A DNA stretch of 64,000 bases. It comes from Onthophagus taurus (taxonomy: Eukaryota > Arthropoda > Insecta > Coleoptera > Scarabaeidae). The notes beneath the pieces are model-generated. The model was not told the origin of the DNA. It did no database searches and saw only the letters and a list, made by a program, of their open reading frames with translations. Position 1 is the stretch's first letter. Each line of letters starts with the position of its first letter. Shown here piece after piece: positions 1-64,000 of this stretch. The stretch spans positions 7,006,001 to 7,070,000 of the forward strand of contig NC_091967.1 in NCBI RefSeq assembly GCF_036711975.1, written 5' to 3'. The translations under genes were made by a program, and so were the position numbers.

Positions 1-2584
1 GATAAGGAAGAAGATGTGTTATTATGTGATTTTAAGATTATATCAATGTTTTTAACGATGTAACTAATTTTCTTAATTATTTAGTGCTTAAGAATATATT
101 AAAAAATAATTTTGTAATTATTACCAAGCGTTTCCTTATCAACGGAGGTCAAGCTTTTTACAATTTCTAATTATTATAAATAGATTATGTAATGAGAAGT
201 AATTTCAAGTCTAATTAAAATCGTGTTTTTAAGGTACTGATATAAAAATTATCTAATCTTTATTTGAACTAAATGTTTATAAGGGCTATGTTCCAAACTC
301 CTCAAGCTATTTGATGAATTGAACCATTTACCTCTTTGATTATATCTGAAATTACGAACAATGATAAATTTAAATGGGGATGTCATCACAATGCTTCTAT
401 TTGCTAGCGTTCGAAGGGCGAATGTATTGAATCAACCAAAGATATCAACTAAAGAGGAAACAAACAAGATAAATTTGCTCCCATTTCCTTTATTCATGTA
501 ATTTGTGAGAAAGTGAAAGATTTTTTTTCTTTGTAATTGGTTATGAGAAATGCTACGCTTCTCATCAAGATGACTCCACTATTAATTCTGGTAAAATAGA
601 GCACACCTTTCTTATATGCTTGCCCTGCTGATTCTGACAAATCCGTAAATGGTGGAACACGTTCCTTGTTTCAATTATTGTCGGGCATAGCATTTTCCAA
701 GGACAACCATTCGGTAAAGAGAAGTTTATCCCGAAAATTTCTTATTTCTATTTTTTTATTTGTCTAGTCTCTATTCGTTAGTTCTTTGGTACATGATGTG
801 AGCATTTATTATACTTGCTCCTAAAAGCAAATGTAGTGCTAATTTCCGATACCACTTGAAACTTTTCCGTATTATTGTGGCATATGACATCATCCGATCG
901 CTTCTGTTGATGCCTGTTTTTCCATTATTATATATACAGGATGTCTCAGCGAGACGGTTCATTAGACGTTTCTGGCGTTCTGGTCAAAATAAAAATTTGG
1001 GAATTCAGATTTAATTGCGTTCTCTTTGACCAAAACATTTTCAGATTTCTAGCACTTCCGGTTATACCAGAAGTCGACACCTACTTTATTTTTTTAAATG
1101 GAACATCCTGTATATTTTTACATATTTGGATTTCTCTATTGAAGGTTTATGAATAACTTTGCTTTTTGCAATTTGATTCGGCCGTACTCGAGTTATTCGA
1201 TTTAAAAAAAATCTGCTAGCAGACGTTTTTTCAAAAAATCAGACAACATTCGATTTTTGGGATATCAATTTAGGATTCAGGACATGCTTAAACAACATGT
1301 GTCTGGATCGTTTGTGCACTTTACTATGGCACGTAAACTTTTCGAAATTTGGAAGTACCATAACTTCATTTTTTTAAATAGCACCCCCCATATTTTAGTA
1401 CTTAGTCGTCTTCAGCGTCTTATTTTACATCTTTTATATCCTATAAGTCCTATACCTAACATTAATAGTTTGGGATAACTAGGGTTTTTTGTAAAATCCT
1501 AATTATCTCTCCCTCTTCAATGGGTACGACATTAATTTACTTAGTATTTAATTTGCGACAAACAACGTTCCTCCTTCATTTAGCAATTTATCTGCAAACT
1601 CAAAGTAGACGTTTTCGGTATATACTCTTTGGTGGAGCACAGTTTGAACACAATATGAGCACCATACTCATGTGATTTCGTCCCCTCCAAGAGATCATTG
1701 TCTCGTCGACTACAGTATCAAAAATAAAAGTCGATAATAAGAAAAATAAGCGTAGTTACTTATTTTACAGTTTATACAACTGTTTTTATTATCAAGCAGC
1801 GAAATCGTGCGTACTTCCTATTTCGTTGCTCCCCAGGTTTAAGTGCCTTATAATTCAAGTAAAATTAACCAGCAAATTTATTTATTATCAATATTGTAGT
1901 AACCCTTAAGACAATTTAACCAACACAAAAAAATAAAAAGGCAATTAAAAAAAAATCTTCATTTAATTACCATTTAAACCTTTTTAGAAATTTTTATTCA
2001 TTAAAATCCACGTCTTATCTTTTCTTTTATCTACAAATGATACGTTGACGAAAAATAAATTAAAGCTGTAAGGACACATCATCAAAACGTTACAGCTAAA
2101 CTCGCATCATCTTAAACATATGGATCTTAAACGATTTCGTAACCGATTCTAGTTTTGCGGCCACATCTTAATCTAGATCTTTCTTTATTTCAACAAAATT
2201 AAATAATTCGTCGCTATTTTTAGTGACGTTTTTACAGCATCCGCGATGTTGAATAAAACGTAGGTTGGTAAAAAGGGGTTATTGACCCACGAAAGTTTTC
2301 TTTTTATACCATTAAGAGCAACTACCGGCTTCTCACGTTATCCTAAACGTAACAATAACCAAGTAAGTGAAAATTTTTGGTTATTATGCCCGGCGGGGTC
2401 GTTTAAATTGAATTAATTCATTTATGGTTATGATTGCTAGAAATAAGTGACAGATGACGTGTTCGCGTCAAAAAAGTTAGGTTAGGAACAACAAATTTTT
2501 TGTTTTAAACTGGTTATTTACGTTTTAAAAAGATAATTTTTATGTTTTTATGGGAATTTTAATATGTTAATTAATAATACTTAC
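1..2584. other. Part of PDI intron 1 (no exon seen)
   Basis: AT-rich sequence downstream (minus strand) of PDI exon 1. I looked for the next PDI exon, which should begin with the thioredoxin CGHC active site, and did not find it, so the intron probably continues past the left edge. It contains a short inverted-terminal element at about 933-1114 and an AT-rich tail to about 1480, but no other coding signal. Confidence 0.6.
933..1114. repeat. Short MITE-like repeat, TIR TATACAGGATGT
   Basis: About 182 bp that opens with TATACAGGATGT and closes with the inverse ACATCCTGTATA. The outer TA could be the target duplication, as in Tc1/mariner-type elements. Similar ends (an AAATGGAAC block joined to a CTGTATA end) recur near 19121-19145 and, inverted, near 19478-19500. 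This suggests a dispersed family. No transposase is encoded. Confidence 0.5.
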
Positions 2585-2741
2585 AAAATTCGACGAGTAT
2601 AAACTCATTATCGGCAATGGCAGTCTTGAAATTGTCACCGGTCAAAACTAAAACGCCCTCTTCCGTTTTTATATTGGCTTCTGAGTTAACTTGAAGGACC
2701 ACGGCAAAAACCACTAATAATATTTCCGTCGTTATTTTCAT
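2585..2741 (-). CDS. Pdi: Protein disulfide isomerase, exon 1 only (partial at window edge)
   Basis: PDI forms and rearranges disulfides in the ER lumen. The ATG is at 2741. The first 52 codons encode a hydrophobic signal peptide of about 20 residues ending near VNS, then the start of the first thioredoxin domain (GVLVLTGDNF, then NEFILVEF). The exon ends at 2585 in a GTAAGT donor with one leftover T. In PDI the next residue is the Tyr of the FYAPWCGHC block, so the phase fits. The exon holding CGHC is not in the window. The family is clear from this short N-terminus, but which PDI paralogue it is cannot be settled. Confidence 0.85.
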
Positions 2742-2842
2742 CGTGGTGCTTTCTGATATCTACTTGGTTTATTCTCCGTTACTGCACAATAGCCCTTCGC
2801 AAAGATGAATACGCGACTGCGACACGCTAACGTTTGAGGAGG

Positions 2843-2849
2843 TATATAA
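2843..2849 (-). promoter_or_regulatory. TATA box candidate for PDI
   Basis: On the minus strand the sequence reads TTTATATACC here, about 100 bp upstream of the PDI ATG and about 20 bp downstream of the ER-stress element. Position and sequence suit a core promoter TATA box. Confidence 0.55.
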
Positions 2850-2866
2850 AACAACGTGGCACAAAT

Positions 2867-2885
2867 CGTGGGTCACTGTGATTGG
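2867..2885 (-). promoter_or_regulatory. ER stress response element (ERSE), perfect match
   Basis: On the minus strand the sequence is CCAAT, nine bases, then CCACG, exactly the ERSE consensus CCAAT-N9-CCACG. NF-Y binds the CCAAT half and ATF6 or XBP1 the CCACG half. It lies about 126 bp upstream of the ATG of a PDI gene, a classic unfolded-protein-response target. A second CCACG core lies at 2855-2859 on the same strand. Confidence 0.85.
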
Positions 2886-3605
2886 CTTGCGCGTTTTTGA
2901 CGTGTTGTCATTTTAAAAACATGTATTTTGCCGGTTTAAGGGCACAAAACAAACATTTATTTAAATGTAATATGTAAAAATAGAAAAGATTTTTAAATAA
3001 ATAATTTTGTCTGGAATTTCAAATTTTACACTTAAAAGCTAAATATGTAAATAACGTAATTTTTTAACGAGTTATTCGCTGTTATCTTTTAACAGTTTAA
3101 AAGGTTTTTTATTCAGTTTTCTTTAACAGTAATGTTTATTACCGTTACTTATAAGTTAATTATTTAATTGGTGTGAATTTCAATGTTTATTTATTTTAAA
3201 ACATTTTTTTTATTACTTTGTAACATTTTAAAAGGGCGCTTGGTGATAACAATAAGAACATAGAGGTGGCGCTGTTTTTGTTTCACAAATTTTTTTTAAT
3301 ATTTAAATAATTAATTTTTATTAGTATTATTATCGGCGAAAAATTTGGTGGTTAATTTTAATTTTAAAACCTTATCTTTTTTTATAATTTTCCACAAAGT
3401 CGTTTAAAGGTGACGACAACAATACCTATAGATGGCGCTTTGTTTCGTTACTAATTTAATATAAATAGCAATGCAAATATTTCCTTTTTTGTAAATATAC
3501 TATATACATTCATAGTTGTTTTTATCAATATCAGAAATTTACACATACACTTAATAATTATTTTTAGTATTTATTCATAGCGGGGAATTCCCTGAAATTT
3601 TCAGG
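2886..3605. other. Upstream region of PDI with two TGGCGC motifs
   Basis: AT-rich intergenic DNA between the PDI promoter and the retroelement. It holds two copies of a CTCF-like motif: TAGAGGTGGCGCTG at 3261-3274 and TAGATGGCGC at 3429-3438. No coding potential was seen. Confidence 0.5.
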
Positions 3606-3609
3606 TTAT
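3606..3609. repeat. Left target-site duplication TTAT
   Basis: TTAT immediately before the 5' LTR, repeated at 14135-14138 immediately after the 3' LTR. Four-base duplications are typical of Ty3/Gypsy integrases. Confidence 0.9.
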
Positions 3610-4146
3610 TGTAACAAGTCAGAAAAGATATCTATATTTAATTCGGGGAAGTACAGAAATATTTTGGGAGTGGGGACAACGGATGAGGGACTCGCGAAAA
3701 GAGCAGGCAGACAGAAGAAGTTAGAGAGAGTGTGGTCGAGAGTTAGAGTAGAGGCATGGGTAAAGTGTGGGAATGAAAAGTGGAAAAAGACTAAAAGAAA
3801 TTAAAAGAGAAAAATAAGAGAAGAAAGTAGAGAAGAAAAAGGTGTCAATCAACCCAAAAACCATTATGTGAGTACGAGATAGAAATAATTACTGTTTTTT
3901 TTTTTTTGTTTATTTTATTTGCGTTTAAAAGAAATTAAATTAAAGTATCTCATTAATTAATTCAAAGTTTTTATTGATCTTTTGTATTTTGTTTATTGAC
4001 ATCCGCCGCTTGATCCTTTCCCCATTGTCTTTTGACACACTTAACCACGTTACGAGGCTCCTATAAAGAGTGGACCCGAGGAGAATACCCTTCTCCGAGA
4101 ATATACTCGGGGGCCTCTTACCACCTCACGCTCGGGGGTGGTAACA
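3610..4146 (+). repeat. 5' LTR
   Basis: 537 bp, starting TGTAACAAGTC and ending GGTGGTAACA. It is AT- and A-rich apart from a GC-rich last 85 bases. A TATAAAG box lies at 4062-4068. Downstream are two stem-loops: GGAGAA/TTCTCC at 4080-4096, extended by CCCGA/TCGGG at 4075-4079 and 4107-4111; and TTACCACC/GGTGGTAA at 4118-4125 and 4137-4144. If the TATA box is used, these stems lie in the R-U5 leader of the RNA. A short open frame through this segment appears in both LTRs and is not considered a gene. Confidence 0.95.
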
Positions 4147-4150
4147 TATT

Positions 4151-4168
4151 TGGTGGCAGCGGGGTGGG
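4151..4168 (+). other. Primer-binding site, probably tRNA-Leu
   Basis: TGGTGGCAGCGGGGTGGG, four bases inside the LTR. It starts with TGG (pairing with tRNA CCA). The first 12 bases are complementary to the 3' end expected for tRNA-Leu of the AAG/UAG isoacceptor type, which ends in CCGCTGCCA plus CCA. Beyond that the match is imperfect. The tRNA assignment is from memory of tRNA sequences and is tentative. Confidence 0.6.
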
Positions 4169-4603
4169 ATGTGTGTTGAAGCGGTGTGGGATGTGTGTTG
4201 AAGACGGGTGGAGACGTGTTAACGGTGAGATGTATGTAAAAATATGAGAAATTCCCCTTTATTCAAATTAAAATTAATCCCAACAACATAGATTTGGTTA
4301 TGTAAAAATCGAAATTATTTTCATTGTTATTTTGTGTCGGTCATTTGAGTTAAAATAGAGCTTCAAATCTTTTTTTTAATGAGATAGAGAGAGAAAGGTA
4401 GTATTTTTGCTAAAACAAATTTATCATATTATAAACTGAGATCCAGACGGTCTGAGCTGTTCCAGCGTATCGCACTTTAGAAATCGCGAAATCATCAAGT
4501 TGCGAATTACTCTTGATAACGGACCCCTTTATAAAATTTTTATTTTGCAAATACCATATACTTACATTTTATTTAAGTTTTATTCGAACTAAAAACCAAA
4601 ATA
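4169..4603 (+). other. Retroelement 5' leader
   Basis: About 435 bp between the primer site and the gag ATG. It begins with a short tandem duplication (GTGGGATGTGTGTTGAAG twice, about 4164-4203) and is otherwise AT-rich. A donor-like GAAAG/GTAGTA near 4393-4403 could serve env splicing, but this is not proven. Confidence 0.5.
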
Positions 4604-5770
4604 ATGGCTACAAATACAGATGAAAAACCTATCGTAAAAGTTGAAATGCCTAAACCATCATTAGCATCTATTTTAAATTCAATTGAAAATTTTACTGGTA
4701 AAGAGAACGTTAAACATTTTTTTGAACGAGTAGAACAGAGAGCAAGTTTAGATAACATTGGAGACGAAGACTTAATTAAAATCGTGCGATGTAGACTAAC
4801 GGGAGACGCATTCAGTTACTATAAAAGCGAATCAAATTTATCAACAAATGAAATAACATATAAGCAATTCAAACAAAAATTTATTACAAAATTTTCGAAA
4901 TTGAAAATACCAGGTCAGGCTCAACTAATTTTGTCAAGATGTATACAGGGCCGTAACGAAACTATCAGTCAATTTCTCACGCGACTAAAATTAATTGGAC
5001 AGGAGGTATTAGAAGAGGATTTAATTGACGCTTCACAGGCGGAACGGGAGGGTATAATTAAAAAACATAACAATATTCTATTGACGCAATTTAGAATGGG
5101 AATAAAACGGGAAATTTCTAAGATTATTGGAGTTTTGCTGATGCGAGAGAGTGATTTAACACTCGATAAAGCCGCAGAAATAGCGAGTCAAGAAGAATTG
5201 AACCAGATGATGACGGAAAATACAATTAACTACTGTTCACATAGTTATTATTCTGAATATGCTTGTAATTTCTCTCAAGAAGGTGTTTCTAAATCTCAGC
5301 CTCATTCAACTGCACCACGGGTTAGTTTTAATAAACCAAATTTTAAACCACAGCAATTCAATAAAAAGAATCGCCCATCCATTTCATATCATTCATCATT
5401 TTCTAAACCTTTCGAATCTAACTCAACAAAACCTGATTTTAAATATAATCAAAAATCAAATAATGTGTGTTACAAATGTTATCAACCGGGACATTTTTCT
5501 GGGAATTGTCGGAATGAGGTTGTTTGTAGATTTTGTAAAAAAACGGGTCACGTAGAAGTTAAGTGTTGGAAAAAGAATAACCAATCAAGGGGACAAGCCG
5601 GTACGAGTAACCATACTACTCGATCCCATACTCAGTTTAACCATCAAAATGGAAATATAAGAAATGAATCACGCAACCCAAATGAAACACAAAATTTTAT
5701 AAGAACGGGAACCAGTCATTTAAACCTAAATGCCACCTCGTATGTACCCCAATCCGAGGGAAAATGTTAA
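4604..5770 (+). CDS. gag: Retroelement Gag polyprotein
   Basis: 388 residues. This is the structural protein that packages the element RNA into cytoplasmic particles. The N-terminal 200 residues have the helical character of Ty3/Gypsy capsid proteins (an FTGKENVKHFFERVEQ-type start, LTGDAFSYY, and a QFLTRLKLIGQE-type stretch). A basic, Ser/Asn-rich linker follows. Two CCHC zinc knuckles are intact: C-X2-C-X4-H-X4-C at residues 289-302 and 308-321. The ATG at 4604 follows a long leader. The frame overlaps pol and contains a -1 slippery heptamer 45 bases before its stop. No damage is visible. Confidence 0.95.
   Translation: MATNTDEKPIVKVEMPKPSLASILNSIENFTGKENVKHFFERVEQRASLDNIGDEDLIKIVRCRLTGDAFSYYKSESNLSTNEITYKQFKQKFITKFSKLKIPGQAQLILSRCIQGRNETISQFLTRLKLIGQEVLEEDLIDASQAEREGIIKKHNNILLTQFRMGIKREISKIIGVLLMRESDLTLDKAAEIASQEELNQMMTENTINYCSHSYYSEYACNFSQEGVSKSQPHSTAPRVSFNKPNFKPQQFNKKNRPSISYHSSFSKPFESNSTKPDFKYNQKSNNVCYKCYQPGHFSGNCRNEVVCRFCKKTGHVEVKCWKKNNQSRGQAGTSNHTTRSHTQFNHQNGNIRNESRNPNETQNFIRTGTSHLNLNATSYVPQSEGKC
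5719..5759 (+). promoter_or_regulatory. Programmed -1 ribosomal frameshift signal, gag to pol
   Basis: T TTA AAC at 5719-5725 lies in register with gag, the canonical X XXY YYZ -1 slippery heptamer. The pol frame is open through this point: its last upstream in-frame stop is at 5683-5685. Ten bases downstream a CCTCG/CGAGG stem can form (5736-5740 with 5755-5759, 14-base loop), a spacing suitable for a stimulatory structure or part of a pseudoknot. A Gag-Pol fusion would therefore start in the pol frame from about 5725, making the ATG at 5764 unnecessary. Confidence 0.8.
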
Positions 5771-8700
5771 ATCCAGGGGTTAATGATCAGATTACAAATA
5801 AAAACGCAATAGTAAAATCAGTTAGCAGTGCTATAAATTCAGAGGCAGACAAATCCATAATTTTTTTAACAATGGGGTGTACAAAATTATCATTTTTGAT
5901 TGATTCGGGTTCAGCAGTATCGTTATTGAAGGAGGAGAGTTTACTCCGGACAAAAATTAATTACCAATTAGATTTGCAACAACATATAACTTTAAAAGGT
6001 ATCACGGGAAATGAAGTAGAAGGAGTAGGATTTTCTTTGTTAGATTTTAGGGTGAAAAACAAGAAATTTAATATTAATTGTGTGATTTGTAAAAATATTG
6101 CCATTGAAACCGATGGGATAATCGGATGCGACTTCCTAATTAGCAATCAAGCTATTCTTGATTATAATCAGGGAATTTTGAAGTTAGGACATATTCACTT
6201 GAAATTGATCATGACATCATCAAAAAGACAAAAATCTTCTACTGCGCATGGGAACTGTTTACAAAATGACATGAATATGAGTGAGAAAAGCAACTGCCAA
6301 ACACAAATTATGAAAACTCCCTCTCCAGTTTTAACTAAAAGTTTCCCATTTAAGGTGTTAACATCGAAAAATGAAGAACTATTATCTTCCAATAAATCTT
6401 CGGGATTGGGTTTTGGTTTATCAAATGGGTGCGATAAACAAAAGATAGGGAATAAAGAAAATATGGAAAAGGTTGGAGTAATGCAAACACAAACGAAGGA
6501 TCATCGAGAGAAAGAAAAGAACACGGAGAGATCATCGTCATCTGGACCAAAGATGATTGGTGATACAGAACGAACAGTTGGTCCCTGTTCGGCTCTGTTG
6601 ATGGAGGCTTTAGAAATTCCGGGACGATGTGAGGTTGTTTGTGAAGCTTTACAAAACCAATGGGAAAAAGATGAAGAAGTTATCATTGAACCAATTGATA
6701 CGGGTGTTTATGGGTCAATGTCAGCAAGAGTTGTAACAAGGGTAAATAAAAATCAACGGGTTCCGGTGCGCCTGATCAACGTCACCGAGAAACCATTAAT
6801 GTTGAATAAGGGAACAAGTGTTGGAATTATTACGCGCGTAAATAAAATTGATATTGAACACAAAGGAGATGAGAATTCATCAGCTGGGATTTGGGAAGAG
6901 GTACCTCAACTTGAAAATGTAAATGGTGTAAATAGCACTACTCATAAAAGGGAGAAAATGTATGGTAATTACAGGGAATACGAAGAGAAAATATCGAAAA
7001 ATATTGTAGAAAATTGGGATATTCTTGAAGATAAGGGTAATTTATTTGATGCGCCGAGGGATTATAGCTTGGCACATTGTGTGAGTGAAGATTTGAAAAT
7101 GGGAGCAGGAATCGCTGCTGAAGTCAAAGAGAAATTTATGGGAATAAAAGAATTAAATAAACAGAATCCAAAAGTGAGAGATGTTTTGTATTTAAGACGA
7201 GATGGAAGGTATATTTTGTACCTTATTACTAAAAGAAAATATTTTTATAAACCAACTTACGAAGATTTGTTTTATACCTTGGGAAAATTAAGGGAATTTT
7301 GTGAGAAAAATAATATTCATAAATTAGCCCTACCAAAGATTGCTTGTGGGTTAGATGGGTTAAAGTGGGACAGAGTTATCAATATGATCAGATGGATATT
7401 TAAAGGATCAAATATTTGGGTGAGAATTTATCATCTTAATGGATTGGATAGGGATGTGAACCCTTATTCAGTTCGTGTAATAGATACTGGAATTGAAAAC
7501 GCGGAGGATGACATACAAAAGTTATTTGATTTAAATCATTTGAAAGGTGAAGATAAACGGTTATTATTAAAATTGTTAATTGAGTACAAAGATATCTTTT
7601 TATTTGGAAATAATAAATTGGGAACTGCTAATGGCGTGAAACATAGAATTGTTACAGAGGCTTGTCATCCAATTGCAAAACCACCATACCGAGTACCACA
7701 TAGTCAAAGGGAAATTTTAAATAAAGAAATAAGCAAAATGCTTGACGAAGGAGTGATTGAAGAGTCGCAATCACCTTGGTCAGCACCTGTTGTTATGGTA
7801 CCGAAAAAGTCTGATAATGGAAAACAAGAAGTTCGAGTATGTATTGACTACCGAGGGTTAAATTCAGTCACTAAGAGGGATTTCTATCCGTTACCTAACC
7901 TGAACGAAACAATAGATAGATTGGGAAGTTCTACCATATTTACAACACTAGACCTTGCTTCTGGGTATTGGCAAGTGGAAATAGAAGAAGAAGATCAAGA
8001 AAAAACCGGATTTAGTACGTCAGAAGGGCACTATCATTGTAAAAAGATGCCATTTGGTCTGGTCAATGCGCCCAGTACCTTTCAACGGTTAATGAATACC
8101 AATTTATCGGGATTAACGGGGAGTAAGTGTTTAGTTTATTTAGACGACGTTATAGTATTCAGTGGGAACGAAATAATTGAACATCTAAACAGACTGAAAG
8201 AAGTGTTTGAAAGAATTAGAAGGGCAAATTTGAGATTAAAACCAAGTAAATGCAAGTTTTTACTATCCGAAACCAAATATTTGGGTCACGTTATTTCAAA
8301 CGAAGGAATCAAACCAGATGCAGAAAAAGTTCAAGCTGTACTTAATTATCCTAAACCAAAAACTGTAAAAGATATTCGGGCATTTTTAGGATTAGCAGGA
8401 TTTTATAGGCGGTTTATTGAAAGTTATTCAGCAATTGCTAAACCTTTAACGGCATTAACAAAAAAGGATCAACCTTTTATTTGGGGAGAAGAACAGGAAA
8501 AATCATTTACTTTACTTCGGAAATCTTTGTGTGATAAACCTGTTTTACACTATCCTGATTTCACACAACCTTTTTATCTAACCACGGATGCTTCGGGAAT
8601 AGCAATAGGAGCTATACTAAGTCAAAAAGTTGGAGGACATGAAAAACCTGTGGCATATGCCAGTAGGCAACTACAAAAAGCAGAAATGAATTACTCCACT

Positions 8701-10527
8701 ACAGAAAGAGAATGCTTGGCGGTGATATGGGGCGTTAAACATTATCGGGTATATTTGTTTGGAAAACATTTTAAAATCATAACAGATCATCGACCATTAA
8801 AATGGTTATTGTCAATCAAAGATCCAAGTTCACGTTTAGCCCGATGGGCATTAACGCTAGCAGAATACGACTTTGAAATAATACATCGACCAGGACGATT
8901 ACACGGAAACGCTGATGCGTTATCCAGAGTGCAAATAGAGGCAGGAGTAAATTCTTTAACCACCGGAGAGATAAAGACAATAGCAGATAAACAGAAGGAG
9001 GATTGTTTTGCTAAAACTATTATTGAAAGAATTGAAAACGATCCAAAGTATTTAGATTTCTTTATTGACGAAGAGGGGATACTATATAAAACAAAACAAC
9101 AGAATGAAAGATACCATAGATTAGTAGTACCAACGGAATTAAGAAAAGAAATTATGTATCAATGTCATGACTTGCCGTATGCTGGACATTTTGGAGTCGA
9201 TAAAACCAAGTCTCAGGTGAAGCAAAAGTACTATTGGAAAAATATGGGCGACGATATAAAAAGCTACTGTGACAAATGTTTAGCCTGTAACAAACGGAAA
9301 AGTTCGTCACATTTAAAACCAGCTCCATTACAATTATTTACGCCAGCACAGGAACCATTTGAAAGGGTATCAATGGATATCGTAGGACCATTGCCGATCA
9401 CCTACAATGGAAATAAATATATACTCACGGTTCAAGATTATTTTACGAGATACACCGAAGCGATCCCATTGCAAAATCAGAAGGCTGAGACAGTGGCGAA
9501 AGCTTTTGTGGTGCATGTGATTACGCGGCATGGGACTCCAAAGGTATTACTTACCGATCAAGGCACAAATTTCATGTCGAAATTAATGGACGAAGTATGT
9601 AAATTACTACAAATCAAAAAGATTCGCACTACTCCATATCATCCACAAACGAATGGCATGATTGAGAGAATGCATCGAGTTTTAAAGGACTTACTATCTC
9701 ATGTGGTAGATGATAAACAAAAAGATTGGGACGATTGGTTGCCATATGTAATGATGGCTTACCGAAACAACGTACATTCTACTACCGGAGAGTCTCCATA
9801 CTTTTTACTTCACGGAAGGGATATGAATCTACCCTACGAACTTTATACCAAACCAGATCGTTATCGATATGATTATGACGACAATTACGTATCCGAACTG
9901 CTGGAACGATTACATCAATCGTATCAGTTTGTGAGAAGTCATGAGGTCAAAGCTAAAAATAAACAATTAGTTCAATTTAATAAAAGGGCTAAAGAGAAAA
10001 ATCTGGAACTAGGTGACAAAGTATTATTATATAATCCAGGGATCAAAACTGGAGTAAATTTAAAGTTAAGTAAACCATGGGTAGGACCATACCGAATAAT
10101 AGGACAAACAGGTCCAGTAAACTTTAAAATAAAGGAAATTAATGGTTCAAAAGTCGAATTAGTACATTCGAATCGTATAAAACTCTATAAGGGAGATGTT
10201 GAAGAAAAGAGAAAGAAAGAGTCAGATACTAAAGACCTAGAGAACAACAAATTGAGTTTTGATATAGAAGAACCTATGTGGTATGATTGGAAAGTATTTC
10301 CGGACCAAAATAACGAAGACGGAGGGGAAGATCTGTTAGAAGAACAGACAGCTCAGAGTATAGTGGAATACGTTCCAGAAGAAAATATAGAAGATACTAA
10401 CCTCGAAACAACTGAACCAGGGAATGATACAACGGTTCAAAGAGAAGAAAACACTGGGCATTCATATCTTACCAGAAGTAGAGGTGATGTACCAGAATTG
10501 CCATGGGTATTACCGAAAAGAATTTAA
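5764..10527 (+). CDS. pol: Retroelement Pol polyprotein with macrodomain
   Basis: 1587 codons from the first ATG; the protein is probably made as Gag-Pol by -1 frameshift. Domains in order: retropepsin (DSG at 47-49, IIGCDFL near 120); a linker of about 130 residues; a small beta-rich domain at about 275-365 of the kind found after protease in many metazoan Gypsy elements; a TARG1-like macrodomain at about 424-560; reverse transcriptase with YLDD at 792-795; RNase H (first Asp 942, TDHRPLKWL later); integrase with an HHCC zinc finger from His 1135; catalytic D1205, D1265 and E1301 (DX35E); a GPY/F module near 1440; and an acidic tail of about 110 residues. All catalytic residues looked for are present and the frame is unbroken, so activity is plausible. 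Confidence 0.96.
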   Translation: MLNPGVNDQITNKNAIVKSVSSAINSEADKSIIFLTMGCTKLSFLIDSGSAVSLLKEESLLRTKINYQLDLQQHITLKGITGNEVEGVGFSLLDFRVKNKKFNINCVICKNIAIETDGIIGCDFLISNQAILDYNQGILKLGHIHLKLIMTSSKRQKSSTAHGNCLQNDMNMSEKSNCQTQIMKTPSPVLTKSFPFKVLTSKNEELLSSNKSSGLGFGLSNGCDKQKIGNKENMEKVGVMQTQTKDHREKEKNTERSSSSGPKMIGDTERTVGPCSALLMEALEIPGRCEVVCEALQNQWEKDEEVIIEPIDTGVYGSMSARVVTRVNKNQRVPVRLINVTEKPLMLNKGTSVGIITRVNKIDIEHKGDENSSAGIWEEVPQLENVNGVNSTTHKREKMYGNYREYEEKISKNIVENWDILEDKGNLFDAPRDYSLAHCVSEDLKMGAGIAAEVKEKFMGIKELNKQNPKVRDVLYLRRDGRYILYLITKRKYFYKPTYEDLFYTLGKLREFCEKNNIHKLALPKIACGLDGLKWDRVINMIRWIFKGSNIWVRIYHLNGLDRDVNPYSVRVIDTGIENAEDDIQKLFDLNHLKGEDKRLLLKLLIEYKDIFLFGNNKLGTANGVKHRIVTEACHPIAKPPYRVPHSQREILNKEISKMLDEGVIEESQSPWSAPVVMVPKKSDNGKQEVRVCIDYRGLNSVTKRDFYPLPNLNETIDRLGSSTIFTTLDLASGYWQVEIEEEDQEKTGFSTSEGHYHCKKMPFGLVNAPSTFQRLMNTNLSGLTGSKCLVYLDDVIVFSGNEIIEHLNRLKEVFERIRRANLRLKPSKCKFLLSETKYLGHVISNEGIKPDAEKVQAVLNYPKPKTVKDIRAFLGLAGFYRRFIESYSAIAKPLTALTKKDQPFIWGEEQEKSFTLLRKSLCDKPVLHYPDFTQPFYLTTDASGIAIGAILSQKVGGHEKPVAYASRQLQKAEMNYSTTERECLAVIWGVKHYRVYLFGKHFKIITDHRPLKWLLSIKDPSSRLARWALTLAEYDFEIIHRPGRLHGNADALSRVQIEAGVNSLTTGEIKTIADKQKEDCFAKTIIERIENDPKYLDFFIDEEGILYKTKQQNERYHRLVVPTELRKEIMYQCHDLPYAGHFGVDKTKSQVKQKYYWKNMGDDIKSYCDKCLACNKRKSSSHLKPAPLQLFTPAQEPFERVSMDIVGPLPITYNGNKYILTVQDYFTRYTEAIPLQNQKAETVAKAFVVHVITRHGTPKVLLTDQGTNFMSKLMDEVCKLLQIKKIRTTPYHPQTNGMIERMHRVLKDLLSHVVDDKQKDWDDWLPYVMMAYRNNVHSTTGESPYFLLHGRDMNLPYELYTKPDRYRYDYDDNYVSELLERLHQSYQFVRSHEVKAKNKQLVQFNKRAKEKNLELGDKVLLYNPGIKTGVNLKLSKPWVGPYRIIGQTGPVNFKIKEINGSKVELVHSNRIKLYKGDVEEKRKKESDTKDLENNKLSFDIEEPMWYDWKVFPDQNNEDGGEDLLEEQTAQSIVEYVPEENIEDTNLETTEPGNDTTVQREENTGHSYLTRSRGDVPELPWVLPKRI
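7030..7440 (+). other. Macrodomain (TARG1/OARD1-like ADP-ribosyl hydrolase) inside Pol
   Basis: Pol residues about 424-560 have the motif order of the TARG1/OARD1 macrodomain: KGNLFDAP; SLAHCVSEDLKMGAGIA, the ADP-ribose loop; LRRDGRYILYLITKRK; KPTYEDL; and LPKIACGLDGLKW, the second binding loop. In human TARG1 the catalytic residues are Lys84, in ITK, and Asp125, in GLD. Both are kept here as K490 and D531. TARG1 removes ADP-ribose from Glu/Asp residues and cleaves O-acetyl-ADP-ribose. The domain is in frame and undamaged. The fold is firmly recognised; its role in the element is inference. Confidence 0.93.
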
Positions 10528-10714
10528 TAATTTTTATGTATACATTTTGTTGGTTGTTTTCATTGATTATTATTAATAAGGTTTTATCTATCTAGACATA
10601 GTATATTGTTAAGGCTTCGAATATTAATACATAGATATAATACGTTTTCTTGGGATTTATAGATTTATAGGAGTATAATTGTTTGAATACATTAATAAAA
10701 TATATATTTTCAGG
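10528..10714 (+). promoter_or_regulatory. pol-env junction with candidate env splice acceptor
   Basis: AT-rich spacer. TATATATTTTCAG ends at 10713, a good 3' splice site. The env-like frame is open from 10679 and runs through the site. The hydrophobic leader of the env product is encoded just after it, which suits expression from a spliced subgenomic RNA, as known for insect errantivirus env genes. Confidence 0.6.
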
Positions 10715-12658
10715 TTCTATTTAACTAGTTGGCTACTGATTTTTACGGGGATGTATATAAAGGGTTTAATTGTATACGATTGTCGGGGACCATCTACCAA
10801 CATTACAGCAGTGTCGCTTCACGATGTGGCACCCTGTCCATCTCCGCAAACAAACTACACCGAGAAGAAAATAAATGTCCGAGTGATTCAGAAAAATGAC
10901 TATTCCAAAATAAAAGTAAAAACTTGTCTTATAGAAGTAACACGGTTGATAAGATATTGTGGTATGAATAGTCATGTTAGTGATGTCCACCAAGGGTTGA
11001 TGAAAACCATCAGGCCAATTGGACGAGATGAGTGTCGAAAACTTCATAATACTGGTACTTATATAGGATATTCAGGGAATGTTATTTCTAATATAAAAGT
11101 AAATGCCACAACATCTGCATCAATTACCGTTGCTGGGAAGTTATCTATGAACGGAGATTGTGAAGGAACAGTTTATACAGAAAATGGTCAGACATGGTCT
11201 AGGGTAGTTGTTACTGCAGCTGTTACATTTATGTTAAAAGAATATTATGCCACTATCGCTTTGGATTCTAATGAAATATCATTGATGGGAGGAGTTACAT
11301 GTCCATTTGTAGATGGATACTGTATGGATGTTGAAGCAGGTGAAACTATTTGGGATGAAATAGAACAAGGAGCTTGTAAGAAACGGCAATATTCAATTAT
11401 TTATGAAGGTATTGGAACAGAAGTTTCAGTAAGTAGTCAGGATACAGTTGAAAATTATTTGGTTGTTGAGCAAGACGAATACATCTTTGCATTGAATCTA
11501 CTAAGGAAGGGTATTGTATGTAACTATGAGGTTTGGGTTACCGAACATCCTCGATTACTAGTAACAAAATCTAAAAATGCTTTTTATCATTTAAATTCTA
11601 AAACTCATGACGTCAATAATATAAATCTGTTGACATATGTTAATTCAAAATTTATGTATATTGAAATTTCGTCAAAATTATTGTTTAGAGAGTTACATGT
11701 TCAAGCAGTATATCGAAGATGTTTAATAAAGAGAGAAGTATTGAGAAATAGATTGTTGATGGCACCTTTAAATACAAATGCTATTGCCAGTATTTTCAAG
11801 ACTTCTCTGGGGTATATGGGAAGGGTTTTAGGGGAAGTTTTATACATCATTAAATGTGAACCAAAAATCGCAGAAGTGCGAAGGGTTGATAAATGCTATA
11901 ATGAATTGCCGATACTGGTTAATAACAATGAGTCATTATTTATGGCTCCAATCACACATGTAGTGCAAGAGCATGCCGAAGAGATAATGTGCTCTCCGGT
12001 AGCTCCTTCACTATTTTACATAGAGAACCGATGGGTAGGATTTAGTCCATATCCCACAGTGTATAATTCTCCAGCTTCTTTAGAAATTAACGATGAAAAT
12101 AATATAAAATTTAGTCCTATTCGAAAGTTGGGAAGTGGAGGATTGTATACTCAAAATGAAATTGATAAGATTCAACATAATTTTCTGTTTGGATCCGAGC
12201 GTGATGCAATTACCTCATTTTTAGTCAATCGGGTTGCAGGTAGAACTGATGATTCAAACCAGTACGACACAACAAAATTATTTAGTTCAAAAGAAATTAA
12301 ACGAATCGCTAAGTCGACACTAAGTTATGCTTGGGGTTGGTTTACCGATATTGGGATTTTTATGTCAGGATTTATGGGAATATACATAGCATTTATCATC
12401 CTAAAATATATTTGTTCAGTAATTTTAAATGGTTTTGTTTTATACCAGGCTCTGGGATGCGGATTTTCGATTATTGCCAGTTTTTGGACGACTTTAACTT
12501 CATGGTTTTTACATCGAAGTTATAATCACAAAGTATCAGATCCAGAGAACCAGGAAGATTTTGCACGAGTACAAGATGGTCATTCTGTTCAACCTACAGC
12601 ACCCCATAGCAGTAAAGTGATGTATCCGGAAATCCATATTGTACAAGAGACGCCATGA
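10679..12658 (+). CDS. env: Env-like membrane glycoprotein of the retroelement
   Basis: The open frame is 659 codons, but the first ATG is at 10751 (635 codons). A hydrophobic stretch just before that ATG (codons about 12-24) looks like the main part of a signal peptide, so an upstream exon probably supplies the start. The ectodomain is Cys-rich with several N-X-S/T sites. A strongly hydrophobic segment at about 553-605 would be the membrane anchor, followed by a tail of about 55 residues with PTAP at 639-642. Particle release and cell-to-cell spread are the expected roles of such a protein. I could not match it to the baculovirus-F type env usual in errantiviruses. A distant relation to insect negative-strand RNA virus glycoproteins is possible but unproven. 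Confidence 0.8.
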   Translation: MFEYINKIYIFRFYLTSWLLIFTGMYIKGLIVYDCRGPSTNITAVSLHDVAPCPSPQTNYTEKKINVRVIQKNDYSKIKVKTCLIEVTRLIRYCGMNSHVSDVHQGLMKTIRPIGRDECRKLHNTGTYIGYSGNVISNIKVNATTSASITVAGKLSMNGDCEGTVYTENGQTWSRVVVTAAVTFMLKEYYATIALDSNEISLMGGVTCPFVDGYCMDVEAGETIWDEIEQGACKKRQYSIIYEGIGTEVSVSSQDTVENYLVVEQDEYIFALNLLRKGIVCNYEVWVTEHPRLLVTKSKNAFYHLNSKTHDVNNINLLTYVNSKFMYIEISSKLLFRELHVQAVYRRCLIKREVLRNRLLMAPLNTNAIASIFKTSLGYMGRVLGEVLYIIKCEPKIAEVRRVDKCYNELPILVNNNESLFMAPITHVVQEHAEEIMCSPVAPSLFYIENRWVGFSPYPTVYNSPASLEINDENNIKFSPIRKLGSGGLYTQNEIDKIQHNFLFGSERDAITSFLVNRVAGRTDDSNQYDTTKLFSSKEIKRIAKSTLSYAWGWFTDIGIFMSGFMGIYIAFIILKYICSVILNGFVLYQALGCGFSIIASFWTTLTSWFLHRSYNHKVSDPENQEDFARVQDGHSVQPTAPHSSKVMYPEIHIVQETP

Positions 12659-13583
12659 ATTTTCGATTAAATATGTCGTTACGTGTTTGTAACACAAAGA
12701 CACTCTTATTGTCTGTAATTAGGTTAAGAAGTTATTGTTATGAAAAAGGAAAAAAAAAAATAATAATTCATTAAGAGAAAGTTAAGAAAGTTTGATACTC
12801 ATCACCATGTGGAGGTAATAAGTTTCGAATAGTTTTTTTTTTTGAGTTGTTAAAAATTTTTTTAAATTTATGAATGAAAAGTTTTGATTTAAACAAAGGT
12901 TTGCATATTGAATAACGCAATATATCTTATCAAAATAATTCTCCGAAAAAGAAAAAAAAATGCTGGGAAATGAAAAGGAAACGCCTTCCTTTCCTTAGAA
13001 TGGATTAAAAAAAAAACAACTACGAAGGATGAAGCTGTTAGTTATCGGGCATGTCGTATGGAAAACGATACAGAAAAAGTAAAGACAGGAAAAGAAAAAA
13101 AAAAATTACCACAAAACTTCGAAAGAAAGAAAAAAATACATATATATTAAAAAGTAAAGAAAAGAAAGAAAAAACAAACAAAACAATATATATGTATATG
13201 TTATGAAGAAAAGCGAAAATTAAGTTACAACTGTAGTTGACACAGCCAGTTAACACTAATAGTAACGATGATGCTCTACAATGAAGAAAAAAAAAAAAAT
13301 CTTGAATAGATATATTGTTTGGGTAAAAACGTAAACGAGTATTGATAACATGTTGATGACCATGTTGATGAGTATTTAAGGCATTAGTTTTATAAACATA
13401 TATGTACTTTATAAGAAAAAAAAAAATATTTCAATTTCTTTTTGTAATAGAGTTAAGTTTATTTTGATGTTTAATTATGTATTGGATTTTTGATAAAATT
13501 GTTGATTGACACTTGGATTATACAAAATATTTCTGTTTTCTTTTTAAATAAGTTGTTGGTAATGCGTAACCAACATCTTAATT
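12659..13583 (+). other. Retroelement 3' non-coding region
   Basis: About 925 bp between the env stop and the polypurine tract, very A-rich with many runs of eight or more A. No coding frame of interest was seen. Its length is unusual for a Gypsy element. It could hold packaging or RNA-export signals, but no specific motif was recognised. Confidence 0.6.
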
Positions 13584-13594
13584 AAAGGGGGGAG
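13584..13594 (+). other. Polypurine tract
   Basis: AAAGGGGGGAG, three bases before the 3' LTR. This is the expected RNase H-resistant primer for plus-strand DNA synthesis. Confidence 0.85.
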
Positions 13595-13597
13595 TAA

Positions 13598-14134
13598 TGT
13601 AACAAGTCAGAAAAGATATCTATATTTAATTCGGGGAAGTACAGAAATATTTTGGGAGTGGGGACAACGGATGAGGGACTCGCGAAAAGAGCAGGCAGAC
13701 AGAAGAAGTTAGAGAGAGTGTGGTCGAGAGTTAGAGTAGAGGCATGGGTAAAGTGTGGGAATGAAAAGTGGAAAAAGACTAAAAGAAATTAAAAGAGAAA
13801 AATAAGAGAAGAAAGTAGAGAAGAAAAAGGTGTCAATCAACCCAAAAACCATTATGTGAGTACGAGATAGAAATAATTACTGTTTTTTTTTTTTTGTTTA
13901 TTTTATTTGCGTTTAAAAGAAATTAAATTAAAGTATCTCATTAATTAATTCAAAGTTTTTATTGATCTTTTGTATTTTGTTTATTGACATCCGCCGCTTG
14001 ATCCTTTCCCCATTGTCTTTTGACACACTTAACCACGTTACGAGGCTCCTATAAAGAGTGGACCCGAGGAGAATACCCTTCTCCGAGAATATACTCGGGG
14101 GCCTCTTACCACCTCACGCTCGGGGGTGGTAACA
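13598..14134 (+). repeat. 3' LTR
   Basis: 537 bp, identical by eye to the 5' LTR, including the 13-T tract. It is followed directly by TTAT at 14135-14138. Its TATAAAG box points at the METTL22 gene, which starts 171 bp downstream on the same strand. Confidence 0.95.
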
Positions 14135-14138
14135 TTAT
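14135..14138. repeat. Right target-site duplication TTAT
   Basis: Matches the TTAT at 3606-3609 and confirms that the LTR ends are at 3610 and 14134. Confidence 0.9.
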
Positions 14139-14304
14139 ATTTGATTACAAATATTATTTTTGGAAAAAGAAATTTGATCAACTAAGATTTTTTAAACACC
14201 CCGGTTCAAAATGAGACAAAACATATATTCGGCAGTTCTATACAAATATAATACAATTTTATTGCTTTTAATTGATTTGTTTTTAGTTATTAACCAAAAA
14301 AATT

Positions 14305-15343
14305 ATGGAGGAAGAATATAAAGTTTCATCAGAACTTTATGAAGAAACCAATAATATAACTGATATCAAACCAACTGCATCCCCAACCAGTAATTTATAC
14401 AAATTTATTGATAATTGTTATTATATTTTACTTTTTAGATGTAGTTTCAGTATTTAAATTCACAAACCCGTCATCAATTGTAGATAGTGATGGTGATTTA
14501 GTTGTTAAAAGAAAACCAAGTAAAAACGACAGCACAGAAAAAGATTCAATCCAAATTGGTAACTTTTACAATAACAAAAAATGCGGATGGATATTTCATA
14601 TTAATTTTTAGAGCACAGTACAAGTACAATCTTAGATTTAGTTGGATTACAAATATGGAGAGGAGCTTTTTTATTGGCGGATTGGTTAATTTACAACAAC
14701 AAAGATTTACCTAAAGACGGGGTCATCCTTGAATTGGGGTCAGGAGTTGGATTAACAAGCATTATTGCTGCTATGTATAGGAACGTTATTTGTACAGGTA
14801 ATAAACATTTCGAAGTTATAAATGATTTTTAAACATTATTTTTGTATTCTTAGATATTGATCAAGGAGGGATATTAAATTTAATCTCCGAAAATGTAAAA
14901 AGAAATAAATCCCTTACAAAACATCAAGTTTCTGTGTTAAAATTAGATTTTTTATCGGAAAATTTTACTGAAGAAATTGAAGTTCTTTTACCGAAAGTTA
15001 AAATAATATTAGCAGCAGATGGTAAGTTTAAATATAAAATTAAAATTTATTTCATTTCTTTGTTTTAGTTATTTATGATGATATGATCACACAAGCTTTC
15101 GTCGCAACACTCCAAAAACTTTTGTTGAAATGTCCAGAATGCGTTGTTTACATCGCCTTAGAAAAAAGATACGTTTTCACTGTAAACGATTGCGATACGT
15201 GCGCTCCTTGTTACGAATATTTTCTTGAATGTTTGGAAAAAGTACCCAAAATCAATTCAGAATTATTACCGTTAGATTTTGGTCAATATTTCGAATATGA
15301 TCGTGTTAAAGAATTAGTTTTATGGAAAATTACTTCTAAATAA
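14305..15343 (+). CDS. Mettl22: METTL22-type protein-lysine methyltransferase
   Basis: Five exons: 14305-14389, 14439-14558, 14612-14797, 14854-15021, 15069-15343, all GT-AG; 277 residues. It belongs to the class I SAM-dependent methyltransferase family 16. The order VGLQIWRGAFLLADWL, then LELGSGVGLTSIIAA (SAM motif I), then ILAADVIYDD (motif with acidic catalytic-side residues) is that of METTL22. The human enzyme methylates the DNA-binding protein Kin17. A CPEC...CDTC cysteine pair lies near the C-terminus. The retroelement LTR ends 171 bp upstream of the ATG, so it probably sits in the promoter. The gene is tail to tail, 87 bp apart, with the next gene. Confidence 0.92.
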
Positions 15344-15430
15344 AAAACTTTTATAATGGAAAAATAGAAGTAGCATCACTTTATTTTTTTTTTCTTGACA
15401 CACTTATATTTCTTCACATAATCACACATC

Positions 15431-16598
15431 TTACTTTTTTATCCATGCGGACATATAATCTTCATCAACCTTTCGACGACTGAAAAGCGTGGCTGGATAA
15501 TGACCTTTTCGCATCTCCTTGTTACGAATTTGCTGATCCAATTCTTTTTTAAGTGGTTCCGTTGATTCACCGACAACTTCATCACCCGTTATGTAAACTA
15601 CCATCACTTGGTTAATAAATTCCACGGCTTTTGAATTTTTGTGATAAGGTTGATATTCATAATTTTGAAGGTAGTCTTCTCCATCCTGCACGGATGGGTT
15701 CTCTTGTGCTAGGTGATTCGATGCCTCTCCATTTCTTATTTCGTCACCGGAAGTGTGGTCCTTACTTGTCGGAGTTACGTTGTTGTCCGATGGCGTTTTT
15801 TCGCGTTTTCTTCGCTAATAAATTTAAGAAAATATTATCTAATATTGGGAAATTTCAAATAAAATTAACCTTAGTTTCTTTTTTATTTTTGCGCCCCAGT
15901 TTGTCCCACGGATCCCAAGCTAAAACCTTAGTGACTGAGTTCATAGCCTTATTGCCGCCGATTTGTGATTCGGAGCATGGGGATTCATTAAGAATCGGCT
16001 TTTCGGATGATGGAAAATGTGTTGATTTTGAATTAACGATTTCACTTTTTTCGCTTCTGGTGCTTAATAGATTTTCTAGGCTATCCCTTGCTTTTAACCA
16101 ATCGGATTTAAAAAGGTTATCCTCAGAAGCATCCGGTGTTAATGTGAGCCCTTCTAAATCGCTAGCCAAATTTGGTGAAGATTCCTAAAATGAAGATAAC
16201 CTCAATTGAAATGTGTTGACCAACGGGAACGTGTACCTTAGTTATTTTGGTACGTGCTACTCGTTTCTCTTTACTATTCCACAATTTAACTTTATTTACC
16301 AATTTTTGTTTAAGACCGACGTTATTTTCTACGATGACGGCAGTTTTAATCAATGTGCCGTCCGAATGAGTTGACTGCATACGTTTTGGGGACCGTTTTT
16401 TATTATTACTAATACATTTACTCGTACTCGCTAAGTTCTTTTCATTTGTGACGCCACTCGTAGTGTTAACTTGAGAACATTTTATGTTTTCTGCTAAAAC
16501 TCACCGTCAATCGTGATCGGTTTCAATTTTATTTATTGTATACCTGCCGGATTATTCGCGTGCTTATTCTCTACGGTCGATTTTCCCGATTTAGACAT
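15431..16598 (-). CDS. Unrecognised 336-residue charged protein
   Basis: Exons 16544-16598, 16237-16493, 15870-16184 and 15431-15814. Introns are 50, 52 and 55 bp, all GT-AG, total 1011 bases. The start at 16598 reads MSKSGKSTVENK. The N-terminal half is basic and Ser/Thr/Asn-rich. A middle block has SDLEGLTLTPDASEDN and SDWLKARDSLENLL. The C-terminal third (YHKNSKAVEFINQVMVVYIT, and a RNKEMRKGHYPATLFSRRK-type stretch) is the most protein-like and may be the conserved part. There is no signal peptide or membrane segment, and no family was recognised. The codon-clean exons and consistent short introns support a real gene. Confidence 0.7.
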
Positions 16599-17688
16599 AC
16601 TTTTTTAACGATATTATCTTAAGAGTAAGGAAAATTTTGTTAGTTTATAGCTGTCAAAACAGATTGTGACAACTCTTGTTATATTTTTTTTTCTACCATA
16701 GTGATCAAATGCTAAAACTTTTAGAATATTATTTTATTCAATTAAAACGAATGAAATATTTATAAAATAGTATATTAAAATATGTATACAATTAGTCGAA
16801 AAAGACTACATTATAATACAGAAAATATAAATAAAAAAAGCTATCTTACAAAATTTAAGGAAAAAACCTAATTATTTATAACTAATTATTGGCAAAGACA
16901 GATTAATAAAATCGTATTAATTAAACAAAGACAAAGATTAATAAAATTTGGTGCAAGTTTCGAGAAGTTTTTAAAACCTTCATACTTTTTGTTGAGTTGG
17001 CATCTTGACTAGATATTTCTTACAATATTATATTATAACGAAATTACTCAAATTTAGATTTGTTATTCCCAGTACGTGGAATGTACGTGTTTTGATGAAT
17101 ATTTATTAATCATATCCACAATATAATAACATTGCATTCAATTGAGCTTAATTATATCATTAACATATTAAATTCGAAACAAAATTCGAGATTATAAAAC
17201 AAATCTAGGCACTTTTGAAGTTACTTATTCAAGTAATTTTTTTGATACGCAAAAGGTAATAGTAACAGGTAATAATAAAAATTGGCAGTGACTACAAAAA
17301 CAAGAAAAAAAATAAAAATAAAACATCGAAAAGCTTAATTTAAATTAGATTTTAAAAACTTCTTTTTAAAACCATTATTATTATACACAAATTTATCCAT
17401 GATCCATAGATTCTGGTATAATAAATAAATGGTGATTAATTTGTCATAAACGTGCAAAAAATATTTCTAAAACCTATAAATTTAATTTAAAAAAAAATTG
17501 TTTAAATCGTGTATTTTTTACTGCACACTCGGTAAAAAATATCAGTCGACGTATTGTACCAGTGTCTGCTTACATACTAAAAATAGTTATCACCTTCAAA
17601 ATAAACTTGTACAAGTTTAAGGCAGTAATCAAAAAATAAACTTAAAACAAGTGATAATAATAATAAAAATAACATTTTGGAATCGATC
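16599..17688. other. Intergenic, AT-rich
   Basis: No coding frame, RNA gene or clear repeat was seen. It may include the 5' UTR and promoter of the unrecognised minus-strand gene near 16600-16700. Confidence 0.5.
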
Positions 17689-17691
17689 TTA

Positions 17692-18126
17692 GGGTGTGTT
17701 TACGTTGGAGCTGCGATAAACGATACTAGCAAAATAACGAAATTGTTATAGTTTTATATGCAAGTGTTTATATTGGAGCGACGCATTGTCCCACGCTTGA
17801 CAGCCGACTAAAGATAAGAGCGACGCTAATTGTATTCCCTATTTTCTTTGCTACTATCAGGTGTGGTCGGCATGGATATCGACTGTTTAATAAGTGAAAT
17901 TTTTGATAGATCCTCCTTGTGGGACCAAAAAGATAAAAATCGCCACAACAGATCAACGCCCACTATAAACAGCATATCATAGAAACGATTTTTGCGCAGC
18001 TCTCATTGCTGCTCTTATCGTTTATCGCAGATCTCGTTTCAATATAAACACCTGCATATAAAACTATGACAACAATTTCGTTATTTTGCTATTATCGTTT
18101 ATCGCAGTTACAACGTAAACGCACCC
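17692..18126. mobile_element. PIF/Harbinger-like MITE
   Basis: 435 bp flanked by TTA at 17689-17691 and 18127-18129. It starts GGGTGTGTTTACGTTGGAGC and its end, read in reverse, starts GGGTGCGTTTACGTTGTAAC. The inverted arms stay similar for more than 80 bp. The TTA (TWA) duplication and GGG-rich ends are those of PIF/Harbinger Tourist-like MITEs. There is no transposase frame. Confidence 0.8.
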
Positions 18127-18215
18127 TTAGGCACCTTTCTTTATGCAAAAAGATATAATGCCTAAATTGCAACATAATACCAATTAAAAAAAAAACATTG
18201 TGTAATAACAGACCT

Positions 18216-23140
<4,925 letters not shown>

Positions 23141-24762
23141 ATGGAGGCAACGGGTAAGTACAAATATCTATAATGTTAAATAACATACAATCACAACACT
23201 AAAACTTTATAAAACAAGCATTAAATTACTAAATATTTTGTTTAAAAAATGTTGTCACGTTCCGAACGGATCATCACCTTATTATAACCTCCTCTGTGTG
23301 ACAGTGACGGAAGGGGTTAAATGTGGTTGCAAGTCATTATTATCTGTCAAAATGATTGGCCACATATAAAACAAAACCTTTTTGGGATTATTTCTAAATA
23401 GGTCGTATTAGTAAATTACGAATTTTAAATAGTTGCAGATTCAGGGGAAATGATTTCGACGTGTGAACAGGAAAATCCCCTACCAAAAGACAACCATTCT
23501 TCCAAGGAGGACAAAAGTGATATTTTCGAGCCGTCTGAGTGTAAAATACCAAAGACGGATGCCGGTGACACTGCCGTTCAATTGGACGAACCGCCCAGCG
23601 AAATCATTGAAGTTAAAGTCGTGTATAACAAAAATAAATATGATGTTAGTGCTCCAGCCAATACTAAAATTGCAAATTTTAAGAAACAACTACAGGGTTT
23701 ATTGGGTTTGTATTCATTTTAATTAGTAATAAAAACCAAGAAACAGATTTTTAAAAACGAAAATAAAATATATTTATAAGATATTAAACATAACCAAGAA
23801 TTTAAAATATAATTTTTTATAGAAATGTCATTTTGACATTTAAAAAGTCAATTTGATGTTTAACCTGTCAGTTTTTAAATGAAATTTCAAGATTAAGTCA
23901 TAACCTAATCAGCATGTAATTCTGTGGAAAGTATTTAAAAATAGAAATATTTTGGAAGATAACACTAATATGATTATTTGAAACAATTGATATGCAAACA
24001 TTCTTTCTGTATTAGGTGTTCCAGATTCCATGCAAAAATTAATGTATAAAGGATTATTACAAGATATGCAAACATTAGAAAGTGCTGGAATAACTAAAGG
24101 TGCGAAAGTAATGTTGGTTGGATCTACATTAAATGATGTTTTAGCAGTTTCTTCTGTTACCAAACAGGTAATTATTAATAATAATGATTAATAATAAAAT
24201 AATAATCGTTTTTATTTTAGGAAGTAGTTGAATTAGAAAAATCTAGTGCAGTTAAAGAACCTTTGTGTAAACAAAAAATGCATCGGAAAGTTTTAGATAA
24301 AGGGGTGCCAGATGATGTTATGCCTGGAATTAAAAATTGTCATGTAAATAACCTAAATTATTTGTGAGTTAAAATTTATTGATGAAAACTTTTTTGAATC
24401 AAATTAGGAGGGATTACCACCATGTCCATTAACCGGAATGTTAAATAAACACGGTGGTAAAGTAAGATTAACATTTAAATTAGAAAGTGATCAGTTATGG
24501 TTGAGTACAAAAGAAAGAACAGAAAAACTGCCAATGGGCTCAATAAAAAACGTCGTCTCAGAACCGATTGCCGAACACGAAGAATATCACATAATGGTAA
24601 ACTAATATTAAAATAAACAATTTAAATAATTAGAATTTTTATTTTAAGGGAATTCAATTAGGACCAACTGAAGCATCTAGATATTGGATATACTGGGTTC
24701 CTGCGCAATACATCGAAGCGATAAAAAATGCTGTTTTAGGTCCATGGACGAGCCTTTTTTGA
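23141..24762 (+). CDS. Ubfd1: UBFD1, ubiquitin-like domain protein
   Basis: Six exons: 23141-23153, 23439-23705, 24016-24167, 24221-24343, 24408-24596, 24649-24762; 285 residues. The first exon encodes only MEAT plus one base. An acidic N-terminus leads to a ubiquitin-like domain (IEVKVVYNKNKYDVSAPANT to KGAKVMLVG). The C-terminal domain is highly conserved: GKVRLTFKLE, then ERTEKLPMGSIKNVVSEPI, then QLGPTEASRYWIYWVP. Human UBFD1 binds polyubiquitin and has been linked to NF-kB signalling; its precise role is uncertain. Exon phases all agree. Confidence 0.95.
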
Positions 24763-25660
24763 TGTCACTCAATCGGATTTTTTTATTTAAGGTTATTATT
24801 AACTTGTACATTTTCTTGAGATGATTTAAAAAGTTTTATTTCTTTTCTGATTTTAAGTATTTGTTTTTAATTTTCTTTACAAAAGAAATAAATTCGATAT
24901 TACTAAAACTCCCTTTTCAATCGATTGATTTTAAGTAAATAAAGAAATCAAAATTTAACTTTAACCAAAAATAGTGAGAACGAAGTAAATAATACTTAAA
25001 AAAAAATGCTGTTCATATTTGTGATTTTGATTAGCTACAGTTTGAGGGCATTTTCTCATTTATTACTTATTATATTCTGTTTTTTATTTTAAGTGAGAGA
25101 ATTCGTCAATTGTATCTAATCAATTTTTAATGCTAATATTAAACAAAAAGAAAATTAAGTGGATAAGTTAATTTTATATTAAATGATTTCTTTAAATTTT
25201 CCGGTTTATATTTTTTATTGAATTAGAAAAATTAATAAGAGATTAATTCTTGTTTTCGTAATCATACTTAATTTGAAGTTTTATTATTTCTGATTTTGGG
25301 TGATACTTAACAATTTAATGTTAACGCAAAAAAACGTGATTTTAAATTTGAGGTGTTTGCTTTGTTAAGCTTGATTAAGAAATTGAGCGAAATCATTTTT
25401 GTTTAGACATTTCCTAAAACTATGCGTTATGAGTGTGATTTATACATCAAACATTATTTAAATAAAAAAAGACTTATTTATATTATTTGAGATCTGTTTA
25501 ATTTTTCACCAAGATCCTGTATAATAATAATTTCTTGAGCTCACATAACTATGTGGTTATTAAGTTATATACAACTAAATGAATTAGAATTTAATGCAAT
25601 ATTCCATTTTATATGCTTTTAATATTCTTTTCAAATAAGGTATTTGATGTAACAACTTTC
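24763..25660. other. UBFD1 3' UTR and AT-rich intergenic DNA
   Basis: AATAAA-like signals occur near 24886 and 24939. No coding or RNA gene was seen. Confidence 0.5.
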
Positions 25661-25669
25661 ATTTTAAAA

Positions 25670-25990
25670 TTCCTTTTTAGAATCATTTTTATCTCTTCAA
25701 TTTTATCCTTGTTGTTTCCAATTATTAGTAAATAATCCACGTAAATTAGGATATATATTCAAGTTTCTTTGTCTATTTTTGTATATAAACAATAATCAGC
25801 CATTGATTGTTTAAAATTCTGTTCAATCATCAATGTATTAAATCTTTTATTCCAATATTTTGATGATCTTTTTAAACCCTATAAAGCTTTTATCAATTTT
25901 AAAACTTTATTCTTTGCTGTTGTTATTCCTCTTGGCGGTTTCAAATGTATCGTTTCTTCTATATTGTTATAGAAAAACGCGCTGTATATA
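25670..25990 (-). pseudogene. Ty1/copia reverse transcriptase fragment
   Basis: Read on the minus strand, one frame gives HLKPPRGITTAKNKVLKLIK, then a stop where the copia Tyr of YGLK belongs, then GLKRSSKYWNKRFNTLMIEQ, ADYCLYTKIDKE and IYILIYVDYLLIIGN. This is the copia RT core. The catalytic YVDD reads YVDY and there is a stop at the YGLK motif, so it is dead. No LTRs were found. Confidence 0.8.
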
Positions 25991-26263
25991 TACCACTTTA
26001 AATGATGAGCTACAGCTATAAGCGTTCTTACTGTTTGTCATAAAACTTACGACTGGAAAAAAATGTAATAAAAAATACTTCCAGCTACAAATTTTGACAT
26101 TAATGAATACAATTAGTCAAAATATATCATTGAAAGCATGTTTAGGTCAAATTTTGAAATTACAAGTCCTCAACGCAGTCGATAGCACTTTCCGCGATGT
26201 TCAGCGCAGATCAGCCTGTTGCAGCGGCAGCAGTAGACAGGTGTCATCCTCCTCTTGACGGAC

Positions 26264-26810
26264 TTATTCATGGTAGGTTTTGAAGAAGGCCCTGTCAGGC
26301 ACCGAAACTTTCAAGACATCTGCAATAGATTTCCGGAGTTTGCAAGTCAAAGTTGGGTACTGCAATCGCTGTTGAAGCCATGGCTCGATAATTCTGTGGG
26401 TTATCAAGCAAAATTTCCTTCTGGAAACCGGTATCTGACCCCTTTTCACAACATTAGTGACGTAAGTGACATATGCATTCACAAGTACACAAAAGGCCAC
26501 CGTTTAGTCTTGCGACATTTGATGACACATTTGGTCCAAAGTATCAACTGCCCTTTTTGTGGTATTGTAGGTCTCGATTATCTGAGATTTCTTGGATACT
26601 TGATCGATGACAGATTTTTCGTGGCAAGTATACAGTAGCAAAACCACTTTTGAACTTTTTGCCTTGTAAGAAACCACAGTTTTTGGCCCATCAAAACAAA
26701 ACAAGCTTGTTCCTATGGCTCTGTTCTTGGAATTTATCATTCGTGGAGGAATTTCTCGTTTGTTCTTTTTCAGAGTACTTACAATGGTGAATTTGTTGGG
26801 GTCACCTAAG
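26264..26810 (-). pseudogene. piggyBac-type transposase fragment
   Basis: On the minus strand: VSTLKKNKREIPPRM, then KSQIIETYNTTKRAVDTLDQ, the PGBD signature around the last catalytic Asp. A frame shift or stop follows, then AFCVLVNAYVTYVTNVVKRG and RIIEPWLQQRL, the C-terminal part of the same domain. The N-terminal half and terminal repeats are missing. It is a decayed copy. Confidence 0.8.
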
Positions 26811-27066
26811 ACTCATCATGATCTTATTGAGATTACACACTTTGTGGTCACCTGTATAAAAATGCTATAATTTAAATAGATTTTCTTCAAAAAACCGTTA
26901 TTGATTTTGTAATCATTACAATTTCACTGATGAACATTGTTTTTATAATACATTTTATAACACAGAATAATCTTAACCTCAATTTGACCGTTGAACCTTT
27001 TCTTTATATCTATTAAATCCTTATCAAAATATACTCTAGTTATACGCTTAGAGAAATATTTTAAAG

Positions 27067-28074
27067 ATGGCTTTAAGATCATTTATAAGACCGTTCCAAA
27101 ATAGATTATTATTCTCAAGAACATACAGTGGATCAAACAATGCGGTAAACGTTACAATAGATAACAATAAAATAGCAACAATCACTATGAATAAAAAACC
27201 TATCAATGTGCTTACCGCGGCTTTCTTAACTGAAATAAATGATGCGTTTAAAAATTTAGAAGGAAAAGTTAAAGGTGCTATCCTAACATCTGTTAGTAGG
27301 TACTCATATCCTTTTAACTTTGTTATATCATCTATTTAAATTTTTTTTAGGGTTTACCGACTGTGTTTTCAGGAGGTTTAGATATAAATGTAATGTATAA
27401 ACCTGAAAAACAAAACGTTGCAACTTTATGGAGTACTTTACAAGAAGTATGGGTTACTTTACTTAGTACTTCGTACCCAACTGTAGCAGTAATAAATGTA
27501 AGCAAAAATTAATATATCTTATTTATCAAATATTTTTGAAAATACAAATTTTTAGGGTAATTCTCCAGCTGGAGGTTGTCTTTTATCAATGTGTTGCGAA
27601 TATCGTATCATGGTAGACAACTTCATAATTGGAATGAATGAAACCAAATTGGGATTGGTCCCACCGTTTTGGGTAAGAGATGTTATGAGATGTCTTATTG
27701 GTTATCGAGAAACTGAACTTGCATTAACAACCGGTATACTATTCACTACAGAAGAAGCATTTAAAATTGGATTGGTTAACGAAAAAACTACAAATAAAGA
27801 AGAAGCTTTAAGTAAAGCTATTAAGTTTTTCGAGAGATTTAATAACGTCAATCCAATGGCAAGACAACTTACTAAAATGTCTTTACACCAAGATATAATT
27901 GCTGTAAGTAATTAAGATTAATGACATCAAATTTTATGAATTTCTTTTTAGAATCTTCGTAAGAAGCAACTTCAAGATACAAACGAATTTGTTTCATTTA
28001 TTTGCCAAGATAGTATACAAAAAGTTATTGAAAGTTATCTTGAAGCACTCCAGAAGAAAAAGGCTAAAAAATAA
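27067..28074 (+). CDS. Mitochondrial enoyl-CoA delta isomerase 1-like, copy A
   Basis: Exons 27067-27291, 27351-27497, 27556-27903, 27952-28074; 280 residues. It shifts cis/trans-3 double bonds to trans-2 in beta-oxidation of unsaturated fatty acids. The N-terminus MALRSFIRPFQNRLLFSRTY is a basic amphipathic mitochondrial presequence. Crotonase-fold motifs: GAILTS then FSGGLDI (oxyanion loop), NSPAGGCLLS, and MNETKLGL with the catalytic-region Glu. The C-terminal trimerisation helices end in KKKAKK. It is a tandem paralogue of the gene at 29173, with the same intron positions and phases. Confidence 0.93.
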
Positions 28075-28317
28075 TTGAGTAAAATTTATTATTTTTTTAT
28101 AATAAGTATATTTTTGTTAATGATTTTAAGAATTCTAAATTCAGTTTCAAATTTTATTTTAACCTCAATGTTACCTTTAAAATTTGTTAATTATCCTAGA
28201 AAATCTACTAATTTTGTATACTCAATTTTTTAATTCGGAGGAGTGTTTTCAAATTGAAGCGCCAAAAAGAAAGGTTGCTATTGGTCAGTTTTAAGCAAAA
28301 ATTAAAAAAATTCATTA

Positions 28318-28908
28318 CCCGAATGATTCTAGTTCTAGGTCTTGTGTTAGTTCTAGTGATAGTACTAGTGTAAAACTACAACTAACACTAGAACTAGAAA
28401 GTTTCGGGTTTAGCTGTGTGTCTTTAGACATTTTTAGTCTTCAGATATTTTCTAGTTCCAGTTTTAGTTCAATAAAAATATACAACATAACTAGCGCTAC
28501 CTACCACTGTCACTAGAATTAAAACTAGACCGAGAAGTAGAAATATTCGGGTTTAGCCGCACGTCTCTCAAGACGGCTAAACCCGAATGATTCTAGTTCT
28601 AGGTCTTGTGTTAGTTCTAGTGATAGTGCTAGTATAAAACTAGAACTAACACTAGACCGAGAACTAGAAACATTCGGGTTTAGCCGCACGTTTCTCAAGA
28701 CGGCTAAACCCGAATGATTCTAGTTCTAGGTCTTGTGTTAGCTCTAGTGATAGTGCTAGTGTAAAACTAATACTAGACCGAGAACTAGAATTATTCGGGT
28801 TTAGCCGTCTTGAGAGACGTGCGGCTAAACCCGAATGTTTCCAGTTCTCGGTCTAGTGTTGGTGTAAAGCTAGAACTAACACTTGACCTAGAACTAGAAA
28901 ATATTATT
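28318..28908. repeat. Hairpin-forming tandem repeat array
   Basis: Three or more units, each an imperfect palindrome: it opens CCCGAATGATTCTAGTTCTA and closes with the inverse, ending TTCGGG. Units at 28318-28408, about 28575-28682 and 28705-28802 are joined by GGCTAAACCCGAATG blocks and AGACG/CGTCT spacers, which are also inverted relative to one another. Inner CTAG-rich runs (AGTTCTAGTGATAGTGCTAG) repeat throughout. It is non-coding and lies between the two isomerase genes. Confidence 0.8.
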
Positions 28909-29172
28909 AATATATTTATCACTATAAAATTAAATTGCGTCGTTAAATAAAATAATCCTTGTAATATGCAACACCAAATCTTAAACACATGTACAGATAG
29001 TTGCATATCAGCAACAGATAATAAATTATCTACTTTTTCTGGCTTTCAGTCCAGAGAGTAACCGCTAACCCAAAATCTGTGAACATTGAACTCTGTATGA
29101 TCACTTTTTACTACTCATTCCAACCGTTGTTTTCTTCTTCAATTCAATAACCGCGTGTTAATTCAAAGCAAA
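28909..29172. promoter_or_regulatory. Upstream region of isomerase copy B
   Basis: AT-rich, presumably the promoter and 5' UTR of the gene starting at 29173. No clear TATA box was seen. Confidence 0.35.
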
Positions 29173-30173
29173 ATGGCTTTAAGGTCTTTATTAAAACCAT
29201 TAAGATTGAATTGGCATGCAAGTGCCAGAAATTATAGTGGTGCTAATAGTTTAGTAAGTGTAACTATAAACGATAAAAATGGAATAGCAACTGTATCCAT
29301 GGATAGAAAGCCGGTGAATGGACTCAATTATGAATTATTAAGAGATTTAAATAAAGCTTTGGAAGGTCTTGAAGGGAAAGCTAAGGGTGCTATTTTAACA
29401 TCTGTTAGTATTTTTTACAATAATGGTAAAATACAATTATTTTAATAACATTTTTAAGAGTTTACCCACAATTTTTTCGGGTGGTTTGGATATTATGGAA
29501 ATGTATAAACCTGAAAAAGAAAGAGTAAAAAATTTTTGGACTCAATTACAAGAAACTTGGATGTGTTTATTTAATACGTCTTATCCAACAGTAGCAGCTA
29601 TTAATGTAAGAATATGAGTAGCCAAATTCAAATATGAATAACATTTTAATTTATAGGGTCACTCTCCAGCTGGAGGTTGCCTCTTAGCGATGAGTTGCGA
29701 ATACCGTGTAATGGTAGAAAAATTCACAATAGGATTGAATGAAACCAAGTTGGGAATAGTTGCACCATTTTGGTTTATTGGATCAATGCAAAATACAATC
29801 AGCACAAGAAACGCCGAATTAGCTTTAACAGAAGGAAAATTATTCACAACAGAAGAGGCTCTTAAAATAGGATTAGTAGATGAAATTGCTACTAATAAAG
29901 AAGATGCATTAATTAAAGCTGAAGGATTTTTTAAAAGATTTGATAAAGTTAATCCATTAGCAAGGCAATTTACCAAAACTTCTTTACGTGGCGATCTTGT
30001 GAATGTGAGTTAACACTTAAAAATTGCATTTAAAATTATTTTTTTAAATATTTTTATTTTAGAAACTCCGCGATGAGCAAGAAGAAGATTTAGAAAAGTT
30101 TTTGTTTTATGTCTTTCAACCAAAAGTGCAAGATGGGTTAGAAAAATATATGCAAGCTCTTAAAAAGAAATAA
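29173..30173 (+). CDS. Mitochondrial enoyl-CoA delta isomerase 1-like, copy B
   Basis: Exons 29173-29403, 29459-29605, 29657-30004, 30063-30173; 278 residues. Same role and architecture as copy A: a basic presequence (MALRSLLKPLRLNWHASARN), FSGGLDI, HSPAGGCLLA and LNETKLGI with the Glu retained. The C-terminus ends LKKK. Intron positions and phases equal those of copy A, so the pair arose by DNA-level tandem duplication. The proteins differ at many sites, so the duplication is not recent. An ATG was chosen over the slightly earlier in-frame GTG codon. Confidence 0.93.
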
Positions 30174-30300
30174 GTACTTTTTCAGTAAATTTGGCATATA
30201 AACAAAAAAAAAGAATCGTTTATTATTACACTTTATATTAATTTTGATATAAAATTTTAAAAAAAATTAATATATTCCTTGTCTCAGTTTTATTTTCCAT

Positions 30301-33300
30301 TTAACTCAAAGCAGCTGTTATATCAGGATCAACAGGCGGTCCTACTTCTAAAGCAGCCAATTGATCAAACTCTTCTCTCTGTTTATCTAGGTAGTTATTA
30401 ATTTCAAGCACTTTTGTTCTATTCCTTATTATTTCATCTCTAAAATCGAAATTGATATAATTAAATAAAGAAAGTTGAATTTGTATTTATGTTTTTTCAT
30501 AAAACTTACTTTGCAAGATTACTTACTAATCCGTTTAACCAATTTTTGGCTCTATTCACCAAGCGATCCTCTCGATTATCAATTGCAAGAAGGTGCATAT
30601 CATGTGAAGCACCCAAACTGTTCGTTAATATATCTTTGTCAGACATCAACTATTTAAAAATAGGATCGAAATGAATCTTATTTAATTAATAAATCATTAC
30701 ATACCGTTTTTAGTTCTTTAGGCATAACAAAATCGGGTGTTAAACTCGTCATTGTCATATATCGTTGAGCACAATCGTTAATATTTTCGGTATAAGTTTG
30801 TTCGGCGGTTCTCATTTGAGCAAAAACACCTTGAGCGTATTCAATAAAAGTATTTATCATCTCAGTTAAAGCTTGTTCAAAAATTTGATTTACATCTTCC
30901 ATTTGTTCATAAACGACCATTTCTAAACCCATCAATGTCTTCCAAGTTTCGTGGATTAACAAAGAATATTGCTCGCCGTAATCGAAAACTTTTTGATTAT
31001 AATCGGCGATCGTTAATTCTCGATTATCAACATCTTCTTGAAGCTTTTTTATGGTTGAAAAAATTTTGTTCTTTTTAACTATAAACTGTTCCATTTGATC
31101 CTACATTTTTAAATTTTTTATATTAAAATTAAATAAATTCAAGAAGCAAATACAAATTTACAATGCTCTCTTGTTGACTTTTCTTCTTAGCAGCATTAAC
31201 ATTTTTCATAAAACTTTCCACTTCCTTATGGCGTATTTTGTATTGTTCTTGACCAAAATTAAATATTTGAAGACAATAAGTGAGGAAAGCAGTTTCAAGT
31301 TCGGTGTAAAAATCTTTTGGATCGTCACCGATTTTCATTAAGCTCTGCAGATCAACATCTTCTTCAAACATTTGATCAAATAAATGGTTACTACCCAAAA
31401 ATTCAATAAAACTGTCTGCATATAACTCAGATTCGGCATTTTCAGCCGCAATTTTATCATCGATTTCTTTCTGCTTAGCTTCTACTTCTTCAATTTCTGA
31501 TAAAAGACTACTATATTTAAAAAAAAATTACATTAATAAAATATGTTGAATAAGTATAGACTTTTGATGCAGATAATGCAATTAGGTGAAGATTGAATGT
31601 GTGGTAACGAACACATTTCGGAAAAGGACTCACACCGTTACAAAACATCCAGAGGTTTCTAAAGGATGCCAAAGCTCAATTTGGGATGTAGCACCATTGG
31701 AGAGAGCTACAATTCTAGATGAAATAAAGCCAAAAGAAACGATCTCTGATTCGTTAGGTACATGATGGAGAGAGAACGCCATTCATTGGATCCCAACCCG
31801 GTTGTGAACTACAAAAAAGCCACCTAGAACAAGTAATGAACATTTGGGAGCCCTCAAAGGTAGTCTTACGCTGGAAAGAACTTCCACGTCATAGACAAGC
31901 GAAGAGTAGAACTGCGCAAAACGAAATCAAACAGGTTTTATGTCTCAGCAAAGGGGATCTAAGGACACTCTCAGGTTTCTTAACCGGCCATGCGCCCTTA
32001 AAACACCACCTCTTGCACATTGGACAAGCTAAGGATCAAACATGTCGATTTTGCAACGACGAGTCAGAAACGGCTGAACATATACCGTGTAATTGTGTTG
32101 CCAGAATGTTTTGACACCTACCGACATAAAGGAACAAGACCTTGGAGCAATACTAAGATTCATTAAGGACCTACATTTGCTCTAAATATTTGGAGGGGTA
32201 AAGTTACAATAGAACTTATAGGTCGCTCCCCCCAGGTCGGCAGCAATAATAATAACCCCACAAGAGAAGGAAGAGAAGTAGGCGCCAAAAGGAGTAAATA
32301 AGACGATTTCAGAGTGGATCTTAACAGAGGGCATAAAATAAATTAAAAAATATTTGTTAAACATATGTATTATTTAATCTAATTACATCAAGTCTTTAAA
32401 ATTACATCAAATTAATTTATTTAATTTCTTCTTCGTCTTACTCTTGATATTCTCCAAGCATTAGGTTCTTCATATTTATTATATAAAGGTTCTAATCGTT
32501 GATTTTTCTTAAATTTACTTAACTTAGTAGGATCAGAAAATTTGAAAAATGCCGGAGCAAACTCCACCAACCATTTTGGATCAATTGTTGTCACTTCTCT
32601 CATATACTCTTTAGTTGTTTGAACCAATTCATGGTAAATTACCCATTCAGGTTGCCGATTAAAAAGCGCACTAGACGGATGAATATAAACAACTTGACTG
32701 TCAACTAAAGTTCTGTAACCTTCTTGAGGATCCTTTTTTGCCGCGTTTCTAAAGAACCCTGAACAAACCGCTTTTTGTACTCGAACTGTGTTCTTTTCGG
32801 CCGAAACGACGTCGAGTTTATGCCGATCCATTATTCCCAGGAGTTGTTTTCGTACATCTTGGGCACGTTTAAGTGTTCGTATTTGAACGAAATTTTCATA
32901 ACACCAAGCGTTTGAGAATTTATTGTTTTTCCAACTGTTATAAACCGCGAGTAAAGTGAGATGGTCTCCTTCGGGTTGGTTAAATTTAGCTTTTTTTTGG
33001 TCGGCGATTGCTTGTTTATCCTTTGGTCGATAAAAAACGTTTTGTACCGAGAGCATACTTACAATAGTCAAAATTTCATCGGAACATTGTAAAGCGACAG
33101 ACATGATTAACATCTTTGATAAGTTAGGTTCTAACGGAAATTCGGCCATTCGTCGACCTAATCTTGTCAATAACCCTTCGTCGTCTAAAGCTGACAAGGA
33201 ATGTAATTGTTCTAAAGCCATGATTAAAGATTCAACTGGTGGGGCGTCCATAAAATCGAAATGTAATAAATCGTTAATTCCCATTGTTTTTAGCTGTAAG

Positions 33301-36300
33301 ACGGTTGTTGCTAAATTAGTTCTTTGTATTTCTGGAACTGGTGTTGGTAACATTTCGTCTCTATAAGCTCTTTCTGTGTAAAGTCTGTAACATTTTCCTG
33401 GCCCGGTTCGCCCAGCTCTTCCAGCTCTTTGTTTAGCTTGTGCTTGAGAAATTGGAGTAACAACCAACGAGTCCATACCAGTTTTTGAATTATATACTTT
33501 TTGTTTTACAAATCCTGGATCGACGACGTAATAAATCCCATCGATTGTTAAAGAAGTTTCCGCTATATTCGTAGCTATAACAACTTTTCGACTTCCTGGA
33601 GGAGCTGGTTCGAAAATTCTCGTTTGCATTTCTGATGGTAAAGCGGAATAAACGGGTAAAATAATTAATTCGGGAACATCGGGACCTAAACTTTTCATTC
33701 GTTCATATAAAATTTCGCACGCCGTATCGATTTCTTCTTGACCAGTTAAAAATAATAAGATATCACCTGGGGGCTCCCTCAAATGGATTTGCATAACTGT
33801 AATTAAGCTAGCGTCTAAATAATCAGTTTCTGGTTCCTTTGTGTATAAAATTTCAACCGGAAACGTTCTTCCAGGGATTGTAAAAATGGGGGCTTCGAAA
33901 AAATATTGCGAAAATTTGACAGCGTCTAAAGTAGCCGATGTTACTATTAATTTTAATTCGCTCCTCTTAACAACAGCTTGTTTTAAAAGTCCAAATAAAA
34001 CGTCTGTATGAATTGTACGTTCATGAGCTTCATCCAACATTATTACTGAATAAGATTTTAAATCTAAATCCATTAAACACTCCCTTAACAACATCCCATC
34101 TGTCATGTATTTTATTACAGTTTCTGGACAAGTACAATCTTCAAAACGAATTGTGTACCCAACTTCCTGTCCTAAACGACACCCAAATTCTTCAGCGACT
34201 CTTTTTGCTACCGACATTGCAGCTACTCTTCTTGGTTGAGTACAACCTATTTTTCCCCTCGATGTTAATCCAGCTTCTGCTAGATATTGAGTGATTTGAG
34301 TTGTTTTTCCAGAACCAGTTTCACCAATAACAATCAAAATTTGATTATCAGTGACAGCTTTAATTAATTCCTCGCGTAATTTATAAATGGGAAGAGATTG
34401 CCTTTGCTCAATAATCGAAAGATTTGTTTTTTTACCAAACGAAGATTTTTTACCGCCAATAACATGTTTTTTCCATTCGGGTAAATCTTGAGATTGCAAA
34501 CCAATTCCGCGGATGTTTGATGTATTTTTAATATCATCTTCGGGTAACGGATCGATCCAATTTTTGTTTTTTCCGGATGGTTGAGCTTCAACTTCTTGTT
34601 CGCGTTGTAACATCTTTTGTTCGCGTCTTTCTTTAGCCAAAGCTGATTGCATCATCGCAGCTTGGGCCAAAGAACCATCGGGATTTTTAACAATTCTAAC
34701 CGGGGATAAATCATGAAGTGCACGACCATGACCGTGTAAAAACGGCGGTTCTTCTTCTACCAACTCAATTTCAATATCTGCTTCAGCTCCATCATCATCT
34801 TTAGGTAATAACCCCGTTTCTTCATCGAAATCGGGAAGTTCACTTTTATCGATACATCCAGAAGAAATCATCTGTTTTATTTCCCATCGTTCTGGGCTCG
34901 ATATGCGAGTAACCCTTTTTTGCGACGTCTCCTCATTCTCATCGATTCCAACTGGAAGGCGCAAAACTGAAGTACTTGTGTGAGTTGGCCGGTCGGGATT
35001 ACGGTCTTTATCTTCACGTTCTATTGGCGCGTGAGAATATGGGTTTAAATCTTTACCCGTCATTTGACAAACATCTTTCATTGAGAGAGATACTTTTTGC
35101 CCCGTTACTGATAACACCTTAACTTTAACCCTACCACCCCTTGAGACGACTTCCGAAACGTTAGTCACGCGTCCTTCCGCTCTTAATTGAGAAATATGAA
35201 CTAAACCTTCCCAACGCCGTTTTAAACCCTCAAGTTGTACAAAACAACCAAATGGAACGATATTTGCTACTTTTCCATTGTAAATTTTACCTAAAATTGG
35301 ATCATCTTCCATTTCGGGGCTTTCTCTGCGATTTCTTTTTTCATTTCTATCCGGTGATCTTCTGCGGAATTCTCTCGAACGACTTCTTCTTCTTCGATCT
35401 TCTCTAGATCGACTTCTTCTTCGATTTTCTCTGGATCGGCTTCTTCTTCGGTCCTCTCTAGATCGACTTCTTCTTCTTCTATCATCTCTTAATCTATCTC
35501 TAGAGGAATCTCGTTTTCGGGAACGACTTCTAGATTTTTTTCTATTTCTAGAACGACTCCTTCTCCTCTCTCTGGATCGTTTTCTTTCTGCCGACCTACT
35601 TCTTTCCCTCGATTTGTTTCTACTCCTATTTGCTTTTCCTTTTTCAATCTTTTTAGAAGGGGCGTCTGCCTCTAATTGCGCCATTAAATCATCAATTCCA
35701 CCTTCTGCTTCTTCAGAAGAATCAGCTTTATCTTCAAATGTTAAAGGTTTTTGTGGTTCATTTGGAATTGCTAAACCCGGAAATTTAACAGATAAAGAAT
35801 CTGATGGGGCGTTAAAATCTGAGGATGTACCCGGTTTTTTGAAAGGTTTCATGTGTTGGATTATACGAAGTAAATTAGCAACAAACGAATCTGAAAACTC
35901 CGCTCCATTTTCTTCCAAAACTTTTTTAAATGATTCAAGAGTGTTGTGTTTTTCTGATAAATGAATTATAAATTCAGCAAGATCTTTATCGTTCATTCCA
36001 AGATGATTTTCTAATTCCGTGCAAACCTTAGACACCAAAGAAAGGTGCTCCAATTTGTCGATTTCGTTCATTGTTGACGTTTTTATTGTAACCTCAATAT
36101 TTTGAAGCTTAACTTTTTACGAACTTCTTTACTTATTCACTTTATAATTAAATGTAAGTAATATATTACAATTTTCGTTGAATTATTATGTATCATAAAC
36201 CTTATACAGTTTTAAAGTAACCTCACATTTTGTTATGCTATTATGGATTGAAGTATTGGTAACTGTTATTTAAATCAATAGATGGCGCGAGTTACAACAG

Positions 36301-37288
36301 AAATGAATCTAATTTTATTTATATTAATGAGATATTATTAAAACAAGTTTAGACGATAACAAAAAATTATTTCTTCTTTTATATCATTTTTAATTAGAAT
36401 TTACGCATAATAATTAATAATCATTTTATTTTTTTACCAATACTTGGTGAGATAGATCAATAATAGATGGCGCCAAAATAACTTTTCATTTATTTATCCA
36501 CTTAAAAAATTCTTTTTGGAAATAATTGGTTTTATAATAAATAAAAAAATTAAAATAAATAAACTTACTGATAAATGCTATGTCCCTCTTCTCTTTCTTC
36601 ATCCAAAATTTTTTTATACTCATAATAATCAACTGTGTGCAAGAAAACACATGCAAATATTCGAAAATCTGCTTCTTTGGCACAAGGATTTCCAGCCATG
36701 TTAACAGATTTTAGATTAGGAAATCTTCTTAAATAAATTACCTGTTAAAATAAACTTCAATTAAAATTTAATTTTGTTTTTGTACATTACATTTTCTCTA
36801 TCCTCAATAAGATTATTTCCAATACTAAAAATCATAAGCTTTTTCAAATTGTCCATGTTTTCAATTTTTGTGATTAGGTTGTCAAAAACGGTTAAAATCT
36901 GTAAATTAACCAATGTGTTCAGGTTTTCAAGAGCTTTGATCCTGTTAAAAGACAAGTCTAATTCTTCCAAATTTACTAAGGCGTCCATATTTTCAATTTT
37001 CTCTATTAAATTATTGCTCAAACTTAATTTCCTCAATCCTGGTAACATCCAGACATGATCAATTCGTAGAATGTCTAAAATATTTTGATAACGTTATACC
37101 TAATTGTTAGATTATTAATTATTAAATTAACTTAAAAACTCCAATCTAGCTTGTAAAACTTCATTCCATGGAATTCCTTCTAACAACGCCAATCTTCCAG
37201 CTTCACCTTTTAACACTTGTTCTTCCAAACATTTTTGGATTACTTGATGATCAATAACTCGAGGTTCGGATTTCGTGCATGGATTCAT
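30301..37288 (-). CDS. Drc3: DRC3 (LRRC48), nexin-dynein regulatory complex subunit
   Basis: Seven exons: 37132-37288, 36791-37074, 36569-36741, 31162-31510, 30705-31100, 30510-30649, 30301-30439; 545 residues. It is part of the N-DRC that links outer doublets and regulates dynein in motile cilia and sperm flagella. The N-terminal leucine-rich repeats include [37 protein letters not shown] and [16 protein letters not shown], then [18 protein letters not shown]. The rest is coiled coil with the conserved [20 protein letters not shown] and [18 protein letters not shown] near the C-terminus. The 5.06-kb intron 3 contains the whole DHX8 gene in the same orientation. The exon 1 donor (A/GTTAAT) is weak. 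Confidence 0.9.
31600..32200 (+). pseudogene. Non-LTR retrotransposon 3' fragment (RNase H/zinc-knuckle end)
   Basis: Lies in DRC3 intron 3, opposite strand. Residues near 31850-32100 read [20 protein letters not shown], then [18 protein letters not shown]: the LTGH...HL...CxxC...ETxxHxxxxC pattern at the end of ORF2 in Jockey/R1-type LINEs. Upstream pieces are out of frame. A 5'-truncated, dead copy. Confidence 0.8.
32421..36071 (-). CDS. Dhx8: DHX8/Prp22 DEAH-box splicing helicase, intronless
   Basis: 1216 residues in one uninterrupted frame. It is the RNA helicase that releases mRNA from the spliceosome. In order: an N-terminal domain (residues 1-130); a long Arg-Ser/Glu-rich tract (about 145-250); an S1 RNA-binding domain from about 256 ([20 protein letters not shown]) to 340; a linker; a DEAH helicase core with motif [11 protein letters not shown] near 584, DEAH near 679 and [13 protein letters not shown] after it; motif [21 protein letters not shown]; then HA2, OB-fold and C-terminal domains ending RRRRN. 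All motifs are intact. The gene lies inside intron 3 of DRC3. The lack of introns is notable, since vertebrate DHX8 has many. Confidence 0.96.
36072..36568. promoter_or_regulatory. DHX8 upstream region inside DRC3 intron
   Basis: About 500 bp between the DHX8 ATG and DRC3 exon 3. It carries two TAGATGGCGC motifs at 36279-36288 and 36464-36473, 175 bp apart. It is probably the DHX8 promoter; the motifs resemble CTCF-type sites. Confidence 0.45.
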
Positions 37289-37656
37289 ATTTTAAGAAAT
37301 ACCTTCTTATAATGAAAATGAAGTAAAATTCATGTAAAAATGTGTAAATTTTAAAGTTTTGTCATTATAACCTTAGAAACATAAAGAATTCAAATTCAAC
37401 AATGTTACCAACTCTAAAACTTTTCATTACCTTGTGATTGTAAACGATAAAATAATATTAAAAAAATAAGAGGATTAAGCGATAATGTGGTTTTATCTGT
37501 AGATAAATTGATATTATCTGTATATATGATTATTGAATCTCAACAAAGTAATTTTGGTCCAGTTTAGTGTTTTCATGTTTCCTAATGAGATGTCAACTTT
37601 GACAAATCAAGTGATAAACGTCTAAAAACTGCAAAATAATAGCAAACGTGTAAAAA
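37289..37656. promoter_or_regulatory. Divergent promoter region of DRC3 and TOM1
   Basis: 368 bp between the two start codons, AT-rich. It probably holds both promoters and 5' UTRs. No specific element was recognised. Confidence 0.5.
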
Positions 37657-40600
37657 ATGTCGTTTTTCTCCAATACCCTAGGTGGAAATCCGTTTTCCAC
37701 GGCTGTCGGCAGTAGAATAGGTAAGAAATGATGCATAACTTTTATTAAGTATTGAAAACGAAAATATGTTTACACCGCTATGCTTTTTCTTGATTGTCAT
37801 TGCGTGTCTACTGAAATACCGATAAATAAGATGAAAATAGATTAACGCATTGTTTTCTTATCGTTTGCGTTTACTATAAATTAATATTTGAAAAATATTA
37901 TAGAGCATGCTACAGATGGTACTTTGGCATCAGAAAATTGGGCTCTCAATATGGAAATATGTGATATGGTAAATGAAACGGAAGATGGACCAAGAGATGC
38001 AATCAAAGCCATTCGCAAACGACTCACACAAAATGCCGGAAAAAATTATACTGTTGTTATGTATACTTTAACAGTATTAGAGACATGTGTTAAAAATTGT
38101 GGGAGAAAATTCCATGTACTTGTATGCAGCAAAGATTTTGTACAAGAATTGGTAACCACCTCAAAATTATATCTGATTTATTTTCTTTTTATAATTAATT
38201 ATTGCAGGTAAAATTGATTGGACCTAAAAATGATCCTCCTACAGCTGTTCAAGAAAAAGTGTTAAGCCTCATACAATCTTGGGCTGACGCTTTTAGAAAT
38301 CAACCTGATTTTGCTGGGGTTGTTTCTGTTTATAGTGATTTAAGAGCAAAGGGAATTGAATTTCCACCCACAGATCTTGATGCTATGGCACCAATTCATA
38401 CACCGCAAAGGGTAAGATATTATTTAAATAGATAAGGTGTGGCTTTCTGCGAATTGTAATCTATCCGAGTTTATTGAAAAACCTTTTATCCTTAAGATAA
38501 AAAATTGGAATGTGTTAGAGTAATGTTATCTAATATGAGTTAGATCAAATTATTTAAAAATTCATTCTTAAAATAAAACCTCATTATAATTACATAAATT
38601 TTTTAGAGTGTTGAACCTGCTATACCAATAGCAACAGAAGCAAGACCAAGTAATGTGCAATCTCCAGTAACTGCAACCGCAACATTAACACCTGACCAAA
38701 GAGCGAAACTTCAATCGGAACTTGATGTTGTGCATTCGAATATGGTAGTCTTGGGTGAAATGTTAAGCGAAATGCAACCAGGCAATGAACAACCAGATGA
38801 ATTAGAGTTGCTCCAAGAATTAAACGCGACCTGTCACAAAATGCAGGATCGTTTGGTTGATTTAATCAGCAAATTATCCAATGACGAAATGACAGCGGAA
38901 CTTTTAAGGATTAATGACGATTTAAATAATCTCTTTTTGCGTTATGGTCGTTGGGAGAAAAATCGGGAGGCTGGAGGACAATCAGCTTCGGCTGTTTTGG
39001 CGAAAGCGATTGCTCCAAGTCATGCTCCATTAAAAAGTGATGATAGTTTAATTGATTTAGGTGATGATGGTGATGATTTATCAGCGCATTTAAGTAAATT
39101 AGGTAAGCAAAAAGGAACTTTTAAAGGGAGAAATAAATTAATTTTTTTTGTAGGAGTCTCTGAAAGTAGTGCTTCAGCACAATTGGCTAAAGTGGGCGTT
39201 GTTACAGCTAGAAATGGACCACAGGGCGATGCCGGGGATGATTTCGATATGTTTGCTCAATCTAGAAAGGCTACTTATGAAACATCGAAAACAGAGTAAT
39301 TAAAAAATTTTATTATTACATTCATTGTTATAATTTGTGATTAATTTTTAGGGGAAGTACATATAAAGATAATTTAAACCCCGACCAAATTCAAGGTGGA
39401 TTAAATGCTGCTACTCAACAAAGAAAAGGGGTAAGAAATATTTGTTAAGAACCAGTTATTGCATGATTTAACCAAATGTTACATTTTTCTAAAAAATTTT
39501 CTTTTATAATAGATTTTTCGAATAATCACTTGATTTTTCGTTACTTATTACAATTTAATTTGTTAGTATATGTGCTTAGAATGGCTTCTGTGTTGTACAG
39601 AATCCACCCGATACGGAATTCGATGAAATTGAGGCTTGGTTAGGAGAAACGGTAAGTTGTCTTGCTTGCTTTTATTTTATTTATTAAGTTATTTTTTTAT
39701 ATTATGTAAATGATTTTTTTTTTTTTGTTAAAATAACTATTTAAATTTATTAATGCATTAAGCACAAGGTGATGATGCTTGATTTTAATGTGCATGAACT
39801 GACAAAAAATTTTTTTAAGGAAATTCGTTTTTTAGTTGTATCATGGAGAGCGGGTGACGCACAGGCAGGTTCTTCATCATACCTCATTTTTCCTGTAAGA
39901 ATTACTCAGGATACTGTTTTAGTGTGGTTACCAACCCAACCCATTCTATTTCATACCTTTTGGTTTATGGTCCTTATCCGCAAAATCATTGTCAATCATT
40001 GTCACCTTCCAAACATTTATTCATTTTTAAGCCAATTTGAGCTTATTATTATTGCTGCTGGGCTGAGACCCCTCTTGTTTCCGCGACCTATAAGATCTAT
40101 TCTAACTTTAGCCCTCCAAAAGTTTAGGGCAAATGTAATTCCTTGATGAACCTTACTATTTCCCTAATTATAGGGCCTATTAGTTATAGGTCGGTCTTCA
40201 AAGTTGGCTCTTAAATTTTTAAAATGTTCAATATCTTGGTAATACATTAAGCTAGAAAAACCAAATTTGGTATACGTTATGAGTGTACCAATAGTATTAA
40301 TTAGTAGCAAATTGAACTCAATTGTGGCATTTCAAAGGGTTAATTAACGGTAATGGTACCCCAAATTTTGACAGATTTTTTTAACCTTTTGGGGGATTTA
40401 ATACATTACTACTTCAAATCATGTGGAATTTAATTCTAAAATTTTTCTTACTCTTATTATTTTTAAAAAAACTTTGTCGTTTTCATAAAAAACTTAAATA
40501 ACTAAAGACATGTATTTCGTAATGTTACATAAAATAAGCGAAAATTCAGTAGTCGGCTATGAAATTGTACGTCAAACTTGATAAATAGGTTATAAAGTTA

Positions 40601-41490
40601 TTTAACGACAAGGTTTTATCTACGTTTTATGCACCTTTCTGTCCCTTTTGTAGGTTCAAAACCTTGCAGAAGTTTATGGCAAGAACTTCTGCGTGCAAAA
40701 TGGTTATGTTCGAGCTGAGGGGCTAAATTTGAGGTTGATTGTGAGACTGTATTTTGGCATTAATCCTCTTTGGTATCCCAATATCTGTGGAAGTCTTGCT
40801 AGCTTGTGGTATCAAAGCAGCTGTTTTGTAATTGTTGCAATCTGTTGCTGAAATATTTTTATGAATTAAACAGTGATTCGCACCATTCAGATATCCATTG
40901 TCTTGTGGTCCATATTTTTGTCTATATTTCTCTGTAGTCATCCCATCTATTCCAGGTGATTTGTAATTTTTTATGTACAAGTAGCTGTTTCTATTTTAGA
41001 GCTTAATTTTTAGCTTTAGCAGTGCTTCCTTTATACCTTCGCTATTTCATTTGCATCAGTTACCATATTTCCATCTTTGTTCTTTATTATCTAGGCTTGT
41101 CCATGTTGATAATCGTCGTGGGTGGTGCTTTAATTCATCTCTTTTACCAAGACGGTATTGTCCGATAATGTCATCTTTTGTGTTTCCCCGTTATGCATTG
41201 AATATCTTATGGAGGGCATTTAAAATTTTAATTAATACATTTTTCTAAATACTTTATATTTTCATATTATGATAAATTTTATCTCTAATTTTTAATATTA
41301 TTTTGTTATTAAATAGTCTGGAACTGAAGAAACGGTAACAAGCAGTGAATTCGAAAGATTTTTAGCAGAAAGAGCAGCAGCAGCAGAATCTCTCCCTTCT
41401 ATAACCAACCCCACTTCACCACCAACAATAGAAAATCCAGCTAGCACTCGACCTAAAGCTAAAGATGAGAAGGAACTTTTTGCACTATGA
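37657..41490 (+). CDS. Tom1: TOM1-like VHS-GAT endosomal sorting adaptor
   Basis: Eight exons: 37657-37720, 37904-38151, 38208-38411, 38607-39102, 39154-39295, 39352-39430, 39601-39651, 41317-41490; 485 residues. It binds ubiquitinated cargo, Tollip and clathrin on endosomes. The VHS domain covers about 1-155 ([53 protein letters not shown]). The GAT domain covers about 195-300 ([39 protein letters not shown]). DSLIDLGDD and [10 protein letters not shown] are acidic clathrin/adaptor-type motifs. Short exons 6 and 7 could be alternatively spliced. Intron 7 (1.67 kb) holds a LINE fragment. Confidence 0.94.
39652..41316. other. TOM1 intron 7
   Basis: Mostly AT-rich and repeat-derived. It includes a minus-strand reverse transcriptase fragment at about 40720-40985. 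Nothing else supported. Confidence 0.5.
40720..40985 (-). pseudogene. LINE reverse transcriptase fragment
   Basis: The minus strand reads [14 protein letters not shown], then [13 protein letters not shown] in place of the usual HKKGD...NYRGISLL segment. These are RT motifs 0-2 of an RTE/I/Jockey-like LINE. It is short and internally shortened, so dead. Confidence 0.7.
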
Positions 41491-42550
41491 GTATCCCGTT
41501 GTTATTATTACATATAGATGTCACTATAAACATTGCTTATTTGCTTATAATGTTCCATTTGCAAGTAGACACGAGGTGCTCAAAGTGTAATACATAAAAT
41601 AATTATTATTTTAAGTCGTCACAGGTGGTTTTTAATTATTTCATGCTTAAGCTTTATTAATTTCAAATCAACATAAATGTTTTTAAATCGGCTTCCGTTT
41701 CTTGTTCAAATGGAACATTATCGACACACGTTAATAGATATCTTTTATGTTTTCGCGTAGGAAATAAGATGATATATTATTAATAATATAATATGAGAAA
41801 GGAGACGGTATCATTGTACTTAGAAAAAGTTTTTTCTTCTGGTTTTGTGTTTTAATGACCACGTAACTGACGTAAAATATTTCATTCCAATTGTATGATA
41901 AATGAAATGAATCATAAGGATACGCTGAAGCGATTGTTGATGTGGGAGATACGATTGAGATTGTTAGTGGGAATCTCTGTACATATAAAAGAATTATATG
42001 GAAATATTAAAAAAATAATATTGTGAATTTAATTTAAATCAATACTTGAAATTGTAATTTAGAAATGGATTGTTTTAAACTTCCCTGTTTTAGATTTGAT
42101 TTGATGGACGTGTTTTTTTAAGGGCTGTGTAGATTTTTTGTTTTCAAAATTAATTTTTTACTCAAAAGAAAAATTAATAACCAAAGATTCGGTTAAAGAA
42201 AATTAAATTCAGGGTTTTTATCATTGAAAATGATTGTTTAACGATGGGGTACATAATAATATCAAATTTGCAAAAGTGAAAGTGCATTATTTTGTAATAA
42301 ACCATCTTTAAATGAAAAATATCTAGTTCACGATAGTATTAGTATTTTCTACATTATTGATAGAATAGGTTGTTATTAATATTATAATACATCATTTTAA
42401 CGTGTAACAAGAACTGATTGTATTTTCATTTTTAGTTTTGTTTCTGTTATGATGTTATATCAAATATATTTATTTTATGCTGCAACTTTTTTGATTTTGT
42501 TTGATCAATAAGTATTTACCTAGAAACTTGAAAATTTGTCATTGTCAAAA
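41491..42550. other. TOM1 3' UTR and DNAAF11 upstream DNA
   Basis: AT-rich, no coding frames. An AATAAA-like signal for TOM1 lies near 41594-41606. Confidence 0.45.
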
Positions 42551-43896
42551 ATGGTTAAAAGTAAGTATAAAAAATCCTTTTTATTTATTTTTAAAATAAT
42601 GTTTGTGATTAGTAACGGAAGAGTTGGTTCGAAAAAAATCCGAACACAACGAACTCATAATAGGAACATTAGAAGAATTATCATTACACCAAGAAGATAT
42701 CGACAAAATCGAACATCTCGGAAATTGGTGCAAAAACTTAGAAATTCTTTATCTCCAATCGAACCTCATATCAAAAATAGAAAACCTACAAAAATTAAAA
42801 AACTTAAAGTACCTAAACCTAGCCATCAACAACATAGAAAAAATTGAAAATTTAGAGCGATGTGAATCCTTGGAAAAATTAGATTTAACTTTAAACTTTA
42901 TTGGTGACATCGAAAGTGTGTGTTCCTTAAAAAATAACAGAGATTTGCGTTATTTATTCTTGATGGGGAATCCCATTAGCGATTTTACTAATTATAGAAA
43001 TTATGTTATAGCGCAACTTCCTCAATTACAAGAACTTGATAGCAACGAAATATCAAGAAGTGAACGAATTAAGGTAATTAACAAACTGTGTTAATAAATA
43101 AGCGTTTATTTATTAATTTAGGCTCAACAAATATTGGATAAGATCACCCCCGGCGTTTTAAAAGACCAAGAAAAATATAAAATCGAAAGGCTACAACAAA
43201 TCGAAAGACTAAAACTTGTTGATAACACGATTCCCGATGAAAAATTTTGGAACACCCCTTCCGAAAATGCCCCTGAAACAAGACGGGAAATTTCGCAAAG
43301 ACAAAGAAAATGTAGAGGCAAAGCCGACGACACCAACAAACAAAAAAAGAAAAAAAAGGAAGTCGCCGTTTATAACAAACAAGGTCGCCCATTAAACATA
43401 AACGAAGCGAAATTAGATTTTACTTTTATCGACGATGATCCTAAAGAATTTATTTTGGACATTGCCGTTTATAAATATTTAGACTCAAATTTAATCGATG
43501 TCGATGTCCAACCAATTTACGTAAGAGTGTCGATCAAAGACAAGATTTTTCAATTTGTTTTATCTGAAGAGGTTTATATAAATAAAAGCACCGCTCAAAG
43601 ATCGCAAATTACCGGGCATTTAGTAATAAAAATGCCTAAAGTTAGTTATAAGCCTATATTGGAAAAAGAAAATGAATCAAATTTAAAGAAAATAAAAAAA
43701 TCAAAGCCGCAAAAAAAGAAGTAATAAATTTTCGAATTTTAAGCTTATAATTTAATTTAATTTTTTTAGTGAATCAACGTTTCTTGATGTAAACCCTGAA
43801 AATGACTCAATGGATTTCAGTAAAATAATCGAAAAATCAAAGAAAATTCAGGAAATTATCAATAACGAAGATATTCCACCATTAGAATATATATAA
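42551..43896 (+). CDS. tilB: DNAAF11 (LRRC6/tilB), dynein arm assembly factor
   Basis: Exons 42551-42560, 42613-43073, 43122-43720, 43770-43896; 398 residues. It is a cytoplasmic factor for pre-assembly of axonemal dynein arms; loss of Drosophila tilB impairs hearing and sperm motility. The N-terminus [17 protein letters not shown] and the repeats [51 protein letters not shown] and [16 protein letters not shown] are diagnostic. An LRR cap follows ([20 protein letters not shown]). The C-terminal part has a CS/p23-like beta domain ([20 protein letters not shown] to [11 protein letters not shown]) after a Lys-rich linker. Exon 1 has only 10 coding bases. Confidence 0.94.
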
Positions 43897-46800
43897 TTAA
43901 AATTAATTACATTTACTTTTAGTAATTTATTTAAAAAAAGCACGTATATAATTTGTACAGTTTATAAGAGCGCAAATTGTATGTTCACAATGAAATAAAT
44001 CATTAAATTAGTATTCACACATGAATAATGATGGACAAAATACAATTTTTTAAAAATTATTTCATTACGGATCTCAACAAAAAAAATTGTACTTTACCTA
44101 GGAATAAAATAAAACAAATTTTTGGTATAAGCTCGAATATTATGCTGTTTATGGATTTACATAAGAAAAAAAAGTTCACCGTAAACATTCCATTTTACAA
44201 TGCTTAAAATAAAAAAAATACAACATAATTTAATTACATCTCCAATCACAATTAAAAACTAAAAATTAACCCATAATTAAAATAAAGAAGCTTTACATCG
44301 ATTCGAGAATGTCTAAAATAATTAAACTCAACTAAGTTTTCTAGTAGGACTCAAAAAAAAGTACATATAGGGAAATGGCAAAACGACGCATGTTAACAAC
44401 ATTCTAAGCATAATTAATCAGATCTTATCCATTTTAAGGATTAATATTTTTTTTATCAAATTCACGTTCGATTTGTGTAACTGACTCCTTATAAACAATT
44501 TTTAAAGTGGTGGTGATATAATGTAGATACTGGGAGATGGAATGTCGTTTTTATCTTTCGAAAAATGTTACCATTGCACGAGAACAATTGCATTTAACAT
44601 TAGTTAAGAACATTAAAGTGTTTCATGTAGTTTCAGATTCATTTAATTTTTTAGTGATATCTTTACGAAGACACAACCATTTATTTATTAATAAAAATTC
44701 AAAAAAGTGTAAATTAGACAAAAAATTTAATAAATGCATCATTTCTTTGAAACGAATCGAAACAATGCAGTCTTTTTTATGGAAATATTATTGCAGGAAA
44801 AATCTTAACGTAGTAAAAAATAAAACCCATTAATTCACACTCTTAGGTAAGATGATATGAAAGAAATTTATTTCTAGTAATAGCTAAAGCCAGAGGATAG
44901 ACTCGAAATTTGCACACTAAGCGACATCGTTTGTTAAAACGAGAAAGAAAAATTATTGAGATAGTTAACAATGTTATTTTATACAGATTTTTTTTTAATT
45001 ATTACACATTTTTTTCTTCAAATTAATTATTAGTAAACTGCAAATAAAAGATATGTTAAAAATAGATACTTTGATGAGAAATAGGTCCATGAAAATGTTT
45101 GCTACTTCTAATTTACGATCATTTAATTCATTTTTAATCAGTACTTAGCCCAACGGAAGCGTTACAATGTAATTCTGAGTCTCAATCATTGTTATGTATC
45201 AAATTGTTGATGTAGAAATATCTATTGTATATCAAGCTTATATGGTTGAGGCATTTAATTAAGACAAAGTCTAGATATAGAAATGTTTATTGTATGCGAA
45301 GGTTGCGAAAGATATATCGTTGGTTGGTGGTAGAAGAACATTGACATACAAATAACTATTGGATACCGAAATCTTGTTAGACATATTCATTGTATATCAA
45401 GGGCGAAGGGTTATTAGCCGAGACGAGTCAATTGGAAGTAAGACTTTGTATCTTAACATCTTGATATAGAAACAATTATTATTGCATACGATTCCCGCGA
45501 AGCTTCATAATTAGTTGATGTTTGAAAGGTTGTAATCGAGCTCGCTTGTAGCCGAGGCGTTTCATTTGAGACCTCCGCGGTTTTGGCATACAAATAGCTA
45601 TTTTATATGTAGAACTTGATGTAGAATCAAAGTCCGTGATGTTTTATTGTTGTGATAGCAGACGGATTGCAACCGAGATGTTTTAATTAGGTCCAAGAGG
45701 TTACTATATCAATTTTTAACCTATATTCAAGCCTTGATAAAACAAAATCAATACAAAGACAATGTAGTAGATAAAAAAAAACTACCTTTGTATACAAATA
45801 ACTATTGCTGTTGATGGTGTAGAAATTCAAGATCAACAAAGTAATAACTATTGTATATCAAGCCAAGAATTGTCAATTGGGCCAAGATCTCAATTAATCA
45901 TTGATATGGTATGACCACGACGTTAGTATATCATTAATTATTACATGTCAAGTTCTTGATACAAAAACAGCAGAAAGAATAAATGAGAAATGTTTTCAGG
46001 GATGGTTCAGATCGAACGCATTATGAAAGAACAACACAGCAGTTTTAGGAAGTGACCCTAAGGTTGATCTGTTATATAGCAACCTCAATATTAATCAAAA
46101 AGGCGCAGTAAACTGATAAATCAGGAAGCGAGTCAATTATCTGTTTTGAATCCTTGGTACTCACTGGTATGAAACATAATATTGATAAGGAGCATAATGA
46201 TGCTCACAAAAAGCCATGCAAGGCTTTGTAGAAAATATGGATTTCTGCAAGAAAACAAACAGATTATAAAATAGGCAACAACATAATAACTTACTAGAAC
46301 GAGAGTTGATCACTGACGAATTTAGTAACATGATTATGAACAATAAAAATGTGTTGATAAACAATTAAAATATAATAGTGTACATTCCACAAACAAATAA
46401 AGGCAAAATTTTTATAGAATGACTGAAACTATGCTACATTTCATGTAGCGTATAAAACATACTTCCTGAAAATACTGATCAACTCCCAATTAGATTTTTA
46501 TAGAGACTCCAGACGTTCCATACAATGACTAATTAGACCAGCACTCAACCTTAACTTTGTATGTATGGTTCATAACAAATTGGACATCAAGCAACAGTAA
46601 ATTCCTTACATACAGTTAAATATATAAGGCCGTTTCGGTTTTAGTTATTCTTTCATTTTGTCCATCATAAATTTAATGAGGATAACAAATTCAAATATAT
46701 CAATACACATTTACTTCGCAGACTTATTTCTCATCAGATTACTTAAAAACTTTATAATATTTAGAAAATAATTTAACATAAAAAAACAAAGTTGATAATT

Positions 46801-47552
46801 GAGTGACTTTATATACAGATGATTTGAACATTTGAAATAAAGTATATAACAAAAAATTGAGTATTATGGGATCAATTCTAGATTACTTCATTCTCAGATT
46901 GCTTAGAAAATGGTCAAAGTTTTCACTGAATTAGTAATAAGCCACGCAATTAGATTTTAATTAACACAAACTAAAACATTTCTCTATTTCGAATCATCCT
47001 GTATATAAAGAATCCTTCAAATTTATGTTATTTCAATCAACATTTGTTAGAAGTTAATTGTTGTAACATTCTATGGAAATCAATATACAATTATTATTAT
47101 ATCAGTTGGAAAAAAATTGTATAATAATTATTTAAAATCTACCTTTAATAGCCTCAAATGAAACTTGGAGAAATATTCCCTAGTAAAATTAGAAATCAAT
47201 TTGAAAATAGCTTCAATATACTTTTTTTTTAAATATTTTTTCAATTTTTCTTTTTTATTTATAAGATTATACAAAGACATTTAACTTCTTTTGTCACGAC
47301 CTAAAACTACTTGTGGGACTACTACAAAGTCAATATCATTTTGGTGATAATTTTGTTAAAGCAAGAGACGCAAGACACTTTTATTTCTAGTTCAGTTAAT
47401 GGTTATTTTCGTTCACTTTTTTATACACTTTTTATGATACAGAGTTGAATATGTACGACGACCTTCCTCCATTAAGCAAGGTTTAAGATGTGTTTTGTTA
47501 TGTATTTTTGTGTGTGTTTATTTTGAATTTATAAATTAATTTCTTGTTCTAC
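43897..47552. other. Long non-coding stretch between DNAAF11 and Rab10
   Basis: 3.7 kb, AT-rich. The right part is likely the Rab10 3' UTR. Between about 45180 and 45990 there is a decayed tandem repeat with a recurring block like TAGAAAT(A)ACTATTGTATATCAAG followed by GAGGCATTTAATTAAG-like sequence, spaced roughly 100-130 bases. No coding or RNA gene was recognised. Confidence 0.5.
45180..45990. repeat. Decayed tandem repeat
   Basis: Blocks around CTATTGTATATCAAG (near 45219, 45379, 45852 and diverged versions near 45281 and 45470) alternate with GAGGC/GAGACG...TTTAATTA blocks (near 45248, 45418, 45552, 45676). The period is irregular and copies are diverged. It is probably an old satellite or expanded insertion. 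Confidence 0.5.
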
Positions 47553-48468
47553 TTAATTGTTGCAGCATGATTTTGAAGTACTAGGTTGTCTTCTGTCCAC
47601 CATTACTCTATCAATGTGATCGCCTGGCTCTCTACCTGCAGTTTTATCTAAAATAGCTTCCGCTAATTCATTAAAAGCTCTTTCTATGTTTATATTTGCT
47701 TTTGCCGATGTTTCCATAAACCTAATTCCATGTTCTCTTGCAATCTGATTCAAAAAAATTAATAGGATTTCTTTACACTTACAACAAAATTTTACTTACA
47801 GCTTCACCTTTATCTTTGCTTACAGTCCTTTTGTCATCCATATCACACTTATTTCCTAATATCATTTTTTCTACATCCTCATTAGCATGCTACAAATAAT
47901 TAATTAATAAATATAAATATTTAAAGTTTTATCTTGCCTCATCTATATTCCTTAACCATTTGACAATATTTTCAAAGCTTTTTTCATTTGTAATATCGTA
48001 AACCAACATGATTCCCATTGCTCCTCTATAATAAGATGTCGTTATGGTGTGAAACCTTTCCTGGCCTGCAGTGTCCCATATTTGCAACTTAATTTTCTTC
48101 CCCCTTAACTCGACCGTTTTTATTTTAAAGTCTATTCCTGAAATTAGGAAACTCATTTTTAAATTTGGCGCTCGAATGACCTCACCCTCTATAAATAAAA
48201 TCCGGCTAATTCGGCCAAAAATAGATGAGATTTCTAAGCCGGGTCGAGGCGATCTCGTCCCAATTACGTTTGGTCGAGTAATTAAGAAAACGACGAAAAG
48301 AAAACGTAAAAAATAAGAATAGGAACAAAGGTTATGCGTACCTATCGTTGAAATAAATGTTGTTGTAAAGGCATCGTCGGAAAATCTAAACAGTATGCAC
48401 GTTTTTCCCACGCCAGAGTCACCAATTAATAACAATTTAAACAGTAAATCGTACGATTTCTTTGCCAT
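47553..48468 (-). CDS. Rab10: Rab10 small GTPase
   Basis: Exons 48342-48468, 47938-48137, 47800-47889, 47553-47744; 202 residues. It is a membrane-traffic GTPase for basolateral and ER-to-plasma-membrane routes. The P-loop GDSGVGKT is near residues 15-22; switch I is split after TTTFISTI by intron 1; switch II is WDTAGQERF; then GNKCDM and ETSAKA. The C-terminus ends SCCNN, a di-cysteine prenylation site. The effector region and RabF motifs ([20 protein letters not shown]) match Rab10/Rab8, with Rab10 favoured by [20 protein letters not shown]. Intron 2 has a GC-AG boundary (GAG/GCAAGA). Confidence 0.96.
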
Positions 48469-49457
48469 TCTACTACACTTAACTAAATAATTGGGATTCT
48501 TTGACGTTTAATTATTAAATTTTTATACAGCTATATTCATCCCAAACAGGATGACACGAAAAGTTACTTTTGTATAGCCAATATACTAACACTAAAAATA
48601 CTATTCTTTTAAACTTGTTTCGATTAATGTTTAAAATTGGAATGTAAAATATATACGAGTCTTATTTTTCGATACACTGTACATTTCCACTTCTATTTTA
48701 TTACAAGTTATCACTGCACGTATTAATTTTTTGGTGTTTGTTTAAGATAAGAAAAAGATATTGATAAAATTGCTAGTATTAACTTTTTATTTTGTATTAA
48801 TGAATAAATAATGAGGAATTAGATTAAATTTATTATTTAATGTTTCACTAATTATAATTTTCATATTATTTATAAATCAACATAAAAAGCGCCATCTATG
48901 AACCATAATAAGAAGATTTTGACACCAAATTATACAAGTTATTTAAATAAAGTAAGATTTTTCTTAATTGTGTAATTTAGATTAAATTAATTGTTGATGA
49001 TAATTGTATATTGTAGGCAACTAATTTAACGTTTATCATAAAAATTCTAGAAGTAATAAAAAATGCAAGCAACTGTCATGCGCTAAAATGTTCGAGGAAT
49101 TGTTTGTCTGATTGTAGGACGTAAAAATTTCTACTGTGAAGTCGAATCGTCGTTGTGTTTACGTTTCGTCTGTGTCTTATACCTTATATTACTGCATAAA
49201 AACAGTAAGTACACTTCATAAATCAATGTGTTGAAATCTGCTAGAGATAGCATTAGATGTTACGGCAATAAAAGTAGGTTGATATTGCTTTGGGAATGCT
49301 GTCCTGAACATACATAATTGACGTTATACATAGACGCGGCCTGATCTGTGTCGACGTCGTGTTTTAAGGCAACCGGTAACATTAGCGGGGTCTTCCCACA
49401 AAAAAGATACGTTGTGTGCATGTCGTGCTGATCCTTCTTTTCTTTGATAGATACGTT
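48469..49457. promoter_or_regulatory. Divergent region upstream of Rab10 and TMBIM
   Basis: 989 bp between the two start codons. It contains TAGATGGCGC on the minus strand at 48889-48898. It is otherwise AT-rich and probably includes both 5' UTRs. Confidence 0.5.
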
Positions 49458-52400
49458 ATGACGACTTGGAATAACAGTGGATATCCTCCCCCAGGTATGT
49501 AAACGAATCTGTATAATATCTAATCATTTCGTTAATAATTTGTAGATGTCGAAATTTGTATATCTAATAAGTACTTTCGTTGGGTATTTTTAGAATTGGA
49601 AAGGTCAAAAGAACTTTTTATGTTTATCTATATTTTTATGATTTTCCAACTTTAAACTATCTGCTTTATTCCATTTGTTTGTATTATTGATTGATTGAAT
49701 CAGCTGATCAATAAAAAAACTATGCTATTAATATCAGATAATAGATTAAATATGCATAAAACACACAAATAAAGTAAAATATAAGGAAAATACTTCTTTG
49801 ATGTTGTTTTAAAAGAAAATGAGGCATTTGAGTTACAACATTCTATTTGGGCATAATATGTTGAGGTTTATAATTCGAAAAGTTTCAGTTATTTCACAAT
49901 CTAAAGTAATTCCTGAGTAATGAGTCAAGTTATAATTACATTATTTCAAGTAAAATCATTTGTGGAATGAAGAATCTTTTATTAAAATAGATGGAGAGGA
50001 AACATTCAATAACGTCCGGACTCCATATAGAAATCTCCTGATAACATTAATACATTTGATTACATTATTTACAATATTTAAAGGTTTAATAAAAATGAAT
50101 TTGTTTAGGGAAAAAGTAAGGTTAAAATTTGAATACATAAATTATAACCAAATTTTATTATAACAATCTATGAATCATTATTTTATCTCATTACTACGGT
50201 TGTAGGGTAAAACTTTTTCTTACTGGAAACCAAGGACAGTAGAATCTAACAGGACTGCTACATCCATTGTTGTGACAACCTGCCCGCAAACTACGTCACA
50301 CTATTTTCCACGCCCAGCTGTTGTTATGGTCTATGCGTTTGCTGTGTTTTTAGAGGTTATATCCTAGACTTATTCATATTATTTTTGAAGTTTTATGTTT
50401 TTAGACGTATTAATGTCTATTATATAACCTCTAAAAACACAGACAGTTACCAAATAGTGTGACGTAGAGTGCGGGCAACCAACCCGTAGTGGACTACAAA
50501 AATACAATGGATGTAGCAGTCCTGTTAGATTCTACTGTCCTTGACTGGAAACATGAAATTTTTCATTATCTAAGTAGCGTCAGATTAGCTGAAGTATTCC
50601 TGGGAGTTATGAGGTGGCTTACAACTTGTTTGTCCAAACCTGAAATGTTAATTAGATCAAATTGTATTTTTTAAGGTTTATCTATATATCTACTCAACAA
50701 CTCATTTTGATCTGAATCGAATTTCAAGTAGGAGTGCTGGAGATATGATTGCTTGTCTTCATCATCAAATTCTCTTTTCAATTAGGAACGCAATAAAGAT
50801 GTGATGATTCAGAAAATTAGTTTACTTGAACCTTTAATTTAATGTAGAATTCGCAGAAAATAGATATGATAAAATACGATTCAAAGATAAACAGGGAATA
50901 TCTGAAACGGTTAAAGAGTTATGTTTTTGTTTTAGAACCAAAAATGAATCATCAAATGCCTTATTTTTTAATTCACATTACTAAAATCTCTTAATGACTT
51001 GTTAATTATTCACAAAGCGTTTTATTTCATATTATCTATATCATACTCTTAGTACTTAAAAATCAATCTTGTAACCATCTTTATTAAAAAAAAACAAGGT
51101 GGGTATCCAAATCAACAATATCCAGGAGGCCCTCAAGGTTATCCAGGTGCTCCGCCACCACAAGGTTACCCTGGTGCGCCACCACCGCAAGGTTATCCAG
51201 GAGGTCCACCGCCACAAGGTTATCCAGGAGGTCCACCACCACAAGGTTATCCAGGAGGCCCACCGCCGCAAGGTTATCCTGCAGGAGGATACCCGCAACC
51301 CGGATTCCAACCAGGATTCGCTCCCCCACCCCCCGATCATTCTTACGGCGGAGGCGGTTACGAGCAACCACAGCCAGGTGAAGCCACACCACTTCCTATT
51401 AGATCTGGTTTGTTGAGATTACTTTCTTTATCGCCTTTGATATTGGCTTTAAATTTGCTGAAAAAAATAATTAATCTTTTGCATGATTTTTAGAGGGGTT
51501 TTAGTAGAATTTGCTTTTTGTGTGTACATAAGGTGATAATACTGTATATTGTAATATAAAAGAATATTACAGAAAAAAACATTTTAGAAATGTTACAGCA
51601 TTTATTTTATAACAATACATATATTAGTGAAATTTATTTACTAATATACGTTTACTAATTTTTTTTTCCAGGCGGTTATTTTGTTCTTAAAATCATTCAG
51701 TTCTTGCAATTTTAATTATTACTTTTCTTTTCTTGCAAAAAATATTCTATACAGGGTGATTCACATAAGAACCAACACAGAGACTTATCTCTTAAGTCAG
51801 GGGTACTTAAGTTGTACCCCTGAGAAGTTAGGTTAAATCATCTTAAATTATTGTCCTCTACATGTTCTTGCCTACTATGTGAATCACCCTGTATATAAGC
51901 TATTTCTACGCATTGTAGAAATATAGTACACAAGAATCCATACAAGTTGAAAGAAGTGAAAGACAGTTATTCTTACCTTATGTATGCGCGAGTATTACAA
52001 AGTCCGTTGAACTACATAAGATTAGTTATAGTAGAATAAATAGCTTTTTAGATGTGGATAAAGAAAGTATTCTTACAATTATATTATTGAAGCATTTGTC
52101 AGTGTTTATGCTTTTATATTTACTAATACAGCTTACTTTATAATCTTTAATTATTTGAATACATTACTTGGTAAGATTTTTTTCATTAAATTCACGTTTT
52201 TGTTTATTTCCGCAGTAATCATTAATTTAATTTGATATTGTTAAAATGTAAATTTTAAACTCTTGATAAAATAGCTTTTTTAGGCGGATTGGAATTGGCG
52301 TAGTTAGAAGGTAAAACTATCTTTTATTGCAGTCCTTATTAAGTTGAAAACAAAATTGAGTACAATTCAATAAGAATAATAAAAGCACACTTGTTTATGC

Positions 52401-54878
52401 TGCTAAAATAAATTTAGAGGGTTTTCGGTGAAGTAGGTCGGGAGAATAAAAACGAGAGACAGAGGGGTAAGTGATCGTAACAGATTAATCATGTTTTCTA
52501 CCCCCAAGGTTAAGTGAAACGTTAAAAAAGGGGGACCCGTTTGATGTTTCCACTAGTCGCTTGTGAATTTGATCCCTTGTTAAAGTAAGTGTGCTCTTTG
52601 AGTTTCAGTTTTCTTAAAGGAAATACAAAATAGAATCTGTTTATTTATTAAATCTATGTTTACTTATTAATATTAACATATCCTTGTGGTGTACCACACT
52701 TAACATTGATAAAATAATTGATGTTGAATTAATGGGGTTTTCCTGCTTAACTCTTTGTTGATCTAAGAGGTAAAACAAAATATCTAATCTTTTTTGTGAT
52801 AAGGTTTTATCTTTGTACTTTATATAGATCTCTACTTAAACTATGTTGAATATGGTTTAGTGAAGGATAATTCAAAGTAATTTATTAAAAACTCTCATGT
52901 TGTATGTTGAAAATATGTGCCCATTCTTTATTTAATAATTTAATTAATGTAGTTTGTTATTTACAGTAAAAAATGGATTGTAAGTAATTAATAATTTCGT
53001 TTATTTACACATATTCAACTAACCAGTATTAACCAGTGATTTTAAACATCAAAAAGTAGATTTCGATTTTGTCTTAAAGGGATTTTTAGTATTTAAAATA
53101 AGAATCTATTCATAGTATGAAACGACGTTGTATTGGTTTAGAATATGAGTCATACGTGAACTCTTTATCACGTTGTGCGCTATCTGGTGTTTAGTAAATA
53201 AGTACACTTACTATTTGATATTTGAATAAGGTCCTCTTCTTGTAAAGCTAACAGTTATTTTTAATAAGCGCTTTTAATGATAACAGCTAGATTTATTTAT
53301 TTGATGAAATTATAAGAACTAGGTTAAAAAAGTTCTATTATTGATTCAATGATCCTGTTAGCAAAACTTTGAAAGGTATTTTGGACTTTAAATCTAACAA
53401 ATAATGGCACAGTGATAAAAAAGGTCTACTCAAAATGAGTGTTTCAATCAATATTTCTCCTGGTTAAACTTTTTTGAATTATTATTATGGTCTAAAACAC
53501 ATAATGTGAGTAGGGATTAATATATTTTCGGTTTTTAGTTGTTGAATTGTGCTATAGCTACTGTGCAAATCTAATTTTCGTTAACCCTCTTTAAGTCTTT
53601 TGTAATTTTTGTAACGGTTTTTGAGTTACAAGCCAGTAATTAAATAATAATAACTTGATTTTTTTGAATCTAAGTTGTTTTTCTTCCTGGCATTATCAAC
53701 AGGATACTGTCAAATGATGTGTATTTTCTTGTAAAGTGTCATTTTAAATTTGACATCTTGTTATGCGTCATTTTTCTTGACAAATAAGGTATGTCTCAAA
53801 AACCATTTAAATATATACTTACTCTTTAAATATCTAAAAGAAGTCGTTGTGAGAATAAATATTAAAACATCACTCTTATCATGTTTTGCTTGATGTGATT
53901 ATATTTGTGCTGGAATTTCCAATTAACTGATTTATTGTTATGCTATAAATGGAAACTTTTTTATAAGCGATAAGCAGAGATTTTAAACGCTTTATTGTTG
54001 ATTGAGGAAAAAAGTACTATTTCTAAGACATGGCGAAATCAAAGAGTTTTAAGCAATTTAATAAATTATTTAGTTTGGTTCCACAAAAACATTAAGATGA
54101 TTTATTTAGTTATTAAATAATTTTTTATTTTTTTCCTCATAATCTATTTTTCTTTTCAGATATGTACGGTACACCATACGCTGGAGGCGAAGATGACATC
54201 AAAGGCTTTGATTTCTCCGATCAAACGATTCGAAGGGGATTCATCAGAAAAGTTTACGCGATCTTAATGAGTCAACTGTTGGTAACAACGGCGTTCATTG
54301 CCTGGTTCTTATTTCATCTGCCAACAAAACAATTTGTACAAAGAAATCCAGCCCTGTTCTTTGTCGCTTTGGCAATAATGATTGTTACTTTACTAGCTAT
54401 GGCGTGTTGTGACTCAGTTCGAAGGAAATCCCCGATGAATTTCATTTTCTTATTTCTATTCACAATTGCGGAATCGTTTATGTTAGGCGTAACGGCGTCT
54501 CGTTTTAATTCTCAAGAAGTTATTTTGGCTGTTGGAATAACCGCGGGCGTTTGTTTGGCATTAACGCTTTTTGCGTTCCAAACGAAATGGGATTTTACGG
54601 CCATGGGTGGTATTCTTTTCGTCGTTTTGATCGTTTTTATTTTGTTCGGAATTATAGCGGCTTTCTTCCCCGGGAAAACTTTAACTTTGGTTTATGCTTC
54701 GTTGGGAGCATTAATATTTTCAGTTTATTTGGTTTATGACACTCAATTGATGTTGGGTGGAAAACATAAGTATTCAATTTCTCCAGAAGAATACATATTC
54801 GCTGCTTTAAATTTGTATTTGGATGTGATTAATATTTTCTTGTACATTTTGACGATTATTGGCGCTGCGAGAGATTAG
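49458..54878 (+). CDS. Lifeguard/TMBIM protein (GRINA/NMDARA1-like)
   Basis: Exons 49458-49494, 51099-51377, 54160-54878; 344 residues. It is a Bax-inhibitor-1 fold protein of ER/Golgi membranes that affects calcium release and cell death. The N-terminus is a cytosolic Pro/Gly/Tyr/Gln repeat (GYPGGPPPQ-type units, about seven copies, exon 2). Seven hydrophobic helices follow in exon 3. Signature residues are present: RRGFIRKVYAILMSQLLVTT, and YLVYDTQLMLGG with the conserved YDTQ, then SPEEYIFAALNLYLD with its acidic residue. The closest type is GRINA/Lifeguard-1 (Drosophila Nmdara1). Both introns hold MITEs. An extra alternative exon in the 2.8-kb intron 2 cannot be excluded. Confidence 0.94.
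50231..50543. mobile_element. Mutator-like (MULE) MITE with 9-bp duplication
   Basis: 313 bp in TMBIM intron 1. The ends are perfect inverted repeats of 40 bp, starting CAAGGACAGTAGAATCTAAC. Direct flanks ACTGGAAAC occur at 50222-50230 and 50544-50552, a 9-bp target duplication typical of Mutator-like elements. The interior is also partly palindromic: CTACGTCACACTATTT pairs with AAATAGTGTGACGTAG, and TTTTTAGAGGTTATA with TATAACCTCTAAAAA. It is non-coding. Confidence 0.88.
51378..54159. other. TMBIM intron 2
   Basis: 2.8 kb, AT-rich. It contains the MITE at 51752-51891. No conserved coding block was recognised in the rest. Confidence 0.55.
51752..51891. mobile_element. Short Tc1/mariner-type MITE
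   Basis: 140 bp flanked by TA. The ends CAGGGTGATTCACATA are perfect 16-bp inverted repeats, and an inner palindrome (AGGGGTACTTAAGTTGTACCCCT) makes the whole element a potential hairpin. It lies in TMBIM intron 2. Confidence 0.8.
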
Positions 54879-56205
54879 GATTAATGGAATGGGTTGTTGG
54901 ATTGAAGCATTTGGCGTTGTAGTTATGGTGAGGCTTCAATCCCGAACGGAAATATTTATTCATATATATTTTTTTTGTTTTTTTGAGAATAAAGATTCTA
55001 TGATTTTTTTTTAATATCTTCACATGTTTAATTTTAATCTTACATTCATTTAAAAAGTGTCAAACTGTATTTGTTGTTGGTATGATGATTTTACTCTTAA
55101 CATATGAATAAAATTCCCATTGAAATTAAATTACTAAGTGTCTTTTTTCAAAATTATTCTTGAGTATTAAAATAACTAACGAAGCTAGGCTGAGAACAGA
55201 TTTAAAAATAATTACTAAAGTGTACAAGTTATTGAATATTTTGAATACGAATTGAATAATATATGCTATTTATGTCTTTATGCTCCAATTGTAAACCAGG
55301 ATGAGAGACGATAGGTTAACTGGTTTTTAAACTATACAAAATAACCAAAATAAATTTATAATGTCTAAAACTTAACTATTTAAATAATAAAGCTCCTTAT
55401 TTTTGTCTAAGCCAGCAATGTATGTGTCTTAACAATAGCATTTTTACCGTAGACTCCTACTTGTTAAGTATTAATGAAAACCGATGAAAGTACTCTTTAA
55501 CAAAGCGCTTTGTAGACACGAAGATCGAAAAAAAAATAGGATATAAGTTTTGTGTTATTAATAATAAAAATAAGTAATGGTATTTTTAGAGTATTTTTGT
55601 TATATCCACCGAGAATCAAATGGAATAATAATCACTTTGAATGGGATAAAACGATTCGAAACGTGAAAATACGTTAGGAGACTGATGAGATAGTGTTTTT
55701 ACAATTAAGTTTACACAAATCGTTTGCTGTTATAACATTTACAATACTTAGTTGGTGTATTTTCATGTACAAAAAAAAAGTAATAATGCATGGTTAAAAA
55801 TATATACTAACAATATATTATAAAGTGTTTTATTTCTTTTTTGACACAATGAGTTTATTGATGAAAGTAGTGAGTACAACTCCCGTGGTACTGAGTCAGA
55901 GCAAAAACATGAAGATTATGTAAATTCAGAATATAAGAAAGTGAATACTCTATTATTACAGAAATATGTGCAATAAATTCCACTCTCCTTTAGTCGACCA
56001 TATCATAATAACCATTTACACACTTAATTTGCATCATTGCGGGTATGGGAGTGTGGAATTAAAATAATAAAGATTTTCAAATACTATTTGCAATAGACAA
56101 GAATATATCCAATATCTATATCAAATTTTGACCTTACTTGACCATTCAAACAGCACTTTACGTGAACACATTTTCAAATGTTTCTTGTTTGCAGCTATTT
56201 ATAGT
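54879..56205. other. TMBIM 3' UTR and intergenic DNA
   Basis: AT-rich. A likely poly(A) signal AATAAAG is near 54989. No gene was seen. Confidence 0.5.
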
Positions 56206-57040
56206 GCAGTAGAAGTGTTGCCTTCTACTTACAGTTTCTCACTACAATTTTTTGTTAGCACTATCTGGTCTTTTCACTTTATGCAATCCTCTGGCTGTAC
56301 TATCTTTGACAGCAACATGTAGTTCTCTACCAGCAGAATGTACTGTTTTACAAGCAATATCTTATCTACTTCCAGCAGGAACTAACTTTCTGGCTTATGT
56401 AGTTCTCTACTGCCAATATCTAGACTTCTGCTAGCAGTCTTCTAATCTTGTACAAGCAGTATATAGTCATTTACAAATAGTATCTAGTCTTCTACCAATA
56501 GTATGTAGGTCTCTATAGTAGACGCCACGAGAGCTGGCAGTAAATCATCATTTTCCGCTCTTACAAATGCCATACGTAGTTCACAAACCGCTAGAGAGTA
56601 ATGTGTGTTGGAAAGAGATAGCATTAGTTTAATATGTCTGCTGTACAATTCAAATGGCCACGTCGAAAAAGTACGTCTGTTCTTCTAAGGGATGTCACTC
56701 TATAATTATAACCTCAAATCGAAACGTCTTGTGAGCGTTGTCATGAATCTGTTAGTGTTTTCATAAGACGAAAATGTTTTCTTTGAAAGGAAAATCATTA
56801 AATAATATCTTTGACAATGTTTGACATATAACCTCCATTACTAACATAACCTACATTTAAATGTATGTGGTGAAATAATCTAAGTCGTACGTCCATATCT
56901 TGATTCATACCATTTTTAAGCGACCTGTCACTGCCAGCTCTCGTGGTTTCTACTATACCAGCAATATCTAGCCTTCTGCCACCAATATGTAGTCTTATAC
57001 CAGCAGAATGTAGTGTTTTACAAGCAGTATTGAGTCAAGC
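56206..57040. repeat. Decayed short tandem repeat array split by a MITE
   Basis: Units of roughly 25-30 bases around TAGTCTTCTACCAGCAGTAT recur from about 56206 to 56515 and again from 56958 to about 57035 (ATCTAGCCTTCTGCCACCAA, GTAGTCTTATACCAGCAGAA, TAGTGTTTTACAAGCAGTAT). The same register continues on both sides of the 444-bp inverted-repeat insertion. The copies are diverged and non-coding. Confidence 0.65.
56514..56957. mobile_element. MITE inserted in the tandem array
   Basis: 444 bp. The left end TATAGTAGACGCCACGAGAG and the reversed right end TATAGTAGAAACCACGAGAG match except for two bases, and the arms continue with CTGGCAGT on both sides. The outer TA or TATA could be a target duplication. 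No coding capacity. Confidence 0.75.
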
Positions 57041-57686
57041 GTATAAAAAATTAGACCACGCAGAAAATTTGTTTTTAAATAATAGAAATTCATCATCTAT
57101 ATTTATTAATACATCATCATAATATTATATTAATTTCTATATTAACTGATGTTTAGGCAACACAATTTACACCAAACGCAATGACCTATTATCAGTTTTA
57201 TTATTTATGTTACTATGTTTGTTATCATAAAGTCTTTTGAAAAAGTTTATTATATAACGTACTGTGCTTGCCATGCTTCATAAAGATTATAATTAAGAAA
57301 AATGTTTATTTACATTTTTTCTGTTTGAATTGGGTAGATATTTTTATCTTTTCCGAGATTATTTTTAAAATAACTAAATGCGCGTTTTATCTCCTTTTAA
57401 ACCCGAAGTAGTTCATTTAAATCATAAAGTTTAGAATATGTGGTATTAAATAATGGCATTGAATTGATTGATGCATGAATTTGACAAAACTAAATAGAAA
57501 CGTGTCGAAATCGAAAAATCTTTTTCTGGTAAGTTTCAATCTTTTATCATTTAAATACCTAAATACCTTTATACATATCTTAACTTTTTCCGGTCGATGA
57601 GATTCTTTTGATATAATTTCTGACAGTTTTAATTCAATAAATTTTGATTTAATACCGTTAATTAAACTCATTTTATTCCTACAGAA
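57041..57686. other. Intergenic DNA upstream of the TMBIM-like paralogue
   Basis: AT-rich. TTTTATTCCTACAG ends at 57684, two bases before the ATG of the next gene. It looks like a splice acceptor, so an upstream non-coding or short coding exon is possible. Confidence 0.45.
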
Positions 57687-58385
57687 ATGCAGACTTCTTT
57701 GGAAATAGAAGAAAATCAATCAGAAACCCAGAATGGATCGTCAAAATCAAATTTTTTTTACAAAATATTTACCATTCACTTGATTCATCTCTTCATAGAC
57801 ATTATTACAATCTGCGTTGTATCTTTTCACGAACCATTGTTTACTTTTTTTAGGAATCACCGCGAAAGTTTTCACGTGTCAATAACTATTTTGATATTAT
57901 CCGCTTCATTAATGATACTTTTCAAAAAACTACGTAGTAATAATTACATAAATCTTATAATCATCGTTTTCGGTTCGTTAATTCAACCAGTATTAATCGC
58001 TATACCAATACCTAGTTATCCTTTAGAGCAAATTTGGTTGGCTTTTGGAACATCGATTGCGACCATGTTATTAGTTACTTTATGCGTGTTTAAGTTAAAT
58101 TGTAGCGATTTTAATTTAAAAGTTATAATAGGAATGGGTTTACCCACCTTTATTATTTGTGGTATTATCTTTTTGCTGACTCCATCAAAAGTGGTAACAA
58201 TTTCTTTTGGAATGAGTAGTTTATTAACGTTTTGTACTTACTTAATTTACGATGTTCACATCATTTTTCGTGGAGATCGGAAAGCTTATGATAATTTAAA
58301 TGAGTATTTGTGCCAATATTTGATTATGTTTAACCTTATACGTTATTATTTATTTTATTTTCTATTACTTCTATTAAAAAAGTGA
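57687..58385 (+). CDS. Diverged TMBIM/Lifeguard-like membrane protein
   Basis: 232 residues in one frame. Hydrophobic helices span most of the protein after a polar N-terminus of about 20 residues. Late in the frame TYLIYDVHIIFRGDRKAYDN, then LNEYLCQYLIMF, aligns with the YLVYDTQLMLGG...PEEYIFAALNLYLD region of the neighbouring TMBIM gene. The YD and the acidic residue of the pore-region motif are kept, but TQ is replaced by VH. There is no Pro-rich N-terminus. The frame is intact though strongly diverged: a fast-evolving tandem or retro-derived paralogue. Expression is not shown. Confidence 0.7.
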   Translation: MQTSLEIEENQSETQNGSSKSNFFYKIFTIHLIHLFIDIITICVVSFHEPLFTFFRNHRESFHVSITILILSASLMILFKKLRSNNYINLIIIVFGSLIQPVLIAIPIPSYPLEQIWLAFGTSIATMLLVTLCVFKLNCSDFNLKVIIGMGLPTFIICGIIFLLTPSKVVTISFGMSSLLTFCTYLIYDVHIIFRGDRKAYDNLNEYLCQYLIMFNLIRYYLFYFLLLLLKK

Positions 58386-59360
58386 TTGTTATATTTAAAT
58401 TTAAACATATTTGTATGTTACATATTTATTTAAATACAAGATTAAACTTATTTCGAGTTTCATTATAAATTTGAATTGACTATCCACTTTACATTACAAG
58501 CATCATTAATGAAAGGTGATGAAATAAAAAACTTTTTTATATATAAATATATATTACATTTGTCACAGAGATTTTAAAACTATATCAGCCAAAGAAACAA
58601 TAATCTTTCTCAGAATAAACTATCTGCTATCAACTCGTTAACAACAATAAATACAATTTCGCGTCAATCGTCTCGGTTTAAATTCTTATTTTTACATATT
58701 ACATTTTTCAAACCAACAACAGTGGATAGTGGTAGGTACCAATCACGCACGTGCAAAACGATTGAACCGTTCGCGTTCATTCTTAAGCAATTACAACGGG
58801 GTAAATCTCATCCTAAATCAATTTATTACATTCTCTATACAATAATTATATCAATACAAAAAAGGTCTAACAGTATATAAATCTATATATACAAAAATAG
58901 TAGTAGAGACTCGCCACAGACTTGCTTCTTCTTTTTAATCATTCGAAAAATTAAACTAATATCGGTTGTACGTAAAGGTAAACCATATTAAATAATATAC
59001 CTAGAAGAATATAAAGAGAAGGGGATGGAAAGAGATTTTCAACTAAAACAGGAACCTCTAAACGGAAAAGGTTTCAAAAAGTAATCGAGGAGAAAATAAA
59101 CGAGTTACTCGCGCCCTTAGCAAAGTCTTATTTTGTAAATATATATCTTCTCTTTCGCCACGTTTATCTGGGTGTATTCGGATTAATATTTTTTTAATTA
59201 AGAATTCGTTTTCATCAATACACTCAGATACTCGCATTAAGTTTTTTTTTGTATATGTACACCAAAATATAAGGATGAGACTTTGATGTGTTTAAGGCGG
59301 TTTACGAGTAGTTTTATCACAATACACTTAAAAAAATTATTACGTGACACTGACGGGTCA
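58386..59360. other. Sphingomyelin synthase 3' UTR region
   Basis: About 975 bp between the two genes, AT-rich with a more complex block at 58640-59200. It probably contains the 3' UTR of the minus-strand gene. No coding frame was seen. Confidence 0.45.
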
Positions 59361-62300
59361 CTAACTTTCTCTGCTTTTCGTCAGGAACCTTCGGGGCCAC
59401 GGAAGAGGCCAATCGGGCCACTGTCTTGGAACTGGGTGGTTAACGTTACGTTCGAAATATAAGAAAAATGTAAACCACCAAGACCGTCCGAGGTAGTTAT
59501 TCGGAGAATGTTGCTAAAAACATTTTAAATAATTATAAACTAATGTTAATTTATGCAGTTTTAAATAGTTACCTTTAGACTAGTATTATTCGCTAACGTA
59601 TGATATATCCAAAATATACGAGTGGTAATGTAATACGCTATAACGACATCAACTGTATAATGTCCATGGGACAATTGGACCATAGCTACGCCTACCAATG
59701 CAAACGCAGCATACAACCAATGTAACAAGTATAATTTCTTAGGAGTATCTATAAAAAAAAATTAAGATGTAAATAAGATAAACATATATTTTTTATCGTT
59801 TTAAATAAGGATGTATGTAAGTTTTCATAATGATGGATTCGTAAAAATAGAAATATCTAATGAGTTTAGCAATAAAATGATATCTGTACACAGATATTCA
59901 GTAAGAAGTAATGGTTTCCAATTAAGTGTTAATCACTTTCATTTTTATAGTATCAACAGATATGATCGAAATTTGAATCTTTATCGTAAATCTATTAAAA
60001 GGTGATTTTTGTCTCTTATAGCGCATTGTATTGACATGTTAGTCCATAACACCTGACTACTACACAACAGATGGAATGGCGCACTATTATTTTGATTTAT
60101 ATGGAGTAGTTTGAGTCGTATTAGGAATTCTCTTCAAGTTCAAATTTGGTTGACTTGCAAGAAGTTCATATATAGGACACGAAATAAAAACATAACTCTT
60201 GTTGGGCTCTCGTCCTTCTTTGACATCCTTTTCCACTTTCTCACTGGCATTATCTATTTAGGATTAGTGTCCACTGTCTTCTCACAGCTTTTATGCCCTA
60301 CCGGGCGTTTTCCTATCATTCTATTATTTACTTATGTTTCATGATTATATCTTATTCTATATATCCTGTATTTTTGCACTGGTCTCACTATACACCTCAA
60401 AAGTGTCAATTTATATTTTCACTTCTCTGTGTAAGGCTGCATGTTTCAGTACACGCATCTTCGTGTTCCTGTGTACATTTAGTGATTTGAAGACATGCAG
60501 CAAGGCAAAATAATATTTATTCCCAGGTAGCAAAAGAGGTCCACACATACCGTCGGGGTGACACTGCCGTTAATAATCTACCAGCTAAACCGTTTGGTTT
60601 ATCAGCAGGTTAAAGGACACTTTAAAGACGGTCGGTGCTATTCCATTTCCTTGTTTCACCCCCTGTAAGTACGTAAATGGTACGGTGAGTTGCCCTTGTA
60701 TACCAACAAGTGCTTTGGTGTCTGTCATTATCGTGTTGGTAAGTTTTATCAATTTTGCCGGTATTCCCAATTCGTGTATAACTTTCGGCTAATCAAATCA
60801 TATGCTTGTCGGAAATCGTGCTCCATGACTTGTATTTAGCACTTCCTTAATAGTAAACAGTTGATCCGTGGTCCACCATCCCATTCTAAAACCTGACTTA
60901 TATTCCTCATTTACGTTTTCGGTAATGGGCATTTTGTTTATGAGCCAGGTCAGTATCTTGTATCCAGTGCATAGCAGTGATATTCCACGGTAGTTCGAGC
61001 AGACAAATTTGTCTCTTTTTTTGTATATTCGACAGATGACTCGCTCGGAATCTTTTTTTCTATCCGTATCATCGTGATTATTAGGTGAAGACAGAAGACC
61101 AGCTTTTTGCCTTCGTGTTTGAAGATTTCACCAGAAATGTCATAGATTCCGGGAGTTGTGTTGTTTTATAAGGTTTCTATTGCTGCTATTATTTTTGTAA
61201 CTGTTGTGGCGGTGTGATCTAACCATTTGTGGCTCCGTGTTCCGGCATTTGAAAGTTTTTGAAAGTAAGCTTTCTATGCGTTCTTGATGTCTTCCAGATC
61301 GTTGGTTGTCTCACCTTCACACAGCCTGTGTTTGTCGATTATTTCTTCATATACAGACTGTTTCTATAAGTCGTGGTATAGTTTTAATCATAAATACTAA
61401 ATGATGACGATTCGTGTAAAAATTTTTGGTCTAAACCCATAAATGGCTAAGACATAGGCCATCTAAGTTGACATTTTTAAACATTTTCTTAAATATTTTC
61501 AATATGGTTTGTCTTAGAAAGATAAAATTTGGCAAACAATGCAATGTTATCAATCAATAATAACGGAGCCATAAGTATCGAACGATATAACAAAAAAACG
61601 GTTTTTTCGAGATATCTCATTTTAAGTTGAGTTCATGAAACTGCAATTCTTTCCCTATTTAATCGTCTCTCTATCTCCGCTAGTTTTCAAGATCTCTATA
61701 CTAAACATGGAAAGAAAATCACCCTGTATAGTATTGTAGATTCTTTCCATTGTATGTTATCTAATTATACAATATTGTTTTTGCCACACTTTGTGTCAAT
61801 ACCAGCAAAAACGTGGCAGCTATATACTACTGAATATATTATTCACCACATAATTTCTTATTGATTTTAGTAAAATTCAATAAGTGATAGAAAATACGAA
61901 ATAAGTTATGAAATACTTACATTCAGACATAAATAAATAGGAAAAAATCAAAATAACTGTATGACCACTGTAGATGTAATCGCCACAAAAAACGTGCTTT
62001 CCATTTACTGAAAGCCCAAGTCCAGAGAAAAGCGTTGCTATCCTCTGTACAATAACCAATGGTGTTGTGTGGTTCAATTTTGGCGAACAATAGTAAGATT
62101 TATTTGATATTGGCATAACAGTAACGAACATTGTAATGGCTCTGTACATATACAGAAGCGATAATATTAAAAATAATCTTCTAAAAACTATGAACCTAAA
62201 AAAAAGCGATTATTAATTATTAAAGTCAAAAAAAATTGAGTAATTTTACCTGTGTCTATGAAATAACATACACAATAACATTAAATTAACGGAAACGATG

Positions 62301-63375
62301 ATGATGTATTCGGAAACATCAAGAGCCCAATTTTGTACGGGTACATTATCTAATATTACATCCGGCAGTGGACCGTATGTTTCCCGATCTGGCACTTTAT
62401 CGTGGATTATAGCCAGAGCGAGTAACGTTAATATAAAACTAAATATACACACTAGGAATGCTGAAAAAAAAAGAAAACAACTGATGTTAATCAAATATTA
62501 ATAAATTCGTTGTAATAAACTAATTTAATGATTAATGTTGCTATAAAATTTTGATGACACGAATTTATGGATGATATCCCATGGTTTAATTAATTAGTTT
62601 TGTTCGCGTGTCCTAACATTATTTAATGGTAAGTTGTAAATTAAATTTTATGGCACAAGAAGTAAGCATTATTTAATAATGACACATATTCTTAATTGAG
62701 ACATTAACTTCGTCAACGTGTTTAAGAAAGCCACGTGGATTTCAAAATAAACCTATTCAAACAACGAGAACAATATTTACGTAGACAAAAATAACTCGAA
62801 GTATTAATAGAAAAAGAACAAAAGATCTTTCTGTTTTTGTGTTTTAAGAAAGTTTTAAGAAGTAAATTGAAACTAGCTATCCTTCTCTATTTAGTTGCAT
62901 CTAACAGTTAAATGAATGTATTGAGAACAAGATTTTTTTTTAGTACAATGAGTCACAATTGATTTATTAACCCAACCAGAAAGGAAGTTATGAGATGATA
63001 TTAATCATTCTTTTTTTAATTTATTTTACCTAAAACTGTTTTACATCTTTCTTGTGGAAATCTTGGTTCCTCTCTAATCGGCGTCGGTATCGATATTTCA
63101 ACAGCCCTATGTCCACCATTTGAAGCGGAAGATTGATGCAATATTTGTTCCTCATCTTCATCTATATAGTAATCCGTTGTCCTGTTATCGTTTCTGCCTG
63201 TATTTGACAATAAAGGCTGTCGCTGATACAAATCCCCTATAAAAAAAAAATAATTTCACGAATTGATTTTATCATATATATTTTTATATCTGAATTACAT
63301 AAACGTAGTAGTACTAATCAACTTACAGTTCCTGTACGATCTGGTGAAAGCGATAAGGAATTTTTCAACAGACAT
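59361..63375 (-). CDS. Sphingomyelin synthase family (SMS-like) enzyme
   Basis: Exons 63327-63375, 63030-63236, 62250-62460, 61921-62195, 59573-59748, 59361-59513; 356 residues. It is a Golgi or plasma-membrane lipid phosphotransferase that moves a phospholipid head group onto ceramide. Catalytic motifs: CGDYIYSGHTVIL (first His) and HGHYTVDVVIAYYITTRIFW (second His and Asp), the triad of this family. About six membrane helices. No SAM domain is encoded, unlike SAMD8/SMSr, so it resembles SMS1/2 in layout. Insects make mainly ceramide phosphoethanolamine, so the head group cannot be inferred. The cytosolic N-terminus is acidic with EDEEQILHQ. The C-terminus has NYLGRSWWF and WPLPWPRRF. Intron 5 (2.2 kb) has LINE debris. 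Confidence 0.93.
59749..61920. other. Sphingomyelin synthase intron 5
   Basis: 2.17 kb between the two catalytic-His exons. It contains a minus-strand LINE fragment at about 60580-61380. The rest is AT-rich with no supported feature. Confidence 0.6.
60580..61380 (-). pseudogene. LINE reverse transcriptase fragment
   Basis: Minus-strand pieces read LTWLINKMPITENVNEEYKS, GFRMGWWTTDQLFTIKEVL, then GIPAKLIKLTNTIMTDTKAL and YLQGVKQGNGIAPTVF, where the last is the RT GVRQGDxLSP-type motif. Stops and frame changes interrupt it. A decayed non-LTR element; the clade is not resolved. Confidence 0.75.
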
Positions 63376-64000
63376 CTGTTACGATCTCAAACGAAAGCGC
63401 GTGCTGAACCGAACGGAAGTTTTCATATCAAGTTGTGTAAGTCTCGCGCGGTGTGTTTACGCGTTGGGGAAATCGTTTTTGGCGCTCGAGGGCGGGAATA
63501 CAACAACAACGGTTGCGATTCTCTACCGTACTGTTGACATCAATTCATGTTATTTGCGTATAAACTATATTCAGAGTGAAAGAGAGAAAAGTGACTTAAC
63601 GACGCGTACACTGCGCAAACGTACAGAATTTGAGAGATGATAAATAAGTAATTTTTTATAGTAAAATATTTTTACTTCGTTTTTTAAGTTTTTAGCATTA
63701 CATTTTTACTGTAATGTTTTTGTATTTTTGTCAGGTTTGAATATATGATAAAAAAGTGGATGCGTTGAATAAAATTAATTAATTTGCTTAGGATAACTGC
63801 AATTTCTATAATTATAAATTGACTCATTTCACTTCGTGCATTACTTCTTTAACGTTTGGACTGATAATTCTCTGCAACTTGTTCAAAAACATAAACAGAT
63901 TAATAAAAAGAATGATAATGCAGTTATTTAGAGTGTTTGAAATGAATCAAAAATAGGAAATATAACGACCATGTACGGATGAATTAGAAATGAGATTGGA
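63376..64000. other. Upstream region of the sphingomyelin synthase gene
   Basis: The first 250 bp are less AT-rich than the surroundings (several CG dinucleotides, 63380-63620) and probably hold the promoter and 5' UTR. The remainder to the window edge is AT-rich with no feature seen. Confidence 0.45.

What the first reader, a model, noticed from the sequence alone, without database searches (positions are those of the whole stretch)
7030..7440. A TARG1/OARD1-type macrodomain inside the Pol of an intact Gypsy-type retroelement
Between the protease region and reverse transcriptase, Pol residues about 424-560 match the TARG1 macrodomain motif by motif, including the equivalents of its catalytic Lys84 (here K490) and Asp125 (here D531). 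Macrodomains that remove ADP-ribose are known as counter-defence factors in several RNA viruses, where they oppose host PARPs. I know of no described errantivirus-like element with one. Inference: the element captured a host TARG1-like gene and may use it to reverse ADP-ribosylation of Gag, Pol or host factors during replication, or to tune PARP signalling at integration sites. The domain is in frame in a young, undamaged element, so it is probably under selection.
Basis: partly seen in the sequence, partly recalled or inferred. Interest (0 to 1): 0.95.

Follow-up and report, generated by a model that had tools for sequence, protein, structure and literature searches.

The report
ADP-ribose eraser inside retroelement Pol
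A recently inserted retrovirus-like element, in what is probably an insect genome, carries inside its polymerase polyprotein an intact-looking copy of the cellular enzyme TARG1, which removes ADP-ribose tags, and related elements carry it at other places or in worn-down form, hinting at a contest with the host over this tag.

Summary
Pol residues 423-559 (7030-7440) are a TARG1/OARD1-type macrodomain: E 2.6e-39 to human TARG1, AlphaFold2 pLDDT 89, best fold match TARG1 at 0.8 A and 48% identity. The catalytic pair (K490, D531) is kept in 26 of 28 readable TARG1-type copies, the window's included. The element is a complete gag-pol-env provirus with identical LTRs.

It is not a one-off: 81 genome matches, host gene included. 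In most other fetched families the domain sits between RNase H and integrase; one metagenome protein has it behind the integrase. Other families carry the fold with the ADP-ribose loops altered, including two, possibly three, that had looked macrodomain-free. Replacement changes are depleted.

Best reading: a captured ADP-ribosyl hydrolase, fused into Pol, that clears ADP-ribose from the element's nucleic-acid ends or proteins. Identity is near certain, activity likely, function inferred. One against several captures is unresolved. Ten paper searches found no description; macro-domain genes in fish retroviruses are known.

The parts
3606..3609 (.). target-site duplication TTAT, left
   Evidence: letters; the same four bases follow the right LTR
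3610..4146 (+). 5' LTR (TG...CA)
   Evidence: identical to 13598-14134; end set at TG...CA from the letters
4604..5770 (+). gag ORF, 388 aa: Retrotrans_gag; zinc knuckle just below cut-off
5764..10527 (+). pol ORF, 1587 aa: protease region, macrodomain, RT, RNase H, integrase
5839..6213 (+). protease region (pol 26-150)
   Evidence: weak Pfam matches below cut-off (gag-asp_proteas E 0.0095)
7003..7467 (+). stretch modelled by AlphaFold2
   Evidence: pLDDT 89.1, pTM 0.85
7030..7440 (+). TARG1/OARD1-type macrodomain (pol 423-559)
   Evidence: E 2.6e-39 to TARG1; fold match 0.8 A
7231..7233 (+). codon of K490, equivalent of TARG1 Lys84
7354..7356 (+). codon of D531, equivalent of the TARG1 catalytic acid at 125
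7798..8295 (+). reverse transcriptase (PF00078)
   Evidence: E 1.6e-33
8557..8868 (+). RNase H (PF17917)
   Evidence: E 1.5e-41
9127..9306 (+). integrase zinc-binding domain (PF17921)
   Evidence: E 3.7e-23
9349..9645 (+). integrase core (PF00665)
   Evidence: E 8e-15
10679..12658 (+). env-like ORF: Monjiviricetes (chuvirus-type) fusion glycoprotein PF24664
   Evidence: E 1e-181, 605.7 bits
13598..14134 (+). 3' LTR
14135..14138 (.). target-site duplication TTAT, right
   Evidence: letters

Best explanation
The stretch is a captured TARG1-type ADP-ribosyl hydrolase that has become a domain of the Pol polyprotein. Made as part of Pol, it should go into the particle with RT and integrase. There it most likely removes ADP-ribose esters that host ADP-ribosyltransferases put on the element's nucleic-acid ends (RNA or cDNA phosphates) or on carboxylates of Gag and Pol, keeping reverse transcription and integration unblocked. 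Shown: domain identity, catalytic residues, open frame, constraint, several Pol positions, worn-down versions in related families. Inferred: enzymatic activity, packaging, substrate and advantage. In some lineages the ADP-ribose loops later changed while the fold stayed in the RNase H-integrase spacer.
For: TARG1 identity and fold. Lys and Asp kept in 26 of 28 TARG1-type retroelement copies in which both positions could be read, the window included; the exceptions are L011 (K to N) and L016 (D to N); 12 of the 28 are copies of the window's own family, so they are not independent. Ten copies at 99-100% identity over the whole domain, seven at 100% with the window. Between families replacement changes are far rarer than silent ones: pN/pS 0.186/0.789 (L022-L028), 0.361/0.904 (L020-L022), 0.342/1.000 (L020-L028), 0.353/0.830 (L015-L017), 0.267/0.749 (window-L012, which holds one stop). 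Where neighbours could be read, the domain lies beside RT, RNase H or integrase in the same Pol. Passages of PMC7050489 and PMC6582358 say that TARG1 removes ADP-ribose from Asp/Glu and from phosphates at nucleic-acid ends, and that PARP1-3 modify phosphates at DNA breaks. Among the closest viral fold matches are Kadipiro virus VP8 (43% identity) and thrips flavi-, negev- and virga-like viruses (27-37%).
Against: No activity was measured. Eight fetched loci carry the fold with altered ADP-ribose loops: L044-L048, L052, L053, L055, so full activity seems dispensable for some elements; yet L045 and L046 still align a Lys and an Asp at the catalytic places. In the RT survey 100 of 150 scored places have no macrodomain match within 3 kb. 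The domain changes faster than RT or integrase core in most comparisons (0.361 against 0.211 and 0.171, L020-L022), which fits host conflict or weaker constraint alike; silent sites are saturated, so no exact ratio is given. The worn-down pair L045-L046 also has pN below pS (0.352/0.678, 71 codons), which fits a structural role as well.
Confidence: 0.55

Rival explanations
1. Structural spacer: the fold serves as a linker or docking surface in Pol and hydrolysis is incidental; active-looking families are merely less decayed or newer captures.
For: Fold kept with altered ADP-ribose loops in L044-L048, L052, L053 and (weaker) L055, at the same RNase H-integrase place or before RT; pN below pS also in the worn-down pair L045-L046.
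Against: Catalytic pair kept in 26 of 28 readable TARG1-type copies, in families 43-58% identical to the window domain; depletion of replacement changes.
Confidence: 0.2
2. Tether or sensor: the domain binds ADP-ribose on PARylated chromatin or PARP1 at DNA breaks and steers integration, as the first reader also proposed.
For: Beside integrase in most fetched families and behind it in P0004; a passage of PMC7050489 says TARG1 interacts with PARP1.
Against: In the window element it sits between protease and RT, not at integrase; a pure reader would not need the catalytic Lys-Asp pair.
Confidence: 0.15
3. Metabolic use: the domain clears O-acetyl-ADP-ribose or free ADP-ribose esters in the particle or cell.
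For: TARG1 acts on O-acyl-ADP-ribose (passage of PMC7050489).
Against: The genome already has an OARD1-like gene (L041: two exons that join to an open TARG1-like frame; expression unknown); no reason for fusion to Pol.
Confidence: 0.07
4. One-off insertion, assembly error or chance resemblance.
For: None found.
Against: 81 matches in the genome, relatives from other sources, E 2.6e-39.
Confidence: 0.01

Closest known systems
TARG1/OARD1/C6orf130, ALC1-like macrodomain hydrolase
   Same: 48% identity and 0.8 A to the model; catalytic Lys-Asp pair and both loop motifs present
   Different: Here a domain inside a retroelement Pol; activity untested
Epsilon-like fish endogenous retroviruses with macro domain proteins (Basta 2009, as cited in a passage of PMC4977317)
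   Same: A retroelement carrying a macrodomain
   Different: Vertebrate retroviruses; described there as additional open reading frames; class not stated in the passage; the original paper was not held
Alphavirus and rubella virus macrodomains
   Same: Macrodomain inside a viral polyprotein; opposing host ADP-ribosylation is suggested for viral macrodomains (passages of PMC7050489 and PMC6582358)
   Different: 10-16% identity to the model, lower fold scores; RNA viruses
Macrodomains of Kadipiro virus VP8 and thrips flavi-, negev-, virga-like viruses
   Same: Among the closest viral fold matches, 27-43% identity
   Different: Other virus kinds; no reverse transcription
Anakin, mosquito retroelement with a chuvirus glycoprotein (passages of PMC12440569 and PMC10084718)
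   Same: LTR element with a chuvirus-type glycoprotein
   Different: Pao, not Gypsy, by the passage; the word 'macro' does not occur in PMC10084718

Membership tests
TARG1-type (ALC1-like) macrodomain | Sequence closest to TARG1 among solved macrodomains | tested here: met
   Five TARG1 sequences at E about 3e-39; next E 0.015
TARG1-type (ALC1-like) macrodomain | Macrodomain fold | tested here: met
TARG1-type (ALC1-like) macrodomain | Catalytic Lys and acid | tested here: met
   K490, D531
TARG1-type (ALC1-like) macrodomain | Hydrolysis of ADP-ribose esters | not testable with these tools
   needs purified protein
Pfam Macro (PF01661) | Score at or above the curated cut-off | tested here: not met
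   15.2 and 20.9 bits against 22; P0003 passes with 28.3 bits
Ty3/Gypsy (Metaviridae) LTR element | LTRs, target-site duplication, gag and pol with order protease-RT-RNase H-integrase | tested here: met
   the protease match is below Pfam cut-off
Errantivirus | Envelope likely of baculovirus origin (as stated in a passage of PMC12440569) | tested here: not met
   env ORF matches only PF24664 Monjiviricetes_fusion, E 1e-181
Alphavirus-type viral macrodomain | Closest to alphavirus macrodomains | tested here: not met
   10-16% identity and lower scores than TARG1
Fish retrovirus macro-domain genes | Shared ancestry with those genes | not tested
   Sequences and the original paper were not at hand

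The most novel reading that the evidence does not exclude
A macrodomain is an old and mostly unrecognised Pol domain of a large insect Ty3/Gypsy assemblage. It entered as a TARG1-type hydrolase, has sat at three Pol positions, stays catalytic in some lineages (among them a chuvirus-envelope retrovirus lineage) and has worn down to a non-catalytic spacer in others, marking a long contest over ADP-ribosylation of reverse-transcribing elements.
Probability: 0.45. Interest if true: 0.9.

Novelty: new variant of a known kind. Interest (0 to 1): 0.82.

Why it matters
Viral macrodomains are thought to counter host PARPs in RNA viruses. A TARG1-type hydrolase fused into the Pol of a Gypsy element would suggest that ADP-ribosylation also restrains reverse-transcribing elements (whether that has been reported for insects I did not search). 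It makes the question testable, because related elements of one genome carry the domain intact, worn down or, as far as seen, not at all. The worn-down copies also suggest that the RNase H-integrase spacer of other Gypsy elements may hide unrecognised macrodomains.

Tried and rejected
Capture of this host's OARD1: not shown; L041 sits in an unresolved fork. Single origin of the retroelement macrodomains: not rejected (p-AU 0.388 with and 0.385 without P0004/P0010; 0.379 with P0005 counted in). Window family plus L015/L020/L022/L028 held together: p-AU 0.163; those four alone: 0.384. About 145 columns are too few. On Pol trees the window is sister to the families of L015, L020 and L022 (96/94, 96/95), while its macrodomain falls with L012, P0005, L017 and P0001-P0003 (80/92): a domain transfer, a new capture or noise.

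Protein-database search with the worn-down domain of L046: 958 candidates, none at E <= 0.001. IMG/VR scan: one relative, a stand-alone ORF of 139 aa on L051. dN/dS as an exact ratio: dropped, silent sites saturated; near-identical copies gave noisy ratios (0.78 for the domain in L020-L021). L055 scores 13.1 bits with the TARG1-type profile, inside the shuffle range (maximum 13.8 of 3000), and passes only with the profile that includes worn-down domains (29.8 against 11.1). L054, L056, L057 and L058 show no macrodomain. Host macrodomain inventory (PF01661): not completed. Genome search with the env ORF: not answered.

Rows dropped: the macrodomain set left out the other window-family copies (L001-L011, L013, L014), L019, L023, L043, L049 and P0014; further dropped L018, L021, L025, L026, L027; searches also L016, L024, P0013 and L044-L048. 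One search left out near-duplicates and rows with under 180 RT residues; one search lost L012 and L050 (no or too little match) and had been given 19 chosen rows with the window; one search used 22 chosen rows. One search skipped 13 repeat loci (L002, L029-L040) and lists 37; L014 and L049 lack the D position.

Full report
What is there. The window holds a complete LTR element at 3610-14134. The LTRs are identical (538 aligned bases; 537 bp with TG...CA ends) and flanked by TTAT on both sides. Three ORFs follow: gag 4604-5770, pol 5764-10527 and an env-like ORF 10679-12658. Pfam finds gag, RT, RNase H, both integrase parts and, for the third ORF, the Monjiviricetes fusion glycoprotein PF24664 at E 1e-181; the zinc knuckle and the protease matches are below cut-off.

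Copies in the genome. The whole-genome search gives 81 matches at E <= 0.001, a lower bound that includes the host-like gene: ten at 99-100% over the whole domain (seven at 100%, the window included) and 71 others at 23-97%, many partial. Of the fetched places, the window family and L012 have the domain between protease and RT; L015-L027 and L043-L046 between RNase H and integrase; L028 has it before integrase with RNase H not seen; L047 and L048 have a distant version before RT. Pfam gives the same order for L022 and P0003. Both catalytic residues are kept in 26 of 28 TARG1-type retroelement copies where both could be read, counting the window; L011 and L016 each lost one, and 12 of the 28 belong to the window's family.

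Other sources. The protein database gives four Pol proteins with the domain among 157 candidates. By their sequences P0001-P0003 have it between RNase H and integrase; in P0004 it follows the integrase and a CCCH-like finger follows it; P0010 (Brassicogethes aeneus, 224 aa, no integrase in it) has the same macrodomain and CCCH tail, the CCCH match being just below Pfam's cut-off. P0002 and P0003 carry PF01661 in the database's Pfam column, so the architecture can be seen by annotation, though I found no account of it.

Worn-down versions. L044-L046 and L047-L048 score 65-78 and 34-45 bits with a profile of TARG1-type domains alone, and 56-69 and 31-42 with a profile of stand-alone (cellular-type) domains only; these five had been found by homology. 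The MGAGIA-like loop is changed or missing in L044, L045, L046 and L048, and the GCGLD-like loop is changed; but L045 and L046 still align a Lys and an Asp at the catalytic places, L044 keeps the Asp and L048 the Lys. As a more independent test I took seven RT relatives without a macrodomain match within 3 kb (7 of 100 such places). With the same TARG1-type profile the spacers of L053 and L052 score 44.0 and 31.0 bits, against a maximum of 13.8 in 3000 shuffles; L055 scores 13.1, not significant there, but 29.8 against 11.1 with the profile that includes worn-down domains; L054, L056, L057 and L058 show nothing. The match of L052 with the wider profile covers only its later part. So the count of 50 of 150 RT places with a macrodomain (150 scored of 1673 candidates; the best 40 all have it) is probably too low.

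Trees. On RT plus RNase H the window is sister to L015/L020/L022/L043 (96/95). A second clade (100/99) mixes active-looking domains (L017, P0001-P0003), worn-down ones (L044-L046, L052, L053, L055) and three rows without (L054, L056, L058); L044 fills only 21% of the columns. Loss of the loops from an active ancestor is the simplest reading of that clade; the reverse is not excluded. The macrodomain tree is weakly supported, and neither one origin nor several is rejected. The window family (L009), L021 and L024 (one family) and L022 have PF24664 glycoprotein ORFs or pieces downstream.

Selection. Between families the domain has pN far below pS in the five comparisons named in the For line. Its replacement rate is about 1.7 times that of RT and 2.1 times that of the integrase core for L020-L022, and 2.9 times that of the integrase core for L022-L028; for L015-L017 it is about equal to RT (0.353 and 0.384). 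The worn-down pairs L045-L046 and L044-L045 have pN/pS 0.352/0.678 and 0.543/0.814.

How it may work. TARG1 removes ADP-ribose from Asp/Glu and from phosphates at nucleic-acid ends, and PARP1-3 modify phosphates at DNA breaks (passages of PMC7050489 and PMC6582358). A hydrolase fused to RT or integrase would be next to the element's RNA and new cDNA ends. That it acts there is inference. Kadipiro virus and thrips viruses are among the closest viral fold matches, beside a Cressdnaviricota protein; this fits, but does not show, antiviral ADP-ribosylation in arthropods.

Novelty. Ten paper searches listed no paper whose title or opening abstract reports a macrodomain in a Ty3/Gypsy Pol; four of them list only the top 20 to 40 of more hits or none at all, and the library lacks most subscription journals. 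One passage of PMC4977317 reports macro domain proteins in epsilon-like fish retroviruses. 'Macro' does not occur in PMC12440569, PMC12992720 or PMC13172572, searched by word only. So capture of a macrodomain by a retroelement is known; a TARG1-type domain inside Gypsy Pol, at several positions and in worn-down forms, is new as far as these searches go.

Limits. 'Insect' is an inference from the Brassicogethes relative P0010 and from the general look of the element (recalled). The stretch before the macrodomain that my scripts call dUT was not identified.

Noticed in passing
window 10679-12658; also L009, L021, L022, L024: A complete Gypsy element with a chuvirus-type glycoprotein (PF24664) as env, with pieces of it downstream of pol in two further families. 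PMC10084718 (passages) found no clear evidence of such capture by Gypsy elements.
   Followed up: partly
L041 (about 940-1520) and L042: Host OARD1-like gene with one short intron and an open charged stretch before it; L042 is a decayed near-copy with the same intron-like gap.
   Followed up: partly
L054, L056, L058, RNase H-integrase spacer: A long spacer without any macrodomain match, in a clade otherwise holding the domain; a different domain or one decayed beyond recognition.
   Followed up: partly
P0010 and end of P0004: Macrodomain followed by a CCCH-like zinc finger.
   Followed up: no
P0007: PF02825 (WWE, name recalled) together with the macrodomain in a eukaryote transcript.
   Followed up: no
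L051:3986-4405: Stand-alone TARG1-like ORF (139 aa) on an IMG/VR contig.
   Followed up: no
window 32421-36071: Uninterrupted 1216-aa ORF that looks like a DEAH-box splicing helicase of the Prp22/DHX8 kind (recalled, untested).
   Followed up: no
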